Shown here piece by piece: positions 1-64,000 of a stretch of DNA of 64,000 nucleotides. The DNA is taken from the NCBI GenBank assembly GCA_001787535.1, contig MFXP01000004.1, forward strand, positions 112,652 to 176,651. Reading direction: 5' to 3'. Both the position numbers and the translations under genes were made by a program. The notes below the pieces were generated by a model. The model had not been told where the DNA came from and did not search any database. It worked only from the letters and a program-made list of their open reading frames with translations. Within the stretch, counting starts at the first letter, position 1, and the number at the start of each line of letters is the position of its first letter. The DNA is from Candidatus Peribacteria bacterium RIFCSPHIGHO2_01_FULL_51_35. Lineage in GTDB: Bacteria; Patescibacteriota; Gracilibacteria; Peribacterales; Peribacteraceae.

Positions 1-228
1 ACGCTCGGGTGCGTGGCTCGCCACTCGGCCATCTCACCAAAGGCATTTTTGCAGAAAATCTCCTTCGTGTCCTTCTCGTCCTCCGTGTCATTCGTGTCCT
101 TTGTGAACATCTTGATCTAATAAACAAATAGTATCGAAATACTAGAAATTACCCCCTCGGAGCAGATCCATACCCCCGTTGCAATGCATTTTAGTCCATA
201 GAATTGGCAAAATGTGGATGAAATGCAC
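1..228. other. Left edge, no confident gene
   Basis: I see no gene I can defend here. Positions 61-110 hold degenerate direct repeats built on TTCGTGTCCTT, a low-complexity type common between genes. Read on the minus strand this gives a short open frame from 110 to the window edge with Asp/Thr/Glu-rich content and no homology that I recognise. It could be the start of a gene that continues outside the window. Confidence 0.4.
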
Positions 229-256
229 TTGCGGAGCGGTGAAGACACCCTAGAAT
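229..256 (+). promoter_or_regulatory. Candidate promoter of histone-fold gene
   Basis: TTGCGG (229-234), a 16-base spacer and TAGAAT (251-256) form a sigma-70-like promoter. Transcription would begin near 263, leaving a leader of about 25 bases before the ATG at 288. That leader has no Shine-Dalgarno sequence. Confidence 0.5.
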
Positions 257-287
257 CGGCCTGTTTTATCATTTCACCCTTATCCTT

Positions 288-458
288 ATGAGTTACGTTG
301 TCGCATCCGCGATCAAAGAACTCCTCAAGAAGCACGGCATGATGTGTGCCGGCGATTTCCCCGAAGCTTGTTCCAAGTTTGTCGAGGAAGGAGTCATTGG
401 TGCCGCAAAGCGCGCAAAGGAGAACGGCCGCGTCACAACGCGTCCTTGCGACCTTTAA
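288..458 (+). CDS. Bacterial histone-fold protein (56 aa)
   Basis: A 56-residue protein that spans one minimal histone fold. The N-terminal helix carries VVASAIKELLKKHG, a long central helix follows, and residues 46-56 (GRVTTRPCDL) align position by position with the archaeal histone loop-2 and helix-3 start GRKTIKAEDI, including the Arg-Thr pair. Histone folds of this NFYB/HAP3-like class dimerise and bind DNA; short bacterial members such as Bdellovibrio Bd0055 coat DNA. The predicted role is nucleoid packaging or transcription, which is inferred from the family. The gene stands alone with its own promoter and a strong terminator directly behind it. Two cysteines (residues 20 and 28) and a third near the end are unusual for the family. 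Confidence 0.72.
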   Translation: MSYVVASAIKELLKKHGMMCAGDFPEACSKFVEEGVIGAAKRAKENGRVTTRPCDL

Positions 459-484
459 GAATTTTCTACGATTGAACAAAAAGG

Positions 485-510
485 CACCTCTGTCATAGAG
501 GTGTTTTTTT
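485..510 (+). terminator. Rho-independent terminator after histone-fold gene
   Basis: A perfect 7-bp stem, CACCTCT (485-491) and AGAGGTG (497-503), closes a 5-base loop and is followed by seven T (504-510). It begins 27 bases after the stop codon. Confidence 0.85.
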
Positions 511-540
511 GTACCCGCCCTCACCCCCAGCCTCACCCCG

Positions 541-716
541 CCCCGCTTCGCGGGGCACCCCTCTCCCACCGGCAAAGTCACAGCACAAGAACTCAAGCCC
601 TACCGGGAGAGGGGAATTTCACATGAAACAAAAACGAAATAAACAAAACAAAAACATCCCCCTCTCCTGGTAGGCAGTGAGGTCTAGATTGATTGAAGCG
701 GAAGGTAGGAGAGGGG
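541..716. repeat. GC-rich inverted repeats between histone gene and prfB
   Basis: Three hairpins lie between the convergent ends: CCCCGC/GCGGGG (541-555), CCCCTCTCCC (558-567) with GGGAGAGGGG (605-614), and CCCCTCTCCT (660-669) with AGGAGAGGGG (707-716). They could terminate prfB transcription from the right. No gene was seen in 511-728. Confidence 0.6.
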
Positions 717-728
717 GTAGGGGAGAGG

Positions 729-1815
729 TTAATGGGAAGCCTGCCGCTTCAATTCCGCATCAATGAACTGCTGGATGTCACCATCCAGCACTCCCGTGGT
801 GTCGCTCGTCTCGGTATCCGTTCGCAGATCTTTTACCATCTGATACGGATGCAACACGTAGCTGCGGATCTGCTGACCGAAGTCCGCGCTCTGCGTGGCT
901 CCTTTCAGTTCCTGTTTTTGTTCCAAGTCTTCCGCGCGTTTCTTTTCCAATAACTTTGCGCGCACCAAGTTCATCGCGAGCGCTCTGTTCTGGAGCTGAC
1001 TTCGTTCACTCTGGCACGCGACCATGATCCCCGTGGGAATATGCGTAATGCGCACGGCACTCTCCACTTTGTTCACGTTCTGTCCGCCCGCGCCGCCGCT
1101 GCGGAATGTATCGATACGCAAGTCATTCGGATCTATATCCACTTCCGTCGTCTCCGTGATTTCCGGCAAAACTTCCACCAGCGCAAAGCTGGTCTGGCGG
1201 AGGCTTTTTGCATTGAAGGGCGACAAGCGCACCAGGCGGTGCGTGCCTTTCTCACACTTCAAATTTCCGTATGCCATCTGTCCTTCCACTCGTATGGTCG
1301 CGGATTTGATGCCTGCTTCTTGACCATCCGTCTTTTCCACCAGTGATGTCTTCCATCCTTGGCGTTCGCAGTATCGCAGATACATGCGCATTAAGATGGC
1401 AGCCCAATCCTGCGCTTCCGTTCCGCCTGCGCCACCGCTTAATGTAAGGAAGCAATTCCCGGCATCAAATTCTCCGCTCAAGTAAATCTGTGTTTCCACT
1501 TCTTTCCACTTCTTCTCCAGCTTCTCGTATTCCTTCAGCAAATCAGGCAAATCTTCGGTGCCGGATTCCTTTGCCAACCCCAGGACTTCCTCCGTTTGCT
1601 CCGCCAGTTCTTTCACGGGTTCCCACTGCTTCCGCAACGCCTTCAATTTGGAGAAGAGCGCATTGGCAGCTTTTTGGTCACTCCAAATGTTCGGATCCTC
1701 CGTCCGCTTCGTCAGCTCCTCTATTTCTTTCGGGATGCCTTGTCCATCAAAGAGAGTCCTTCCCCGTGTTAACGGCGGACTTCAGATCCTGTAATTTTTG
1801 AAGAAGTTCTTCCAT
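729..1815 (-). CDS. prfB: Peptide chain release factor 2, programmed +1 frameshift
   Basis: RF2 ends translation at UGA and UAA. The GGQ peptidyl-hydrolysis motif ([14 protein letters not shown]) and the stop-reading SPF tripeptide (VRLSPF) are both present. The gene begins at ATG 1815, reads 22 codons to CTT TGA (1752-1747), then continues in the +1 frame from GAT at 1748, for about 361 residues, the normal RF2 length. Without the shift only a 22-residue peptide is made. The organisation matches Escherichia coli prfB, where UGA autoregulates RF2. A -10 box TATACT lies at 1841-1836. Starting at the internal Met near 1646 would lose the N-terminal domain, so the frameshifted form is preferred. 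Confidence 0.93.
1747..1765 (-). promoter_or_regulatory. RF2 programmed frameshift site
   Basis: On the minus strand the slippery codon CTT (1752-1750) precedes the in-frame stop TGA (1749-1747), followed by T. A purine run GGGGAAGGA just upstream (1765-1757) resembles the internal Shine-Dalgarno element of the E. coli site, here with a 4-base spacer instead of 3. Slow decoding of UGA when RF2 is scarce would favour the shift and restore RF2. Confidence 0.88.
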
Positions 1816-1857
1816 GGGGGAGGAGGACTAAAAAGAGTATAGCACTGTTGTTGTGAT

Positions 1858-2190
1858 TCACTTCCCGAGCGTGCCGTGCAAAAGTGCACGAAATCTATCG
1901 ATACGATCACCGGGGGCATTCTTTTCAAATTCTCGTACTCTCTTCCACGCATCCTCCAGGATTGTTTCCTGTGTTGCGTCATTTGGGACAGATTGCTTCA
2001 GAGTTGCGATGTGACTCTCTACCACGGCAATTTGAGCATCAAGTTTTTTTACATGATCTTTCATCTCAGCCACAGTACGTTGCGGTCCTTCGTTGCAGAT
2101 CCCCAGATATTTTTTCAAAGCATAAAATAAATCCAAGGTGATGCCTTCATGTTCCGGAGGTGCAGAGGAGTTTATTTTTGTTTCTGTCAT
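1858..2190 (-). CDS. Small coiled-coil protein, unknown function
   Basis: A 110-residue protein that I do not recognise. The middle (about residues 38-75) is rich in Lys, Glu, Ala and Val in a heptad-like pattern and is probably a coiled coil. There is no signal peptide or membrane segment, so it should be cytoplasmic. The start is supported by TACAAT (2203-2198) placed 7 bases before the ATG, the leaderless pattern seen across this window. It lies upstream of prfB in the same direction, but prfB has its own -10 box. Confidence 0.6.
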   Translation of the reverse strand: MTETKINSSAPPEHEGITLDLFYALKKYLGICNEGPQRTVAEMKDHVKKLDAQIAVVESHIATLKQSVPNDATQETILEDAWKRVREFEKNAPGDRIDRFRALLHGTLGK

Positions 2191-2294
2191 AGAGAGTATT
2201 GTAACATTTTTGTGTAAAAACCTTTCTCGTGATTATACCAAAAAATCAAGACTTTTGAAAGGATAGTTTTCGGCTTCCGCCCATCCTTTCTTGC

Positions 2295-2300
2295 TATATT
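2295..2300 (+). promoter_or_regulatory. -10 box setting start of the 1556-aa surface protein
   Basis: TATATT (2295-2300) ends 7 bases before the ATG at 2308, so the mRNA would begin at or next to the start codon. I see no convincing -35 box and no ribosome binding site. Confidence 0.45.
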
Positions 2301-2307
2301 TGCCGAA

Positions 2308-5300
2308 ATGAACCCGCGTAGGAACATCGGCGTTGTCGTCTTTGGTCTTCTTACGTTTCTGCTGACATTCTCCGTTCTCTCCTTCTGGAACCGTCCCGCG
2401 CCGTTGCAGGGGCAGTTCGGACAATGCAGCAACGGTACGCCGGCTGTGGCCGCACTCGGGGGTTCTGGAAATACACCCTCCAACTCGGAGTTCATGGCGA
2501 AAGGGGATTTCAATAACGATTCACTCCTGGACATGGCGCTGGGCGGAGGATCCATCTTCCTGGGCTACGGCAACGGCAACTTTGTACGCAGCGATCTTTT
2601 GCCGCTTGCGAGCATCAGCATTGGCGGCAGCAACCAGTTTCATGGCGGCGCTGTGGCGGATTTTGAAACGGCAGACATCACGGGAGACGGCAACAGCGAT
2701 GTGGTCATGACGTACGGACAGTTCGGCAATGAATCTGTCGACACACGCGTCATCCTCTTTGCCGGCAACGGCAATGGCACCTTCGACCATGAGCCGTTCT
2801 TCCTGGCCGAGGCAGACAACGGCGGCGACCTCATTATCGGCAATTTTGATGGTAACAGCGCACTGGATATTTTTGTCGGTGAAAAAACACAAGTGCAGAA
2901 TGGCACGTTCATCTTCAACTACCGCGACAACTTCAACCCATCAAACCACGGCATTCCGAATCCCGGAAACGGACTCCAAGGGCCTATCAGCGTCCGTGCC
3001 GCAACATCAGGGGATTTCAACAATGATGGAAAGACGGATTTGGCGGGTTCCGGTCTCAGTGACAAAGTCGCGTTGCAAGAGAACTTTACATGGAATGTCG
3101 CGGACCTGGGTGGAGGATTCGGCGATATCGCGAGTGGCAACTTAGACAATGATGGTGACATGGACATTGTTGCAGGTCGAGCGTACTTGAATAACGGTCA
3201 GGGAGCGTTCACGCCGGCGGGGAACATTCCCGTGGGCTCCGTGAATCTCATGGATTTCAACGGAGGCCCCATCGACGTCGCAGGCTATCGTAATTCCCCC
3301 TTTCCGTTCTTCCATGCCACCATCGACATCCACGGCGGCGTCGGCAACGGCACATTCCAGAGCACACCCGACGGCATTATCAGCTTTTTGCCGCAAGGAG
3401 CCATGGACATTGAAACGGGGAATTTTGATCAAGACGGCAGGGAAGATGTCGCCGTCTATTTCGGTGCGAATAACTTCCAAAACAACGACAATTTACCCGA
3501 GAGTTTCCGGGTATACGTCCAGACGCCTCCGGGCGGATTTTCCGAAGATCAGAACGGAGGGCCGTTCACGGGGCTTGCGTGCAGCGGCACCGCGCGCTGC
3601 GGCGACGGCATCCTGCAATCGCAAAACTCTCTGGAGCAATGCGATGACGGAAACACGGTCGATGGCGACGACTGCAACAATTCGTGCAGGGGAATACAGA
3701 CGGGATCTTCCTCCTCCGACTTCTTTTCGAGTGTTTTTGACACCTCTTCGACGGGCAGTGCCAATTCCACTGCAACGTCACAGGGGGGCGGAGGCGGTGA
3801 CGGATCCTGCACGGCGTCCCTCGGCATCTGCGAGGGTGATGTGGAGGCGGCGCTCGGTGCCGACGGTCTTCCTGTCATTGCGTATGTCGTCGGTTCGTTT
3901 ACCGGCACCAACGAAGGCATTTTCGTGATGAAATGCGGCAATGCGGAATGCACGAGCGGGAATGTCTCCACCAAGGTGCAGAGCATCACCACGCCGCGTG
4001 ATGTGTATCAGCTGCATATAGCCGTTCCGCCGGATGGCCGTCCGTTCATCGAATACATCCACGCGGGGAGCCGCGAACTCCGTGCCATCAAATGCGGCAA
4101 TGCAAGCTGCACCGGCGGAAATATTGCGACGACCATCGATACGGATGCGCGCGATTACAGTTCGCTGGCTGTCGGCCAGGATGGACTGCCGGTGATCAGC
4201 TACACGAAGACGGACAACTCCAAGCTCAAAGTGCTCAAGTGCGGCAATGCAAGTTGCGCAAGCGGGAACACCACTACCGAGGTCACGAGCCAACTGCAGC
4301 AGGTCATCTACACAGCCATTGCCGTTCCCGATAGCGGCAATCCGCTCGTCGTCATCAATAACATGGTCGGTATGCGCATGATTCGGTGCGGCAACGCGAG
4401 CTGCTCCACCGGCAACACAGAAAGCGTCATATCGCTGCAAGGTGACAATGTACGCAGTGAGATGCTCATGATCATCGGCCAGGACGGATTCCCGAGGATC
4501 ACATTCTCCGGCGAGGGGCATGAGAAATTCCTCAAATGCGGGAACCTCACGTGCAGCTCCGGTAACAACATTGCGGAACTGCATGATCGTTTTTCCCATT
4601 CGCATTTCATCAACTCTCTCGTCATGCCGAATGACGGGCAGCCCATCGTCGGGTTCAATACCGCCAGTGATAACGTGCAATACGATGATATTGCGGTGTT
4701 GAAATGCGGCAATCCTCTGTGCAACAGCGGTAATACGATCGAGGATTACGACACGGGTCCGGGCGCCGGCGCCCTCCAGGGGAGCACGTCGCTGATCTTG
4801 GGTGCCGACGACCTCCCATTCATCGCGTACTACGACTACGTCACGAGCACCTTACGGACGCTCAAGTGCGGCAACGCTACCTGTTCGCAATCGTGTCAGG
4901 TGGGCAATGGATCCTCCACCGGCAACAATTCTTCGGCAGACGACGAGAGTTCTTCCAGTGACAGTTCGCTGGATGGCGACAGTTGCCCTGCAGACTTTTC
5001 AAAAACAACAGTGGAAGCGGCGGAGGATGCAGGCTTCGAGAATGCCATCGCCGTGCCTGCGGATGGAAGGCCGGTCATCAGTTACCACCACACCATCAGT
5101 CCCGAAGGCGGCTTTAGCTCCAGATTTTTGAAACTGATGAAGTGCGGCAACCCGAGTTGCACCACGGGCAACACGTCTGCGATTCTTGCAACGAGTCAAA
5201 GCATCGGCGAATCCGCTCTTGCTCTGGGTACGGACGGGTTTCCCATCGTTGCTTTTAACGATGTGAATGATTTCGGCCTCTCCGTTCTGAACCTGGCAAA

Positions 5301-6978
5301 GTGCGGCGATGCCGCGTGCACCATCGTCAACGCTTTCGCAGTGGAAACAGGCGCCGAGTTTCCTTCCATTGTCGTGCCGGCTGACGGCAAACCTGTCATT
5401 GCGTACCACGGCACGCTCGATGACTCCTTGAAAATCGTGAAGTGCGGCAATGCAAGTTGCAGCAGCGGCAATGTGACAACCGTCGTCGATACGGGTGGCA
5501 CGGGCAACCACACATCCATCGCCATCGGCTCCGATGGCCTTCCGGTGGTGAGCTATGCGTCCAGCGACGTCACCGCCGGCAGTTTGTTCTTTGTGAAGTG
5601 TGGCAATGCAAGTTGCAGTGCCGGCAATGTCATCCAGAAGTTGGACACCGCGCCGGCCAACATCGGATTCACGTCCATCAAAGTTGCGTTCGATGGCAAG
5701 CCCATTATCAGCTATACATTCTACAATTCCATCACCGATCCGGATTTGAAAGTGGTGAAGTGTGGCAATGCAACATGTTCCACAGGCAATACGCGCACCA
5801 TCATAGATGCCACGGACACCGTCGGAGAATTCACTTCCATCGTCATTCCTGCGGACGGGCTTCCCATGATCAGCTATAAGCTGGTCACGAACACCTTCGC
5901 CGCAAACAGTTCGCTGAAAGTCGTGAAATGCACGAATGCAAATTGCACCGGCGGCGCGCGAACGGTTCTGGACAACATCGTATCGAACTCGCAAGTGGCG
6001 CACGGCACCTCCATTGCCGTTTCGGCGGACGGATTTCCCGTTATCAGTTACTACGTGGGAGGTGCGCTTCAGGATTTGAAAGTCATCAAGTGCGGCAATG
6101 CAACGTGCAATCCCATCTGTCAGGCAAGCGTGTCGACCTCCTCCCTCTCCTCTAGTTCCTCTTCAGCTCCTCTGTCTGCTTCTTCCTCCAGCGCTCCCTC
6201 CAGTACCGTCTCCTCCTCGACGCCGTCCTCCGTCGCCGTTCTCAGCAGCAGTCATGCCTCATCGGTGGTTTCGAGTGCTGTCATCCTTGCGAGCAGCACG
6301 CCGAGCAGCGCCGGCGGAGTCGCTTTCGTCTCTTCCTCCAAAGTTCTGCCTGCGATTCCCAGCAGTGTTCCCGCTTCCGCAGCGCGGGCGGCAGTCAGCA
6401 GTCTTCCTTCCTTTATACCGTCCTCTGCCATCGCACTGGCACCCTCACTTCCCACTCAGCCCGGCAGTGCGCCGCCGCGCATCCCCACGCTCGTTCGCAC
6501 CACTTCTTCCGTTTCTTTCTCCGCTCTCACGGTGCAGCCGACCATCGCATCCGGGCAGTCTTCCGCCGGGGTAGAGGAACAGGTGCTCGGACTCTTTGTC
6601 GATACGGGACTCGATCGTGCCGCAGCGCCCTCCGTCACATCCGCACCCACGCCCACGCAAATCTGCGGCGATGGCACGCGCGAAGGCAGCGAAGAGTGTG
6701 ATGACGGGAACAATCGTCCGGCGGACGGCTGCAGTGAAACATGTCGCACGGAAATCCGCATGGTGACAGCGAACGGAGAAGTGATCTACATGCCTCCCGC
6801 AGCAACCTCGTACGATCTCACCGGCGATATTCTCGCACCGCAGCAGCAAGCGGGAGCAGAGGCACCCTCGGCACCGCGTCCACCGCAGACGACAGACTCC
6901 GGCCCGGCAGCGATTGCCGTGATGGCAGCAGGCGCTGCGGCAGGGTTTGGGTGGATGCGAAGGAGGAAGAACAAATAG
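2308..6978 (+). CDS. Giant secreted protein: FG-GAP and KCGN-repeat propellers
   Basis: 1556 residues. A signal peptide or anchor (residues 8-26) is followed by seven FG-GAP/VCBS units with DxNxDG-type calcium loops (about 55-415), a Cys-rich DUF4215 module CGDG...CDDGN (about 431-462), seven units ending KCGNxxCxxGN (about 505-865), a Ser/Asp linker, seven more such units (about 898-1270), a Ser-rich stalk (1275-1450), a second DUF4215 module, and a C-terminal tail PPQTTDSGP (from about 1525), hydrophobic helix and RRRKNK. Blocks of seven suggest three seven-bladed beta-propellers displayed on a stalk. It probably faces outward and binds glycans, proteins or metals; that role is inferred. 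The tail is shared with the gene at 7118. Confidence 0.85.
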   Translation: MNPRRNIGVVVFGLLTFLLTFSVLSFWNRPAPLQGQFGQCSNGTPAVAALGGSGNTPSNSEFMAKGDFNNDSLLDMALGGGSIFLGYGNGNFVRSDLLPLASISIGGSNQFHGGAVADFETADITGDGNSDVVMTYGQFGNESVDTRVILFAGNGNGTFDHEPFFLAEADNGGDLIIGNFDGNSALDIFVGEKTQVQNGTFIFNYRDNFNPSNHGIPNPGNGLQGPISVRAATSGDFNNDGKTDLAGSGLSDKVALQENFTWNVADLGGGFGDIASGNLDNDGDMDIVAGRAYLNNGQGAFTPAGNIPVGSVNLMDFNGGPIDVAGYRNSPFPFFHATIDIHGGVGNGTFQSTPDGIISFLPQGAMDIETGNFDQDGREDVAVYFGANNFQNNDNLPESFRVYVQTPPGGFSEDQNGGPFTGLACSGTARCGDGILQSQNSLEQCDDGNTVDGDDCNNSCRGIQTGSSSSDFFSSVFDTSSTGSANSTATSQGGGGGDGSCTASLGICEGDVEAALGADGLPVIAYVVGSFTGTNEGIFVMKCGNAECTSGNVSTKVQSITTPRDVYQLHIAVPPDGRPFIEYIHAGSRELRAIKCGNASCTGGNIATTIDTDARDYSSLAVGQDGLPVISYTKTDNSKLKVLKCGNASCASGNTTTEVTSQLQQVIYTAIAVPDSGNPLVVINNMVGMRMIRCGNASCSTGNTESVISLQGDNVRSEMLMIIGQDGFPRITFSGEGHEKFLKCGNLTCSSGNNIAELHDRFSHSHFINSLVMPNDGQPIVGFNTASDNVQYDDIAVLKCGNPLCNSGNTIEDYDTGPGAGALQGSTSLILGADDLPFIAYYDYVTSTLRTLKCGNATCSQSCQVGNGSSTGNNSSADDESSSSDSSLDGDSCPADFSKTTVEAAEDAGFENAIAVPADGRPVISYHHTISPEGGFSSRFLKLMKCGNPSCTTGNTSAILATSQSIGESALALGTDGFPIVAFNDVNDFGLSVLNLAKCGDAACTIVNAFAVETGAEFPSIVVPADGKPVIAYHGTLDDSLKIVKCGNASCSSGNVTTVVDTGGTGNHTSIAIGSDGLPVVSYASSDVTAGSLFFVKCGNASCSAGNVIQKLDTAPANIGFTSIKVAFDGKPIISYTFYNSITDPDLKVVKCGNATCSTGNTRTIIDATDTVGEFTSIVIPADGLPMISYKLVTNTFAANSSLKVVKCTNANCTGGARTVLDNIVSNSQVAHGTSIAVSADGFPVISYYVGGALQDLKVIKCGNATCNPICQASVSTSSLSSSSSSAPLSASSSSAPSSTVSSSTPSSVAVLSSSHASSVVSSAVILASSTPSSAGGVAFVSSSKVLPAIPSSVPASAARAAVSSLPSFIPSSAIALAPSLPTQPGSAPPRIPTLVRTTSSVSFSALTVQPTIASGQSSAGVEEQVLGLFVDTGLDRAAAPSVTSAPTPTQICGDGTREGSEECDDGNNRPADGCSETCRTEIRMVTANGEVIYMPPAATSYDLTGDILAPQQQAGAEAPSAPRPPQTTDSGPAAIAVMAAGAAAGFGWMRRRKNK

Positions 6979-6987
6979 AGCCAACGG

Positions 6988-7060
6988 AATGACCAATGAC
7001 GCAACGACCAATGACCAAAATATTGCCCGTAGGTCATTGGTCTATGGTCATTGGTCATTT
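6988..7060. repeat. Nested inverted repeat based on TGACCAAT
   Basis: Copies of AATGACCAATGA at 6988-7000 and near 7005-7018 face ATTGGTCAT copies at 7032-7042 and 7047-7060, so the RNA would fold into a long hairpin. The same words recur at 61332-61454. It separates the two surface-protein genes and may act as a terminator. Confidence 0.7.
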
Positions 7061-7117
7061 TCTCGTGTGATCTCCATCTTTCCACATCCTTACGGTCTGC
7101 TATGCTGACATCCAACG

Positions 7118-9973
7118 ATGTCACGCTCGCAGATGTTCATAGGGATCGGCGTCCTCCTCCTTGCCCTTCTGGTTGGACTCACTGCTTCCTATCTTCGCGT
7201 GCCGCTGCTCGGGCAACTCGCCGGGGGGCACAACGGTTTTGCGGTGAAAGTGGAGTATCCGGCGGAAAACGGCCCCATCTACTTGGCAGCGGGGAATTTT
7301 GTGGGTGATAGTAAAAGAGACATTGCCGTTTCCAATGCAGGGACTTGCAATTGCATTTCTGTATTCAGGAACAACGGTAATGGGACTTTTGCGGCACGAG
7401 TAGACCATGCGATAGGAGTGAGGCCACTTTCGATTATCATCAGCGACCTGAATACCGATGGGAAAGGGGACATTGCCATTGTGCAAGCAAATGGGAAGCT
7501 TGCTGTATTAATGAACAACGGCAATGGATCCTTTGATCCCAAGGTGGAGTATGTGGGGGTTCAGGGCAGCCTCGTGGCAAGCGGGCTCCAGTCGGGTGAC
7601 CTCAATGACGATGGAAAGCCTGATCTCGCTGCTGTTTTTGCAAGCACATCGGTTGCCGTTTTCCTGAACAATGGCGACGGCACATTCGCTCCTAAAGCGG
7701 ACTACGCAACGGCAGGAGGAACCAATAGCCTTACTATGGGGGACCTGAATGCCGACGGAAAGCTTGATCTCGCGACCGCGAACAACAGTCAGAACTCCAT
7801 TTCCGTTCTCCTGAACAATAGCAACGGAACATTCGCAGCCAAAGTCGATTATCCGACCGGCATAAGTCCTGTAAGAATTGCAACGGGTGACTTCAATGGC
7901 GACGGCGACAGCGACCTGGCAACGCTCGGCAACCTCACGAATACCGTTTCCGTCCTTCTCAATAATGGCAATGGCACCTTTGGGGCAAAAGCGGACTATG
8001 CAACGGGGATAGAGGCGCGGGATATTACGGCCAGCGACATCAACGGCGACGGCATGCTCGACATTCTCACTGCAAATACCTTGGCGAACGAGGGAAACCT
8101 GACGGTTTTGTTTGGCGACGCCAGCGGTACCTTTTCTCAGAAGCAAGGGTATGGATCAGGAATCAGATCAAGGGGCGTTGCCAGCGAGGATTTGAACGGA
8201 GACGGGCTTGCAGATGTGGCACTTACGGGATATTCCATTACGAACAATGTGTATGCGAATAACAATCTTGCCATTCTTATGAACATCGGTTTCTGCGGCG
8301 ACGGATTCAGACGCAGCACCGAGCAATGCGACGACGGCAACGAGGTCGACAACGACACGTGCAGGAACAGCTGCCTTAATGCGCGGTGCGGAGATTTCCT
8401 TGTGCAGCCGAGCCTTGGCGAAGAATGCGATGATCCTCCTTCCTCTGGCACGAACGAAATACAACGCATCACCTACAACGGCACCATTCCCATCAACTGG
8501 ATCGTCAACTTCAACGGGGTACAGACTGCCCCCATCCCGCCGGATTCTTCTGCGGATGTCGTGAAGAGCAGGCTGGAAGCGCTCTCGACCATCGGTGCGG
8601 GGAATGTCACTGTTTCGAAGGCGTTCAATATTCAGAGTGAATTGCACTGGTACGACGTGGCGTTCGTCGGCGTGCGTGGGGGCATCAATCAGCCCCAGAT
8701 GGTGCAAGTCCAAGGGCCTGTTACTCCCACGACGCTGACAAATGGCGGCGGGGGCGGAGTGCCGAGCACGACCTGCAATACCAACTGCAAACTCTTCAAG
8801 TGCGGTGACGGCATCAGGACGGGAACGGAACAGTGCGACGACGGCAACCAAACGAATACCGACGCCTGCACGAACGCGTGCAGGAACGCACGCTGCGGCG
8901 ATGGCTTCCTGCAAGGAACGGAACAGTGCGATGACGGCAATACCATAAACACCGATGCCTGTACCAATCAGTGCAGATTCCCGACAAGTTCCAGCTCCAG
9001 CCTGAGTTCGGTTTCCAGCAGCAGGTCATCCAGTGTCGCAAGCAGCGCCTCATCCCTTTCCACCAGTCGGTCCTCCAGCGCCACAAGCCAATCTTCCTCT
9101 GTTGCTAGCAATGCATCTTCCTCCGTCGGTCTCACACCTCCACCTCCACCCCCCAATTCTTCCAGTGCGGCAGCGCTGCGTTCTTCCAGCTCTCGCAGCC
9201 TCTTCTTGTTCCCTCTACCCTCTTCTTCTGTTCAGTCTGCCATTCTGCTTGCACAGGCATCTTCTTCCCGCCGGAGTTCTGTGGCTGCGATTCTTCCCGC
9301 ATCCGCGAGTGCAGCATCGTTCGCGAGCAAAGCCCTCGCCACCATTCCGGCATCTTCCACTCCCTCCACACTCCTCACCGTGGCATCTTCGGATTCTCCC
9401 GAGATCATTGCGTTCGAGCCGCCCCCTCCCGTCAGCGAGCAACCAGGAGGCGCGACACCCTCACGAGGAACCTCATTTTCCGAGCCGATCATTGTTGCGG
9501 TGCCTCCGTCAGAAATCCCGTCGCAGCCTTCTGCCCAGGAAAATGCCGACCAGGTCCTTGGCCTCTTTGTAGATTTGGGTGTGGAGCGCACCGCTGCACC
9601 CCCCGTCACATCCGCACCCACACCCACGCAAGTCTGCGGTGACGGGTACAAGGAAGGCAGTGAGTCCTGCGATGATGGCAATACGGATCCCGGCGATGGC
9701 TGCGGCGAAACATGCCGCAAAGAAGGCGCGGCAGGCACTGCGGCCCCGGACAGCACGGGACAATATGCGGATGCATTACCGTTCGGCCAAACACCCTTGT
9801 ATGATCTTGCCGGCGACGTTGTCAGTGGGCGACGCGGATCGGTGCTTTCTCGTCCAACATCGTATCCTCCCCAGACTACGGATTCCGGTCCCGCAGCGGT
9901 TGCCGTGATGGCGGGGGGAGCGGCGGCGGGGTTTTCCTGGATGCGGCGACGACGTAAAAATAATGCGTCGTAG
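7118..9973 (+). CDS. Secreted FG-GAP/DUF4215 surface protein, paralogue
   Basis: 951 residues. An N-terminal hydrophobic segment (residues 4-22) is followed by seven FG-GAP units with D-x-N-x-D-G loops (about 45-390), a DUF4215 array with four CGDG-type units, one of them split by a globular insert of about 100 residues near 450-545, a Ser/Pro stalk (about 625-830), a last DUF4215 unit and the tail PPQTTDSGP, hydrophobic helix and RRRRKN. The pre-anchor module VLGLFVDxGxxRxAAP and the tail are nearly identical to those of the preceding gene, which indicates duplication of anchor parts with different heads. A -10 box TATGCT (7101-7106) lies 11 bases before the ATG. The stop codon falls inside the following palindrome. 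Confidence 0.85.
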   Translation: MSRSQMFIGIGVLLLALLVGLTASYLRVPLLGQLAGGHNGFAVKVEYPAENGPIYLAAGNFVGDSKRDIAVSNAGTCNCISVFRNNGNGTFAARVDHAIGVRPLSIIISDLNTDGKGDIAIVQANGKLAVLMNNGNGSFDPKVEYVGVQGSLVASGLQSGDLNDDGKPDLAAVFASTSVAVFLNNGDGTFAPKADYATAGGTNSLTMGDLNADGKLDLATANNSQNSISVLLNNSNGTFAAKVDYPTGISPVRIATGDFNGDGDSDLATLGNLTNTVSVLLNNGNGTFGAKADYATGIEARDITASDINGDGMLDILTANTLANEGNLTVLFGDASGTFSQKQGYGSGIRSRGVASEDLNGDGLADVALTGYSITNNVYANNNLAILMNIGFCGDGFRRSTEQCDDGNEVDNDTCRNSCLNARCGDFLVQPSLGEECDDPPSSGTNEIQRITYNGTIPINWIVNFNGVQTAPIPPDSSADVVKSRLEALSTIGAGNVTVSKAFNIQSELHWYDVAFVGVRGGINQPQMVQVQGPVTPTTLTNGGGGGVPSTTCNTNCKLFKCGDGIRTGTEQCDDGNQTNTDACTNACRNARCGDGFLQGTEQCDDGNTINTDACTNQCRFPTSSSSSLSSVSSSRSSSVASSASSLSTSRSSSATSQSSSVASNASSSVGLTPPPPPPNSSSAAALRSSSSRSLFLFPLPSSSVQSAILLAQASSSRRSSVAAILPASASAASFASKALATIPASSTPSTLLTVASSDSPEIIAFEPPPPVSEQPGGATPSRGTSFSEPIIVAVPPSEIPSQPSAQENADQVLGLFVDLGVERTAAPPVTSAPTPTQVCGDGYKEGSESCDDGNTDPGDGCGETCRKEGAAGTAAPDSTGQYADALPFGQTPLYDLAGDVVSGRRGSVLSRPTSYPPQTTDSGPAAVAVMAGGAAAGFSWMRRRRKNNAS

Positions 9974-10108
9974 AGATCGACCGATGGTCGATCTCCGTTC
10001 GAAATAAAATAAGGATGCCGGTCGATTCTCCATAACGGCATTTCGTGGTCAGATGGCGTGAAAAAAGGGATAAACAGGAGAGGTCGACGAACCGTCGATC
10101 TCTACCCA
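9970..10108. repeat. Two GTAGAGATCGACC-type palindromes
   Basis: The first copy has arms GAGATCGACC (9973-9982) and GGTCGATCTC (9986-9995) and overlaps the stop codon of the surface protein. The second, less perfect copy spans about 10079-10106 and ends CGATCTCTAC. A third copy lies at 35754-35782. Confidence 0.75.
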
Positions 10109-10146
10109 ATCGACCATTTTTCCGCTATAATAGTGAGAACACACAC

Positions 10147-10743
10147 ATGCCCCTTTCTCTTCCGGAACCCTCGGCCGAATGCCTGCCTTTCGGGCTCATC
10201 TTGCAGAGAATCGCTCTACCGTTTTTCCTGTTTGCGGCGGTGCTGGCGGGTCTTCTTCTGCTTTCTTGGTTTTTGATTCTTCCCGTCTATACCGCCGTGG
10301 ATGTGGGGGGTGCGAAACATTCCGTGGAAAGTCTGCGCGCATTCCGTGCAGATCTGCTCTCGAACATCGAGACGGCCGAAGCAGACCGGTCGCAGTACAT
10401 TCTTCCCGTGCATGATGCCGCGTATCGTGCGCTCCGTCACCGCAGAGAGGAACGTACTTCCTTCCTTTCGCTTCTGGATAATCTCTTCGATATTGCATCC
10501 TCCGTGTACGCACAGCCGGATGCCGTGCATCTGTCCCGTGTGTCCTATCACGCGGCAGATCGCACGCTGGACGTGGACGGAGACGTTCGTTTCGTGGGAC
10601 CGCGGAGCATGACGGTGCTGGCCGAGTTCGTGGAAGCGGCGAAGAAACATTTTGTTGCAGAGGCAGCGCTGCCCCGCTTTGTCCGTGAGGAACAGGAGGG
10701 GATCGGACCGCATTCTCCGTTTACCTTTTCTCTCAGTCTGTGA
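10147..10743 (+). CDS. Membrane-anchored protein, PilN-like architecture
   Basis: 198 residues from ATG 10147: a short cytoplasmic N-terminus, one membrane helix (about residues 20-43), a helical stretch, and a small C-terminal alpha/beta domain. I do not recognise the family by sequence. One helix, a coiled stretch, a small domain, and translational coupling to a similar partner resemble the PilN/PilO or GspL/GspM pair of type IV pilus and type II secretion machines, but no other pilus gene is visible, so this is only a suggestion. TATAAT at 10126-10131 precedes the start by 15 bases. A longer frame opens upstream but would cross the promoter. Confidence 0.65.
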   Translation: MPLSLPEPSAECLPFGLILQRIALPFFLFAAVLAGLLLLSWFLILPVYTAVDVGGAKHSVESLRAFRADLLSNIETAEADRSQYILPVHDAAYRALRHRREERTSFLSLLDNLFDIASSVYAQPDAVHLSRVSYHAADRTLDVDGDVRFVGPRSMTVLAEFVEAAKKHFVAEAALPRFVREEQEGIGPHSPFTFSLSL

Positions 10744-11636
10744 TTCCCGCTCTGCTTGCATCGGCTTCCCGTGCACTCCCCAAGCACACGTGGACGGTGC
10801 TGCTCTGCGTGAGCGGCGTTTGTTTGCTCCTGCTCTCCATTGCACTGATGCTGGCGCATGCTGCTGCATTTCACGACATGCAGGAAGCGTTGCCGCTGGC
10901 CGCGCGCATTCCTTCGCTGGAAACACGGCTGGCCGTCCTTAGCGAGCAGGTGGAACTCTCGGAATTGCATGCGGCCATGAGCACCCGCTCGGCGGAGGAA
11001 AAAGTGCACCTCTATGTCTTGCCCGATAACGTGGATCTGACACGCGTGCTTGGATTTTTGGAAGTTCTTCGTGATCACGTGAAAGTCAAAAAGATGCTCA
11101 CAACCATGTCCGGCATCGATGTCGGTGAGGAAGTCCCTGTTGTCGTGGACGGCAACACAACCCTTCGCGCGGTTCCCTTCACTTTTTCCGCAACCGTGAA
11201 TGATGAAGGCTTGCATGATCTTTTGGAGACGTTCGCACTCACGGGGATCTCCACGATCAGCGATGCATTGACGGAAGAACAATACACGGAATTATTCCGT
11301 GCCACGGAAGCGGAGAATCCCGCGGGAATCTTGGCACTGGAACGGTTCCTTTCCACCGATTTTCTCATATACACCAAGGATCAACGTGCGACGGAAGAAA
11401 CACTTCTCAAATCATTTTCTTCGCAAGAGTTCCGAGAAACCTTGGAAACAATAAAACAATCGTCGTTGCTTTCCAAAGGTGTTCAGATGATGGAGAGTGA
11501 GTTTGGCACGGCGCTCGGAAAGAATCGTCTCTGGCCTCTTCCACTCCTTACGGTTGAAGACAGTGCATGGAGCGAGAGCGGGGACGGGTGGCATCACGTC
11601 ACGCTGACGGTGTTTGCATACGCATACGCTCGCTGA
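10740..11636 (+). CDS. Membrane-anchored protein, PilO-like architecture
   Basis: 298 residues, starting with GTG that overlaps the previous stop (GTGA), so the two are translationally coupled. One membrane helix (about residues 19-42) is followed by a probable coiled coil (about 48-85) and a larger domain. The family is not recognised. It probably forms a heterodimer with the preceding protein through the helices. A role in envelope assembly is an inference from architecture only. Confidence 0.65.
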   Translation: MIPALLASASRALPKHTWTVLLCVSGVCLLLLSIALMLAHAAAFHDMQEALPLAARIPSLETRLAVLSEQVELSELHAAMSTRSAEEKVHLYVLPDNVDLTRVLGFLEVLRDHVKVKKMLTTMSGIDVGEEVPVVVDGNTTLRAVPFTFSATVNDEGLHDLLETFALTGISTISDALTEEQYTELFRATEAENPAGILALERFLSTDFLIYTKDQRATEETLLKSFSSQEFRETLETIKQSSLLSKGVQMMESEFGTALGKNRLWPLPLLTVEDSAWSESGDGWHHVTLTVFAYAYAR

Positions 11637-11662
11637 TACGAACAGGTTGCGAGGACTTCTCC

Positions 11663-11691
11663 TTGCTCTTTTGCCATGATTTGCCTATATT
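11663..11691 (+). promoter_or_regulatory. Candidate promoter of infC
   Basis: TTGCTC (11663-11668), 17 bases, TATATT (11686-11691). The leader to ATG 11760 would be about 62 bases, unusually long for this window, and could carry autoregulatory structure as in other infC operons. Confidence 0.5.
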
Positions 11692-11759
11692 TTGGCTTAC
11701 CCTATTACTTTCCACCTTTCTTTTTGCGTCAAAGACATCGATACGAACCTGCGAGGAAA

Positions 11760-12266
11760 ATGGAACGCCGTCCGCGCATGAACGAACAGATCACCGCCCC
11801 CACCGTCATGTTGGTGCAAGAAGATGGCGCCGCAGAAGTGTTGCCGATTGCGGAGGCCTTGGAGCGTGCGCGCGCCGAAGAGATGGATCTTATCGAAGTC
11901 TCGCCCAAGGCCGTTCCGCCGGTCGTCAAAATCGGCGAGTTTGGTCATTACCTCTACCAGCTCCAGAAGAAAGAGAAGAAACAGAAATCACACAGCAAGC
12001 AGGTGGAAGTAAAAATGCTTCGGTTCGGATTCCGCACCGAGAAGCATGATTTGGAGCGACTCAGCGACCGTGCGCGGGAATTTTTCACAGAACGTCACTT
12101 GGTGAAATTCGCTGTTCGTCTCCGTGGACGCGAAATGGCCAACAAAGACTTTGCACTGCAGAAACTGAAAGGGATCGTGGCGGGGTTGGCCGATGTCGCC
12201 GAAATTGAGCAGGAAATGAAACGCCAAGGGGACTCGTTTATTGTGATTTTGAAGCCAAAAAGATAA
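11760..12266 (+). CDS. infC: Translation initiation factor IF-3
   Basis: 168 residues with both IF-3 domains: the N-terminal domain opens with RPRMNEQI and carries the conserved DLIEVSPKAVPPVVKI block, a Lys-rich linker follows, and the C-terminal domain contains the RLRGREMANKDFA block. IF-3 binds the 30S subunit and controls start-codon choice. I chose ATG 11760 because the conserved domain starts there and GAGG lies just before it; a longer frame upstream has no family match. It heads the classical infC-rpmI-rplT order. If most mRNAs here are leaderless, IF-3 selectivity is of special interest. Confidence 0.95.
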   Translation: MERRPRMNEQITAPTVMLVQEDGAAEVLPIAEALERARAEEMDLIEVSPKAVPPVVKIGEFGHYLYQLQKKEKKQKSHSKQVEVKMLRFGFRTEKHDLERLSDRAREFFTERHLVKFAVRLRGREMANKDFALQKLKGIVAGLADVAEIEQEMKRQGDSFIVILKPKR

Positions 12267-12305
12267 TCATTTAGGCATTGTTTGCTCGTTATGCTCGTTG
12301 GCTCG

Positions 12306-12325
12306 CCTGCCTGCCGGCAGGCAGG
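12306..12325. repeat. CCTGCCTGCC palindrome between infC and rpmI
   Basis: A perfect 20-base palindrome: CCTGCCTGCC and GGCAGGCAGG. Related copies lie at 26774-26793 and 35557-35568. It interrupts the usual infC-rpmI spacing, and rpmI has its own promoter behind it. Confidence 0.8.
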
Positions 12326-12392
12326 TTTGCTGGATTAACCAGCAATCTGGAAATTTTGAGCAAACCAGCAAACTTTTCGTAGAAGAATGCCT

Positions 12393-12421
12393 TTGCAAAG
12401 CCTTTTTAGACTCTCTATAAT
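12393..12421 (+). promoter_or_regulatory. Strong promoter of rpmI-rplT
   Basis: TTGCAA (12393-12398), 17 bases, consensus TATAAT (12416-12421), then only 8 bases to the rpmI ATG. Transcription should start at about the first codon, which gives a leaderless mRNA. This is the best promoter in the window. Confidence 0.8.
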
Positions 12422-12429
12422 GCGCGCCC

Positions 12430-12621
12430 ATGAAGCAGAAATCCCACAGCGGCGCCAAGAAGCGATTCCGCAAGACCGGAAGCGGCAAGATCGCCTTTAA
12501 GCGACGCGGCAGAAACCATCTTCTCCAACAGAAGAGCAAACGCCAAAAGAGCTTGAGTCGCACCGTCGTTCTCCAATCTCGGGATCTCGATCGCATCGAA
12601 GCACTCCTTCCTCATCTTTAA
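12430..12621 (+). CDS. rpmI: Ribosomal protein bL35
   Basis: 63 residues, typical for L35, starting MKQKSHSGAKKRFRKTGSGK with the Lys/Arg-rich body and the final LPHL. It is a structural protein of the 50S subunit. The start sits 8 bases after TATAAT. rplT follows after 10 bases. No Shine-Dalgarno sequence precedes either gene. Confidence 0.96.
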   Translation: MKQKSHSGAKKRFRKTGSGKIAFKRRGRNHLLQQKSKRQKSLSRTVVLQSRDLDRIEALLPHL

Positions 12622-12631
12622 ACCCTAAATC

Positions 12632-12973
12632 ATGCGCGTCAAACGAGGAATCGTCAGACATCGGCGTCACAAGAAGATTCGCGCACTTGCGAAAGGGTAC
12701 CGCGACATGCGTCGTGCGACGTTCGTGAAAGCGAATGAAGCAGTCATCAAAGCAGGACAGAACTCCTACCGCGATCGTCGCTTAAAGAAGCGCGATTTCC
12801 GCTCCCTCTGGATCATCCGTCTCAATGCAGCTCTCCGTGCAGAAGGTCTCACATACTCCCGATTCATCGGAGCACTTCGCAAAAAGAAGATTGAACTCAA
12901 CCGCAAATCTCTCTCGGAATTGGCCATTCACGAGCCGGGAATCCTGAGGAAGATTGTGAAGGAGGCGATGTAG
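12632..12973 (+). CDS. rplT: Ribosomal protein bL20
   Basis: 113 residues, normal length for L20. The basic N-terminal helix (MRVKRGIVRHRRHKKIRALA), the GYRDMRRATF segment and the globular C-terminal domain are all conserved. L20 is an early 50S assembly protein and, in several bacteria, represses its own operon. It is co-transcribed with rpmI. The CCCTAAATC before the ATG shows no ribosome binding site. Confidence 0.96.
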   Translation: MRVKRGIVRHRRHKKIRALAKGYRDMRRATFVKANEAVIKAGQNSYRDRRLKKRDFRSLWIIRLNAALRAEGLTYSRFIGALRKKKIELNRKSLSELAIHEPGILRKIVKEAM

Positions 12974-12985
12974 GCGAGAAAATTT

Positions 12986-13043
12986 AAGAAACAAGACACA
13001 AGAAGCAACGCTTGGTTTTTGTATCTTGCATCTTGTTTCTTGT
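12986..13043. repeat. AAGAAACAAG/CTTGTTTCTT inverted repeat
   Basis: AAGAAACAAGACACAAGA on the left faces TCTTGCATCTTGTTTCTT on the right, separated by about 15 bases with a T-run. A second copy lies at 54062-54120. It could terminate the L20 transcript. Confidence 0.7.
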
Positions 13044-13091
13044 CAGAGTTCCACCTCAATCGAGTTCCTCTTTTTGATGGCAGCAAAATTT
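13043..13091 (-). pseudogene. 3-prime relic of a paralogue of the 14524-15276 gene
   Basis: Reading from stop TGA (13045-13043) the last codons give NFAAIKKRNSIEVEL. The intact membrane protein at 14524-15276 ends LFAAIKKRNPIEVEL. Fourteen aligned residues differ at one position while DNA identity is only about 70 %, mostly silent changes, so this is the tail of a diverged paralogue and not a recent copy. Upstream the frame is lost in AT-rich DNA. Confidence 0.75.
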
Positions 13092-13161
13092 TACATAGTC
13101 TGATAACGCTATTACGTAGAAATTATTTAACATAAAAAATATTTTTAGCAACATTCGATCA

Positions 13162-13189
13162 TTGCGCTCACCCGACAGGCATTTATCCT
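13162..13189 (+). promoter_or_regulatory. Promoter of the GT-HAD fusion gene
   Basis: TTGCGC (13162-13167), 16 bases, TATCCT (13184-13189), then 7 bases (CAAAGGG) to ATG 13197. The GGG next to the start is too close to be a ribosome binding site. Confidence 0.55.
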
Positions 13190-13196
13190 CAAAGGG

Positions 13197-14489
13197 ATGG
13201 ACAAAGTAACATGCGTGCTGCCGGCATTGAACGAGAAAAAAACCATTGGAACTCTTATCCGCATTCTTAAGAATGTGAAGGAAATTGGCGAGATTGTAGT
13301 GGTTGACGACGGATCAACCGACGGAACCGGAATCATTGCAAAGCGCTGCGGAGCACGGGTCATTCGGCACCTGAGAAATCAAGGCAAGGGCGCGGCTGTC
13401 AAAACGGGTGCGAGCCACGCAACCCATGATCTTCTTCTGTTTTTAGACGCTGATTTGCAGAACCTAACGTCTGCAAAAGTCCGCAAGGTTATTCGCCCCT
13501 TGCTCAAGAATACCGCCGATTTCGTGAAGGCGTCTTTCACGAACTCTTCCGGGCGCGTGACGAAGCTTGTCGCAAAGCCGCTCCTCAGCATTGTGCATCC
13601 CTTTGTGAAGTTGGAGCAGCCGCTCAGCGGGCAGTTTGCGTTCAATCGCAAGAAAATTGACATGGACGCCATTGAAGACGGCTGGGGAGTGGACATTCAG
13701 CTCGTCTTTCAAGCCATGAGGAAAAAATTGAGGATACAGGAAGTCTTCATCGGCGCATTGAAACACAAGCACCAGAGCACCGAAGCACTCTCCGCAATGT
13801 CGGAGCAAGTGATGCGCACGATTCTTTCCGAACTAAATCTTATCTGCAACAAAAAGAAGGTCATATTCTTCGATCTTGATGAAACCCTCATTCAGGAAAG
13901 CAGCATTGCCGTGCTTGCAAAAGAATGGGGATTTTCCGAGGAGCTGAAAAAGTTGCAGAGGCGCGTACGCGCCGGCGAAGTGCCGGATAAAGTGATTACC
14001 AAGGCGCTTGCAAAACATTTTAAAGGCCGGACACGAGAGGAAGTAAGCGCGCTTTGCGAAAGACTTCTGCATATAAACCCATTCGCCGCCAAAGTCATAG
14101 ATAGCTTGCGGCGCCAGCGATACCGCGTGCGCATTGTCTCCTCGGCGTTTTCACCCGTTGTACGGCATTTTGCCGCCGCGCTGAATGTCTATGATTTTTT
14201 TGCTCCCCGTTTGGCACGGGACAGTACGGGAAGATTCACAGGCACTCTCAAAAGGTCCCGTTTTGAAGATCAAACATGCGCATGCTGCGGCCGTTACGTG
14301 TGCAAGGCAAAAGCTGTCCGTTATATGCTACGCAGATTCAAAATCGCGAAAGATGAGGCCATTGCCGTTGGTGACGGCAAAAGCGATGCGTGCATGTTTA
14401 AGACATGCGGCACGTCGCTTGGTTTTCGCGCCAATGCAACCGACAAGAGAATAGACCAGTTGAGTGAAGTGTTGATGTACGCTGACTGA
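13197..14489 (+). CDS. GpgS-like glycosyltransferase fused to HAD phosphatase
   Basis: 430 residues in two domains. Residues 1-215 are a GT-A glycosyltransferase with PALNE, DDGSTDGT and the metal-binding DAD (84-86); the segment GRVTKLVAKPLLS...QPLSGQFAFNR matches glucosyl-3-phosphoglycerate synthase (GpgS, GT81), whose block reads GRVTELVARPLL...QPLxGEYA. Residues 220-430 are a SerB-type HAD phosphatase: DLDET (226-230), the SS motif (315-316), and GDGKSD (392-397), plus a four-Cys cluster CACCGRYVC. Together they could make glucosylglycerate, a compatible solute, in one polypeptide: transfer to 3-phosphoglycerate, then dephosphorylation. Substrates are inferred. It is flanked on both sides by copies of the same membrane-gene end, which suggests insertion. 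Confidence 0.82.
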   Translation: MDKVTCVLPALNEKKTIGTLIRILKNVKEIGEIVVVDDGSTDGTGIIAKRCGARVIRHLRNQGKGAAVKTGASHATHDLLLFLDADLQNLTSAKVRKVIRPLLKNTADFVKASFTNSSGRVTKLVAKPLLSIVHPFVKLEQPLSGQFAFNRKKIDMDAIEDGWGVDIQLVFQAMRKKLRIQEVFIGALKHKHQSTEALSAMSEQVMRTILSELNLICNKKKVIFFDLDETLIQESSIAVLAKEWGFSEELKKLQRRVRAGEVPDKVITKALAKHFKGRTREEVSALCERLLHINPFAAKVIDSLRRQRYRVRIVSSAFSPVVRHFAAALNVYDFFAPRLARDSTGRFTGTLKRSRFEDQTCACCGRYVCKAKAVRYMLRRFKIAKDEAIAVGDGKSDACMFKTCGTSLGFRANATDKRIDQLSEVLMYAD

Positions 14490-14523
14490 GTCTCCTGTAC
14501 ATCAAATTTCTTTAAGTCCGCGA

Positions 14524-15276
14524 TCACAGTTCCACTTCTATGGGATTTCGTTTCTTGATTGCTGCGAACAGTTCCACGCTCGCAATCAAGGAAAGAATAA
14601 CCGCCAAGCCGAAAAAGCTGCTTTCTATAATGTCTGCGAGTGGAATCAGCCAATCGGTTAGTGTGAAAAAAGGGGAGAACTCCAGTGCGGCTGTAACCAT
14701 GATCGCGGGGAGGAAGAGAAGCACATTCATTCCCAGGAGGATCCAAAAGATTTGTCCTGTTCGTCCTTTCACCATTGTCGTGCTACGGTGCAGTGCTGCG
14801 CGGTAGGAAATATCTTCCGCAACGACTACCACTGCATAAAAAGTGGTGCGAATGCTGTAGATGATGCCCGGAACCACCAAGAGAATCGCCCAGAACAGCG
14901 TGAAGCAGGAGCGAAGAATGCTCGTGAAGAACAGCGGCAAGATGTAGGGAGCAGCTTCTTTTCTCAGCGTCGCAAACGAGGTGCGCGCCCGCCCCGCCCT
15001 GCTTTGGATGATGCGCCTGCAGACGACCAGTACGCAGGCCACTCCCCAGATGATGATGAGCGTGAGCAGCAGAAATCCCGGCAGCACCAAGAGAATCGTC
15101 AGTTTTTTATCCGGGAGTGCCTGCAGAAAGGGATAACGTGTTCCTTCCATCAAGCGCGAGAGCATGTTCAAGAGGGTCTGCGGCATAATCAAAAACCACA
15201 CGAGCACCCAGTTCAGCACCGGTTGTTTGCGGTAGAACGTCCAGGAGGCACCTATCAGGGAGAGAATTGAAGGCAT
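14524..15276 (-). CDS. Multi-pass membrane protein, unknown function
   Basis: About 250 residues with roughly six hydrophobic helices and short loops. It resembles the broad class of DUF975/UPF0259-like inner-membrane proteins, but I cannot name the family. The central VPGIIYSIRTTFYAVVVVAE segment and the loop SYRAALHRS are typical of that class. I chose Met at 15276; the frame extends further upstream but that part is hydrophilic and crosses a repeat. A 3-prime relic of a paralogue lies 1.4 kb away, beyond the fusion gene. Confidence 0.7.
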   Translation of the reverse strand: MPSILSLIGASWTFYRKQPVLNWVLVWFLIMPQTLLNMLSRLMEGTRYPFLQALPDKKLTILLVLPGFLLLTLIIIWGVACVLVVCRRIIQSRAGRARTSFATLRKEAAPYILPLFFTSILRSCFTLFWAILLVVPGIIYSIRTTFYAVVVVAEDISYRAALHRSTTMVKGRTGQIFWILLGMNVLLFLPAIMVTAALEFSPFFTLTDWLIPLADIIESSFFGLAVILSLIASVELFAAIKKRNPIEVEL

Positions 15277-15306
15277 AAAGGAACGTATGCTATATCGAGT
15301 ATGGTG

Positions 15307-15373
15307 AAGTGCCAAGTGCCAAGGGCGAAGTGCCAAACACTACTTGGCACTTGGCACATTGCCCTTGGCACTT
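15307..15373. repeat. AAGTGCCAAG inverted repeat
   Basis: Copies of AAGTGCCAAGTGCCAAGGGC (from 15308) face ACTTGGCACTTGGCAC and GCCCTTGGCACTT further right, so the RNA folds into a long hairpin between the two leftward genes. Related words AAGTGCGAAGTGCCAAG occur inside wecB at 30526-30542. Confidence 0.7.
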
Positions 15374-15382
15374 ACTGCAAAA

Positions 15383-16345
15383 TTATTTTCTCTTCACTCT
15401 GATGAAACCTGACACATCCAACGTCGTCAGTTTCTTCTCCTCTTTTGCCAATTGGTCGAGCAAGAGGTTGATACCCATCGCATCCGAGGCCATGTGGCTG
15501 CACTGGATCATGTTCACGTGGTGCTTCTTGCCTTCTTCCACCTCTTTCTCGGTGAAGTGCATGGCTAAGATAGTGCCGACGCCTGCGTGCGATTGCTTCT
15601 CGATGAATTCCTCAGGGCCGTTCGTTCCACCCGTGAACTCCGTTGCAACAATCTTTCCCGGTCGGCTGCCGCCACCACCGTTGATGATGATGGGCGGGTT
15701 TCCTTTTTTGGCGTAGTACTTGTATTCCGGGAGGTCATGCAGCGCATTCACGATCTCAGTCAAATCATCGTATTCTTTCGCGCAGATGTTCTTCTCTATG
15801 TAGCGCCATACGAGGTTATCCGTAATGGTATGCGCTCCAAAGGCAGGGATATCCAACAGTTCTGCTGTGCGCTCGCTCCGAAACAAGTTATCGGCGTGGA
15901 TTGCGCGCCAGATTCTATCCATGCGTGGCCTCAGCAAGCTTTCACTGTGGTTCACGGGGACGCCTGCCTTGGCATAGACATCCGCTTGCAGCGTCATCAC
16001 TTTATCCAGATCTGCCAGAGCGCGACCTTCCGGGTGGTGGATCAAGACACAGTCGATTTTTTGTCCGCGCTCACGCAACCTGTCCGCCAACAGAAATTCT
16101 TGCGCTTCGATATCGATGCCCACCATCAAGTGTGTCACCTCTTCTTCACCTGTTCCGTACAGAATGCGGCTGTCGCTGTACGGGTTCCACGTACGCTCTT
16201 CATCAAATAATTCTTTTTCACGGCCTTCGGCCTTTTTCATCTTCTCTTTCTGCTTTTTCAAGAGCTTATCGATGTATTTCTTGCCGCGAGGGTCGGCATC
16301 CATGCCGATTTCCACCGCACGTTGGAAGAGTTTTTTCAGTTTCAT
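15383..16345 (-). CDS. NIF3-like (DUF34) metal-binding protein
   Basis: 320 residues. The pattern IHHPEGRA near residue 101 and the late GVGTILAMHFTEKEVEEGKKHHVNMI...SH segment resemble the two metal-binding halves of the NIF3/DUF34 family, which forms toroidal hexamers with a dinuclear metal site. The biochemical function of that family is uncertain; some members were called GTP cyclohydrolase I type 2. The N-terminal 60 residues are highly charged and probably helical. There is no signal peptide. Assignment rests on motifs and is moderate; it could be a distinct metal-dependent hydrolase. Confidence 0.6.
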   Translation of the reverse strand: MKLKKLFQRAVEIGMDADPRGKKYIDKLLKKQKEKMKKAEGREKELFDEERTWNPYSDSRILYGTGEEEVTHLMVGIDIEAQEFLLADRLRERGQKIDCVLIHHPEGRALADLDKVMTLQADVYAKAGVPVNHSESLLRPRMDRIWRAIHADNLFRSERTAELLDIPAFGAHTITDNLVWRYIEKNICAKEYDDLTEIVNALHDLPEYKYYAKKGNPPIIINGGGGSRPGKIVATEFTGGTNGPEEFIEKQSHAGVGTILAMHFTEKEVEEGKKHHVNMIQCSHMASDAMGINLLLDQLAKEEKKLTTLDVSGFIRVKRK

Positions 16346-16430
16346 GGGTCAAAATGGGAAAAACACAAAAAGTCTTCCACAGCCTATACGTCTGGCAGAA
16401 ACGCGACAAGTGAGATCTTCAGTAAATCAC

Positions 16431-16925
16431 TCACTGCTGTATGCTTGTCGATTCCAATCCAGTTAATTTTTCAATTGCTCTCACGAGAGCGTCAGCCTTT
16501 ATTTTTTGGTGTGCCTCCGAAATAGTTTCACCTTCATATTTCCCATCCAATTCTTCGTGGAGCGTTACATATTCCATGCAATCAGGATATGTACTCCAAG
16601 CAACGTTTTCGAGCTCAGGATGTCGTTGTAAATGCTGAAGATGTCCAATCATATCCGAAATTTTTTCCTCTTTCCTCCATTTTGCTTCAAGCAAGATTAT
16701 GCGCACTATTACAGCCAATTCTACAAGCTCCAGTGCTGCCTTGCGTGTGTGTTCGAGAAAAGGCCGTATTTGAATGTCAATTGCCGGTGCGTTTAGCGCC
16801 GTTTGTACGGCTCTTACAATTTCCTGAGATGATGTGGCACTTTTCAAAGACATTTTTGCCGCTGCCAGGGTTACGCCCTCAGGCTCATCTGAAAATTTTC
16901 GTTCAAAGGTCTTGTTTTTAGGCAT
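16431..16925 (-). CDS. Hypothetical protein (164 aa)
   Basis: A predominantly helical cytoplasmic protein that I do not recognise. A hydrophobic helix near residues 70-86 (LELVELAVIVRIILLEA) is more likely a buried core helix than a membrane span, because charged residues follow directly. TAATTT lies 6 bases before the ATG, the leaderless pattern of the window, which supports the start. It lies 71 bases downstream of the acyl-CoA synthetase gene in the same direction. Confidence 0.55.
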   Translation of the reverse strand: MPKNKTFERKFSDEPEGVTLAAAKMSLKSATSSQEIVRAVQTALNAPAIDIQIRPFLEHTRKAALELVELAVIVRIILLEAKWRKEEKISDMIGHLQHLQRHPELENVAWSTYPDCMEYVTLHEELDGKYEGETISEAHQKIKADALVRAIEKLTGLESTSIQQ

Positions 16926-16996
16926 AGTTGCAAATTACTCCAAATATTTTGGAATGCAATACTTAGATTCTGGTTCTTTTGCCGATTCCAAGCTTT

Positions 16997-19051
16997 TTAC
17001 TGAAGGATCACTTTTGCATCCGCAACAATGATCCTATCGCTGGAAACTAGCATAGGATTCAAATCCATATCTTTGATTTCCGGATGCTCCGCAGCGAGCC
17101 TGGAGACACTCATCAATGTTTGTACGAGAGCATCAATGTCCGCTTGTTCCTGTCCGCGCATTCCCAGAAGCATCTTCCAGCCTTTCAATTCCTGAAGCAT
17201 GGCATAGGCATCCTCTTCTTGAATGGGTGCCATGCGGAAGGCGGTATCGCGGAAGAGCTCCGTGTAAATGCCGCCGAGGCCGACCATCAATAGTGGCCCA
17301 AAAGCAGCATCATTTGTCAGGCCGATGATGAACTCATGCCCGCCCGGAACAAATTGCTGCACCAAGATTCCATCCACCTGCGCATTTGGTTTGGCAGCCT
17401 TCACGGCTTTTTTGATCCCATCAAATGCTTCTTGCACTTCTTTTGCTGTCTTCAGATTCGCTCGAATGCCGCCGACATCGGTCTTATGCAGGATCTGTGG
17501 TGAATTGATCTTCAGAATTACGGGGTAACCGATCTCCTCGGCAATCGCAGTTGCCTCCTCGGAGGTTTTTGCGAGGGATTGTTTGGGGAGGGGGAGATCA
17601 TACGCAGAAAACAGAGTTTGGATTTCTTGTTCGGACAAAATCTTTTCCACCCGCAGAGCGGCCATTCTTGGCCGCGATGCCATCGTGGATTTTAAGCCGC
17701 GCCCACGAATGGGCGCTTTGCGTAACGATGCCAATGCTCGTATTGCCCGTTCCGGTGTTCCGTATGTCGGAATATCCGCCTCTTTTAAGATTGTCCGAGC
17801 AGATGTCACATGTTCATGGCCGATGAAACTGGTGACGACAGGCATGAGAGGGGACTTCTTCAGCCGCTCTGCTATCGCTTTTGCGATTTCCTCCGTCGGC
17901 GTCATGATCTGCGGCGTCAAAAGAACACAGACGCCGTCGATATTCTTGTCTTTTGCGCATGCCTCCAGTGCTGCGCGGAACCTGTCGGCATCGGCATCGC
18001 CCACGACATCAATCGGATTCCCGATGGCAGCAGCCGCAGGCAGTTTGGATCGCAAAAATTCCTGCTGCGCTTTTTCCAATCTCGGCAATTCCAAGCCCGC
18101 TTCCGCTGCGGCATCCGCCGCTAAAATTCCAGGACCGCCGGCATTGGTAATGATGGCGACGTTTGGAGAGAGGAGCGGCGGCTCCATGCTCAGCGCCAGC
18201 AAGAGATCCGTAAATTCCTCCAGTGTCTTTGCTCTGTGCATACCGGCCTGAATACATAGTGCTTGAATACCGCTGTCTGCTCCTGCCAATGCTCCGGTGT
18301 GGGAGGCGGCTGCCTTCTTGCCGAAGTCCGAGATTCCTGCCTTTAAGAGGACGATGGGCTTTTTTGCGGAGATTGCTGCAGCAACACGCAGGAATTTTCT
18401 GCCATCTTTGATGCTTTCCAAGTACAAACCGATCACGCGTGTTTCGGGATCCTCCGCAAGCATCTGTAACACATCGGCTTCGTCCAGAACTGTTTTATTG
18501 CCGATGCTCAGGATCGTCGAAAATCCCAGTCCGATGTGCGCGGCCTCATCCATCAACCCCACCGCTGCGGCACCCGACTGGCTGATAAAGGCAATGCTGC
18601 CTTTTGGCGGCAGTGATCCTGCGAAAGAAGCGTTGAGTCCGATCGACGGGCGAAGGATTCCCAAACAATTCGGTCCCACCAGCTGCATGCCGTGCTTCTT
18701 CGCGATTGTTTTCACTTCTTTCTCCAGCGCATCACCTTCTTCTGTGTGGACTTCGCCAAATCCCGCGCTGATGACAATCACATTCAGGATTTTCTTTGCT
18801 CCACACTCCTCCAAAATGCCCGGCACCGTTTTTGCCGGCGTCACGATCACCGCAAGATCGATCTTTTCCGAAATATCCTGAATCGATGTGAAAGTTTTGT
18901 GCTCCAAAATCACTCCGCCCTTCGGATTCACCGGAAAAACTTTTCCTGAGAACCCTTGCGTGATCAAATTCTTATAAATCTCATGCCCGACCTTGCCTGC
19001 CTCGTGGCTGGCGCCGATCACGGCGATGGAAGTTGGTTTGAAGATCTCCAT
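16997..19051 (-). CDS. ADP-forming acyl-CoA (acetyl-CoA) synthetase, fused subunits
   Basis: 684 residues. The alpha part (about 1-450) has the CoA-binding Rossmann opening SIAVIGASHEAGKVG, GPNCLGI, SQSGAA and the SHTGALAG block. The beta part (about 465-684) is an ATP-grasp domain with GYPVILKINSPQILHKTDVGG and the closing DLNPMLV. It converts acyl-CoA, ADP and phosphate to acid, CoA and ATP through a phospho-histidine. This is substrate-level phosphorylation that can use the acyl-CoA made by the oxidoreductase at 20131-22819. It is downstream of a small gene with a 9-base gap, which suggests an operon. Acetate or branched acyl substrates cannot be told apart by eye. Confidence 0.9.
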   Translation of the reverse strand: MEIFKPTSIAVIGASHEAGKVGHEIYKNLITQGFSGKVFPVNPKGGVILEHKTFTSIQDISEKIDLAVIVTPAKTVPGILEECGAKKILNVIVISAGFGEVHTEEGDALEKEVKTIAKKHGMQLVGPNCLGILRPSIGLNASFAGSLPPKGSIAFISQSGAAAVGLMDEAAHIGLGFSTILSIGNKTVLDEADVLQMLAEDPETRVIGLYLESIKDGRKFLRVAAAISAKKPIVLLKAGISDFGKKAAASHTGALAGADSGIQALCIQAGMHRAKTLEEFTDLLLALSMEPPLLSPNVAIITNAGGPGILAADAAAEAGLELPRLEKAQQEFLRSKLPAAAAIGNPIDVVGDADADRFRAALEACAKDKNIDGVCVLLTPQIMTPTEEIAKAIAERLKKSPLMPVVTSFIGHEHVTSARTILKEADIPTYGTPERAIRALASLRKAPIRGRGLKSTMASRPRMAALRVEKILSEQEIQTLFSAYDLPLPKQSLAKTSEEATAIAEEIGYPVILKINSPQILHKTDVGGIRANLKTAKEVQEAFDGIKKAVKAAKPNAQVDGILVQQFVPGGHEFIIGLTNDAAFGPLLMVGLGGIYTELFRDTAFRMAPIQEEDAYAMLQELKGWKMLLGMRGQEQADIDALVQTLMSVSRLAAEHPEIKDMDLNPMLVSSDRIIVADAKVILQ

Positions 19052-19060
19052 TTCCTTCCA

Positions 19061-19462
19061 TTATACGCTGTTTCTTCCAAAGAGTCTTGCAAAGAAGCTC
19101 TTCGGTTTCTCTGCCTGCTTCGGGACATCCAATTGCAGCGGATCCACCGCCGTTGTTCCGCCATCCCTGTTGTAACCGGCGATGACATCCCACACATCAT
19201 GTCGGAAATGTAATTTTGCTTCGGCAGTGAGTCCATGCTCCTCAAATACCTCGCATTCTTCTTTTGCCATATCAAATGTCACATTTTCCCTATCCATGAG
19301 CAGCTCCATCACTTTTATCCTACAGAGGAGCGCCCATCGTTTGAGTTCATCCTTCTCCGCCTCCAAGCTTTTCTTGCACGCTTCCGATTTCTCCCGCAGG
19401 AGTTCCTCAAACTCCGGGTTCCTGCACATCTCCTGTTTCGGGTGCCACGTGGTTACTGACAT
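19061..19462 (-). CDS. Hypothetical protein upstream of acyl-CoA synthetase
   Basis: 133 residues, rich in Glu, Lys and Cys-free after the N-terminus, with a long charged helix (about residues 15-60) and a short amphipathic end FFARLFGR that could touch the membrane. No family is recognised. The stop lies 9 bases before the synthetase start, so the two are probably co-transcribed, and a role connected with that enzyme is possible but not shown. Confidence 0.55.
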   Translation of the reverse strand: MSVTTWHPKQEMCRNPEFEELLREKSEACKKSLEAEKDELKRWALLCRIKVMELLMDRENVTFDMAKEECEVFEEHGLTAEAKLHFRHDVWDVIAGYNRDGGTTAVDPLQLDVPKQAEKPKSFFARLFGRNSV

Positions 19463-19559
19463 ACTCCTACTCTAGTACGTAATAAATTTGTTGCAATTAA
19501 CTTCCTTTTTTGCAGAATAGCCGCTGGGCTGGGCATTCTCTGCACTGTACAATCCTTCG

Positions 19560-20015
19560 GTGCAATCGCTTCATATTCTCTACGCTTCCACCAGCGGACA
19601 CACGGAGCACGTTATCGATACGCTCATTGCCTTCCTTATGGCGAAGGGTGTGAACATCACAAAGCAGCGTGCCGAGGAATCCGCACCCGAGGACCTTTTA
19701 AAAGGGGATGTCCTGCTGCTGGCCTCCGGCACGTGGAACACGGGTGGCATAGAAGGCCAGCTGAATCCGCACATGCATGAGTTCTTAAAGATCCGTGCAA
19801 AAGATATCGATCTCAAAGAAAAATCCGTCGCGGTCATCGCACTAGGCGATGCGCGCTACCGCTACACGGCAAAAGCAGGGGAACACTTGAAAGAATTTAT
19901 TGCGAAGCACCATGGAAAGATTCTCGGTGAGCCACTGAAGATCGTAAACGAACCGTACGGCCAAGAAGAGAAGGTGCACGATTGGGCGAAGCAATTACTC
20001 ACCCTCTTATCATGA
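19560..20015 (+). CDS. Flavodoxin
   Basis: 151 residues of a short-chain flavodoxin. The FMN phosphate loop is YASTSGHTEHV (residues 8-18), the W-loop includes SGTWNTGGIEGQ, and the third loop LGDARYRY contacts the flavin. It carries single electrons and most likely serves the 2-oxoacid oxidoreductase encoded just downstream, in place of or beside ferredoxin. GTG 19560 is chosen as start because TACAAT (19548-19553) ends 6 bases before it. Confidence 0.88.
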   Translation: MQSLHILYASTSGHTEHVIDTLIAFLMAKGVNITKQRAEESAPEDLLKGDVLLLASGTWNTGGIEGQLNPHMHEFLKIRAKDIDLKEKSVAVIALGDARYRYTAKAGEHLKEFIAKHHGKILGEPLKIVNEPYGQEEKVHDWAKQLLTLLS

Positions 20016-20061
20016 TTCAACAAGTTTTCATTTTTGGTTTTTCATTCGAAAATAATCCGGC

Positions 20062-20112
20062 AAGGAGCAGGCATACTTGCCTGCGACACGCGGCCAGGTA
20101 TGGCCGCTCCTT
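20062..20112. repeat. Two-hairpin junction element before the oxidoreductase
   Basis: Outer arms AAGGAG (20062-20067) and CTCCTT (20107-20112) enclose two hairpins, CAGGCA-TACT-TGCCTG (20068-20083) and CGGCCA-GGTA-TGGCCG (20091-20106). As RNA or single-stranded DNA this would be a three-way junction. It lies 19 bases before the alpha-gamma subunit ATG. Confidence 0.65.
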
Positions 20113-20130
20113 ACGAATTAACCTACTCCC

Positions 20131-21873
20131 ATGAGTCGCATTTCTCTCAAAGTTGTCGGCGCTCAGGGTCAAGGCATCAACTCTGTCGGGGAAATGTGCG
20201 CGAAAGGGCTGAAGCGCGCAGGCTACTGCGTGTTCGGCTACCGCGAATACATGTCGTTGATCAAGGGAGGACACAGCAGTTACCAATTGGATGTCAGCGA
20301 TACTCCGATGCTGAGTTCGCAAACATCCGTGGATATTGTAATAACGTTCAACCACCACGGACTCGAAAAGAATATTCGAGAAATGAACGAACGGGGGATC
20401 GTCATTCACCAAACTTCCGACTGGGAATTTTCCGAGGAAGATGCATTGTTCGTTGCGAAGAAGAAAATCACGGTGCTGCACCTTCCCACCGAAGACATCC
20501 TCGGGAAGATCAAAGCGAAACCCATCCTTGGCAACGTGCTCATCACCTCCGTGGTGTGGGCGCTGCTGGGACAGCAGAAAGATGTCCTGGAAGATCTTGT
20601 TCGCGAGCAGTTTGGTCATAAGAAAGATCTGTTGGCGCTCAATATCCAATGCATTGAGGAAGGATTTGTCTTCGCTGCCCGGCACAAAGGGGCACTCAAG
20701 GCCGCGTTGCCTAAAGCTGATCCTGCATGGAGCAAGCATCTGCTCGTGACAGGAAGCCAAGCCATGGGGCTCGGTGCCGTGCACGCGGGAGTTCGCTTCT
20801 ATTCCGGGTATCCGATGACGCCGAGTTCGCCGCTCCTCACCTTCATGGCCGATCTTCAGAATGAGACGGGACTCGTCATCAAGCAGGCGGAAGACGAAAT
20901 CACCGCGGCGCAGATCGTTTCCGGTGCGATGTTCATGGGAACACGCGCACTCACTGCCACGTCCGGCGGAGGCTTTGATTTGATGAGCGAGACGCTCTCG
21001 CTCAATGGCATTCTGGAAAATCCCACCGTCTTCGTCCTCGCACAGCGGCCGGGTCCCGCGACGGGGCTGCCGACGTGGACATCGCAGGGGGATCTGCTCC
21101 TGGCAGTGCACACGGCGCACGGAGAATTCGCGCGGTGCGTTCTTACGGTCAGCGATGCGCAAGATGCGTTTGATTTGATGCCTGTCGCATTTAATATTGC
21201 GGAGAAATATCAAATCTCCGTGATTGTCCTGACAGACAAGCAGGTGGCAGAGGCTCTCTACACGCAAACGCCGTACGACCTTGGGAAAGCAAAGCTGGAC
21301 CGCGGGCTTCTCATCACCGATCCCAAGCAGTTGAAGAAACTGCAGCCCTCCGATCGTTACGATCCTGCGGCGAAAGATGGCATCTCTCCACGCTGGCTCC
21401 CGGGAGCGGAGGCGGCGACATACGCTGCGCAAGGCGACGAGCACGATGCCTCCGGCACTGTGGAAGAATCCTCTGCAAACACAGCGGTTCAGTTTCAAAA
21501 GCGTTTGAAGAAACAGGAAGCACTCAAAAAATCTTTGCCCGAGCCGGAATTGTACGGCGCAAAGAATCCGGACGTGCTCCTTGTCGGGTGGGGGAGCACG
21601 AAGGGGCCTGTGCTTGATGCTCTCGCAATGCTCGGTGATGCCAAGGTCGGCTACCTGCACTACACCTACCTCTGGCCGCTCCAAACCGATCACTTTAAAA
21701 AGCTTCACGCCAAAGCCAAAAAGACCATCCTCATCGAAGGAAATTACCAAGGGCAGCTGGGGATGCTCTTGGCGCAAGAATCCGGCATCGTCCTCACGGA
21801 CAAGATTTTGAAATACGATGGTCGACCGTTTTTTGTCGATGAATTGATCGATATTTTCCAATCAAAAATATGA
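20131..21873 (+). CDS. 2-oxoacid:ferredoxin oxidoreductase, gamma-alpha fused subunit
   Basis: 580 residues. Residues 1-190 are the gamma (CoA-transfer) domain with GAQGQGINSVGEM and RGGHSS-like KGGHSSYQL; residues about 205-480 are the alpha domain with SGYPMTPSSPLL, the family signature; residues about 490-580 are the C-terminal transketolase-like domain with LVGWGSTKGP. With the beta subunit encoded next it decarboxylates a 2-oxoacid to acyl-CoA and reduces ferredoxin or flavodoxin. The gamma-alpha fusion is the usual form of the 2-oxoglutarate/branched-chain (Kor/Vor) type. The exact substrate is not decided by the sequence that I can read. Confidence 0.92.
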   Translation: MSRISLKVVGAQGQGINSVGEMCAKGLKRAGYCVFGYREYMSLIKGGHSSYQLDVSDTPMLSSQTSVDIVITFNHHGLEKNIREMNERGIVIHQTSDWEFSEEDALFVAKKKITVLHLPTEDILGKIKAKPILGNVLITSVVWALLGQQKDVLEDLVREQFGHKKDLLALNIQCIEEGFVFAARHKGALKAALPKADPAWSKHLLVTGSQAMGLGAVHAGVRFYSGYPMTPSSPLLTFMADLQNETGLVIKQAEDEITAAQIVSGAMFMGTRALTATSGGGFDLMSETLSLNGILENPTVFVLAQRPGPATGLPTWTSQGDLLLAVHTAHGEFARCVLTVSDAQDAFDLMPVAFNIAEKYQISVIVLTDKQVAEALYTQTPYDLGKAKLDRGLLITDPKQLKKLQPSDRYDPAAKDGISPRWLPGAEAATYAAQGDEHDASGTVEESSANTAVQFQKRLKKQEALKKSLPEPELYGAKNPDVLLVGWGSTKGPVLDALAMLGDAKVGYLHYTYLWPLQTDHFKKLHAKAKKTILIEGNYQGQLGMLLAQESGIVLTDKILKYDGRPFFVDELIDIFQSKI

Positions 21874-21907
21874 ATTGTAGGGGCTTGGCGCGCCAAGCCC
21901 CTACAAT
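21874..21907. repeat. GTAG-ended perfect palindrome
   Basis: A 34-base perfect palindrome with arm ATTGTAGGGGCTTGGCG. It sits between the two oxidoreductase subunit genes and spares the beta-subunit start at 21923. Confidence 0.85.
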
Positions 21908-21922
21908 GATCACCTTGTAACA

Positions 21923-22819
21923 ATGTCCATCCCACTCTCCCCCTCCGCCGGCCAACCCTCCATGAAGGATTATTCCTGCACCACGCAGTGCACATGGTGC
22001 GATGGTTGCGGCGACTACGGCATCTGGACTGCGCTCAAGCGTTCACTCGTGGAACTTAAACTCATGCCCTGGCAGGTGCTCCTCTGTTACGATGTCGGTT
22101 GCCACGGAAACATGTCGGATAAGCTCCAGGGCTATAGGTTCCACGGTCTTCATGGCCGCGTGATTCCTTTTGCAGCGGGCGCAAAGCTCGCGAATCCGCG
22201 CGTGCCCGTCATCGCCGTCGGTGGCGACGGTGCATCCTTCTCCGAAGGCGTCGGGCATCTTGTGCATGCCGTCCGCAGCAATTATCCGATGACGTTCATC
22301 CTCCATAACAATGCCAACTACGGCCTCACCTTGGGCCAGGCGAGCGCACTGACATGGCAAGGGCAGAAGATGAACACGTCACCCAATGGAATTCCGGAGC
22401 ATACGCTCCCGAGCATGGACTTCATCTTCTCTCTGGAGCCGACATTCGTGGCACGCGCCTTCTCCGGCAATATTCCGCAGCTCACAAAAGTCTTGAAGGC
22501 CGCCATCGAACATCAGCCGCACGGCTTTGCTTTCGTCGATGTGCTGCAAGCCTGTCCAACGTACAATAAATTTGTCACGCACGAGTATTTATTGGAGCAC
22601 TGTAAAGAAGTGCCTGCGGATCACGATGTGACGGACTTTACAAAAGCGCGTGCACTGGCGACAGATACCGGCAAGAGCATCGCGACGGGTATTTTGTACC
22701 AAAACAAATCCATTCCTTCGTTCTATGATCGCTTGGTGCCGAGGCAAGGCAAATCCACCACGACAGTGGATGAAGTGAAGATTACCGATGTTAGCTCGCT
22801 GATGGAACGGTTCCGGTAG
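21923..22819 (+). CDS. 2-oxoacid:ferredoxin oxidoreductase, beta subunit
   Basis: 298 residues. It carries the thiamine diphosphate site GGDGASFSEG...NNANY and the N-terminal cysteines CTTQCTWCDGCGDY and DVGCHGN that would hold one [4Fe-4S] cluster. It completes the enzyme started by the preceding gene; both are separated by a palindrome but probably share a transcript. The motif and length fit the KorB/VorB type. The product acyl-CoA can feed the ADP-forming synthetase 3 kb to the left. Confidence 0.93.
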   Translation: MSIPLSPSAGQPSMKDYSCTTQCTWCDGCGDYGIWTALKRSLVELKLMPWQVLLCYDVGCHGNMSDKLQGYRFHGLHGRVIPFAAGAKLANPRVPVIAVGGDGASFSEGVGHLVHAVRSNYPMTFILHNNANYGLTLGQASALTWQGQKMNTSPNGIPEHTLPSMDFIFSLEPTFVARAFSGNIPQLTKVLKAAIEHQPHGFAFVDVLQACPTYNKFVTHEYLLEHCKEVPADHDVTDFTKARALATDTGKSIATGILYQNKSIPSFYDRLVPRQGKSTTTVDEVKITDVSSLMERFR

Positions 22820-23078
22820 CATCCCTTTTTTTGGTAATGTCTTTGATATCCTGAAATCCTTGTGATTGCATCCACCCGTGTAACCCTCTAAGTCTGACAG
22901 ATGTTATTTCATCGGGACCGGAAAGATATACTCGACGTTCCCCTTCATTCACTACTTCCGTAAGCCTCATGCGAAAATAATCCAATAATTTTTGCCGCAG
23001 CTTACTTGCATCTGCTGTCCCAGGAAGAGTCGCACTGATGAGAGCGGCTATGCGCTTCAATTTAGGTTCTCCATTCAT
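22791..23078 (-). CDS. Hypothetical protein (95 aa)
   Basis: A small basic protein that I do not recognise. Its 3-prime end overlaps the oxidoreductase beta gene by 29 bases tail to tail. The start is supported by TATTAT placed 6 bases before the ATG. Residues 30-60 alternate charged and hydrophobic residues (YFRMRLTEVVNEGERRVYL) as in a small alpha/beta domain. It could be a DNA- or RNA-binding protein, but nothing proves that. Confidence 0.5.
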   Translation of the reverse strand: MNGEPKLKRIAALISATLPGTADASKLRQKLLDYFRMRLTEVVNEGERRVYLSGPDEITSVRLRGLHGWMQSQGFQDIKDITKKRDATGTVPSAS

Positions 23079-23090
23079 ATGTAAATAATA

Positions 23091-24053
23091 TCATGCATTC
23101 CTCAATCTTCTCCAGAGCACTTTCCCCATTGCAGTGCCTATCAAAAAAGGATGTCTGAGAGCAAAATTTATCACTTGTCCGCCGCCTTTGGTGGCAACGG
23201 TCTGGCGCTTCTTCAAACGGATCAGAAACTTCTTTGCCATGCTTTCGATGGCGCGGTTGCGGCTCTGAATCGCGATCTTTTTCAGATCAGCGGGAGCTGT
23301 GCGAATGAGCATCTCGAAACATTCCAGTCGATCATAGATTCCTTCGCCGCTTTCGTTGTTGCGGAAGCTCGCGGCATTACCATGCACGCGGAAAGCGCCG
23401 TGCATGTTTTTCTCGTAGTACCAATCAGTCTTCAGTAAGCAGCGCAGCCAGTACTCCACGTCCAAAAATTGCGGCATCGATGTGTGAAACGGTCCCACAT
23501 CTTCCAATACTTTCTTTCGAAGGACAACGAACGGCGGTTCTCCGATCAAGTTCGGGTGTAGCTCCCGCCGGAGCCAGAGTTTCAGGAATTCATGCCCTTT
23601 CCAAAAGCCTTCCCGCAGCACTTCATCCTTGGTTTTCTGCAGAGTTTCATACCCTTCCACCGTCCACAGATCTTCATCGTATTGATAGCGATGGTTCATC
23701 GAAATAAAACCGACACTCGGGTGCGCTTGGAAGATCTTCAGTGCAGCTTCCAAGTAATCTCTGTCCCACAAATCATCTTGAAAGAGATAAGCAATCACTG
23801 GTGCAGTGGCGTAGGAGAAACATCGGTTCCAATTTCCACCAATGCCGAGGCATTTCTCGTTTCGGTAGTGCGTGAAGCGAGGATCATTCAAGTACTTTGC
23901 GAGCGTGCCGGAGATATCCACGTCTGTCGGTTCCTCGCAGATGATGCATTCGAAATCCCGCTCGGTTTGGCCAATCAAACGATCCAGCGTCTCTGTGAGA
24001 TGAGCGGGATTTGGCTTGTACAGGGGGATGAGAACGGAAACCTGAGGGGTCAT
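23091..24053 (-). CDS. Family 2 glycosyltransferase
   Basis: 320 residues. The GT-A fold opens with VSVLIPLYKPNP, and the acidic pair in LFQDDLWD (about residues 93-96) fits the metal-nucleotide site. The C-terminal part is basic and lacks membrane helices, so this is a cytoplasmic or peripheral enzyme that probably adds one sugar to a surface glycan or lipid carrier. The donor and acceptor are unknown. TACACT lies 7 bases before the ATG. The C-terminal KKRQTVATKGGGQ stretch is unusual. Confidence 0.85.
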   Translation of the reverse strand: MTPQVSVLIPLYKPNPAHLTETLDRLIGQTERDFECIICEEPTDVDISGTLAKYLNDPRFTHYRNEKCLGIGGNWNRCFSYATAPVIAYLFQDDLWDRDYLEAALKIFQAHPSVGFISMNHRYQYDEDLWTVEGYETLQKTKDEVLREGFWKGHEFLKLWLRRELHPNLIGEPPFVVLRKKVLEDVGPFHTSMPQFLDVEYWLRCLLKTDWYYEKNMHGAFRVHGNAASFRNNESGEGIYDRLECFEMLIRTAPADLKKIAIQSRNRAIESMAKKFLIRLKKRQTVATKGGGQVINFALRHPFLIGTAMGKVLWRRLRNA

Positions 24054-24067
24054 AGGACGTAGTGTAC

Positions 24068-24097
24068 CGTAGCGGAAGATCGCGATCTTCCGCTACG
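24068..24097. repeat. GTAG-ended perfect palindrome, copy 1 of AGCGGAAGATCG type
   Basis: A 30-base perfect palindrome with arm CGTAGCGGAAGATCG. The same sequence recurs at 47818-47849. Its right end supplies TACGCT, which lies 6 bases before the trmD start. Confidence 0.88.
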
Positions 24098-24105
24098 CTG
24101 GATTT

Positions 24106-31821: not shown

Positions 31822-33174
31822 ATGCCCCAACGAATCCGCGAATCCCTGGCAATCCTTCTTATTACCATATTGCCGCTGCACGCTTTGCTGGTCACGGTTT
31901 TGACGAAAGCAATCGCAGGAGCAGGGCATGCGCCATTGCCGGTGCTTGCTGTGTGGAAAGAAGGATTACTTGGGATCATTCTGCTTCTGGCTGCTTATGA
32001 GGTCTTCCGAAGCCGGGACGCGGCGTCCCGGCTACGAGTGGATCTGATTGATGCGCTCATCGCAGCGCTCATTCTTCTCAGCATCATCGTCACAATCTTC
32101 ACGCACGGTGATCTCAAGCTCTATCTCTTCGGGTTCAAATACGATTTCGTTCCACTCATTGCGTTCATGATCCTCCGAAGAGTGAACTGGTCTGCGGATT
32201 TCCAAGAACAAGCGTTCAAAGTTCTCCTTGCCATCGGCGGAGTGGTGGCTGCGTACGGCATCCTCACGTTTTTCTTACCGCAGCAGTTCTTTACAGCACT
32301 GGGTTACAGCGATCTCCACTCACTGTATCTGCCCGATTCACCTCTCGCGGCGTTTCAGCAGATAGGGGGCAGCGGGCTTCGGCGCGTCCAGTCCACTATG
32401 AGCGGTCCAAACCAGTTGGGACTGTGGCTGCTGCTGCCGTGGACGCTGGGACTCCTCAAAGTCCTGAAAGGAAAGCAACTCTTCCAGTGGATTGCCTACT
32501 TCGGAATCATCGACTTCGCGCTGTTCCTCACATTCTCACGCTCTGCATGGATTGCGGCGTGCGTCATTATCATCATTGCACTCTTCCGTGGCGATGCCGA
32601 CGCCACCATTCGCAAAGCAGCACTCTGGTTGCTTGGAATATTCGGGATTCTTCTCATTGTCGGAGGTATTTTTGCTCCAAACATTATTCTTCGCATCGCT
32701 TCTTCATCCGATCACTTGGAGCGGCCGTTCATCGCCATCGCAACCATCCTCGAAAAACCTCTCGGATGGGGGATGGGCTTGGCGGGACCTGCCAGCAACC
32801 GCGTGAGTGATGCCTGCGTGTATCTCCCCAGAGGTGCAGATGCCTCGTGGGCTGCAGATCGCCCCAATCTGTGTGTGTTTGTAGGAAACGCTCAGATCCA
32901 ACCCGTGGATCGCGCCTGCGAATGTCCGTTTTTGCCCGAGAACTGGTACCTGCAGATCGGCGTGGAGCTGGGGATCCTCGGATTCGTCTTATTTGTTACT
33001 CTGATTGTGCTCATTCTGCGACGCGTGTTCAAGACATCCGGTGAACTCGATCAGATTATTGCGTTCGGATTCCTCGGCGTCAGCATCGCGGCACTCTTCC
33101 TGCATGCGTGGGAGGATGCTGCTGTTTCTCTCACTCTCTGGGCGTTGCTATCTTCAGCGGCGGCGAGTAAATAA
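31822..33174 (+). CDS. O-antigen ligase-like (Wzy/WaaL) membrane protein
   Basis: 450 residues with about ten to twelve hydrophobic helices. A large loop with cysteines lies between the last helices (about 330-375) and is followed by ENWYLQIGVELGILGFVLF, typical of the Wzy_C domain; STMSGPNQLGLWLLLPW is the other family block. Such proteins polymerise or ligate lipid-linked glycans outside the membrane. It fits with wecB, wecG and the glycosyltransferases as a surface-glycan set. A palindromic repeat lies inside the coding sequence near residue 65. TACACT is 14 bases before the ATG. Confidence 0.82.
   Translation: MPQRIRESLAILLITILPLHALLVTVLTKAIAGAGHAPLPVLAVWKEGLLGIILLLAAYEVFRSRDAASRLRVDLIDALIAALILLSIIVTIFTHGDLKLYLFGFKYDFVPLIAFMILRRVNWSADFQEQAFKVLLAIGGVVAAYGILTFFLPQQFFTALGYSDLHSLYLPDSPLAAFQQIGGSGLRRVQSTMSGPNQLGLWLLLPWTLGLLKVLKGKQLFQWIAYFGIIDFALFLTFSRSAWIAACVIIIIALFRGDADATIRKAALWLLGIFGILLIVGGIFAPNIILRIASSSDHLERPFIAIATILEKPLGWGMGLAGPASNRVSDACVYLPRGADASWAADRPNLCVFVGNAQIQPVDRACECPFLPENWYLQIGVELGILGFVLFVTLIVLILRRVFKTSGELDQIIAFGFLGVSIAALFLHAWEDAAVSLTLWALLSSAAASK
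32011..32033. repeat. GTAG-type palindrome inside the ligase gene
   Basis: Arms AGCCGGGACG (32011-32020) and CGTCCCGGCT (32024-32033) are followed by AC, so the right end reads GGCTAC as in the intergenic GTAG-ended copies. It encodes SRDAASRLR, in a loop between the second and third helices. Confidence 0.7.
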
Positions 33175-33639
33175 GCCTTTAAGCCCTTCAGCAGCTGCAG
33201 CTGCTGATGTGGGTGCTTCTGTTTTTCCGCTCATTCTTTTGCGTTCTTCCTCTGTGAGCTGTCGAGGTCCCTTCTCTGCTTTGTTCGTACTTGCCGCATT
33301 AGCTTTTGGAAGGACATCTGTATCTTTTTTCATAAGGTCGTCTGCATCCACAAGCCACACACTTCCTTCTGCTTTTACAACATCAATCCAGTTTGCATCT
33401 GAAAATTTTTCAGTCATTGCCCTATCATCATCAACCTCTTGCTCCGTAAGAGCACCGGGTTTCACGGCTACAACGGTAATACGAAACGTCCCATTAATTC
33501 TGCGGCGTTGGTTGTCTCCTATGTTGGCTAATGCAGATGCGATTTTTGGATTCAATTCACTTGGCACTTCGATGCATCCGGGGACATGTTTCTCCTCTGT
33601 ATCAGATTTATAGTGAGTTACGATTTTTACCATTGGCAT
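33154..33639 (-). CDS. Hypothetical protein with basic tail
   Basis: 161 residues from ATG 33639. The first 100 residues may form a small alpha/beta domain (MPMVKIVTHYKSD, FRITVVAVKPGALTEQEVDD); the rest is Lys/Ala-rich and ends GLFTRRR. No family is recognised. TAGGAT lies 7 bases before the start. Its last 21 bases overlap the ligase gene tail to tail. Confidence 0.5.
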   Translation of the reverse strand: MPMVKIVTHYKSDTEEKHVPGCIEVPSELNPKIASALANIGDNQRRRINGTFRITVVAVKPGALTEQEVDDDRAMTEKFSDANWIDVVKAEGSVWLVDADDLMKKDTDVLPKANAASTNKAEKGPRQLTEEERKRMSGKTEAPTSAAAAAEGLKGLFTRRR

Positions 33640-33713
33640 GACAATAATCCTACACCTGAGGGGTAGGCACGCAAGCACTCGCTTAATGACTTCAAAAGCA
33701 ATATTCTAGCGGC

Positions 33714-35528
33714 ATGGAGAAGCGCAAAAGTATTATCATCCTGGACTTCGGCGGTCAGTATGCCCACCTTATTGGGAACCGCGTGCGCAGGCTCGGGGCT
33801 TTTTCGGAGATCCTCCCGCCGGAGACGCCAGCAGAAACATTGAAGTATGCAGCGGGCATTATCCTCAGTGGGGGACCCCAGAGTGTGTATGACAAAGGCA
33901 GCCCGCAGGCGGATCCGAAAATTTTAGAACTTGGGATTCCAGTGCTGGGACTTTGCTACGGACTGCATTGGATGACACAAGCACTCGGCGGAGAAGTGAG
34001 ACCGGGACACGTAAAAGAGTACGGGCGCACGCGCATCGAAACAGTGAATCATGGGGGATCTATCCTTCAAGATTGTGGAGACTCCTGTGTTGTATGGATG
34101 TCGCATGGCGACGAAGCAGCAACACTGCCGCCGGGGTTTACGCTCATTGCGACATCGGATGCATGCAAGAACGCAGCGTTCGAGAATACAAACAAGCATC
34201 TGTATGCGTTGCAGTTCCATCCGGAGGTCACGCACAGCGAACACGGCACAGACATCCTCAAAAGATTCGTTGATTTATGCAAACCCGATCCCTGGTCCAT
34301 TGAAAGTTATGCCAAACATGTCGGAGAAGAAGTGAAACAGGATGCCAAAGATAAAAAAGTCTTCATGCTTGTCTCGGGGGGAGTGGATTCCACGGTTGCG
34401 TTCACGCTCTTGAATCAAGTTCTGGGCGCAGACCGTGTGCAAGGGTTGCTCGTCGATACCGGACTCATGCGCAAGAATGAAGTGAAGCTCATCAAAGAAG
34501 CATTCGATCGTCTCGGCATCAAAAACTTGCGTGTGGAAGATGCCTCCAAAGAATTCTTTGCAGCACTGGAAGGAGTCTATGAACCGGAACAGAAGCGCAA
34601 GGCGATCGGCAACACTTTTCTAGAAGTACAGCGACGTGTGTTTCAAGAAATGGGACTAGCAGAGAGCAGAGAGCAGAAAGCAGAAAGCAATTGGTTGCTT
34701 GGCCAAGGGACAATCTATCCGGACACCATCGAAACGGGAGGCACCAAGCATGCGGATCACATCAAGACGCACCACAATCGTGTGGAGGCAGTGCAGAAGA
34801 TGATCGATGCAGGGCTCGTCATCGAGCCACTGAAGGATCTTTACAAAGATGAAGTCCGCAAACTGGGCGAAGAGCTGGGTCTGCCCCATGAACTTGTCTG
34901 GAGGCACCCGTTCCCCGGGCCCGGGCTTGGTGTAAGAATTTTGTGCACTCAAGAAGAGCAGAGAGCAGAAAGCAGAGAGCAGAAAGTAGAAAGTGGATCA
35001 TTTTCGAATGTGATTCTGCCGATTAAATCTGTTGGAGTGCAGGGTGATGGAAGATCCTATAAACATGCACTCGTATTATTCGGAAATATTGAGGAACTCG
35101 ACAAAAAAGCAGCTTGGGAATTGGCGACCGATATCCCCAATAAAAATAAGGAGATTAACCGTGTGCTCTTCTGTACATCGCATACCACACCCGTCCCGTT
35201 CTCTGTCACGCCGTTCACCATCACCCGGGCGCGGGCAGATCTTCTGCGCGAAGCGGACAGCATCGTCCATGATGCCATGGTGGAACGCGGACTCTACGAA
35301 AAAATTTGGCAGTTCCCCGTCGTGTTACTCCCCATCGGCGTCGAACCGGGACACGAAGCCATCGTGCTACGACCTGTGGATTCCACCGAGGCGATGACGG
35401 CGAATGCAACACGACTCGATCAACGATTTTTGGAAACGGTTACGCAGCAGCTCATGAAACTTCCGGGCATAGATCTGGTTTTCTATGATCTTACGAGTAA
35501 ACCCCCGGGTACCATCGAGTGGGAATAA
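33714..35528 (+). CDS. guaA: GMP synthase (glutamine-hydrolysing), long form
   Basis: 604 residues. The glutaminase domain (1-195) has the nucleophile Cys81 in LGLCYGLHW and the His/Glu pair in FHPEVTHSEHG; the ATP-pyrophosphatase domain holds LVSGGVDSTV (about 218). The C-terminal domain is the long type found in eukaryotic GMP synthases: LPIKSVGVQGDGRSY, NRVLF, a second lobe and the ending DLTSKPPGTIEWE. Most bacterial enzymes are about 525 residues. Two in-frame insertions of a purine repeat encode AESREQKAES (about 317-326) and EEQRAESREQKVES (about 413-426). TATTCT lies 6 bases before the ATG. It converts XMP to GMP. Confidence 0.93.
   Translation: MEKRKSIIILDFGGQYAHLIGNRVRRLGAFSEILPPETPAETLKYAAGIILSGGPQSVYDKGSPQADPKILELGIPVLGLCYGLHWMTQALGGEVRPGHVKEYGRTRIETVNHGGSILQDCGDSCVVWMSHGDEAATLPPGFTLIATSDACKNAAFENTNKHLYALQFHPEVTHSEHGTDILKRFVDLCKPDPWSIESYAKHVGEEVKQDAKDKKVFMLVSGGVDSTVAFTLLNQVLGADRVQGLLVDTGLMRKNEVKLIKEAFDRLGIKNLRVEDASKEFFAALEGVYEPEQKRKAIGNTFLEVQRRVFQEMGLAESREQKAESNWLLGQGTIYPDTIETGGTKHADHIKTHHNRVEAVQKMIDAGLVIEPLKDLYKDEVRKLGEELGLPHELVWRHPFPGPGLGVRILCTQEEQRAESREQKVESGSFSNVILPIKSVGVQGDGRSYKHALVLFGNIEELDKKAAWELATDIPNKNKEINRVLFCTSHTTPVPFSVTPFTITRARADLLREADSIVHDAMVERGLYEKIWQFPVVLLPIGVEPGHEAIVLRPVDSTEAMTANATRLDQRFLETVTQQLMKLPGIDLVFYDLTSKPPGTIEWE
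34660..34689 (+). repeat. AGAGAGCAGAAAGC repeat inside guaA, copy 1
   Basis: A run of AGAGCAG/AGAAAGCAG units encoding AESREQKAES between the strand after the P-loop domain and the conserved LLGQGTIYPD block. It is absent from typical GMP synthases. Confidence 0.75.
34951..34996 (+). repeat. AGAGAGCAGAAAGC repeat inside guaA, copy 2
   Basis: The same purine-rich unit again, encoding EEQRAESREQKVES, exactly where human GMP synthase has a long lobe insertion after the conserved PGPGLxxRxxC block. Confidence 0.75.
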
Positions 35529-35540
35529 AATAAACAAGAA

Positions 35541-35782
35541 GGGGAGCGGGCACCCGCCTGCCGGCAGGCAGGTACTTGCCCGCGTGCCCCGGTCAGGTTT
35601 GGTCGATACTCTTTTGGTTTTGCAAAATATTCGTTTTGGTTTGTAGAGACGCGCGATTCGCGCGTCTCTACAACGGCGATGTACATGGCTAATCGCCCTG
35701 AATCTTGCGTCTCCACTTGATGCTCTACTGAGACTATCAAATGGAAATAATGAGCAGAGATCGACCAGCGGTCGATCTCTAC
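35541..35782. repeat. Palindrome cluster between guaA and sigma factor gene
   Basis: A hairpin with outer arms GCGGGCA/TGCCCGC encloses a CCTGCCGGCAGG core (35557-35568); a GTAG palindrome (arms TTGTAGAGACGCGCGA, 35641-35673) identical to that at 24750 follows; then AGAGATCGACC/GGTCGATCTCT (35756-35780). No gene was seen in 35529-35786. Confidence 0.85.
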
Positions 35783-35786
35783 GGAT

Positions 35787-35814
35787 ATGACAACAATGGA
35801 GATTCCGCTATACT
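35787..35814 (+). promoter_or_regulatory. Promoter of the ECF sigma gene at 35823
   Basis: ATGACA (35787-35792, five of six to TTGACA), 16 bases, TATACT (35809-35814), 8 bases, ATG 35823. This rules out a start at 35787. Confidence 0.65.
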
Positions 35815-35822
35815 CTTGGCTC

Positions 35823-36395
35823 ATGAAAAATCCTCCCGTTATAGAGGAACAAGTGATCCGCGTGCTCGTTCTGCGCGCGCAGGAGGGGGACACGGAAGCA
35901 TTCGGAAAACTGTACGATCACTTTTTCTTGCCGATCTACCGGTACACCTCGTTTCGCGCGCCGAGTGATCTGGTAGAAGATTTGGTCGCCGACATCTTCG
36001 TGAAGGCATGGGAGAAACTGCACACGTACAAAGTCCGCAAAGAGATTCCTTTCGGCGCGTGGCTCTTCCGCATTGCACGCTACACCGTCATCGACGCATA
36101 CCGCACGCAGCGCGATTTTGAGGAAGTCTCCGATGAACTGGTGGATGATGATGAACTCAACCGAGCGGATCACCGGACGAACAAACAAGATCTGCTGCGG
36201 ATCGTCCGGAAGGCGTTGGCCGAGCTGCCGCGTCGCTACCGTGAAGTCCTCCTTCTTTCGTACGTGGCAGAACTCCCCGGAAGCGAGGTTGCCAAAGCCA
36301 TGCGTTCCAGCGAAGGGGGAGTGCGTATTTTAAAGATGCGGGCGCTGCGAAAATTGGAATCCCTTTTGCCCTTGGAAATGGTCCAACGTGCGTAA
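35823..36395 (+). CDS. ECF-type RNA polymerase sigma factor
   Basis: 190 residues. Region 2 includes FGKLYDHFFLPIYRY and DLVEDLVADIFVKAWEKLHTY...PFGAWLFRIARYTVIDAYR; region 4 includes LAELPRRYREVLLLSYVAELPGSEVAKAMRSSEGGVRILKMRALRKL, shown here in its two parts: the DNA-binding helix-turn-helix starts near LPGSEVA. Such factors redirect RNA polymerase to envelope or stress genes. The next gene encodes a FecR-like membrane protein, 34 bases downstream, probably its regulator. Confidence 0.9.
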   Translation: MKNPPVIEEQVIRVLVLRAQEGDTEAFGKLYDHFFLPIYRYTSFRAPSDLVEDLVADIFVKAWEKLHTYKVRKEIPFGAWLFRIARYTVIDAYRTQRDFEEVSDELVDDDELNRADHRTNKQDLLRIVRKALAELPRRYREVLLLSYVAELPGSEVAKAMRSSEGGVRILKMRALRKLESLLPLEMVQRA

Positions 36396-36429
36396 CAGAA
36401 GCCCTTTTTCCTCGTTTTAATCAGTGAAT

Positions 36430-38397
36430 ATGCCTCTTCCTTCCTCCTCATCGGAAAGCCAAGAAAGTGCCGCAATGCGCGCTTTCGGGCCTCGCATGAA
36501 CCCCTCCTCAGAGGTGCAAGAACGCATTAAAAAGACCATGCAGGCTCGTATTGCACAGACGCATGCCGAGCGTGTTTTGACGCGTGCAACAGCGTCCATC
36601 AACCCCGATTCTTCCGTTTCCGTGCACATGTGGGAACGAATCCGAGGAGCCATCCGGCCGGCAGCAAGCTCCTCCATTTTCGACACCCTCCGCGACATGC
36701 TCTCGCCGTCCGAAGGGTTGCAAGTGCTCCTCAAGGCTCGTCTGGAGGCGCGACTGCAGCCCGCCTATGCTCCCGTCTTCCATCGCTCTGTGAAATGGGT
36801 TGCCGCCTTCGCCCTCGTGATTTTTGTCGTGCGCCTGAGTCCGCTCCTTTTCCTTGCGCCGCACACCGTCGCAAAATCTTCGCTCATGCTGCTGCCCATA
36901 CGCGGGGAAGTCTCCGTGCTCATGGAAGGCCTGTGGCAACCCGTGACGCAGGAACTCACTTTTACGAAGAGCGCGCTCATTCAAACGCATGACGGAGAAG
37001 CGACATTGGTGCTCCACGATGACGGCGTCATTCGCATGGGGCCGCATACAACCATCGCTCTTCACGACACGTCCGATCGTCCGGATCCCGCTCTCCATGA
37101 GCCCACCGTCACATTGCACGATGGAACCATGTGGGGAGGCATTTGGCTGCCAAGAGAGGTGGCGGGCGTAACGGTTGCGACGTCGCAGGGGCTCATCGAA
37201 GTCCACGAAGGAAGTTTCTCCGCTGTTGCGGGGGATACCGTGGAGATCCGCGTGTGGGATCGTCGTGCGGACGTAACGCACGAAGGTCAGAGACTTTCGC
37301 TCGTCTCCGGAGAGAGCGTGGAACTTGTGTCCGATGCCGAAGCGACCATCAAGAAGATCCTCCCTGCTGCGTATGACGAGGAGTGGGTGGATGAAAACTT
37401 GAAGAGAGACGGTCAGCATCGCAAAGAGATTGCGCAATTGCAGTACGAGCGACGAGCGGCCAATGCCGGCATTTTGCCGACATCCGGTTTCTACACCATG
37501 AAGCGCGTGGCGGAAGAAGTGGACGTACTCCTGACGTTCGGTGAGGAAGCGAAAGCGCAAAAGCGCTTGGATCAAGCAAACACGCGCTTGAACGAAGCAG
37601 CGGCACTGCTGGCCGAAGGCAGTGATCAAGCGGCCGTACCGCTGGCGGAGTACAAGCGGACGCTCCTGAATATCGCTTCCGGTTCCGGCGACGGTTCCTT
37701 GGTGCAATTTATGCTGAAGCAGGAACTTGCCGAAGCCACCGCGGATATTGCCGCGGCATTGCCGGATGATGAAGTCTACGCACTCAAGAAGACGGTGCTG
37801 GAAACCAGCGCGGCCGTTCCGAACAGTTTTGTGAACGCCAACGATGTGCAGGGCGTACTGCTCGTGGATACTCTCTCTTCGCTCATGCGTTCCGTCGAAG
37901 ACGGTGATGTGACGGTGGCCAAAGAAACCTTCGCCGAACTGCAGCCGTATTTGGCTGCGCTGGAGGCAGAAGATTCCAAGCTTTCCGTGGAGCACCAACA
38001 AGAAGCAAAAGCTTCCCTGGCAACCTTTGCAGTTGCCATCAGTGCGTACGAAGCAGATGTCGGCGGACTGGACCAAGAATTTTTGGATGAAGTCTCCCCG
38101 TATCTTCCAAACACGCCGACACTGGCTGCGTTGCCTCTAAGTGCGGAACAAATACAATCCATCGGGCAAGCAATCTACGATCGTATCTTCCTCTACAAGC
38201 TCGCCCGCTCGCGCTGGAACCAGCTCCTCGTGGAATCCCGTGCATTGGACGGACATCCCGATCAAGGACGCATTCTGCGCTGGCTCTACCGCGAACTGCC
38301 GGAGAACGGTCTCGCACGGTACGTGAAAACGGAATTTGAACGAGTGAAAGAAGCAAATGGAACATCAGCAAGTTCTTCCGTGGAAACACCGCTGTAG
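36430..38397 (+). CDS. FecR-domain membrane protein, likely anti-sigma partner
   Basis: About 655 residues. A cytoplasmic N-terminal part (about 1-115) is followed by one membrane helix (about 118-140) and a FecR-like domain (about 155-300) with RGEVSVLMEGLWQPV, ALIQTHDGEATLVL, DDGVIRMGPHTTIAL and GVTVATSQGLIEVHEG. The remaining 350 residues are helical and acidic, with no known family. Paired with the ECF factor upstream, it probably holds or activates it in response to an envelope signal. TTTAAT lies 8 bases before ATG 36430; GTG 36424 is the alternative start. Confidence 0.8.
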   Translation: MPLPSSSSESQESAAMRAFGPRMNPSSEVQERIKKTMQARIAQTHAERVLTRATASINPDSSVSVHMWERIRGAIRPAASSSIFDTLRDMLSPSEGLQVLLKARLEARLQPAYAPVFHRSVKWVAAFALVIFVVRLSPLLFLAPHTVAKSSLMLLPIRGEVSVLMEGLWQPVTQELTFTKSALIQTHDGEATLVLHDDGVIRMGPHTTIALHDTSDRPDPALHEPTVTLHDGTMWGGIWLPREVAGVTVATSQGLIEVHEGSFSAVAGDTVEIRVWDRRADVTHEGQRLSLVSGESVELVSDAEATIKKILPAAYDEEWVDENLKRDGQHRKEIAQLQYERRAANAGILPTSGFYTMKRVAEEVDVLLTFGEEAKAQKRLDQANTRLNEAAALLAEGSDQAAVPLAEYKRTLLNIASGSGDGSLVQFMLKQELAEATADIAAALPDDEVYALKKTVLETSAAVPNSFVNANDVQGVLLVDTLSSLMRSVEDGDVTVAKETFAELQPYLAALEAEDSKLSVEHQQEAKASLATFAVAISAYEADVGGLDQEFLDEVSPYLPNTPTLAALPLSAEQIQSIGQAIYDRIFLYKLARSRWNQLLVESRALDGHPDQGRILRWLYRELPENGLARYVKTEFERVKEANGTSASSSVETPL

Positions 38398-38600
38398 ATA
38401 ATTTGAATCCAGTTCTTTCCACATTGTTCTTTTCGACGAGATCATTATTTTGTCTACCATTCGTTCATAACGAACTCCTTCGGAAAAGCCTCAAAGTGAC
38501 ACCAAACACCAAGAGATGTTCAAGTTTCAAGCATCGAATTGATAGTTTCCGTGGACAAGATTGACTTCCAGATCGCATCCCTGCAAAATTCCGTGCCGTT

Positions 38601-39161
38601 ATGTACAGCATTACTGACCTCAAACCCGGCCGTGCCATCACCATCGATGGACAACCGTATCTCGTCATCGCATCGCAATTTGGCCGCAAGAGCCAGAGCA
38701 AAGCCAACATGCAGTGCAAATTAAAGAACTTGAAGACAGGTGCCATCCTCGCAAAGAACTTCCAGGGCAGTGAGAAGATAGAACAGGCCGACGTCGGGTA
38801 CCGCAAAGTGCAGTACTTGTTCCGAGACCAAGATTCCTACACATTCATGGATCTGCAATCCTACGATCAGTTTCCTCTCTCCAACGAAGTCGTTGCGAGC
38901 GTCGCAGATTACCTCACGGATGGCTTGGAGGTCGATGCACTCATGTTCGAGGAAAATCCCATCGGTATTCAATTGCCTTCCACCGTTGTCCTCAAAGTCA
39001 TGGAAACGATCCCGGGCGTGAAAGGGGACACAGCCACAGGTGGCAACAAGCCTGCGAAGCTGGAATCCGGTCTCACCATCAACGTTCCGCTCTTCGTGAA
39101 CGAAGGTGACAAAGTGAAAGTGAATACGGAAACGGGGTCGTATATGAGCAGGGCTGATTAA
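38601..39161 (+). CDS. efp: Elongation factor P, loop residue changed
   Basis: 186 residues with all three EF-P domains (KOW-like I, OB-fold II and III), including the end block ESGLTINVPLFVNEGDKVKV. EF-P rescues ribosomes at polyproline stretches. The tip of domain I, which carries modified Lys34 in E. coli (KPGKGQ), here reads RKSQSK: Gln32 aligns with Lys34, and the Pro-Gly pair is missing. Lysines at 30 and 34 flank it. No EpmA, EpmB, EarP or YmfI gene is in the window. The 203 bases upstream show no clear -10 box at the usual spacing. Confidence 0.92.
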   Translation: MYSITDLKPGRAITIDGQPYLVIASQFGRKSQSKANMQCKLKNLKTGAILAKNFQGSEKIEQADVGYRKVQYLFRDQDSYTFMDLQSYDQFPLSNEVVASVADYLTDGLEVDALMFEENPIGIQLPSTVVLKVMETIPGVKGDTATGGNKPAKLESGLTINVPLFVNEGDKVKVNTETGSYMSRAD

Positions 39162-39167
39162 GAATTT

Positions 39168-39539
39168 ATGGTTTCTCCATTGAAAGAATTCGGCAATACA
39201 GTGCTGGAACTCGAGACTTTGCAGATCTCGGATCCTGCTGCAATTTTGGTGATTGTTGAACGATGCAATCGCAATGCATCCAATGTCATGATGGACGCAG
39301 GCCGTCCTTATTACGAGATTGTGATCGGATATCTCTGCCGCTCGTCGGAAGCTCTTGAGAATCTTTTGGGAAAAGATCTGTCATTTAATGATGACCAGCG
39401 TAAGCGACTAGAATCTTTACGTGATTTAATGATGAAGCGCGCTTCTAAAAAAGAAGCTCATGTGGCAAAGGATGCGAGGGTGCAATTCGCCATCAACGGC
39501 CTTGAAGATAATGGTTCTAAGGAAGATTTCTTCGAATAA
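39168..39539 (+). CDS. Hypothetical protein downstream of efp
   Basis: 123 residues, helical, cytoplasmic, no family recognised. The start is 6 bases after the efp stop, so it is co-transcribed and possibly coupled. A Cys pair and a basic stretch (MMKRASKKEAHVAKDAR) are visible. It ends before the convergent gatB gene. Confidence 0.55.
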   Translation: MVSPLKEFGNTVLELETLQISDPAAILVIVERCNRNASNVMMDAGRPYYEIVIGYLCRSSEALENLLGKDLSFNDDQRKRLESLRDLMMKRASKKEAHVAKDARVQFAINGLEDNGSKEDFFE

Positions 39540-39550
39540 ATCAACGCAGG

Positions 39551-40981
39551 TTACCGAATCTTCTTCATTATAATCTCATTCACTTTTGTCGGGTTCGCTT
39601 GTCCCTTCGATTCCTTCATCACCCACCCCACGATTGCGCCAAGCGCGGCAGTCTTGCCTGCTTTGTAGGATTCGATTGCCTTCGGGTTCGCTGCGATTGC
39701 TTGGTCGACCAGTTTTTCCAGTGAACCCTCGTCGGAAATCTGTTTCATGCCTTTCGCTTCGATGATGCTCGATGCATTTTTTCCGGTTGTCACCATTTCC
39801 TCCAACACTTCTTTTCCTGCGTTACCGGAGATGGTTCCATCGGCAATGAAACCCATCAATTCCAGCATATCTTTTGCTTTCGGGCCCTCCTGCACGCTCT
39901 TTTCATGCACATTCAGGAATCCCAGCAGCTGTGTGAGCACCAAGCTGGAAGCGCGTTTGGCATCTTTGGTCTTTTTGTACACTGCGGAGAAGATCTCCGA
40001 GAGTTCGGGTTGATCGATCAATAAAGTTGCCTCTGCTTGGCTCAAACCGAGTGTCACATATTTTGCTTTCTGCTGCTGCGGCAGTTCCGGCAGTGATTTT
40101 CTGATCTCTTCCAAGAGTGCCGGTGCCATGGTGAGCGGCGGAATATCCGGTTCCGGGAAATAACGGTAGTCATCGGCAGTTTCTTTGGAGCGGAGCATCC
40201 GCGTTTTTCCTTCATCATCCATCCAGCCGACGGTGATGTCTCCTTTCATCGGTCCTTTTGTCTCTTCCCACAAGGTGCGCAGACGCTTTTCTTCGTAATC
40301 CAGTGCGCGCTCCAGTGCTTTGAACGAGTTCAAGTTCTTGATCTCACTGCGAGGGTTCAATTTCTTCGTTCCCACTTCGCGCAGGCTGATGCTGGCATCG
40401 AAACGCATCATTCCTTTGAACATATCCGCTTCGGATGCGTTCACGGCAACTAAGATACGGCGCAGTTCTTCCGCAAAGGCGACTGCTTCTTCCTTCGAAC
40501 GCAGATCCGGCTCTGTGACGATCTCCATGAGCGGCGTTCCTGCACGGTTGTAATCGCAGAGCGTTTTTGTACCGCGATGTGTGAGCTTTCCCGCATCATT
40601 TTCCATGTGCAAACGTGTGATGGCACAAACTTTCGGTCCCGTTCCGCCAACGAAATAGGAGACTTCTCCTTTGGAAGCCAACGGAAAATCATATTGAGAA
40701 ATCTGGAAACCTGCAGGCAGATCCGGATAAAAATAATGTTTCCGATCGAAATGACACTCAGGATTGATCGTACACTTGAGTGCGAGCGAGGCCTTCACTG
40801 CCTTTAAAATAGCTTCTTTGTTTGGCACGGGCAGCGTGCCCGGGTGTCCCATGCAGATGGGGCAGACTGTCACATTCGGCGGTTTCCCAAATGCATCGTT
40901 GTCGCATCCGCAGAACATCTTTGTGTTTGTGTTCATTTGGGCGTGGACTTCCAAACCGATAATTGCTTCCAATTGGGGCAC
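39551..40981 (-). CDS. gatB: Aspartyl/glutamyl-tRNA amidotransferase subunit B
   Basis: 476 residues. The kinase-like domain opens IIGLEVHAQMNTNTKMFCGC with the zinc-binding cysteines, continues through VCPICMGHPGTLPVPN and FDRKHYFYPDLPAGFQISQ, and the C-terminal YqeY-like tail ends GWVMKESKGQANPTKVNEII. GatB phosphorylates and amidates Glu-tRNA-Gln or Asp-tRNA-Asn with GatA and GatC, which are not in this window. GTG 40981 is the start. TAGGTT lies 4 bases before it. Confidence 0.96.
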   Translation of the reverse strand: MPQLEAIIGLEVHAQMNTNTKMFCGCDNDAFGKPPNVTVCPICMGHPGTLPVPNKEAILKAVKASLALKCTINPECHFDRKHYFYPDLPAGFQISQYDFPLASKGEVSYFVGGTGPKVCAITRLHMENDAGKLTHRGTKTLCDYNRAGTPLMEIVTEPDLRSKEEAVAFAEELRRILVAVNASEADMFKGMMRFDASISLREVGTKKLNPRSEIKNLNSFKALERALDYEEKRLRTLWEETKGPMKGDITVGWMDDEGKTRMLRSKETADDYRYFPEPDIPPLTMAPALLEEIRKSLPELPQQQKAKYVTLGLSQAEATLLIDQPELSEIFSAVYKKTKDAKRASSLVLTQLLGFLNVHEKSVQEGPKAKDMLELMGFIADGTISGNAGKEVLEEMVTTGKNASSIIEAKGMKQISDEGSLEKLVDQAIAANPKAIESYKAGKTAALGAIVGWVMKESKGQANPTKVNEIIMKKIR

Positions 40982-41037
40982 AGCGAACCTAGGCTACCTC
41001 TGTTTCACCCCTTCTGCCACAGGAGAAGAGAGGATGC

Positions 41038-41065
41038 TTGACATCGTTAAATAATGGTTTATGTT
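41038..41065 (+). promoter_or_regulatory. Promoter of the second ECF sigma gene
   Basis: Consensus TTGACA (41038-41043), 16 bases, TATGTT (41060-41065), 8 bases, ATG 41074. Confidence 0.6.
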
Positions 41066-41073
41066 ATACCACA

Positions 41074-41703
41074 ATGTTAAAACTCCAGGATCACTCTGAA
41101 GCGAATAACAGACAGGAGTCGGATGCGGAATTAGTGGAGCATTATAGGCAAAACGATGAAGAGGCATTTGCCATGTTGGTATCTCGTTATGAAAGTAAGA
41201 CTTTGCAATACATCCGCTTTCAGATAGGTGATCGCATGCTCGCGGAAGACATTATGCAAAAGAGTTGGGTAAAAGTGATTACGAAGGTTGATACTTTCAA
41301 TAACTCTTTGGTCTTTCGATCTTGGTTTTATACCATTGTGAACAATCAGATTAGAGATGCCATGCGAAGGAGAAGAGTGAAAAAAGCAGCTCTGTTTACC
41401 GATGGCGAAAGAAAAAGATCGAGCGTGGGTTTTCCAGAAGAGTTTTCCGTGGAGAGTTTCTTTGAAGGGCGCGAAGAAGATCCTTCTCTGTCTTTGGAAC
41501 GTAGCGAGCTGAAAAAGATTGTGCGGAAAAGGATTTCCCGATTATCTGAAGATGAAAGAACCCTGGTTCGATACATATACTTTGATGGATTAAAATATAG
41601 AGAAGCTGCAGAGCGTATGGATATTCCTATTGGCACTGTTAGAAGTCGACTGTACGCACTTCACGCGAAGCTCAGAGAAGTGCTTTTGCCCTATGCCGCA
41701 TAA
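41074..41703 (+). CDS. ECF-type sigma factor, orphan
   Basis: 209 residues. Region 2: DEEAFAMLVSRYESKTLQYI, AEDIMQKSWVKVI and FRSWFYTIVNNQIRDAMRRR. Region 4: RISRLSEDERTLVRYIYFDG followed by LKYREAAERMDIPIGTVRSR. The linker (about 110-145) is unusually acidic and basic in turn. No anti-sigma gene is adjacent, in contrast to the factor at 35823. Its codons look more AT-rich than the neighbours, which may point to transfer. The end overlaps def by 13 bases tail to tail. Confidence 0.9.
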   Translation: MLKLQDHSEANNRQESDAELVEHYRQNDEEAFAMLVSRYESKTLQYIRFQIGDRMLAEDIMQKSWVKVITKVDTFNNSLVFRSWFYTIVNNQIRDAMRRRRVKKAALFTDGERKRSSVGFPEEFSVESFFEGREEDPSLSLERSELKKIVRKRISRLSEDERTLVRYIYFDGLKYREAAERMDIPIGTVRSRLYALHAKLREVLLPYAA

Positions 41704-42134
41704 TCCACAATCAACACACCATCGAGATGATCTAATTCATGTTGGACGACTCTCGCGGAGAAATGCAAGAGTTGTCGTTCCTGTTTTTTTCCTTTTTCAT
41801 CGGTAAAGGTAATGACAATGTCGACGTGGCGGGGGACTTGCACCCAAATGCCGGGGAGACTGAGGCAGCCTTCCTGATCCACCTCTTTCTCCTTGCTCTT
41901 TTTGATGATCTTTGCATTGATGAGGGCAGTCAGTTTTCCCTCGATCATTGCGACGCAGATTCGTTGGGAAAGGCCGATCTGCGGAGCAGCCAAGCCGACG
42001 CCGTCCGCTTTCTTCATCGTCTCCACCATGTCTTTGATCAACTTCTTCACTTCTTTGGTCACCGCAGGAACATTCTTCGTTTTCTTTCGAAGAATCGGGT
42101 TATCTTCGCCCATGAGGATCGGCAAGACCGTCAC
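41691..42134 (-). CDS. def: Peptide deformylase
   Basis: 147 residues with the three deformylase motifs: GVGLAAPQIG, EGCLSLPG (zinc Cys) and QHELDHLDGVL (zinc histidines and catalytic Glu). It removes the formyl group from new proteins. GTG 42134 is supported by CATAAT 6 bases before it; this box overlaps the stop codon of the upstream exonuclease gene, so def has its own promoter as well as possible read-through. Confidence 0.96.
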   Translation of the reverse strand: MTVLPILMGEDNPILRKKTKNVPAVTKEVKKLIKDMVETMKKADGVGLAAPQIGLSQRICVAMIEGKLTALINAKIIKKSKEKEVDQEGCLSLPGIWVQVPRHVDIVITFTDEKGKKQERQLLHFSARVVQHELDHLDGVLIVDYAA

Positions 42135-42141
42135 GAGACTA

Positions 42142-42720
42142 TTATGCCACGAGTTGCCTCAAGCTCGCCTTTTTTCTCAGTTCATCCATGGAGCGGATGG
42201 AACCCGCTTCTATCATCTTCACGAGTGCTTGGGCTGTGACCGTGGCATCCGCCAATGCGCGGTGCCGATCGGCAGGAGCGCTCAGCGCAAAACGCTTGGC
42301 AAGCACATCCAAGTTATGGCGGAATTCCCGTGGATACAGCGCTTGGCTTAGGCGCATCGTGCAGCAGCACTCCGGGAGATCGACATAGCCCCAGCAGAAC
42401 TGTTTCTCCACTTCCAGGAATCCCATATCGAACTGGGCGTTATGGGCGAACAGGATCGACCCTTGGGCGAATGCCAAAAACTTGGGGAGCACGGTTTCGA
42501 TCTTGGGTGCCAGAGCCACTTCTTCATCCGAAATTTTGTGCACTTGCTTTGCTTCCCAAGGGATCTCCCTGTCCGGATTCACGAATGAGACGAATACCTT
42601 ATCCACCAATTGGCCTCCTTCCACGCGCACGCCTGCGATCTCTATGATGCGGTGCCCTCGCTTTGGATCCAGTCCCGTCGTTTCGAGGTCGAAGACGGTG
42701 ATGGGGGGCAAGAGCGACAC
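42142..42720 (-). CDS. DEDDh 3-5 exonuclease (DnaQ/PolC-like)
   Basis: 192 residues. The three exonuclease motifs are FDLETTGLDPKRGHRIIEI, AHNAQFDMGFL and HRALADATVT, with the catalytic Asp, Glu, Asp, His and Asp. It could be the proofreading subunit of DNA polymerase III or a separate exonuclease; the domain alone cannot tell. GTG 42720 follows TAGGCT by 8 bases. It is divergent from nth across a 119-base region with a 13-bp inverted repeat. Confidence 0.9.
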   Translation of the reverse strand: MSLLPPITVFDLETTGLDPKRGHRIIEIAGVRVEGGQLVDKVFVSFVNPDREIPWEAKQVHKISDEEVALAPKIETVLPKFLAFAQGSILFAHNAQFDMGFLEVEKQFCWGYVDLPECCCTMRLSQALYPREFRHNLDVLAKRFALSAPADRHRALADATVTAQALVKMIEAGSIRSMDELRKKASLRQLVA

Positions 42721-42756
42721 AGGTCGGAAGCCTAGCGCTATGATTTGATTCTACGA

Positions 42757-42833
42757 ATTGTTATATTGCGATATTGTTATATTGTTCATGTGCGTCTAGG
42801 AAATTTACCAGTTCCTCTTAGCAATATAACAAT
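42757..42833. repeat. 13-bp inverted repeat in the dnaQ-nth divergent region
   Basis: ATTGTTATATTGC (42757-42769) and its exact complement GCAATATAACAAT (42821-42833) flank 51 bases. The AT-rich arms overlap possible -10 boxes in both directions. It could be an operator or a loop element. Confidence 0.7.
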
Positions 42834-42839
42834 ATAGCA

Positions 42840-43538
42840 ATGCTTCAGAAAATTTCCGTCCCCATGGTTCTTCGGGCATTGGAAAAATTATACGATCCAC
42901 CCAAGACATTCCTGCACTGGCGCACGCCGCTGGATTTGCTCGTGGCCACCACTTTGTCTGCGCAGTGCACCGATGTGCGGGTGAACATCGTCACGAAAAC
43001 GCTCTATAAGAAATATCAGAAGCCCGAGGATTATCTTCGTGTATCGAGGCAGGAATTGGAGCAAGACATTCATTCCTGTGGGACGTACCACATGAAGGCG
43101 AAACATATTCAGGAACTGTGTGGACTTCTAATTGAACATCACAAAGGGCAGGTGCCGGATTCCATGGAGGAACTGATCACGTTGCCTGGTGTCGGCAGAA
43201 AAACTGCATCCATTATTCTGCATGTCGTGTTCGATAAAGCCGAGGGCATCGCCGTGGATACGCATGTCCTCCGTGTTGCACAAAGATTGGGACTCACGAA
43301 ACATGCCACACCCCGGCAGATCGAACTCGATCTGATGGCACGGACGCCGAAGAAACACTGGAATCGGATCAATACGCTCCTCATCAGCCATGGCAGAGCC
43401 GTGTGCACGGCACGCAACAGACGGTGCCAAATGTGCGTCTTCCAAAAGCGATGTCCTTCCTCTGTAACGCGAGGAAAGCCCGATTTGGCGCGAAAATCCG
43501 GCGAGCCCTTGCCTCGGAAGCGAACTTTGCTAGGATGA
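42840..43538 (+). CDS. nth: Endonuclease III (DNA glycosylase/AP lyase)
   Basis: 232 residues. The helix-hairpin-helix LPGVGRKTASIIL holds catalytic Lys, VDTHVLRVAQRLG holds the catalytic Asp, and the [4Fe-4S] cluster motif is C-x6-C-x2-C-x5-C in CTARNRRCQMCVFQKRC. It removes oxidised pyrimidines and nicks the abasic site. The basic tail of about 25 residues after the cluster is an extension. No Shine-Dalgarno sequence is seen. Confidence 0.95.
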   Translation: MLQKISVPMVLRALEKLYDPPKTFLHWRTPLDLLVATTLSAQCTDVRVNIVTKTLYKKYQKPEDYLRVSRQELEQDIHSCGTYHMKAKHIQELCGLLIEHHKGQVPDSMEELITLPGVGRKTASIILHVVFDKAEGIAVDTHVLRVAQRLGLTKHATPRQIELDLMARTPKKHWNRINTLLISHGRAVCTARNRRCQMCVFQKRCPSSVTRGKPDLARKSGEPLPRKRTLLG

Positions 43539-43566
43539 ACTCCTTTATTTCTCCTAACCCATATTT

Positions 43567-43755
43567 ATGAAGAAAATCTTCGCACTGCTCGCACTACCAC
43601 TCCTTCTTGTTGCCTGCAAAGCAAACCTTCTCGACGGCGCTGCCGATGAAACGGTTCCTGCCGAGGGAGAAGTGATGGAAGACGATGCTGCCGCAACGGA
43701 TGAGGCTGCCATGGAAGTGGACGCCGAGGTCGAGGCCGAGGCTGCTGCTCAATAA
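43567..43755 (+). CDS. Small acidic lipoprotein
   Basis: 62 residues: a signal peptide with lipobox LLVAC (Cys17) and then a very acidic Ala/Glu/Asp tail with no aromatic residue. It would be a membrane-anchored, disordered acidic peptide on the outside. The function is unknown; it might bind cations. It starts 28 bases after nth. Confidence 0.7.
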   Translation: MKKIFALLALPLLLVACKANLLDGAADETVPAEGEVMEDDAAATDEAAMEVDAEVEAEAAAQ

Positions 43756-44181
43756 TTTGCCTTCAACGAAGCGGTGGCTCCGAAAGGGCTGCCGCTTTTT
43801 TTGATATTTTCATCATGACATACCGCAGAGCACCCCTCCTGGGGTGCGATTAGTTGAAGGTTTCCACCTTTGTCCGGCGATGTTCCAAGCTCGTAACTTC
43901 TGCCCTTGAAGGTATCCACTTTCTTTTGGCGCAAAAGAAAGTGGAGAAAGAAAACATGCCGCTGTGAAAAATTTCCTGCGCAACAATGGCTCGCTGCGCT
44001 AAAAACGCGAACTCGTCCGCCTGTGGGCGGACTCAAACAGCGCGTTTTTTTTAACGCTCCGCTCCGCCAAGTTGCGCGACGGAAATTTTTCAAGGCGGCG
44101 ATTCTCATCATTCTTGCCTACATGGCGCGCCACCCCTCCCACTTCATCGTAGTGTAAGTTTTTGAGGTACAATGCTGATGA
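43756..44181. other. 426-base gap with a composite repeat, no gene
   Basis: No coding sequence is supported. A hairpin and T-run near 43785-43802 could terminate the lipoprotein gene. Most of the rest is the composite element described at 43861-44139. TACAAT (44168-44173) at the right end is the -10 box of dipZ. Confidence 0.6.
43861..44139. repeat. Composite dispersed element, copy A
   Basis: It begins TTTCCACCTTTGTCCGGCGA (43861-43880) and ends TGGCGCGCCACCCCTCC (44123-44139). The same two ends bound copy B at 50435-50623, but the interior differs. Inside copy A, CCACTTTCTTTT faces AAAAGAAAGTGG around 43917-43943, and CGCGTTTTTTTTAACGC may be a terminator. Confidence 0.8.
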
Positions 44182-45996
44182 ATGACATTATTCCTGACAC
44201 TGTTCGTTGCAGGGCTCCTGACGATTTTGCTGCCCTGTATTTTGCCGCTGATTCCCATCGTGCTGGGGGTCAGCATTGCCGATAAAAATCCCTGGAGGCC
44301 GCTCGCGACGATCCTGGGGATGCTTGTGAGCTTCGTCGGTTTCACGTTTTTGCTGTTCGTCGTCCTTAGCCAATTCGTCACGCTTGCGGACTACATTCGC
44401 GTCACAACGTACTACATTCTGTTTCTCTTCGGTCTGGGATTTGTCACACAAAATCGATACGCACAACTTATTGGCGCCATCCTCGGTGCGGTGTTTTTCT
44501 ATGACGGTTGGATTGCAATTCTCATTGCACAGACATTCGGAGCCATTGCGATGGAGTTGGGCGGGAAAATAGCGACGAAAATCCAGCAATTCGGTACCAA
44601 TGTGCAGCAAAAAGCTGTTGGAGAATTCGGCTCCGACACGCCCGTCACGGCGTTCATTATCGGACTGACGCTCGGGCTTGTTTGGGTGCCCTGCGCCGGT
44701 CCCGCACTCGGCTTTGCCTTTACCCTGGTGCGGGAGGAGCCGGGGCTGCGTGCAGCCGCTGCATTGGCTTCCTATGGGCTGGGAACGGCGTTGCCACTCC
44801 TCTTGGTGGGATATGGCGGACAAGCTGCCGTGCACTCCGTACGGGCTTTAGCCAAGTACACGGGGCTCGTAAAACAGATCGCAGGCGGATTGCTGATTCT
44901 CACATCACTGGGGCTGCAATCTCGATTCTTCGAGCAGGCGCAGATCTGGCTCCTCGAAAATACCAATTTCGGCGATCTTGGCACGCGCATCGAAGAACGA
45001 TTATTCGAACGCGATATGTATGATGCCATCGAAGAGGAAATGGGGGATAATGCCGATACCATGAAGCTGCCCAAGCTCACGCGCGCACCGGAATTCGCCG
45101 GACTCGGACCATGGCATAATGCTGATCCTTTCACGTTGGCCTCGCTCAAAGGCAAAGTCGTCCTTGTCGATTTCTGGACGTACAGCTGCATCAACTGCAT
45201 CCGTACGCTGCCGTATATTCAGGGGTACTGGGACAAATTCAAAGATACGGATAAATTTGTATTGATTGGCGTGCATGCGCCGGAGTTCGTGTTCGAGAAG
45301 AGCGAGAAAAACGTCGCCGATGCCATCGAGCGACACAAGCTCACCTATCCCGTGGCGCAGGACAATGATTTTAAAACCTGGCGCGCCTTTGCAAACCGTT
45401 ACTGGCCTGCAAAATACTTGATCGATGCAGAGGGCTACATCCGCTACACGCATTTTGGAGAAGGGGACTACGAGGAGACGGATGCGGCGATTGCGATTTT
45501 GTTGGAAGAGATCGGCGTAACGGTGAAGGAGACCGATGAAACCAAGGAGACCAAGGATGCAGAGGTGAAGGGCAGGAAAGAGGTAACGCCGGAGACGTAC
45601 TTGGGTTCACGCAGCTGGCCGGCGCTGGGGAATGCAGTGGGCAATCCTACAGACGAATCGGTGACATATACAGCCCCGGACTCTTTGGCGCTCCACAAAT
45701 ATTACTTGGAGGGCGTGTGGAACCTCGTGGATGAAGAGCGACAAGTGTTAGAAAGCGATACGGGCGCAATCCGCATGAAATTCAAAGCAGGCGAAATCAA
45801 CCTTGTCCTTGGCATGGACAATCCCGCCGTGACGCCGCGCGTGGCCATCACGGTCGATGGCAAGAAAACGAAAGAATTCGATGTCGATCATCACGATCTG
45901 TATCAACTTTTCAAAGGAGAGTATGGCGAACATGAGATCACGATTGCGATTCAAGGCAAAGGACTGGCGGGGTATGCGTTTACGTTCGGAGGCTAA
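44182..45996 (+). CDS. dipZ: DipZ-like CcdA-thioredoxin fusion
   Basis: 604 residues. A CcdA/DsbD-type membrane domain (1-250) with paired cysteines in LLPCILPLIP (Cys19) and VWVPCAGPALG (Cys171) is followed by a TlpA-like thioredoxin domain with WTYSCINC (Cys336, Cys339), the hallmark of DipZ, and a C-terminal carbohydrate-binding-like beta domain that starts PETYLGSRSW and ends YAFTFGG. It carries electrons across the membrane to reduce exported disulfides. TACAAT lies 8 bases before the ATG. A charged linker (KETDETKETKD) near residue 450 is low complexity. A 3-prime relic of a second copy lies at 46491. Confidence 0.92.
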   Translation: MTLFLTLFVAGLLTILLPCILPLIPIVLGVSIADKNPWRPLATILGMLVSFVGFTFLLFVVLSQFVTLADYIRVTTYYILFLFGLGFVTQNRYAQLIGAILGAVFFYDGWIAILIAQTFGAIAMELGGKIATKIQQFGTNVQQKAVGEFGSDTPVTAFIIGLTLGLVWVPCAGPALGFAFTLVREEPGLRAAAALASYGLGTALPLLLVGYGGQAAVHSVRALAKYTGLVKQIAGGLLILTSLGLQSRFFEQAQIWLLENTNFGDLGTRIEERLFERDMYDAIEEEMGDNADTMKLPKLTRAPEFAGLGPWHNADPFTLASLKGKVVLVDFWTYSCINCIRTLPYIQGYWDKFKDTDKFVLIGVHAPEFVFEKSEKNVADAIERHKLTYPVAQDNDFKTWRAFANRYWPAKYLIDAEGYIRYTHFGEGDYEETDAAIAILLEEIGVTVKETDETKETKDAEVKGRKEVTPETYLGSRSWPALGNAVGNPTDESVTYTAPDSLALHKYYLEGVWNLVDEERQVLESDTGAIRMKFKAGEINLVLGMDNPAVTPRVAITVDGKKTKEFDVDHHDLYQLFKGEYGEHEITIAIQGKGLAGYAFTFGG

Positions 45997-46415
45997 GCCG
46001 ACTTGGTGTCTGTTGGGCTTTCAAGAAGTCTGCGGAGCAGATCTGCGGTTATGGAATTTATTTCCAACAGTTGTCTCAGTAATTCGCGATGTTCCTGAAG
46101 ATTGTCCCGACCTGGCAACTGTTTCACATCTTTCAGAAAAAAGAGGCCAGCCCTCGCGAGGGATGCAAGCCAATTTGCATATCGCGGATTATCAGTCGCA
46201 GTGACGGCGTGGATTCCGTACGTTCTTTTGTTCTCTATTTTCTCCCATCTTCTTTTCAATGGTGCTCCCTGACTGCGCCTTTCATATAATTCTGTAAAAA
46301 ATGCGTGAGCGTCGCTCTCCATTCCTGCAATGGTGTGCATATTGAGATTGATGTACTGATATTCTTTCTGCTCTTCGCCTGATGCAGAAGGAGTGCCGGT
46401 AGATTCATTCGACAT
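45993..46415 (-). CDS. Hypothetical protein between dipZ and its relic
   Basis: 140 residues, helical, cytoplasmic, not recognised. The N-terminal 20 residues are Ser/Glu-rich. Its end overlaps the dipZ stop by 4 bases. It lies between identical 23-base copies of the dipZ 3-prime end (45967-45989 and 46497-46519), which suggests that it came in as cargo by recombination. Confidence 0.5.
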   Translation of the reverse strand: MSNESTGTPSASGEEQKEYQYINLNMHTIAGMESDAHAFFTELYERRSQGAPLKRRWEKIENKRTYGIHAVTATDNPRYANWLASLARAGLFFLKDVKQLPGRDNLQEHRELLRQLLEINSITADLLRRLLESPTDTKSA

Positions 46416-46490
46416 ATTTGAATTGTTTTCCCAATGAGTATTCTTGTCAAGTCATCCAATTTGCCCTTCTTTCTGCGTGTGCGAAGGAAC

Positions 46491-46526
46491 GGATTTGCGG
46501 GGTATGCGTTTACGTTCGGGCAGTAA
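46491..46526 (+). pseudogene. 3-prime relic of a second dipZ
   Basis: The codons before TAA (46524-46526) read GFAGYAFTFGQ; dipZ ends GLAGYAFTFGG. A run of 23 bases is identical to dipZ (46497-46519 against 45967-45989). Nothing upstream continues the match. Confidence 0.7.
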
Positions 46527-46606
46527 TCGACCGGAAGCACTATGTATGAGCCAATTTCCAAAAGAGCCGTCCCCGGAACAGCTCTTCGGATTCGTGGTGG
46601 CAAGTA

Positions 46607-47791
46607 TTAACCATATGCAACAACGCCATGTTCGTGCGTGTCCAAACCTTCATCTTCGGCAGTGCCGTGGACACGCAGTCCCATGGTCATCCTCAGTCCC
46701 AGGAAGAGCAAAAGGGACGTGCCTGCCGTCCAACCGGCAATGGCGCTGATGCCGATGAACTGCGTGAGCATGTCGCCACCCGTTGAGAAGATGCCAACGG
46801 CAAGCACTCCCCATATCCCGGCAAAGCCGTGCACGGGCACTGCTCCCACAGGGTCATCGATTTTCAATCTCCAAAGAACCGTGACGCCGGCATACATTAC
46901 AAGGGAGCCGACAGCGCCGATGGCAATTGCCTCCAAAGGAGTTACGGTAGCGCATCCTGCTGTAATGGCGACCAGGCCTGCCAGGGCACCGTTTAAGAGC
47001 ATTCCGACATTTGGTTTCTTCAGCTGCGCCCAGGACAGGAACATCGCGGTAAGAGCCCCGATGGCGGCTGCGAGATTTGTGTTCACCGCAATCAGGGAGA
47101 TGGCATTCGCATTCTCCATGCCGGCTGCCGCCACTTGCGAACCGGGATTGAAGCCGAACCATCCGAACCAAAGGATAAAGACGCCGAGTCCGGCAATCGT
47201 CACGTTGTGCCCTCGATGAATTTTAGAATTCGGATTGAATGCGCCATTCCTTTTTCCAAGGACGATGGTTCCCATAAGTCCGGCAATGCCGCCGACCGTA
47301 TGGACAACGCCCGAACCCGCAAAATCCATGAAGCCCAGTTCACTCAGCCACCCGCCGCCCCATGCCCAGTGCCCAACGATGGGGTAGATCAAGGCCGTCA
47401 TGAAGAGTGAGATGACGAGGTATGCGGAAAACTTCGTGCGCTCCGCCATGGCACCCGAGAGAATTGTCGCGGCAGTTCCTGCGAACACCGTTTGGAACAG
47501 GAAGAAAGCCATGGGAGGGAGGCTTGGATGCGTTGTGCCTTGCAGGAAGAAATCCGTGAATCCCATGAAACCGTTGCCCGTGCCGAACATCAGCGCGTAA
47601 CCGACGGCAAAGAATGCGAGCGAGGCGATGAGGAAGTCCGAGAAGTTTTTCATGAGGATGTTCACGGCATTTTTGGATTGCGTGAAGCCCGCTTCCACCA
47701 GGGCGAACCCTGCCTGCATGAAGAAGACGAGGAACGACGAGAGGAGCACCCAAATGGTGTCGATGGAATAGATGAGTTCGGAGAGTTCCAT
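46607..47791 (-). CDS. amt: Ammonium transporter
   Basis: 394 residues from ATG 47791, about eleven membrane helices. The family blocks GFALVEAGFTQSKN, DFAGSGVVHTVGGIAGL and the pore histidine regions VHTVGG and VPVHGFAGIWG are present. Amt channels conduct ammonium into the cell. It lies downstream of glnA with a GTAG palindrome between, and both probably respond to nitrogen supply. The frame extends upstream into that palindrome (giving SGRSRSSATD), so the shorter start is chosen. No GlnK gene is next to it. Confidence 0.95.
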   Translation of the reverse strand: MELSELIYSIDTIWVLLSSFLVFFMQAGFALVEAGFTQSKNAVNILMKNFSDFLIASLAFFAVGYALMFGTGNGFMGFTDFFLQGTTHPSLPPMAFFLFQTVFAGTAATILSGAMAERTKFSAYLVISLFMTALIYPIVGHWAWGGGWLSELGFMDFAGSGVVHTVGGIAGLMGTIVLGKRNGAFNPNSKIHRGHNVTIAGLGVFILWFGWFGFNPGSQVAAAGMENANAISLIAVNTNLAAAIGALTAMFLSWAQLKKPNVGMLLNGALAGLVAITAGCATVTPLEAIAIGAVGSLVMYAGVTVLWRLKIDDPVGAVPVHGFAGIWGVLAVGIFSTGGDMLTQFIGISAIAGWTAGTSLLLFLGLRMTMGLRVHGTAEDEGLDTHEHGVVAYG

Positions 47792-47817
47792 GGGAAGGAG
47801 GGAAATGGGGAAAAAAT

Positions 47818-47849
47818 CCGTAGCGGAAGATCGCGATCTTCCGCTACGG
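47818..47849. repeat. GTAG-ended palindrome between glnA and amt
   Basis: A 32-base perfect palindrome with arm CCGTAGCGGAAGATCG, the same core as at 24068-24097. It begins 7 bases after the glnA stop and may limit read-through into amt. Confidence 0.88.
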
Positions 47850-47856
47850 TGATTGA

Positions 47857-49353
47857 TCAAACATCAAAATATCGGAAATATTCGTTCGCCGTGGGACGGA
47901 TGGCTTCATCCGAGGCTTCACCTCTCTTTCCATCGATGTACGAACGCACAAAGTGTTCGGAAAACACGCCCGCGTCGGTCAAAAATGCGTGATCCGCCTC
48001 CAAACAATCAATTGCTTCACTCAAACTGCCCGGCGCATGCGGGATTTTTGCGAGTTCTGCAGGATCCATCTTGTACAAGTTCACATCCGTATGCTTGCCC
48101 GGATCAATTTGATTCTTGATGCCATCCAATCCTGCGAGGAGCATGGCAGAGAAGCACAAGTACGGGTTTGCTGCGGCATCCGGCATGCGGAATTCCACGC
48201 GCTTGGCTTTCGGATTTTGCGAATACATCGGAATACGAATCGCAGCTGAGCGATTGCGGGCGCTGTAGATCAAATTCACCGGCGCTTCGAAGCCCGGGAC
48301 CAGGCGCTTATAGCTGTTCGTCGTTGGGTTGCAGATGGCGGCCAGGGCGCGAGCATGTTTCAAGAGTCCGCCGATGTAGTGCAGCGCCATCGTGCTGAGT
48401 CCCGCATACTCATTCCCGGCAAACAGCGGTTTGCCGTTTTGCCACAAGCTCTGATGCACGTGCATGCCCGAACCGTTGTCACCAAAGATCGGCTTCGGCA
48501 TGAACGTTGCGACTTTGCCGAAGCGGTGCGCAACGTTGCGGACGATGTATTTGTAGCGCATGAGTTTGTCCGCCATCACGAGCATTTCATCGCGTTCCAT
48601 ATCGATCTCCGCCTGACCTGCCGTCGCCACTTCGTGGTGGAATGTTTCTATCTTGATGCCTGCGAGCTCCATTTCTCTGACCATCGCAGCACGGAGTGAT
48701 TGCTGCGTGTCCATCGGTGAAGAAGGAAAGTAGCCTTCCTTGTGTCGGATCTTGTAACCGAGATTGCCACCCTCTTGGGCTTTACCCGTGTTCCAGATGG
48801 CTTCATTGGAATCGATTTCGTAGAAGGCACCTTTGGCAGATTGATCGAACCGCACGGAATCAAACACGAAGAATTCCGCTTCGGGTCCGAAATACGCAGC
48901 ATCGGCAATGCCGCTTTCTTCCAAGTGTTTCACTGCGCGATGCGCAATGGTTCGCGGGCTGCTGTCGTACAGCTTGCCACTGGTCGGATCTTTCACATCG
49001 CAGAGCAATGCAACCGTGGGTTCGCTGGAAAAAGTATCCAAATACGCACTCTTCACGTCCGGAATCAGCAACATGTCGCTCTCCTCGATCTGCTGGAAGC
49101 CGCGAATGCTGCTTCCGTCGAACCCTGCGCCGCCTTCGAATACTCCTTCCAGTTCATGCAGCGGCTTACTTGTGTGCTGGAGTGTTCCCGGCACATCCAC
49201 GAACGTGAAATCCGCCATCGTTACATTGTGCTTCTTCGCAAAATCCAGAACATCTTTGGCAGTTTGGAGTTTTGGTGTGAAGTCCAAGTCATTTCCTGTG
49301 TGCATCATTTTTGCGAGAATCGATTCTTTTGCAGAAGGAACGAGTGTGGGCAT
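47857..49353 (-). CDS. glnA: Glutamine synthetase, type I
   Basis: 498 residues. The beta-grasp opening, FDGSSIRGF, the metal ligand block YFGPEAEFFVFD, KPIFGDNGSGMHVHQS, and NRSAAIRIP are all present. Tyr in VNLYKMDP fits the adenylylation site of GSI-beta enzymes, so covalent control is possible. It makes glutamine from glutamate and ammonium; amt follows. The gene diverges from the TrmB-like regulator across 228 bases with two dyads. Confidence 0.97.
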   Translation of the reverse strand: MPTLVPSAKESILAKMMHTGNDLDFTPKLQTAKDVLDFAKKHNVTMADFTFVDVPGTLQHTSKPLHELEGVFEGGAGFDGSSIRGFQQIEESDMLLIPDVKSAYLDTFSSEPTVALLCDVKDPTSGKLYDSSPRTIAHRAVKHLEESGIADAAYFGPEAEFFVFDSVRFDQSAKGAFYEIDSNEAIWNTGKAQEGGNLGYKIRHKEGYFPSSPMDTQQSLRAAMVREMELAGIKIETFHHEVATAGQAEIDMERDEMLVMADKLMRYKYIVRNVAHRFGKVATFMPKPIFGDNGSGMHVHQSLWQNGKPLFAGNEYAGLSTMALHYIGGLLKHARALAAICNPTTNSYKRLVPGFEAPVNLIYSARNRSAAIRIPMYSQNPKAKRVEFRMPDAAANPYLCFSAMLLAGLDGIKNQIDPGKHTDVNLYKMDPAELAKIPHAPGSLSEAIDCLEADHAFLTDAGVFSEHFVRSYIDGKRGEASDEAIRPTANEYFRYFDV

Positions 49354-49434
49354 AGGAGGAAAGAAAAAGAAGTAATCGTGAGACTTCTACTGCCTGCAGA
49401 TCGCCTCCATCAACGTTTTTCTGTACACTGTATT

Positions 49435-49464
49435 TGTTCTGTTCATAATTTTTACAACAGAACA
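49435..49464. promoter_or_regulatory. Candidate operator between glnA and the TrmB-like gene
   Basis: A perfect dyad TGTTCTGTT (49435-49443) and AACAGAACA (49456-49464) with 12 bases between. It overlaps a possible leftward promoter (TTGTAA...TACAGT) of glnA. A second dyad, AGATCCAA (49501-49508) and TTGGATCT (49526-49533), lies nearer to the regulator. Confidence 0.55.
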
Positions 49465-49542
49465 GGATATCATGATTTTGGCTTATGGATGAGCCTTTCT
49501 AGATCCAAACAGACGATCAATTCCGTTGGATCTTCTTCGTTG

Positions 49543-49572
49543 TTGTCGGAATTGATTACACGTTGCTACACT
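49543..49572 (+). promoter_or_regulatory. Promoter of the leader ORF and TrmB-like gene
   Basis: TTGTCG (49543-49548), 18 bases, TACACT (49567-49572), then 9 bases to the leader ATG at 49582. Confidence 0.5.
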
Positions 49573-49581
49573 GCATCTCCC

Positions 49582-49626
49582 ATGGTTCGACGTTACTCAC
49601 CTTGGATTCGATTCCTCTCACCATAA
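49582..49626 (+). CDS. 14-residue leader peptide before the TrmB-like gene
   Basis: ATG 49582 opens MVRRYSPWIRFLSP and stops at TAA 49624-49626; the next base starts the regulator ATG (TAAATG). A -10 box 9 bases before the ATG makes this the likely first start codon of the mRNA. The regulator would then be translated by reinitiation. The peptide has Arg, Trp and two Pro codons near the end, which could stall ribosomes; a Pro stop is a known slow site. Confidence 0.5.
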   Translation: MVRRYSPWIRFLSP

Positions 49627-50433
49627 ATGGCGAAAGACCTCATCCACATCCTGGAAGCAATCGGCCTCGATGATCAAGAAGCGCAGCTGTATTTGGCCGG
49701 ACTGCAACTCGGCACTGCTCCCGCATCGGACTATGCAAAGAAGGCGGGGATGAATCGCATCACGACCTACAACGCGCTGGAGGAATTGGTGCAAAAGGGC
49801 ATGTTCACGAAGGTCAAAAAGGTCCGGTCGAAGTGGTACGCACCGGTTGCGCCCGAATATCTCTCCCTCGAAGCGCGGAAAAGTGCAGAAGCACTGGATC
49901 GCGCACTCCCCGAACTTAGGTCACTGCAGGGTGCCAAGTACCGCAAGCCACGTGTGCGCTTTTTCGAAGGCTGGGAGGGCGTGCGCCATGTGTATGAAGA
50001 CACGCTCACAGCGAAGACCGAGCTCCTCAACTTCGCGAACTCCGCGGTTGTCCGCACTTATTGGCCGAACTATGACGAAGAATATGTGGCGGAGCGCGTG
50101 AAGCGGGGTATCCACCTGCGTGGCATTGCTCCCGATGATGCGGCAGGCCGCCATGTCCATGGGGAAGATGCCGAGCGTCTTCGCGAGATTCGGTTGGTGC
50201 CTGCTGCAGACTTTGATTTCCGGAATGAAATCAACATCTACGATCACAAAGTGGCCATTGTTTCGTTCGGCGAAGATGTGAAAGACATGTTCGGTGTCAT
50301 TATGGAGAGCAAGGAAGTGGCAGACACGCAGCGACAAGTGTTTGAGATGGCCTGGCGCTACGCGCGGCTGATTTCTGCGGCAAAGAAGGGCTTGGAACGC
50401 GTGAAGACGCTCAAGAAAACGCTGATCGCATAA
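49627..50433 (+). CDS. TrmB-family transcriptional regulator
   Basis: 268 residues. A winged helix-turn-helix (about 8-75) with [37 protein letters not shown] is followed by a linker helix and a C-terminal effector domain (about 105-250) with the phospholipase-D-like fold typical of TrmB proteins. TrmB proteins bind sugars or other metabolites; here the divergent glnA suggests a nitrogen-linked signal. The start abuts the stop of the leader ORF. The end runs into the composite repeat copy B. Confidence 0.82.
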
Positions 50434-50434
50434 G

Positions 50435-50623
50435 TTTCCACCTTTGTCCGGCGACAAAGGTGGAGCCAAAACGCCGGCGCGCCAATGTCTCCTCCACCCG
50501 CCCCTGTGTCTCCTCGCCGAGCCTCCAAGGCTTCGGCTCGGCTCGTTCGACGTTCGTCCGCTGCGGCGTCCGAACAAAAAAACAGGGGCTTCCCCTTCAC
50601 CCCCCGTGGCGCGCCACCCCTCC
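50435..50623. repeat. Composite dispersed element, copy B
   Basis: It begins TTTCCACCTTTGTCCGGCGA (50435-50454), extended by ACAAAGGTGGAG that closes a hairpin with the start, and ends TGGCGCGCCACCCCTCC (50607-50623), the same ends as copy A (43861-44139). The interior has CGAGCCTCCAAGGCTTCGGCTCG and is otherwise different. Confidence 0.8.
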
Positions 50624-50624
50624 A

Positions 50625-50654
50625 TTGGCGATTTCGAATTTTTTTGGGTACGAT
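50625..50654 (+). promoter_or_regulatory. Promoter of thyA
   Basis: TTGGCG (50625-50630), 18 bases, TACGAT (50649-50654), 9 bases, ATG 50664. The -35 box directly follows the composite repeat. Confidence 0.5.
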
Positions 50655-50663
50655 CCTCTTCCT

Positions 50664-51458
50664 ATGAGGCAGTACTTGGATCTCTTACGGCACGTGCTTG
50701 AAAACGGTGCAAAGAAAGACGATCGCACGGGTACGGGGACACTGAGTGTCTTCGGATACCAAATGCGCTTTGAATTGAGTGAAGGATTTCCTTTGCTCAC
50801 GACGAAAAAACTCTACACGCGTGCCATCGTACACGAATTGCTATGGTTTTTGCAGGGGAATACGAACATCAAGTATCTCAAAGACAACAATGTCAGCATC
50901 TGGGACGAGTGGGCGGATGCCAAAGGCGATCTTGGCCCCGTCTACGGACATCAGTGGCGCAGTTGGGCGACGCCCGATGGCAAAACAGTGGATCAAATAA
51001 GCGACGTCATCCAGCAGATCAAGACAAATCCGAATTCACGGCGCTTAATTGTCTCTGCATGGAACGTTGCCGACCTCTCCAAGATGGCGCTGGCACCGTG
51101 TCACTGCCTGTTCCAGTTTTATGTGAACAACGGACGTCTAAGCTGCCAGTTGTATCAACGCAGTGCCGATGTTTTCCTGGGTGTTCCGTTCAATATCGCA
51201 TCGTACTCACTGCTCACGCACATGATTGCACAAGTCTGCGATCTGGAACCCGGTGAATTCGTGCATACTTTCGGTGATACACACTTGTATTCGAATCATT
51301 TGGATCAAGCGCATGAACAATTAAAGCGCGAACCCATGGCTCTGCCGCAATTGCAGTTGAATCCGGCTGTAAAAGACATTTTTGGCTTCAAATTTGAAGA
51401 TATTCAGGTTTTAAATTATGAAGCACATCCTTCCATCAAAGCGCCTATTGCTGTGTAA
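50664..51458 (+). CDS. thyA: Thymidylate synthase
   Basis: 264 residues, the same length as E. coli ThyA. The catalytic block [13 protein letters not shown] holds the nucleophile Cys, and [24 protein letters not shown] and [17 protein letters not shown] are conserved. It methylates dUMP with methylene-tetrahydrofolate and yields dihydrofolate, which FolA next door reduces. ATG 50664 is chosen over upstream codons because the family starts at MRQYLDLL. Confidence 0.97.
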
Positions 51459-51544
51459 TTGAAAAGAATGAGGTTGTTAGAGTAACAACAATGCTGAGTG
51501 CTTTTGGCTGATCGTGAATTGCAGAAGGTCTGTTGAAAAGCACA

Positions 51545-51642
51545 AAAGTAACACCAAACACCAATGAAAGAACCAACTGACCAAGTATCGAAGATTTGGA
51601 TATTGGTTCTTTGGTCATTCCCTTGGCGATTGGTGTTACTTT
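51545..51642. repeat. Long nested hairpin between thyA and folA
   Basis: AAAGTAACACC (51545-51555) pairs with GGTGTTACTTT (51632-51642) and AAAGAACCAA (51567-51576) with TTGGTTCTTT (51603-51612). The words ACACCAAACACCAA also occur near 38500-38513 before efp. No gene was seen in 51459-51710. Confidence 0.8.
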
Positions 51643-51710
51643 GATTCTTGAATGAAGATCCCACCTCAAAATTGAGGATAACTTGCTGTTCTATTTGCTA
51701 TGCTTCCCGT

Positions 51711-52199
51711 ATGAGTGTTTCGATCATAGTGGCGGCCGACGAAAACAATGTGATTGGTGGTCACAATCAACTTTTGTGGAAACTGCCGGATGAACTCAAA
51801 CGTTTTCGAGCACTGACGAAAGGTCACACCATCATCATGGGGCGGAAAACACATGATTCCATCGGGCGTCCTCTTCCGGACAGGCGCAATATCGTCATTT
51901 CACGGTCGGATGAAGTGCCGGAAGGATGCGCACTCACGCATTCACTGGAAGAAGCCTTGGCACTGGCCGGCGAAGGGGAAGTCTTCATCATCGGAGGAGG
52001 GGAAATCTACAAGCAAGCGCTGGAGAAGGATCTTGTTGATAAGATTTACCTCACTCGCGTACACGGAACGTTCGACGGAGATGTCACCTTTCCGGAACTT
52101 GATAAAACCGATTGGCGAAAAACACATCAAGAAGAACATGCCAAGGATCCTGAGCATCCATTTTCCTTTACGTACATTGATTACGTAAGAAACAGTTGA
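51711..52199 (+). CDS. folA: Dihydrofolate reductase
   Basis: 162 residues. The family blocks are VSIIVAADENNVIGGHNQLLWKLPDELKRF, here split at the Trp-Pro pair, TIIMGRKTHDSIG and FIIGGGEIYKQAL. The catalytic acid is Asp in LPDELK. It regenerates tetrahydrofolate after ThyA. TATGCT (51699-51704) lies 6 bases before the ATG. A His-rich turn PEHPFSFTYIDY closes the protein as usual. Confidence 0.96.
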   Translation: MSVSIIVAADENNVIGGHNQLLWKLPDELKRFRALTKGHTIIMGRKTHDSIGRPLPDRRNIVISRSDEVPEGCALTHSLEEALALAGEGEVFIIGGGEIYKQALEKDLVDKIYLTRVHGTFDGDVTFPELDKTDWRKTHQEEHAKDPEHPFSFTYIDYVRNS

Positions 52200-52305
52200 T
52201 CGAATAGATCAAGATTTTGGCTTATAGTAAACAAAAAAACGATGCAAGCAAAGATTGAAGAGAATCTGTTTTCCCACGAGGGTTTTGAGTGATCATACTG
52301 AGCAC

Positions 52306-53010
52306 ATGGAAAATATTTCAGACACCATCGTGCAGGATATCGTTGCAGAGGAACAACAGAATGGTCAGGAAGTGACCGTCGATCAGTTCACCAATAACGT
52401 CGAAGCGAAAGCCGAAGAGCGTGTGGAAGAAATGAAAGAACTATTTGGATCCCAAATAGATGTTGTTGCGGGACAAGTGATAGACAATGCCAAGAGCTAC
52501 GGTGAATCGCGTCGGGAAGTATTGGATGGCAGCGCGTTTGTCGGTGATGCCCATGCCATTGGAGCCGCTGCCTATACGAATATGGCTGACCGAACTGTGA
52601 CGTACGACACCAGCGCTATGGACTATGGATCACAACATGATGCGTATTGGGGACGTGTAGAAAAACATGAAGCCATTCATCAGAAGGATCAGGCCGGTGT
52701 CTACAATGCAACGACCGTTGCCTATGTGGATCAATCGGGTGTGTTTGTCGAAACGAAGGTTGATGCACTTGTTGAGTGGCAGCCAAGCTCAAAGGCGAAT
52801 ATTCCCAGCGATCTGACACCCGAATATAACCAGCATGTGGAAGATGGGGATGCTGTTGCAGAAGTTGCCGGAAAAGATGCAGTCGAAGAAGCGCTGAAAA
52901 CCGGAGATATGGTTGGCTTACAGCAGGAAATCATCCGCAAGCAACTGCCTGCAATCTTGAAAGCAGCAGGAGTGAAAGCTCCGGAGGATGAATATGCGAT
53001 GGCCGGTTGA
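52306..53010 (+). CDS. Acidic protein with HExxH motif, unknown function
   Basis: 234 residues from ATG 52306, acidic, without signal peptide. Residues around 130 read EKHEAIHQKDQ, a possible zinc-metallopeptidase site HExxH, after a helical N-terminal half. The third ligand cannot be assigned. No family is recognised. CATACT lies 6 bases before the start, and a longer frame begins at 52255. Tail to tail with folE, no bases between the stop codons. It may be a cytoplasmic metalloprotease or the motif may be chance. Confidence 0.55.
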   Translation: MENISDTIVQDIVAEEQQNGQEVTVDQFTNNVEAKAEERVEEMKELFGSQIDVVAGQVIDNAKSYGESRREVLDGSAFVGDAHAIGAAAYTNMADRTVTYDTSAMDYGSQHDAYWGRVEKHEAIHQKDQAGVYNATTVAYVDQSGVFVETKVDALVEWQPSSKANIPSDLTPEYNQHVEDGDAVAEVAGKDAVEEALKTGDMVGLQQEIIRKQLPAILKAAGVKAPEDEYAMAG

Positions 53011-53553
53011 TTATTTCTTAATCAAATCCAGGAACTCCTGCCGTGTCTTCGGATCTTTCTTGAATAATCCCTCGACGTGACTGGTTACAGCCTGGCTGTG
53101 TTGCTTTTCTACGCCGCGCATCATCATGCAGAGATGATTCGCTTCGATGACGATGCCGATTCCCTTGGGTTTGAGAATCTTTGCCAGTGCATCGCAGATT
53201 TGTTGACCCATTCTCTCTTGTACCTGGAGTCTCCTGGCAAAAGTATCCACAATCCTGGGAATCTTGCTGAGGCCGATGACATGTTTTCGTGGAATGTAGC
53301 CCACGTGCACTTTGCCGAAGAAGGGGAGCAGGTGGTGTTCGCAGAGGGAGAAGAATTCAATGTTCTTCACGATCACCATGCCTTCGGTATCCACAGGGTA
53401 GAGGGCATCATTCAAGATCTTCTTCGGGTCTTGCTTATAACCCGACGTGAAGTACTGCATGGCTTCCCAGGCGCGCTTGGGGGTTTTCTCGAGTCCCGCA
53501 CGGGTGGGATCTTCACCCACTGCCTTCAGAAGTTTTTTGTAGAGCTCTTCCAT
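53011..53553 (-). CDS. folE: GTP cyclohydrolase I
   Basis: 180 residues. Zinc ligands lie in [12 protein letters not shown] and [10 protein letters not shown], and the phosphate-binding [20 protein letters not shown] and the end [18 protein letters not shown] are typical. It makes dihydroneopterin triphosphate, the first step of folate synthesis. TATTCC lies 6 bases before the ATG. folK and folB lie upstream in the same direction. Confidence 0.97.
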
Positions 53554-53581
53554 GAGAAGGGAATACTAGAGGATCCGCACA

Positions 53582-54067
53582 CTACAGGACTAGCCCAATT
53601 CTCTTGGATTTTTGTGATGCCACGGCATCAAGCAGTTCGGAAAACGGGGTGCCAAAGAGGGGATGACGCTCATCTCCATCAATGAGTTCCAGAAGCGGCT
53701 CCAGTACGAACCGTCGCTCGTGCATGCGAGGATGTGGAATGATCAAATTCTTCGTTTCCATCGTTTGTCTGCCGTAAAGCAGCAGATCAAGATCGATTGT
53801 TCTGGGGCCAAAGCGGTACGGAGGATCTTTCTTCAATTCTTTTTCGATTGCTTGCAATTTCTCTGCGATTTCCTGTGGAGATTCCTCGGTTTCGAGGATT
53901 GCCACGGCATTCAAGAACTCCGGTTGATCCGTCACTTCCGCCGGAGCCGTGCGGTAGACATGTGAGAACTGGATAGTCGGCCAAAGTGCTCGGATTTTCG
54001 CGGCAGCTGCCGCAAGATTTTCCTCCGGATGGATATTGCTGCCGAGGGCAATGAAGACGGAAGACAC
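53582..54067 (-). CDS. folK: HPPK: hydroxymethyldihydropterin pyrophosphokinase
   Basis: 161 residues with FIALGSNIHPEENL, VYRTAPAEVTDQPEFLNAV and the signature FGPRTIDLDLLLYG, plus IPHPRMHERRFVLEPL. It adds pyrophosphate to the pterin made by FolE and FolB. GTG 54067 is the start; TATCTT, inside the adjoining repeat, lies 7 bases before it, so the repeat may supply the promoter. Confidence 0.97.
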   Translation of the reverse strand: MSSVFIALGSNIHPEENLAAAAAKIRALWPTIQFSHVYRTAPAEVTDQPEFLNAVAILETEESPQEIAEKLQAIEKELKKDPPYRFGPRTIDLDLLLYGRQTMETKNLIIPHPRMHERRFVLEPLLELIDGDERHPLFGTPFSELLDAVASQKSKRIGLVL

Positions 54068-54120
54068 AAGACATAAGATACAAGAAACAAACCCCCTGTA
54101 TCTTGTTTCTTGTATCTTGG
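54062..54120. repeat. AAGATACAAGAAACAA inverted repeat, copy 2
   Basis: AAGACACAAG, AAGATACAAGAAACAA and CTTGTTTCTTGTATCTT pair around a CCCC loop. It is related to the copy at 12986-13043. It lies between folB and folK and overlaps the first codons of folK. Confidence 0.75.
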
Positions 54121-54123
54121 TTT

Positions 54124-54465
54124 TTAAGGTCTCCTAATCGCAATAGCTACGAAATCTGAGCCGGGTACGGCGAATTTCTTCACGCTCACGGTCACGTTTT
54201 TGGGTTTGAATCGATCGAGGATCATAGTCGCGGCATCCTCTGCAAACCGTTCGATGGTTTTCCGCTCTGTTTTTGCGAGTTTCTTCAGCTCTTCAGAAAC
54301 CTGGTAATAGTCGATGCTCTTTGTGACATCATCGGACTTCGCGGCTGCTTTGGTGTCCACAGTCATTTCCACGGAGACGAGCAGTCGCTGTTCTTGTGCA
54401 CGTTCTTCTTCGGAAACACCGATATGCGTCCAGAGCTCCAGGTTTTGGATGGTGATGGTATCCAT
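54124..54465 (-). CDS. folB: Dihydroneopterin aldolase
   Basis: 113 residues. The blocks ELWTHIGVSEEERAQEQRLLVSVEM, SIDYYQVSEELKKLA and TIERFAEDAATMILDRF are those of FolB, with the catalytic Glu and Lys positions. It splits dihydroneopterin to give the substrate of FolK. Its ATG overlaps the stop of the upstream exported-protein gene (TAATG), so the two are coupled. No folP gene is in the window. Confidence 0.95.
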   Translation of the reverse strand: MDTITIQNLELWTHIGVSEEERAQEQRLLVSVEMTVDTKAAAKSDDVTKSIDYYQVSEELKKLAKTERKTIERFAEDAATMILDRFKPKNVTVSVKKFAVPGSDFVAIAIRRP

Positions 54466-55442
54466 TATTTCTTCCCGAATACTTTGGACTCAGGTGAAAG
54501 AGCACTCCAAACAGTCAAGGGATAGTGTCTTTTTTCCGAAACGTAGAGTTTTTCCTTCGTCTCTTCGTTGATCAATGGAGTTTTGGTCACGGGATCACAC
54601 TTCGGACTTCTGCTTTTGATGTACAGATTCCCCGGAAAGGGATAGTTGAATTCCGCGGACTCATCCGTTCCCAAGGGGACGATCACCAGGGCGGAAGGCG
54701 CAGCATTCTTCTCGCTGCACCGGTTGTCGTGCAGTCTCAGATTCCCGTCCCGGAGGGCTCTCGTCAGCGCTCCCCACATGTCTCTGTCATCTTTCGGAAT
54801 CTTGACGACCAGTTCATTGAGAACAGGCACTGCGGCGGAATCCACGGAAATGGGCAAATGTGTCGTTTCCCGAATCATTTCCACCAGTGTCATTCCGGTC
54901 GGATTGCCGGTTGCAATCCGATATTCTCGTCCGCCGTATCGATACTCTTCATATTGTTTCACAGGAACGAAAATTTGCGCGCCTGCAGCACTGCGAATGA
55001 CCATCTTCAGTTCCGCATCCAGCATGGGATTGTTGATCTCTTTCTCCAAAGGCTTGGGAAGAGGAAAGAAATTCGACCACATCTCCCAGAGCAGCGCGTT
55101 CACTTGCGGATCCAGCTTCAATCGTCTCACGCTTGCGCGTCGTTCCGTCTTGTAATCATCGGACAGTGAACGCAGAGCCGTGGAAAGCCGCTGCTGATAT
55201 TTCTCAATGTGCGGGGAGTCATACCACTCTTTGAGGCTGTGCAGCGTCGGTTCTTCTTTCTCTTCTTCCATCGGCTTGTCACCGTCGACATTGTCCGGGG
55301 GATTTTCCTTCGTATCTTCCGCATACAGTGTCCCTGTAAACAAAGCGGCCATGCCCGCCAGTGCCACACGGCGATCAATCATGACGCCGGGCGTGGCACG
55401 GTTTTCCATGAGTGCATCGGGAGAGGCGGCGGGTCGCAACAT
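54465..55442 (-). CDS. Exported protein with Tat-like signal, unknown function
   Basis: 325 residues. A signal near residues 21-42 (IDRRVALAGMAALFTGTLYA) resembles a weak twin-arginine or Sec signal. The mature part begins acidic (EDTKENPPDNVDGDKP) and continues with a mixed alpha/beta domain including a pair of cysteines (CSEKN and PKCDP). I do not recognise the family. It lies 16 bases after the next gene upstream and is coupled to folB. Confidence 0.55.
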   Translation of the reverse strand: MLRPAASPDALMENRATPGVMIDRRVALAGMAALFTGTLYAEDTKENPPDNVDGDKPMEEEKEEPTLHSLKEWYDSPHIEKYQQRLSTALRSLSDDYKTERRASVRRLKLDPQVNALLWEMWSNFFPLPKPLEKEINNPMLDAELKMVIRSAAGAQIFVPVKQYEEYRYGGREYRIATGNPTGMTLVEMIRETTHLPISVDSAAVPVLNELVVKIPKDDRDMWGALTRALRDGNLRLHDNRCSEKNAAPSALVIVPLGTDESAEFNYPFPGNLYIKSRSPKCDPVTKTPLINEETKEKLYVSEKRHYPLTVWSALSPESKVFGKK

Positions 55443-55458
55443 GAGAGAATGGGGGAAA

Positions 55459-55947
55459 TTACGGTTTCTTGGAAGAAAGCAATTTAGTCAGCTCGCGTCG
55501 CTGATCCTTTGGCAGGATATCTCGTTCCAGGAGTTCCGGATCATATTGCGTCCAGGTTTCTCTCACACTTGCGCATCGTACTTTCCGTAATATGTCTCCA
55601 TCTTGCCACACAGCTTCATATTTACCTGTTTTCTGATTTTTCGTCGGCATTTGTGAAGGCGATTTTATCAATCGCCACGCGCGCACATCATAACGACAGT
55701 TTTCATTGCACCAGTCATAGAAAATAATTTGGTCAAAGACTAGTCGTCCATTGTCATCGTAGAAGTGGTTTATTTCAATGACATCAACGTGGCTTTCCAT
55801 GACATCTTCCGGTCTTGTTGCAGCTAGCAATGCTGCAATACCTCCAGCAGCGCTGCCTTGCAGGAATCGGCGACGGCTGGTTACACCACTTGGCGGTCCT
55901 TCGGCACGAGCTTCTAGGGGAGTCCGATCAAGTAACTGCTCAGACAT
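55459..55947 (-). CDS. Exported protein with twin-arginine signal
   Basis: 162 residues from ATG 55947. TSRRRFLQGSAAGGIAALLAAT is a strong twin-arginine signal: Ser-Arg-Arg-x-Phe-Leu followed by a mild hydrophobic stretch. The mature domain (about 60-160) has NHFYDDNGRLVFDQIIFYDW and two cysteines (NENC, RCASV). The family is unknown. TAGATC is 7 bases before the start. It precedes the other exported protein as a small operon, so they may work together outside the membrane. Confidence 0.6.
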   Translation of the reverse strand: MSEQLLDRTPLEARAEGPPSGVTSRRRFLQGSAAGGIAALLAATRPEDVMESHVDVIEINHFYDDNGRLVFDQIIFYDWCNENCRYDVRAWRLIKSPSQMPTKNQKTGKYEAVWQDGDILRKVRCASVRETWTQYDPELLERDILPKDQRRELTKLLSSKKP

Positions 55948-56029
55948 TATGCATGATCTACTCTTCTTCAAGAGTACTCGTCAAGAAGCATGTATAACGA
56001 AGTGAGACAACGTGCAGTTCATGCGGCAA

Positions 56030-58453
56030 TTAAGCCCTCCGTTTCTTGACTCCGAACAGCTCCGGGCGAGAGGCAAATTGTTCCTTCGTTGCCACTTTGC
56101 GCAGCATCCAGCGTGTGACGGTGATGGCAGTGAACATGGAAAGGACGACGCCGAGGCCGAGCGTGATGGCAAAACCTCGCACGATTGAGGTGCCGACCAT
56201 GAAGAGAATGACGCAGGTGATCAATGTGGAAACGTTGCCATCGCGAATGGCGGGCCATGCGTGGATGAAGCTGGTTTCCACGGCGGTCTTCAAGAGTTTT
56301 CCTTTGCGCAGTTCCTCTTTCATACGCTCGAAGACGAGGACATTCGCATCCACGGCCATACCCATGCTCAGAATGATGCCCGCCATGCCCGCAAGCGTGA
56401 GGACGATGTAGTTGCTCGAAAAGAGAAAGAGCGGAAGCTTCAGAAGCACGAAGAAGAGGAACGCGTAGACCACCAATGCGAAGTTCGCGAGCAGTCCCAG
56501 CAGGCGATAGACAATCACCATATAGAGCATCAAGAGGATTGTTCCCAAGAGCGCGGCGAGGAGGGACGTCTGCAGCGCAGAGGCGCCCAGCGTCGCTTCC
56601 ACGGTGTACTGGCCGACCAGGTGAATGGGGGCGGGAATGGCGCCGGTGTTCAGGTCCTGCGCCAAGCGCTTGGCTTCATCAAAGTTCTGGCTGCCCGTGA
56701 TGACGGCCGTACCCCCGCTGATTTCTTGCTGCACCACGGGAGCGGACACCAGCTCGCCGCCGACGAAGATGGCAATGCGTTTCTGGATATTTTTCTTCGT
56801 GAGTTCCTGAAACAGCTTTCCGCCTTCATCGTCGAACATGATCTGCACGACGGGAATGTTCGTCACGGGGTCCAGCGTGACGGATGCCGTGCGGAAATGC
56901 TTGCCATCCAACTGCGTGTCCTTCCAGCCTGTCGGTTGGAGCGAGAAGAAGAGCGTGCGCAGTGCAACGGCTTCCTCCGTCGAGCGCACGTTGCCCGATT
57001 GCAGACGCGCAAGAATCGTCTGGGCGCGGTCGGCTGCGCCAACGCCCTTCACCATCAATTCATCGTAGCTCGCTCTGTCCGGAGCGATCACCTTTGCTTT
57101 GTCCACGCGAATCAAGTGGTAGCCGAACGCCGTTTCCACGGGGTCGCTGACGGCACCCTGTGGCAACGTGAATGCGGCGGCATCGAACGAGGGCACCATG
57201 GTGCCGCGTCCGAAGGCACCCAGGCGTCCCCCCTCTGCTTTGGAAGGACCGTCCGATTCCCTGGCGGCAAGCGCATGGAAATCCGCGCCGTTATTCAACT
57301 GCACTTTCAATGCTTGCGCGCGCGCCAATGCTTGCTCTTTGCTGCGCGTGAGATCCGCCGGAGCGCCGCTGGCTCCTTGGTATGCCACGAGAATATGGCT
57401 CGCTTCCACCTGCTCGCCGCCCGGTTCAAAGAGGCGCAGGAAAAGGACGCGTGCCGATCCATCCAAGAGTGAGAGGGTCTTCAGTTCCCCGGGCTGCATG
57501 CCGCGCAGCGTCGCGGCAATCGTCGAATCCACCTTTGCGTCCAGCGCGACTTTATTGTGCGTTGCATACGTAAGATCCGCTTCCGTCTTTTCCAAGTGCG
57601 TGAATGCTTTGGGAGCTTCATTGATCACGCGCCCCGTCTGGTATCGGGGCCCCAATGCTTGCACCAGGAAAATGCCCGGCACTTCTTTCATGGTGATATT
57701 TCCTTGATCATCTTGCACCGGCACCTGCACCGTCGCGTCTTTGCGCAGTACTTGGTTCATGGGTGCAGTCCAGACGGACTCCAGCCCCTTCGGCAGATCA
57801 TCGCGAAAGTACTGTTGGCGCGGCATGTAGGCCAATCCCAGGTCATCCCCCAGGTCTTGGCCAACGGCCTCCAGCGTGCGGCCGCTCTGTGTGATGCTCT
57901 TCATTGCAGCATCCGTTTTTTTTCGCACCGAGGCGGTGAATTCTTCCGTCGCCTCGACGAACTCTTCCTTGAATTCCAATTGGATGGTTTTCCCGACGAT
58001 TGCAATGCATTCCTGCGTGTCCACAACGCCGGGACATTCCACCAGCAGGTGTTTTTCGTTGCCGAAGTACGAAGGCGTTATGACAGCTTCGCTCACGCCG
58101 AGCGCGTTGATGCGCCGCTCCAACACGGTGCGAATGGCTTCGACCATGTTTGCGCGCTGCTCCTCAATATTGCTTTTTTCCAAGCGTCGTGCGGCAATGT
58201 CATCCGGCGATGCGCCGCGTCGTTCCATCGTCGCGATCTCTTCATCAATCTTCCGCAGCTGATCTTCCATCTCTTCCTCGGAAATGCGGAAATCGAGCTG
58301 CGTGCCGCCGATCAAATCCAAACCAAAATGCAGTTTCGCATTTTGAACGAAGCCCGGAGTCCATCCTTTCCACTGCTCCGGCAATGCCACGATGATGAGA
58401 ACGAGGACGAGTAATCCCGTGAGGAGCGGCCGGAAATACGGAGAATGTTTCAT
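56030..58453 (-). CDS. secD: SecD translocase subunit with inserted parvulin domain
   Basis: 807 residues; E. coli SecD has 615. One N-terminal helix (about 9-27), the P1 head with FGLDLIGGTQLDF and ERRINALGVSEAVITPSYFG, then an inserted PpiC/parvulin-type domain (about 349-453) that opens VEASHILVAYQG and ends FGYHLIRVDK with GGRLGAFGRGTMVPSF in the middle. The P1 base (DEGGKLFQELTKKNIQKRIAI) and five C-terminal helices with AGIILSMGMAVDANVLVFER follow. SecD pulls translocated chains outward with the proton gradient. The fusion would place a prolyl isomerase at the exit. No secF follows. Confidence 0.95.
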   Translation of the reverse strand: MKHSPYFRPLLTGLLVLVLIIVALPEQWKGWTPGFVQNAKLHFGLDLIGGTQLDFRISEEEMEDQLRKIDEEIATMERRGASPDDIAARRLEKSNIEEQRANMVEAIRTVLERRINALGVSEAVITPSYFGNEKHLLVECPGVVDTQECIAIVGKTIQLEFKEEFVEATEEFTASVRKKTDAAMKSITQSGRTLEAVGQDLGDDLGLAYMPRQQYFRDDLPKGLESVWTAPMNQVLRKDATVQVPVQDDQGNITMKEVPGIFLVQALGPRYQTGRVINEAPKAFTHLEKTEADLTYATHNKVALDAKVDSTIAATLRGMQPGELKTLSLLDGSARVLFLRLFEPGGEQVEASHILVAYQGASGAPADLTRSKEQALARAQALKVQLNNGADFHALAARESDGPSKAEGGRLGAFGRGTMVPSFDAAAFTLPQGAVSDPVETAFGYHLIRVDKAKVIAPDRASYDELMVKGVGAADRAQTILARLQSGNVRSTEEAVALRTLFFSLQPTGWKDTQLDGKHFRTASVTLDPVTNIPVVQIMFDDEGGKLFQELTKKNIQKRIAIFVGGELVSAPVVQQEISGGTAVITGSQNFDEAKRLAQDLNTGAIPAPIHLVGQYTVEATLGASALQTSLLAALLGTILLMLYMVIVYRLLGLLANFALVVYAFLFFVLLKLPLFLFSSNYIVLTLAGMAGIILSMGMAVDANVLVFERMKEELRKGKLLKTAVETSFIHAWPAIRDGNVSTLITCVILFMVGTSIVRGFAITLGLGVVLSMFTAITVTRWMLRKVATKEQFASRPELFGVKKRRA

Positions 58454-58486
58454 GGCGGCGAATCAGTATCTCAGCAGCAAGCTCTT

Positions 58487-59152
58487 TTAGGAAGGGTCTC
58501 GCGTGAAGGTGGCGTGCAGCCCCACATTGAGGTCATCCGCGAAGATCTGTGCAAGCAAGATGGAAGGAATGTCGGTGATGAGAATGGATTCTTTCACTTC
58601 TTCCGCTTCCACGAGGAGTTTGGAGACCAAATGATTGCGAACGAAGAGACCGATGTATTTCCCCTTGTTCTTGCGAAAGATGTCACCCATCAACCTCCGT
58701 CCGTCCTCCGAGAATTCCAAAAGCACACGTCCTTTCTCGGGATTTGCATCCGTTCCGGCCGTTACCCAAACCAAGTGTTCTTCCGTAATGCCGCTTTCCT
58801 GAAAAGAACCTTGTCCCTCTACATTGATGTCGCCTTTGCCCGCAGGCGCTTCTGTCATAATGCGCATGCTGAAGGGGGCCGTGAGTTCCTGGGTCAGCGC
58901 ATCGGCCACTGCGGCCTCCACGGCGACGCGAATATGAATTTCCCCTTTGGTGTTTTCGATGTCCACGGAACTCTCTTCACCCATGGCCTGGAGGCGGCGC
59001 TCAATGACGCGCTTGCTTGCGTTTAAGACTTCCGTGAGCCGAGCATCCTTTGCATCCGTGTCCAAACGATACGAAACGACATTCGTGCCGCAGGCGGAAA
59101 GTGCGAGCGTCGCAATAACCGAAAAAGCGATGGCGGAGGGAAGTATTTTCAT
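58487..59152 (-). CDS. Lipoprotein resembling the SecD P1 domain
   Basis: 221 residues from ATG 59152. Lipobox LSAC (Cys21). The mature part aligns with SecD P1: KRVIERRLQAMG matches ERRINALG, and IGLFVRNHLVSKLLVE followed by AQIFADDLNVG matches the SecD base VGGELVSAPVV and AQDLNTG. There are no membrane helices after the lipid anchor. It may be a detached P1 that assists SecD or binds exported chains. TACACT lies 7 bases before the ATG; secD follows after 33 bases. Confidence 0.65.
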   Translation of the reverse strand: MKILPSAIAFSVIATLALSACGTNVVSYRLDTDAKDARLTEVLNASKRVIERRLQAMGEESSVDIENTKGEIHIRVAVEAAVADALTQELTAPFSMRIMTEAPAGKGDINVEGQGSFQESGITEEHLVWVTAGTDANPEKGRVLLEFSEDGRRLMGDIFRKNKGKYIGLFVRNHLVSKLLVEAEEVKESILITDIPSILLAQIFADDLNVGLHATFTRDPS

Positions 59153-59199
59153 CCAGGGCAGTGTAGGGGAGGGGCATGGAAAAAACAATCCCTCAGGAA

Positions 59200-60159
59200 T
59201 CAGCTGCGTGTCAATGCGGTGCCCGTGCGGAGCATCTTTCCGATGAGGTCGATATTCTTGAGCATGCATCCTTCATCCACGATGCAGTTTCGAAGCGTGC
59301 AGTTTTCAATGACGCAGTTTTTGAATATCATGCAATCGGTGAGTTCGCTTTTTTCGATCCGACTTCCTTCATCCACTGTGATGCTGCCATCGAATGAACA
59401 GTCCTTGATGGATGCTTGCGGATGCACCATCGCTTTTCCGGAAACAATGAGTCGATGCGCATCCAAGTATGCCGGGAATGATCCGATGTCGAGCCACGGT
59501 TCCATGAACGTGAAGCAATCCACGCCGATGCCTTGCCGCAGGAACTCTTCGAAGATTCCTCCCACATTATCTGGATGCTTTTTGGCAAAATCCAGGATGA
59601 TGGAAAGAGTGCTAGCAGGAAGTATGGAGCAACCGGTGCTCACGAGTGACGTCTTGGGTTGCGCAGGCTTTTCCTCAAAAGCCACGATCGTCTTCGGATT
59701 ATTCGCATCAACGATCACTGTGCCAAAGGCAGAAGCCTTGGAACGATCTTTGATGTCGTATGCTGCGAGCAGGGGAGTTCCTTCTTTATATGATTGTAAA
59801 AAGGCATCCATGGAGAATCCCAAATAGTTATCACCGGTCAGAAGTAGAATGTCTTCGTTCGTATGATCGTTTGCAATCCACTGCGCTGTGGCACCCAGTG
59901 CTCCCAACTTGTGATCATCGTGCGTGGAATCTTCGATGATGATCTCCAGATTCTTGCGATGCATCGATTGCTTCCATTCTTCAAAGCTCTCGCGAAAGAC
60001 TGCATTCGTACTCACCGTCACGGGCATGTCGTGCGGGATCTTTTCTACGAGGTGCGTGAGGATGGGTTTGCCTGCCAAGGGCAGCAGAGGCTTCGCTCGC
60101 TTCTCCGTCAAAGGCCACAGGCGTGTGGCGAAGCCGCCGGCAAGGATGAATGCATGCAT
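59200..60159 (-). CDS. Sugar nucleotidyltransferase with left-handed helix
   Basis: 319 residues. The nucleotidyltransferase domain opens FILAGGFATRLWPLTEKRAKPLLPLAGKP (motif split here at WPLTE) with TGDNYLG holding the metal Asp; EKPAQPKT is the lysine loop. The C-terminal third (about 240-319) has the hexapeptide pattern of a left-handed beta-helix. It should make an NDP-sugar, such as GDP-mannose or dTDP-glucose; the base cannot be read from motifs by eye. TATACT lies 6 bases before the ATG. Confidence 0.85.
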   Translation of the reverse strand: MHAFILAGGFATRLWPLTEKRAKPLLPLAGKPILTHLVEKIPHDMPVTVSTNAVFRESFEEWKQSMHRKNLEIIIEDSTHDDHKLGALGATAQWIANDHTNEDILLLTGDNYLGFSMDAFLQSYKEGTPLLAAYDIKDRSKASAFGTVIVDANNPKTIVAFEEKPAQPKTSLVSTGCSILPASTLSIILDFAKKHPDNVGGIFEEFLRQGIGVDCFTFMEPWLDIGSFPAYLDAHRLIVSGKAMVHPQASIKDCSFDGSITVDEGSRIEKSELTDCMIFKNCVIENCTLRNCIVDEGCMLKNIDLIGKMLRTGTALTRS

Positions 60160-60187
60160 GACAAGAGTATAGCGTGGCTAATAGCTA

Positions 60188-60216
60188 TTGAAATTGCATG
60201 TAGCTGTGCGTATTCT
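60188..60216 (+). promoter_or_regulatory. Promoter of the 86-aa RHH-like gene
   Basis: TTGAAA (60188-60193), 17 bases, TATTCT (60211-60216), 6 bases, GTG 60223. Confidence 0.65.
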
Positions 60217-60222
60217 CATTCC

Positions 60223-60483
60223 GTGTCCGGCGCTGAATCAAATACGGCAATCGGATTCCCCGAGGAGGGGGCGGATGATCAACTTCCACGCAGGCTTTCT
60301 GTTCTTATTCCGCTTGAGTTAGATCGTTCTCTTGTAGCAGCTGCGAAGCGGGATGGATTAACGCAGGCAGAATTTGTAACCAAGGCTCTTCAAGAGGGAG
60401 TCGCGAGAGAGCAAGAAATAATCAAAAGTCTTGAGATAGAAGACTTGGGAATGGGTATCCAAAGAATTTCCACTCGTCCTTAG
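60223..60483 (+). CDS. Small RHH-like protein
   Basis: 86 residues from GTG 60223. The middle PRRLSVLIPLELDRSLVAAAKRDGLTQAEFVTKALQEG, about residues 25-62, has the strand-helix-helix pattern of a ribbon-helix-helix DNA-binding fold. It may be a small repressor or the antidote part of a toxin pair, but no toxin gene is beside it. The start is fixed by the promoter at leaderless distance. Confidence 0.6.
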   Translation: MSGAESNTAIGFPEEGADDQLPRRLSVLIPLELDRSLVAAAKRDGLTQAEFVTKALQEGVAREQEIIKSLEIEDLGMGIQRISTRP

Positions 60484-60501
60484 AACTTGTAGAGGGATAG
60501 T

Positions 60502-61305
60502 TCATCGAAAGAACCATGACCAACGGTTTCGTTTTGGCGCGACGATCATAACAGGCAAGCCTTCCAGGGATTCCACGCGTTCATCACGTTCCACAATGCC
60601 GAGGACGGAAGGCAACACGATGTAATGAATGCCGCGCTGCCTGCATGCGGAGAGAAGATTGAGCGACTGTTCCAGCTCGCCGGCTTGGATCAAGTGTGTA
60701 ATGTTGAACCGTGCGAGCGTCTCTTCCAATTTATTCAATTTCCCGAGCACAGGCACTCCTGCGATCTCTTTTTCCTTTACACCGTATCCATCCAAAATCG
60801 CCACGGGCTTCAAGGGATTACGGTTGCGATTGAGTGCCTGAATCAATTGTTTGGATTCACGCGTTACGCCCACGATCAAGGTTGGGAAGACAGGAGGATT
60901 CACGCGTAGCACGATGCGCTCAATGTATTCAAAGATGATATGCCACAGCCAGATGCTCGCGGCAGAGATCACGAACGCATGTACGAGCAGCAACCGACTG
61001 AAGAATTGATTGAAAGTGAAGTAGTAGGTCAGTGTGAAGAGAGCGACTCCTACCAGAGCGGCGTATCCGATGTATGCGCCATTGCGCAATGTCTTCTGAT
61101 TTCTTGTGAGATGGAACGTGCGGGTTGTCGCGAGAACCAGTAACCATAACGGTGCCGCGATGGCGGCTGCGGTCATGTGCTGATCAAAAGGGAAATTGGA
61201 TGAGAAGAGCAGCCCCACGCGCAGGAAATACGCGGCGGCGTACGCGCCGACGAAGAGCAAAAGATCCGTGACGAGCCAGAGGAGCAAAAGGATCCGATAG
61301 CGCAT
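60502..61305 (-). CDS. PHPT-like membrane protein lacking the transferase domain
   Basis: 267 residues. Four membrane helices (about 5-115) and a CoA-/NAD-binding Rossmann-like domain (about 140-255, LIVGVTRESKQLIQALNR, with LIQAGELEQSLNLLSACRQRG) match the N-terminal two thirds of polyisoprenyl-phosphate hexose-1-phosphate transferases. The catalytic Bac_transf domain that should follow is absent: the gene stops after VMIVAPKRNRWSWFFR. It could be a regulatory stand-alone form or a truncation. TAAACT lies 9 bases before the ATG. Confidence 0.75.
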   Translation of the reverse strand: MRYRILLLLWLVTDLLLFVGAYAAAYFLRVGLLFSSNFPFDQHMTAAAIAAPLWLLVLATTRTFHLTRNQKTLRNGAYIGYAALVGVALFTLTYYFTFNQFFSRLLLVHAFVISAASIWLWHIIFEYIERIVLRVNPPVFPTLIVGVTRESKQLIQALNRNRNPLKPVAILDGYGVKEKEIAGVPVLGKLNKLEETLARFNITHLIQAGELEQSLNLLSACRQRGIHYIVLPSVLGIVERDERVESLEGLPVMIVAPKRNRWSWFFR

Positions 61306-61331
61306 GTGAGAGACAGTTTAGCAGATGCAAT

Positions 61332-61454
61332 AATGACCAAATCCCAATGACCAATGACCAAAATGATCTTGGTCATTGGTCATTGCGCCTTACTAGCTGA
61401 AAGCCCTTCTATCACTCGAAGTTTAAGATCAGCAGGCAGAGTCATTGGTCATTT
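61332..61454. repeat. TGACCAAT inverted repeats, copy 2
   Basis: AATGACCAA and CCAATGACCAATGACCAAAA (61332-61362) face TTGGTCATTGGTCATT (61369-61384) and GTCATTGGTCATTT (61441-61454), the same words as at 6988-7060. The right end overlaps the stop codon of the next leftward gene. Confidence 0.75.
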
Positions 61455-62334
61455 ACTGCTTGGCGTGCCACTCGTAGGGCAATTTTGTCGCATCCCAGGG
61501 GACAGACTTGCCATCCCAATTGGAAAGTCCCGTCGCCACGGTCTTCTGCTTTGTGAAGAGGTGCGTTTCCATCCACTGCAGCTTCTTTGCGAGCGTGGCG
61601 TTCTTGGTCGCGCGGGCGCGGAAGGCGTCTTCTTGGAGGACGTAGTACGTGACGGTCTCCGCAAAATCCTCGAACGCATCCCAGGAGGCGTATCCCGTGA
61701 CGAAGTGGTTCGAGTGCGCGTCGGCACGTTGGATCTTGTCCGTCAGCCAGGAGATTTGGTAGAAACTCACGCTCGGGTCATCCTTATAAATCACGTCTTT
61801 GCCATCACGAAAGTTGCTGATGCCGGCGTCCATGTGTCCTTCCAAGCAACCGAGGTCGATGACATGGCCGAAGAATTCATGAATGAGCAGTGCGCGAAAT
61901 TCGGCATCGGAGACGTTGCCGGACACGATGACGCTGGTCTTGCCCGCAAGGCCGCGCTGCTTGGGATTGTCGTAGCGGACGTAGAAACTTTGGAGTTGTC
62001 CTCTACATGCAGCAGGCACCATGCGGAAAATTTCATCGGCGATGATCTTATGTTCTTCGCGAATATCCGGCTGGTCCACCACAGGCAAGAGTGCGCGCGG
62101 GCGGGGAGAGGGTGGGACGGGGGCAGCCGTTCGGGCGATTTTGCGGGGTGTTCTGCCCGCCGCCGTGTGGCCGAGGGGCGATCCTTCACTGCTTACGGAT
62201 GCTTGAAATGCCGCAGGTTCTCTTGCGAAGAGCATCCGCTCTGGTACGCTATGGGTACCGATGAGAGAGATGCCCAGGAGAGCCACAGGAACGATTTGCC
62301 GAGGCTGTAATCTTTTGCTTAAAAAGCAGTACAT
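61453..62334 (-). CDS. Secreted zinc-metallopeptidase-like protein
   Basis: 293 residues. An N-terminal signal or anchor (about 12-30) is followed by a Pro/Arg-rich linker (about 60-90). The catalytic pattern is LIHEFFGHVIDLG (HExxH near residue 150) with a candidate third ligand Glu in FEDFAETVTYYV about 75 residues later, as in gluzincin-type enzymes. It would act outside the membrane. The family is not recognised. AATACT lies 7 bases before the ATG; it diverges from the next gene across 33 bases. Confidence 0.7.
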   Translation of the reverse strand: MYCFLSKRLQPRQIVPVALLGISLIGTHSVPERMLFAREPAAFQASVSSEGSPLGHTAAGRTPRKIARTAAPVPPSPRPRALLPVVDQPDIREEHKIIADEIFRMVPAACRGQLQSFYVRYDNPKQRGLAGKTSVIVSGNVSDAEFRALLIHEFFGHVIDLGCLEGHMDAGISNFRDGKDVIYKDDPSVSFYQISWLTDKIQRADAHSNHFVTGYASWDAFEDFAETVTYYVLQEDAFRARATKNATLAKKLQWMETHLFTKQKTVATGLSNWDGKSVPWDATKLPYEWHAKQ

Positions 62335-62367
62335 AAAAGGAAGTATTTATACTATATTTACTATTAA

Positions 62368-63816
62368 ATGTCAATACCTATCGTAGACCCCCCCGGGAAG
62401 GCCTATACGGTTACCATAGAGAAATTGACGCACGGTGGCGCAGGACTTGCCCATATCGATGGAATCCCTGTGTTTGTGCCCGATAGCATTCCCGGACAAC
62501 AGGTGGAGATCGTCATTACCAAGAATAAGGAGAGCTACCGGGAAGCCAAAGTGACGAAAGTGCTCCGAAAGGCGAAAGACGAGATCATGCCTCGGTGCTC
62601 GCACTTTCATGATTGCGGCGGATGTGTGTGGCAGAACCTGCCGTACGACAAGCAAATCAATTATAAGGAAGACATCGTACGTGAAACGCTGGAGCACCTT
62701 ACCCCCGTGGAGGAAGACGTCCGCAAGTCTCTCCCGGGTCGCGTCTTAAAAATCATCCCCAGTCCGCAGCTCTACCACTACCGCAATAAACTCGAAATGA
62801 GCTTCGGCTACCAGGCCATGCGGACGGAAGATGTGAACGGACGGCGCATCTACTTCGATGAAAATCCGACCATCGGGTTCCACCAACCCGGTCAATGGTC
62901 GACGGTGCTGCCCATTACCGAGTGTCATCTCTATGACGAACAAATAGGCGTGCTCCTTGCAGCCGTGCGTCGTTTCATGGAAGAAACGAGACTCCCCGTG
63001 TTCAACCCCAAAACACAAAAAGGATTGCTTCGCACGTTACTGCTGCGTCGCGGCATCCAAACGGGGGAACAGATGATCTGTTTCATCGTCCATGCGCGCA
63101 AAAAAGAACTCGAACCGCTCTTTCAACACTTCATGCGGCACTTCGGTGGTCGTTCGCACCTCGCATCCCTCCTCATCGTCGAGCACTTGGGAGTCAACGA
63201 CAAGCCGGAGAATCCGAAAATACACACGCTCATCGGCAAACCGACCATTTCCGAACGTCTCTTCGATCTCCAGTTCGAGATCTCGCCGTTCTCTTTTTTC
63301 CAAACGAACACGCTCGGTGCGGAAAAACTCTACCGCGCCATTGCCGATGCAGCGGATCTGTCGCTCCGCGACACCGTGCTGGATGCCTACTGCGGCATGG
63401 GCACCATCGGCCAGTACTTGGCGCGCTTCTGCCAGCGTGTCGTCGGTATAGAGAGCCATCCTTCCGCCATAGAAGATGCACTGAAGAGTGCAGGCAAAAA
63501 TAAGATCAGCAATATCAGCTTCTACAAAGGGCGCACGGAACAAATTTTGAAAGACCAGCTCAAGGCTGGCAGCAAGTACCAGTTCGATGTCATCGTGTTG
63601 GATCCTCCGCGCGCAGGGTTGCATCCGAAAGCATTGGAAGCAGTCATAGAGCATGCACCCAAGAAGATTGTGTATGTATCCTGCAATACAGCAACGCTCG
63701 CACGCGATTTGGGAGGATTCTTAAAGAACGGCTATGAACTTCGCACGGTGCAGCCGGTGGATTTGTTTCCACATACGGCGCACATCGAATCGGTTTCTCT
63801 TCTACAAAAGAAATAG
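62368..63816 (+). CDS. rlmD: RlmD/RumA-type rRNA (uracil-5-)-methyltransferase
   Basis: 482 residues. A TRAM domain (about 5-70) is followed by a [4Fe-4S] motif CSHFHDCGGCVWQ, a central domain and a Rossmann methyltransferase with LDAYCGMGTIGQYLA, LDPPRAGLHPKALE and VYVSCNTATLARDL, whose Cys attacks C6 of uracil. The cluster and length favour RlmD over TrmA, but the exact target (U1939 or U747 of 23S rRNA) cannot be set by eye. TATATT lies 9 bases before the ATG. Shares a divergent promoter region. Confidence 0.92.
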   Translation: MSIPIVDPPGKAYTVTIEKLTHGGAGLAHIDGIPVFVPDSIPGQQVEIVITKNKESYREAKVTKVLRKAKDEIMPRCSHFHDCGGCVWQNLPYDKQINYKEDIVRETLEHLTPVEEDVRKSLPGRVLKIIPSPQLYHYRNKLEMSFGYQAMRTEDVNGRRIYFDENPTIGFHQPGQWSTVLPITECHLYDEQIGVLLAAVRRFMEETRLPVFNPKTQKGLLRTLLLRRGIQTGEQMICFIVHARKKELEPLFQHFMRHFGGRSHLASLLIVEHLGVNDKPENPKIHTLIGKPTISERLFDLQFEISPFSFFQTNTLGAEKLYRAIADAADLSLRDTVLDAYCGMGTIGQYLARFCQRVVGIESHPSAIEDALKSAGKNKISNISFYKGRTEQILKDQLKAGSKYQFDVIVLDPPRAGLHPKALEAVIEHAPKKIVYVSCNTATLARDLGGFLKNGYELRTVQPVDLFPHTAHIESVSLLQKK

Positions 63817-63824
63817 ATTGTCCG

Positions 63825-63858
63825 TTTGTAGAGCCGCGACATGTCGCGGCTCTACAAA
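63825..63858. repeat. GTAG-ended palindrome before rlmH
   Basis: A 34-base perfect palindrome with arm TTTGTAGAGCCGCGACA, 15 bases before the rlmH start and just after the rlmD stop. Confidence 0.88.
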
Positions 63859-63873
63859 CCAAATCGAAAGTTC

Positions 63874-64000
63874 ATGCGCATCACACTCCTCTGCATCGGC
63901 AAAGTAAAATCATCATGGATTGCCGAAGGATGCAGGGATTATTCCGAGCGTCTGGAACGTGGACTCGATTTCAAAGTGATGGAGTTGCCGGCAAGCAAAG
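63874..64000 (+). CDS. rlmH: 23S rRNA pseudouridine-1915 methyltransferase, 5-prime part
   Basis: The first 42 codons are inside the window: MRITLLCIGKVKSSWI, then CRDYSERLERGLDFKVMEL. This is the N-terminal pattern of RlmH (SPOUT fold, about 155 residues). It methylates pseudouridine 1915 in helix 69 of the 50S subunit. The C-terminal knot lies beyond the edge. Two 23S rRNA modification genes are thus adjacent. Confidence 0.88.
   Translation, partial: MRITLLCIGKVKSSWIAEGCRDYSERLERGLDFKVMELPASK

Follow-up and report, generated by a model that had tools for sequence, protein, structure and literature searches.

The histone gene, its promoter and its neighbors

Near the start of the window, by which we mean the whole stretch of 64,000 nucleotides that was analyzed, a short gene lies behind its own promoter and faces a convergent prfB gene across a shared terminator (Table 1). 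Its translation, P0001, is MSYVVASAIKELLKKHGMMCAGDFPEACSKFVEEGVIGAAKRAKENGRVTTRPCDL, a protein of 56 residues with cysteines at C20, C28, and C54. The frame is a genuine gene and not a chance one, given that its 14 orthologs at 70 to 88% identity, all from other species (Ca. Peregrinibacteria, Peribacteria, or Peribacteraceae), align over all 56 columns without a gap and that the differences among them fall mostly at the third codon position, for example 5, 4, and 22 at positions 1, 2, and 3 in the comparison with L002. An antisense open reading frame at 117 to 596 that overlaps the histone was rejected because the substitutions track the plus frame. The gene is single copy in its source genome (G000; 1.2 Mb, 99% complete).

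Table 1. Features of the histone locus, in window coordinates
Feature	Position	Strand	Basis
-35 box TTGCGG	229..234	+	66 of the order's 67 upstream regions have TTGN, with 14-18 nt spacing
-10 box TAGAAT	251..256	+	67/67 upstream regions of the order have a -10 box, with the ATG 34-44 nt downstream
Pyrimidine-rich leader without Shine-Dalgarno	257..287	+	conserved in upstream regions of the order
P0001, putative FtF-type alpha3 histone, 56 aa	288..458	+	homology, orthologs, profile match
Predicted helix alpha1, residues 2-15; K10 and K14 align with HLp DNA-contact K17 and K21	291..332	+	model, alignment
Predicted helix alpha2, residues 24-45, bearing the putative tetramer-interface R42	357..422	+	model, conservation
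N46, loop L2 (R48-x-T50), and predicted one-turn alpha3 to D55-L56	423..455	+	published roles, invariance, fixed C-terminus
Bidirectional intrinsic terminator separating histone and prfB	485..510	+	hairpin 485-503 plus T504-510
prfB (release factor 2), +1 frameshift site CTTTGA at ~1752	729..1815	-	convergent neighbor, conserved in the order

The two promoter boxes are separated by a spacer of 16 nt. A consensus promoter scan by itself did not call the promoter at 229 to 256, and the evidence for it is its conservation: the -10 box takes the form TA[G/C]AAT or a near variant in all 67 upstream regions of the order, and both boxes are kept in 66 of them. Shuffled upstream controls gave a mean of 4.6 for the -10 box and a mean of 0.4 (maximum, 3) for both boxes. 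Downstream, the terminator hairpin has a fold z of -5.8 and is common to the histone and prfB, and most histone orthologs likewise have a hairpin with a T-run 3' of the gene. The initial annotation had credited the gene with its own promoter and terminator, which these results bear out; high abundance of the product, as was also suggested, is a plausible prediction.

No Shine-Dalgarno sequence precedes the histone in any of the 67 upstream regions of the order, where the leader is pyrimidine rich. Shine-Dalgarno-like sequences also look scarce upstream of other open reading frames in the window, some of which are possibly leaderless, such as the one with its ATG at 2308, where TATATT lies about 8 nt upstream. 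Histones from other families of the phylum (L059 to L065) have AAGGAGGTG or a near form upstream.

The prfB gene is context and no part of the histone. It carries the classic +1 frameshift of release factor 2 (CTT TGA) and is the histone's convergent neighbor at most of the order's loci, divergent members included. The frame upstream of the histone (L001 1-729) resembles, by eye, a family X DNA polymerase (PolX), of which it would be the C-terminal portion.

Relatedness, fold and ring-interface residues

A single-sequence search of solved structures with P0001 returned three proteins, with HLp of Leptospira perolatii (9QT0) at the top (E value, 1.5e-4). When a family profile built from 24 singlets of the order was searched against the PDB, HLp was matched at 8.5e-15, HTkC at 4.6e-13, and HBb at 2e-10, and all of the strong matches were alpha3-truncated histones, while nucleosomal archaeal histones matched weakly, at about 0.008 and worse (HMfA, 0.0076). 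A narrow profile gave 1.7e-9 for HLp, 5e-6 for HBb, and 4e-4 for HTkC, so that HBb, a dimer, stood above HTkC by E value. Neither Pfam nor NCBIfam matched P0001 at E values up to 10. The Pfam histone model CBFD_NFYB_HMF passed an E value of 0.01 in 11 of the 24 family members, P0001 not among them, and routine annotation would therefore probably overlook the gene. A PHROGs search gave a weak Arc-like match over 17 residues.

The AlphaFold monomer model, of moderate confidence (pLDDT 73.5, pTM 0.47), predicts helices at residues 2 to 15 and 24 to 45 and a turn at 53 to 55. Foldseek found nothing at an E value of 0.001 or below for this model; its weak matches include many histone folds, with HTkC at rank 2 (TM 0.63). 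On the family-profile homology, and with the helices of the model taken at that moderate confidence, P0001 is a histone-fold protein, with a predicted alpha1, long alpha2, and alpha3. This agrees with the histone fold that the initial annotation had proposed for a bacterium, and the predicted helices do not contradict its picture of two helices around a long central one. As to the likeness to archaeal histones that it also noted, the nearest relatives are the alpha3 histones HLp, HTkC, and HBb, and not the nucleosomal archaeal histones with their weak matches. Its description of the protein as minimal and unusually short does not stand, since alpha3 histones are shorter by definition and 56 residues make up the whole FtF core.

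The same comparisons bear on whether a bacterium could have acquired a hypernucleosome-type archaeal histone. The weak HMfA match and the CBFD_NFYB_HMF matches in family members other than P0001 favor such an origin, but the top matches are alpha3 histones, and nucleosomal archaeal histones (HMf/HTkA) have an alpha3 of about 10 residues and a longer alpha2, whereas alpha3 is here a single turn according to the model and to the position at which the chains end. We consider this origin extremely improbable. Nor does P0001 resemble the DUF1931 double histones (Aquifex AQ328, Thermus 1WWI), which share a bacterial histone fold with it but have two folds per chain and lack DNA-binding residues (PMC13088155); the P0001 chain holds a single fold, and DUF1931 had no Pfam match in it.

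Conservation was counted over 66 distinct singlet sequences. R42, N46, R48, T50, and D55 are identical in all 66, and in every one of these chains a single residue follows D55. The spacing of these residues matches that of R41, N45, R47, T49, and D54 in Haloferax D4GZE0, in which R41 and N45 are tetramer residues and the FtF core reaches to about residue 55 (PMC11390915). The terminal carboxylate has a role in FtF tetramers, and the fixed chain end is what the published R41-to-carboxylate salt bridge needs. By their published roles, N46 would belong to the FtF interface, R48 and D55 to the RD clamp, T50 to the DNA contacts, and L56 would supply the terminal carboxylate. The loop G47-R48-x-T50...R52-x-x-D55, which had been picked out earlier as a histone signature, is present in P0001.

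HLp (PDB 9QT0 to 9QT2) is a bacterial FtF histone that wraps about 60 bp and uses R49, N53, and R55 in its tetramer (PMC12701072). It aligns without a gap over P0001 residues 3 to 55, where the P0001 number is the HLp number minus 7, such that R49, N53, R55, and D62 correspond to R42, N46, R48, and D55. Its C-terminus also lies one residue past the clamp Asp, and its alpha2 is one turn short. HLp differs in having an N-terminal tail of several residues, which P0001 lacks, and in its Leptospira host, which is without HU, whereas HU coexists with the histone in genomes of the order. Substitutions from HLp to P0001 include K15 to A8, T27 to C20, T56 to V49, T61 to C54, and F63 to L56, and the position of the HLp interface residue S52 is mostly Glu, Asp, or Ala in histones of the order. 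HTkC of Thermococcus kodakarensis (PDB 9F2C), the second-best profile match, is an FtF histone with the same type of alpha3 in a chain of 59 residues; it differs in being archaeal and, when aligned, in having two additional residues around alpha1-L1.

The sequence features of the FtF class are found together in P0001. Formally, the class is defined by a predicted or solved ring-shaped tetramer, for which the fixed C-terminus and the fused doublets described below speak indirectly. Alpha3 is truncated to 3 to 4 residues and alpha2 is short, as seen from the D55+1 end and the gap-free alignment to HLp; the profile residues R48 and N52 are present as R42 and N46 (66/66 singlets); and the RxTxxxxD loop (R48-T50-D55, 66/66) is accompanied by the alpha1 lysine K16 of the profile, as K10 in 58/58 of the order. 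A DNA-bending dimer without a ring, like HBb (Bd0055) of Bdellovibrio (PDB 8CMP, 8FVX), which bends DNA as a dimer (PMC11317129), would also suit part of this evidence. HBb is homologous to the family and has the shortened alpha2, the one-turn alpha3, and an RxTxxxxD-like loop. Bacterial dimers of this type, however, lack the R48/N52 pair of the FtF profile (HBb aligns there with Ser and Asp, without the tetramer-interface Arg and Asn), while every singlet of the order has Arg and Asn at both positions. P0001 carries the pair, and FtF proteins match the family better than HBb does, which makes the dimer an unlikely reading. The invariant R42/N46 pair, the invariant R48-T50-D55, and the fixed C-terminus instead suggest that P0001 would most likely form an FtF tetramer wrapping about 60 bp as HLp does. 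Judged on these comparisons, we regard P0001 with considerable confidence as a bacterial FtF alpha3 histone.

DNA-contact positions and a proposed mode of action

In HLp, the DNA contacts are A13, S14, K15, K17, K21, T27, G29, T56, and T57. Six of these nine positions are identical in P0001 (A6, S7, K10, K14, G22, and T50), and three are changed (K15 to A8, T27 to C20, and T56 to V49). K10 is invariant in the order and K14 is common, and the equivalents of both contact DNA in HLp. The clade to which the window belongs has lost two basic positions: K8 is replaced by Ala in 15/15 of its members versus being kept in 34/43 of the rest of the order, and K49 is replaced by Val in 14/15 versus being kept in 31/43. 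The net charge is +2 for P0001 and +1 to +3 within the clade. Given these losses and the low charge, DNA binding is possibly weaker than in HLp; we consider it likely that P0001 binds DNA, perhaps less strongly.

A histone fold put to another use, in which the protein would be a regulator or a partner and would show little DNA binding of a general kind, could also account for the two lost basic positions and the low charge, and with HU present the cell would not strictly require another packaging protein. The six identical HLp contacts and the invariant L2 loop with its clamp argue against such a role, and we give it slightly less weight than the HBb-like dimer.

Of the three cysteines recorded in the initial annotation, which are present but form no signature, C28 is found in P0001 alone, and within its clade of 15, C20 is present in 4 sequences and C54 in 5. 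In the alignment to HLp, C20 falls at T27 in the DNA loop, C54 at T61 in the tetramer interface, and C28 at L35 in the dimer core. We rejected a metal site formed by these residues because they are poorly conserved.

For the FtF histone reading, we propose that two P0001 chains would form a histone handshake dimer and that two dimers would close into a ring tetramer via R42, N46, R48, and the C-terminal carboxylate (L56). The exterior of the ring, comprising the alpha1 ends (A6-S7, K10, and K14) and the paired L1/L2 loops (G22, T50, and the R48-D55 clamp), would bind the DNA backbone without sequence preference, with about 60 bp wrapped per tetramer. P0001 would then serve as a household chromatin protein of the order, alongside HU. 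By homology to HLp and HTkC, we infer the FtF tetramer, DNA binding, wrapping, and abundance of the protein.

Distribution, inheritance and variant forms

Bacterial FtF histones have so far been found mainly in Spirochaetota, Planctomycetota, Bdellovibrionota, and Myxococcota (PMC11390915, PMC12701072). A search of related genomes, as had been suggested earlier, located the histone in 68/74 genomes of the order Ca. Peribacteria/Peregrinibacteria and in 55/57 of those of good quality; one complete single-contig genome of the order (G050) is without it. Outside the order, the class has the histone in just 2 genomes (353 searched), and across the phylum it is sporadic (25/380 genomes, 16 of those 25 from the order). 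HU (PF00216) is present in 67/74 genomes of the order, one copy in each, and nearly every genome has both proteins. Neither phages, searched by tblastn, nor viral contigs gave a histone match, and a phage origin was rejected on that account. The gene looks like a vertically kept core chromosomal gene of the order, given that it is near-universal there, that the prfB neighbor is kept, and that phage and viral contigs lack it.

A tree built from 69 short sequences places the phylum's f20/f50 histones with HLp and apart from those of the order, although with 56 columns the resolution is low and long branches meet. This grouping makes a separate acquisition possible, and the histone may have been acquired more than once in the phylum, as far as a poorly resolved tree can indicate. 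Members of other families of the phylum (L059 to L066) are FtF-type histones that have a Shine-Dalgarno sequence, carry K/R at the alpha1 positions, and fall with HLp in this tree. The FtF kind is already known; we found no published histone from Patescibacteria, Peribacteria, or CPR in the searchable literature, and within the literature searched a histone of the lineage Peribacteria is new.

Variant forms occur as well. Fused doublets, L055 (G017), L056 (G073), L084 (G039), and L054 (G421), are tandem alpha3 histones of 119 to 121 residues, and each half has loop motifs. Repeat 1 of the three from the order (L055, L056, and L084) lacks a free C-terminus and carries Ala in place of R42, and repeat 2 keeps the Arg and ends at D+1. 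L054, from outside the order, keeps the Arg in both repeats and ends four residues later. From the loss of the ring Arg in repeat 1 and its retention in repeat 2 we infer a homotypic ring interface, with the reservation that L055, L056, and L084 have similar linkers and may represent one event. The doublets keep the DNA loop, unlike those of DUF1931. Cys-rich sister histones (L057, L058, and L090 to L095) are 54 residues long with six cysteines conserved among them (RCGGDFC...C...RCKENKRQTVYGCDC), for which metal binding or redox control is possible.

In summary, the histone is as universal in the order as HU (68/74 versus 67/74) and is passed on together with its promoter and neighbor. About 60 natural variants are available and allow one to ask what a histone adds where HU is present; the fused doublets among them put the published ring interface to the test. 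We see roughly even prospects that an FtF histone has been a core chromosomal gene of this small-genome, uncultured order since its origin, kept beside HU and diversified in place into charge-reduced forms, forms with six Cys in 54 residues, and doublets with halves specialized at the ring interface. If this is true, nucleosome-like wrapping in bacteria and HU would be a standing partnership and not alternatives.
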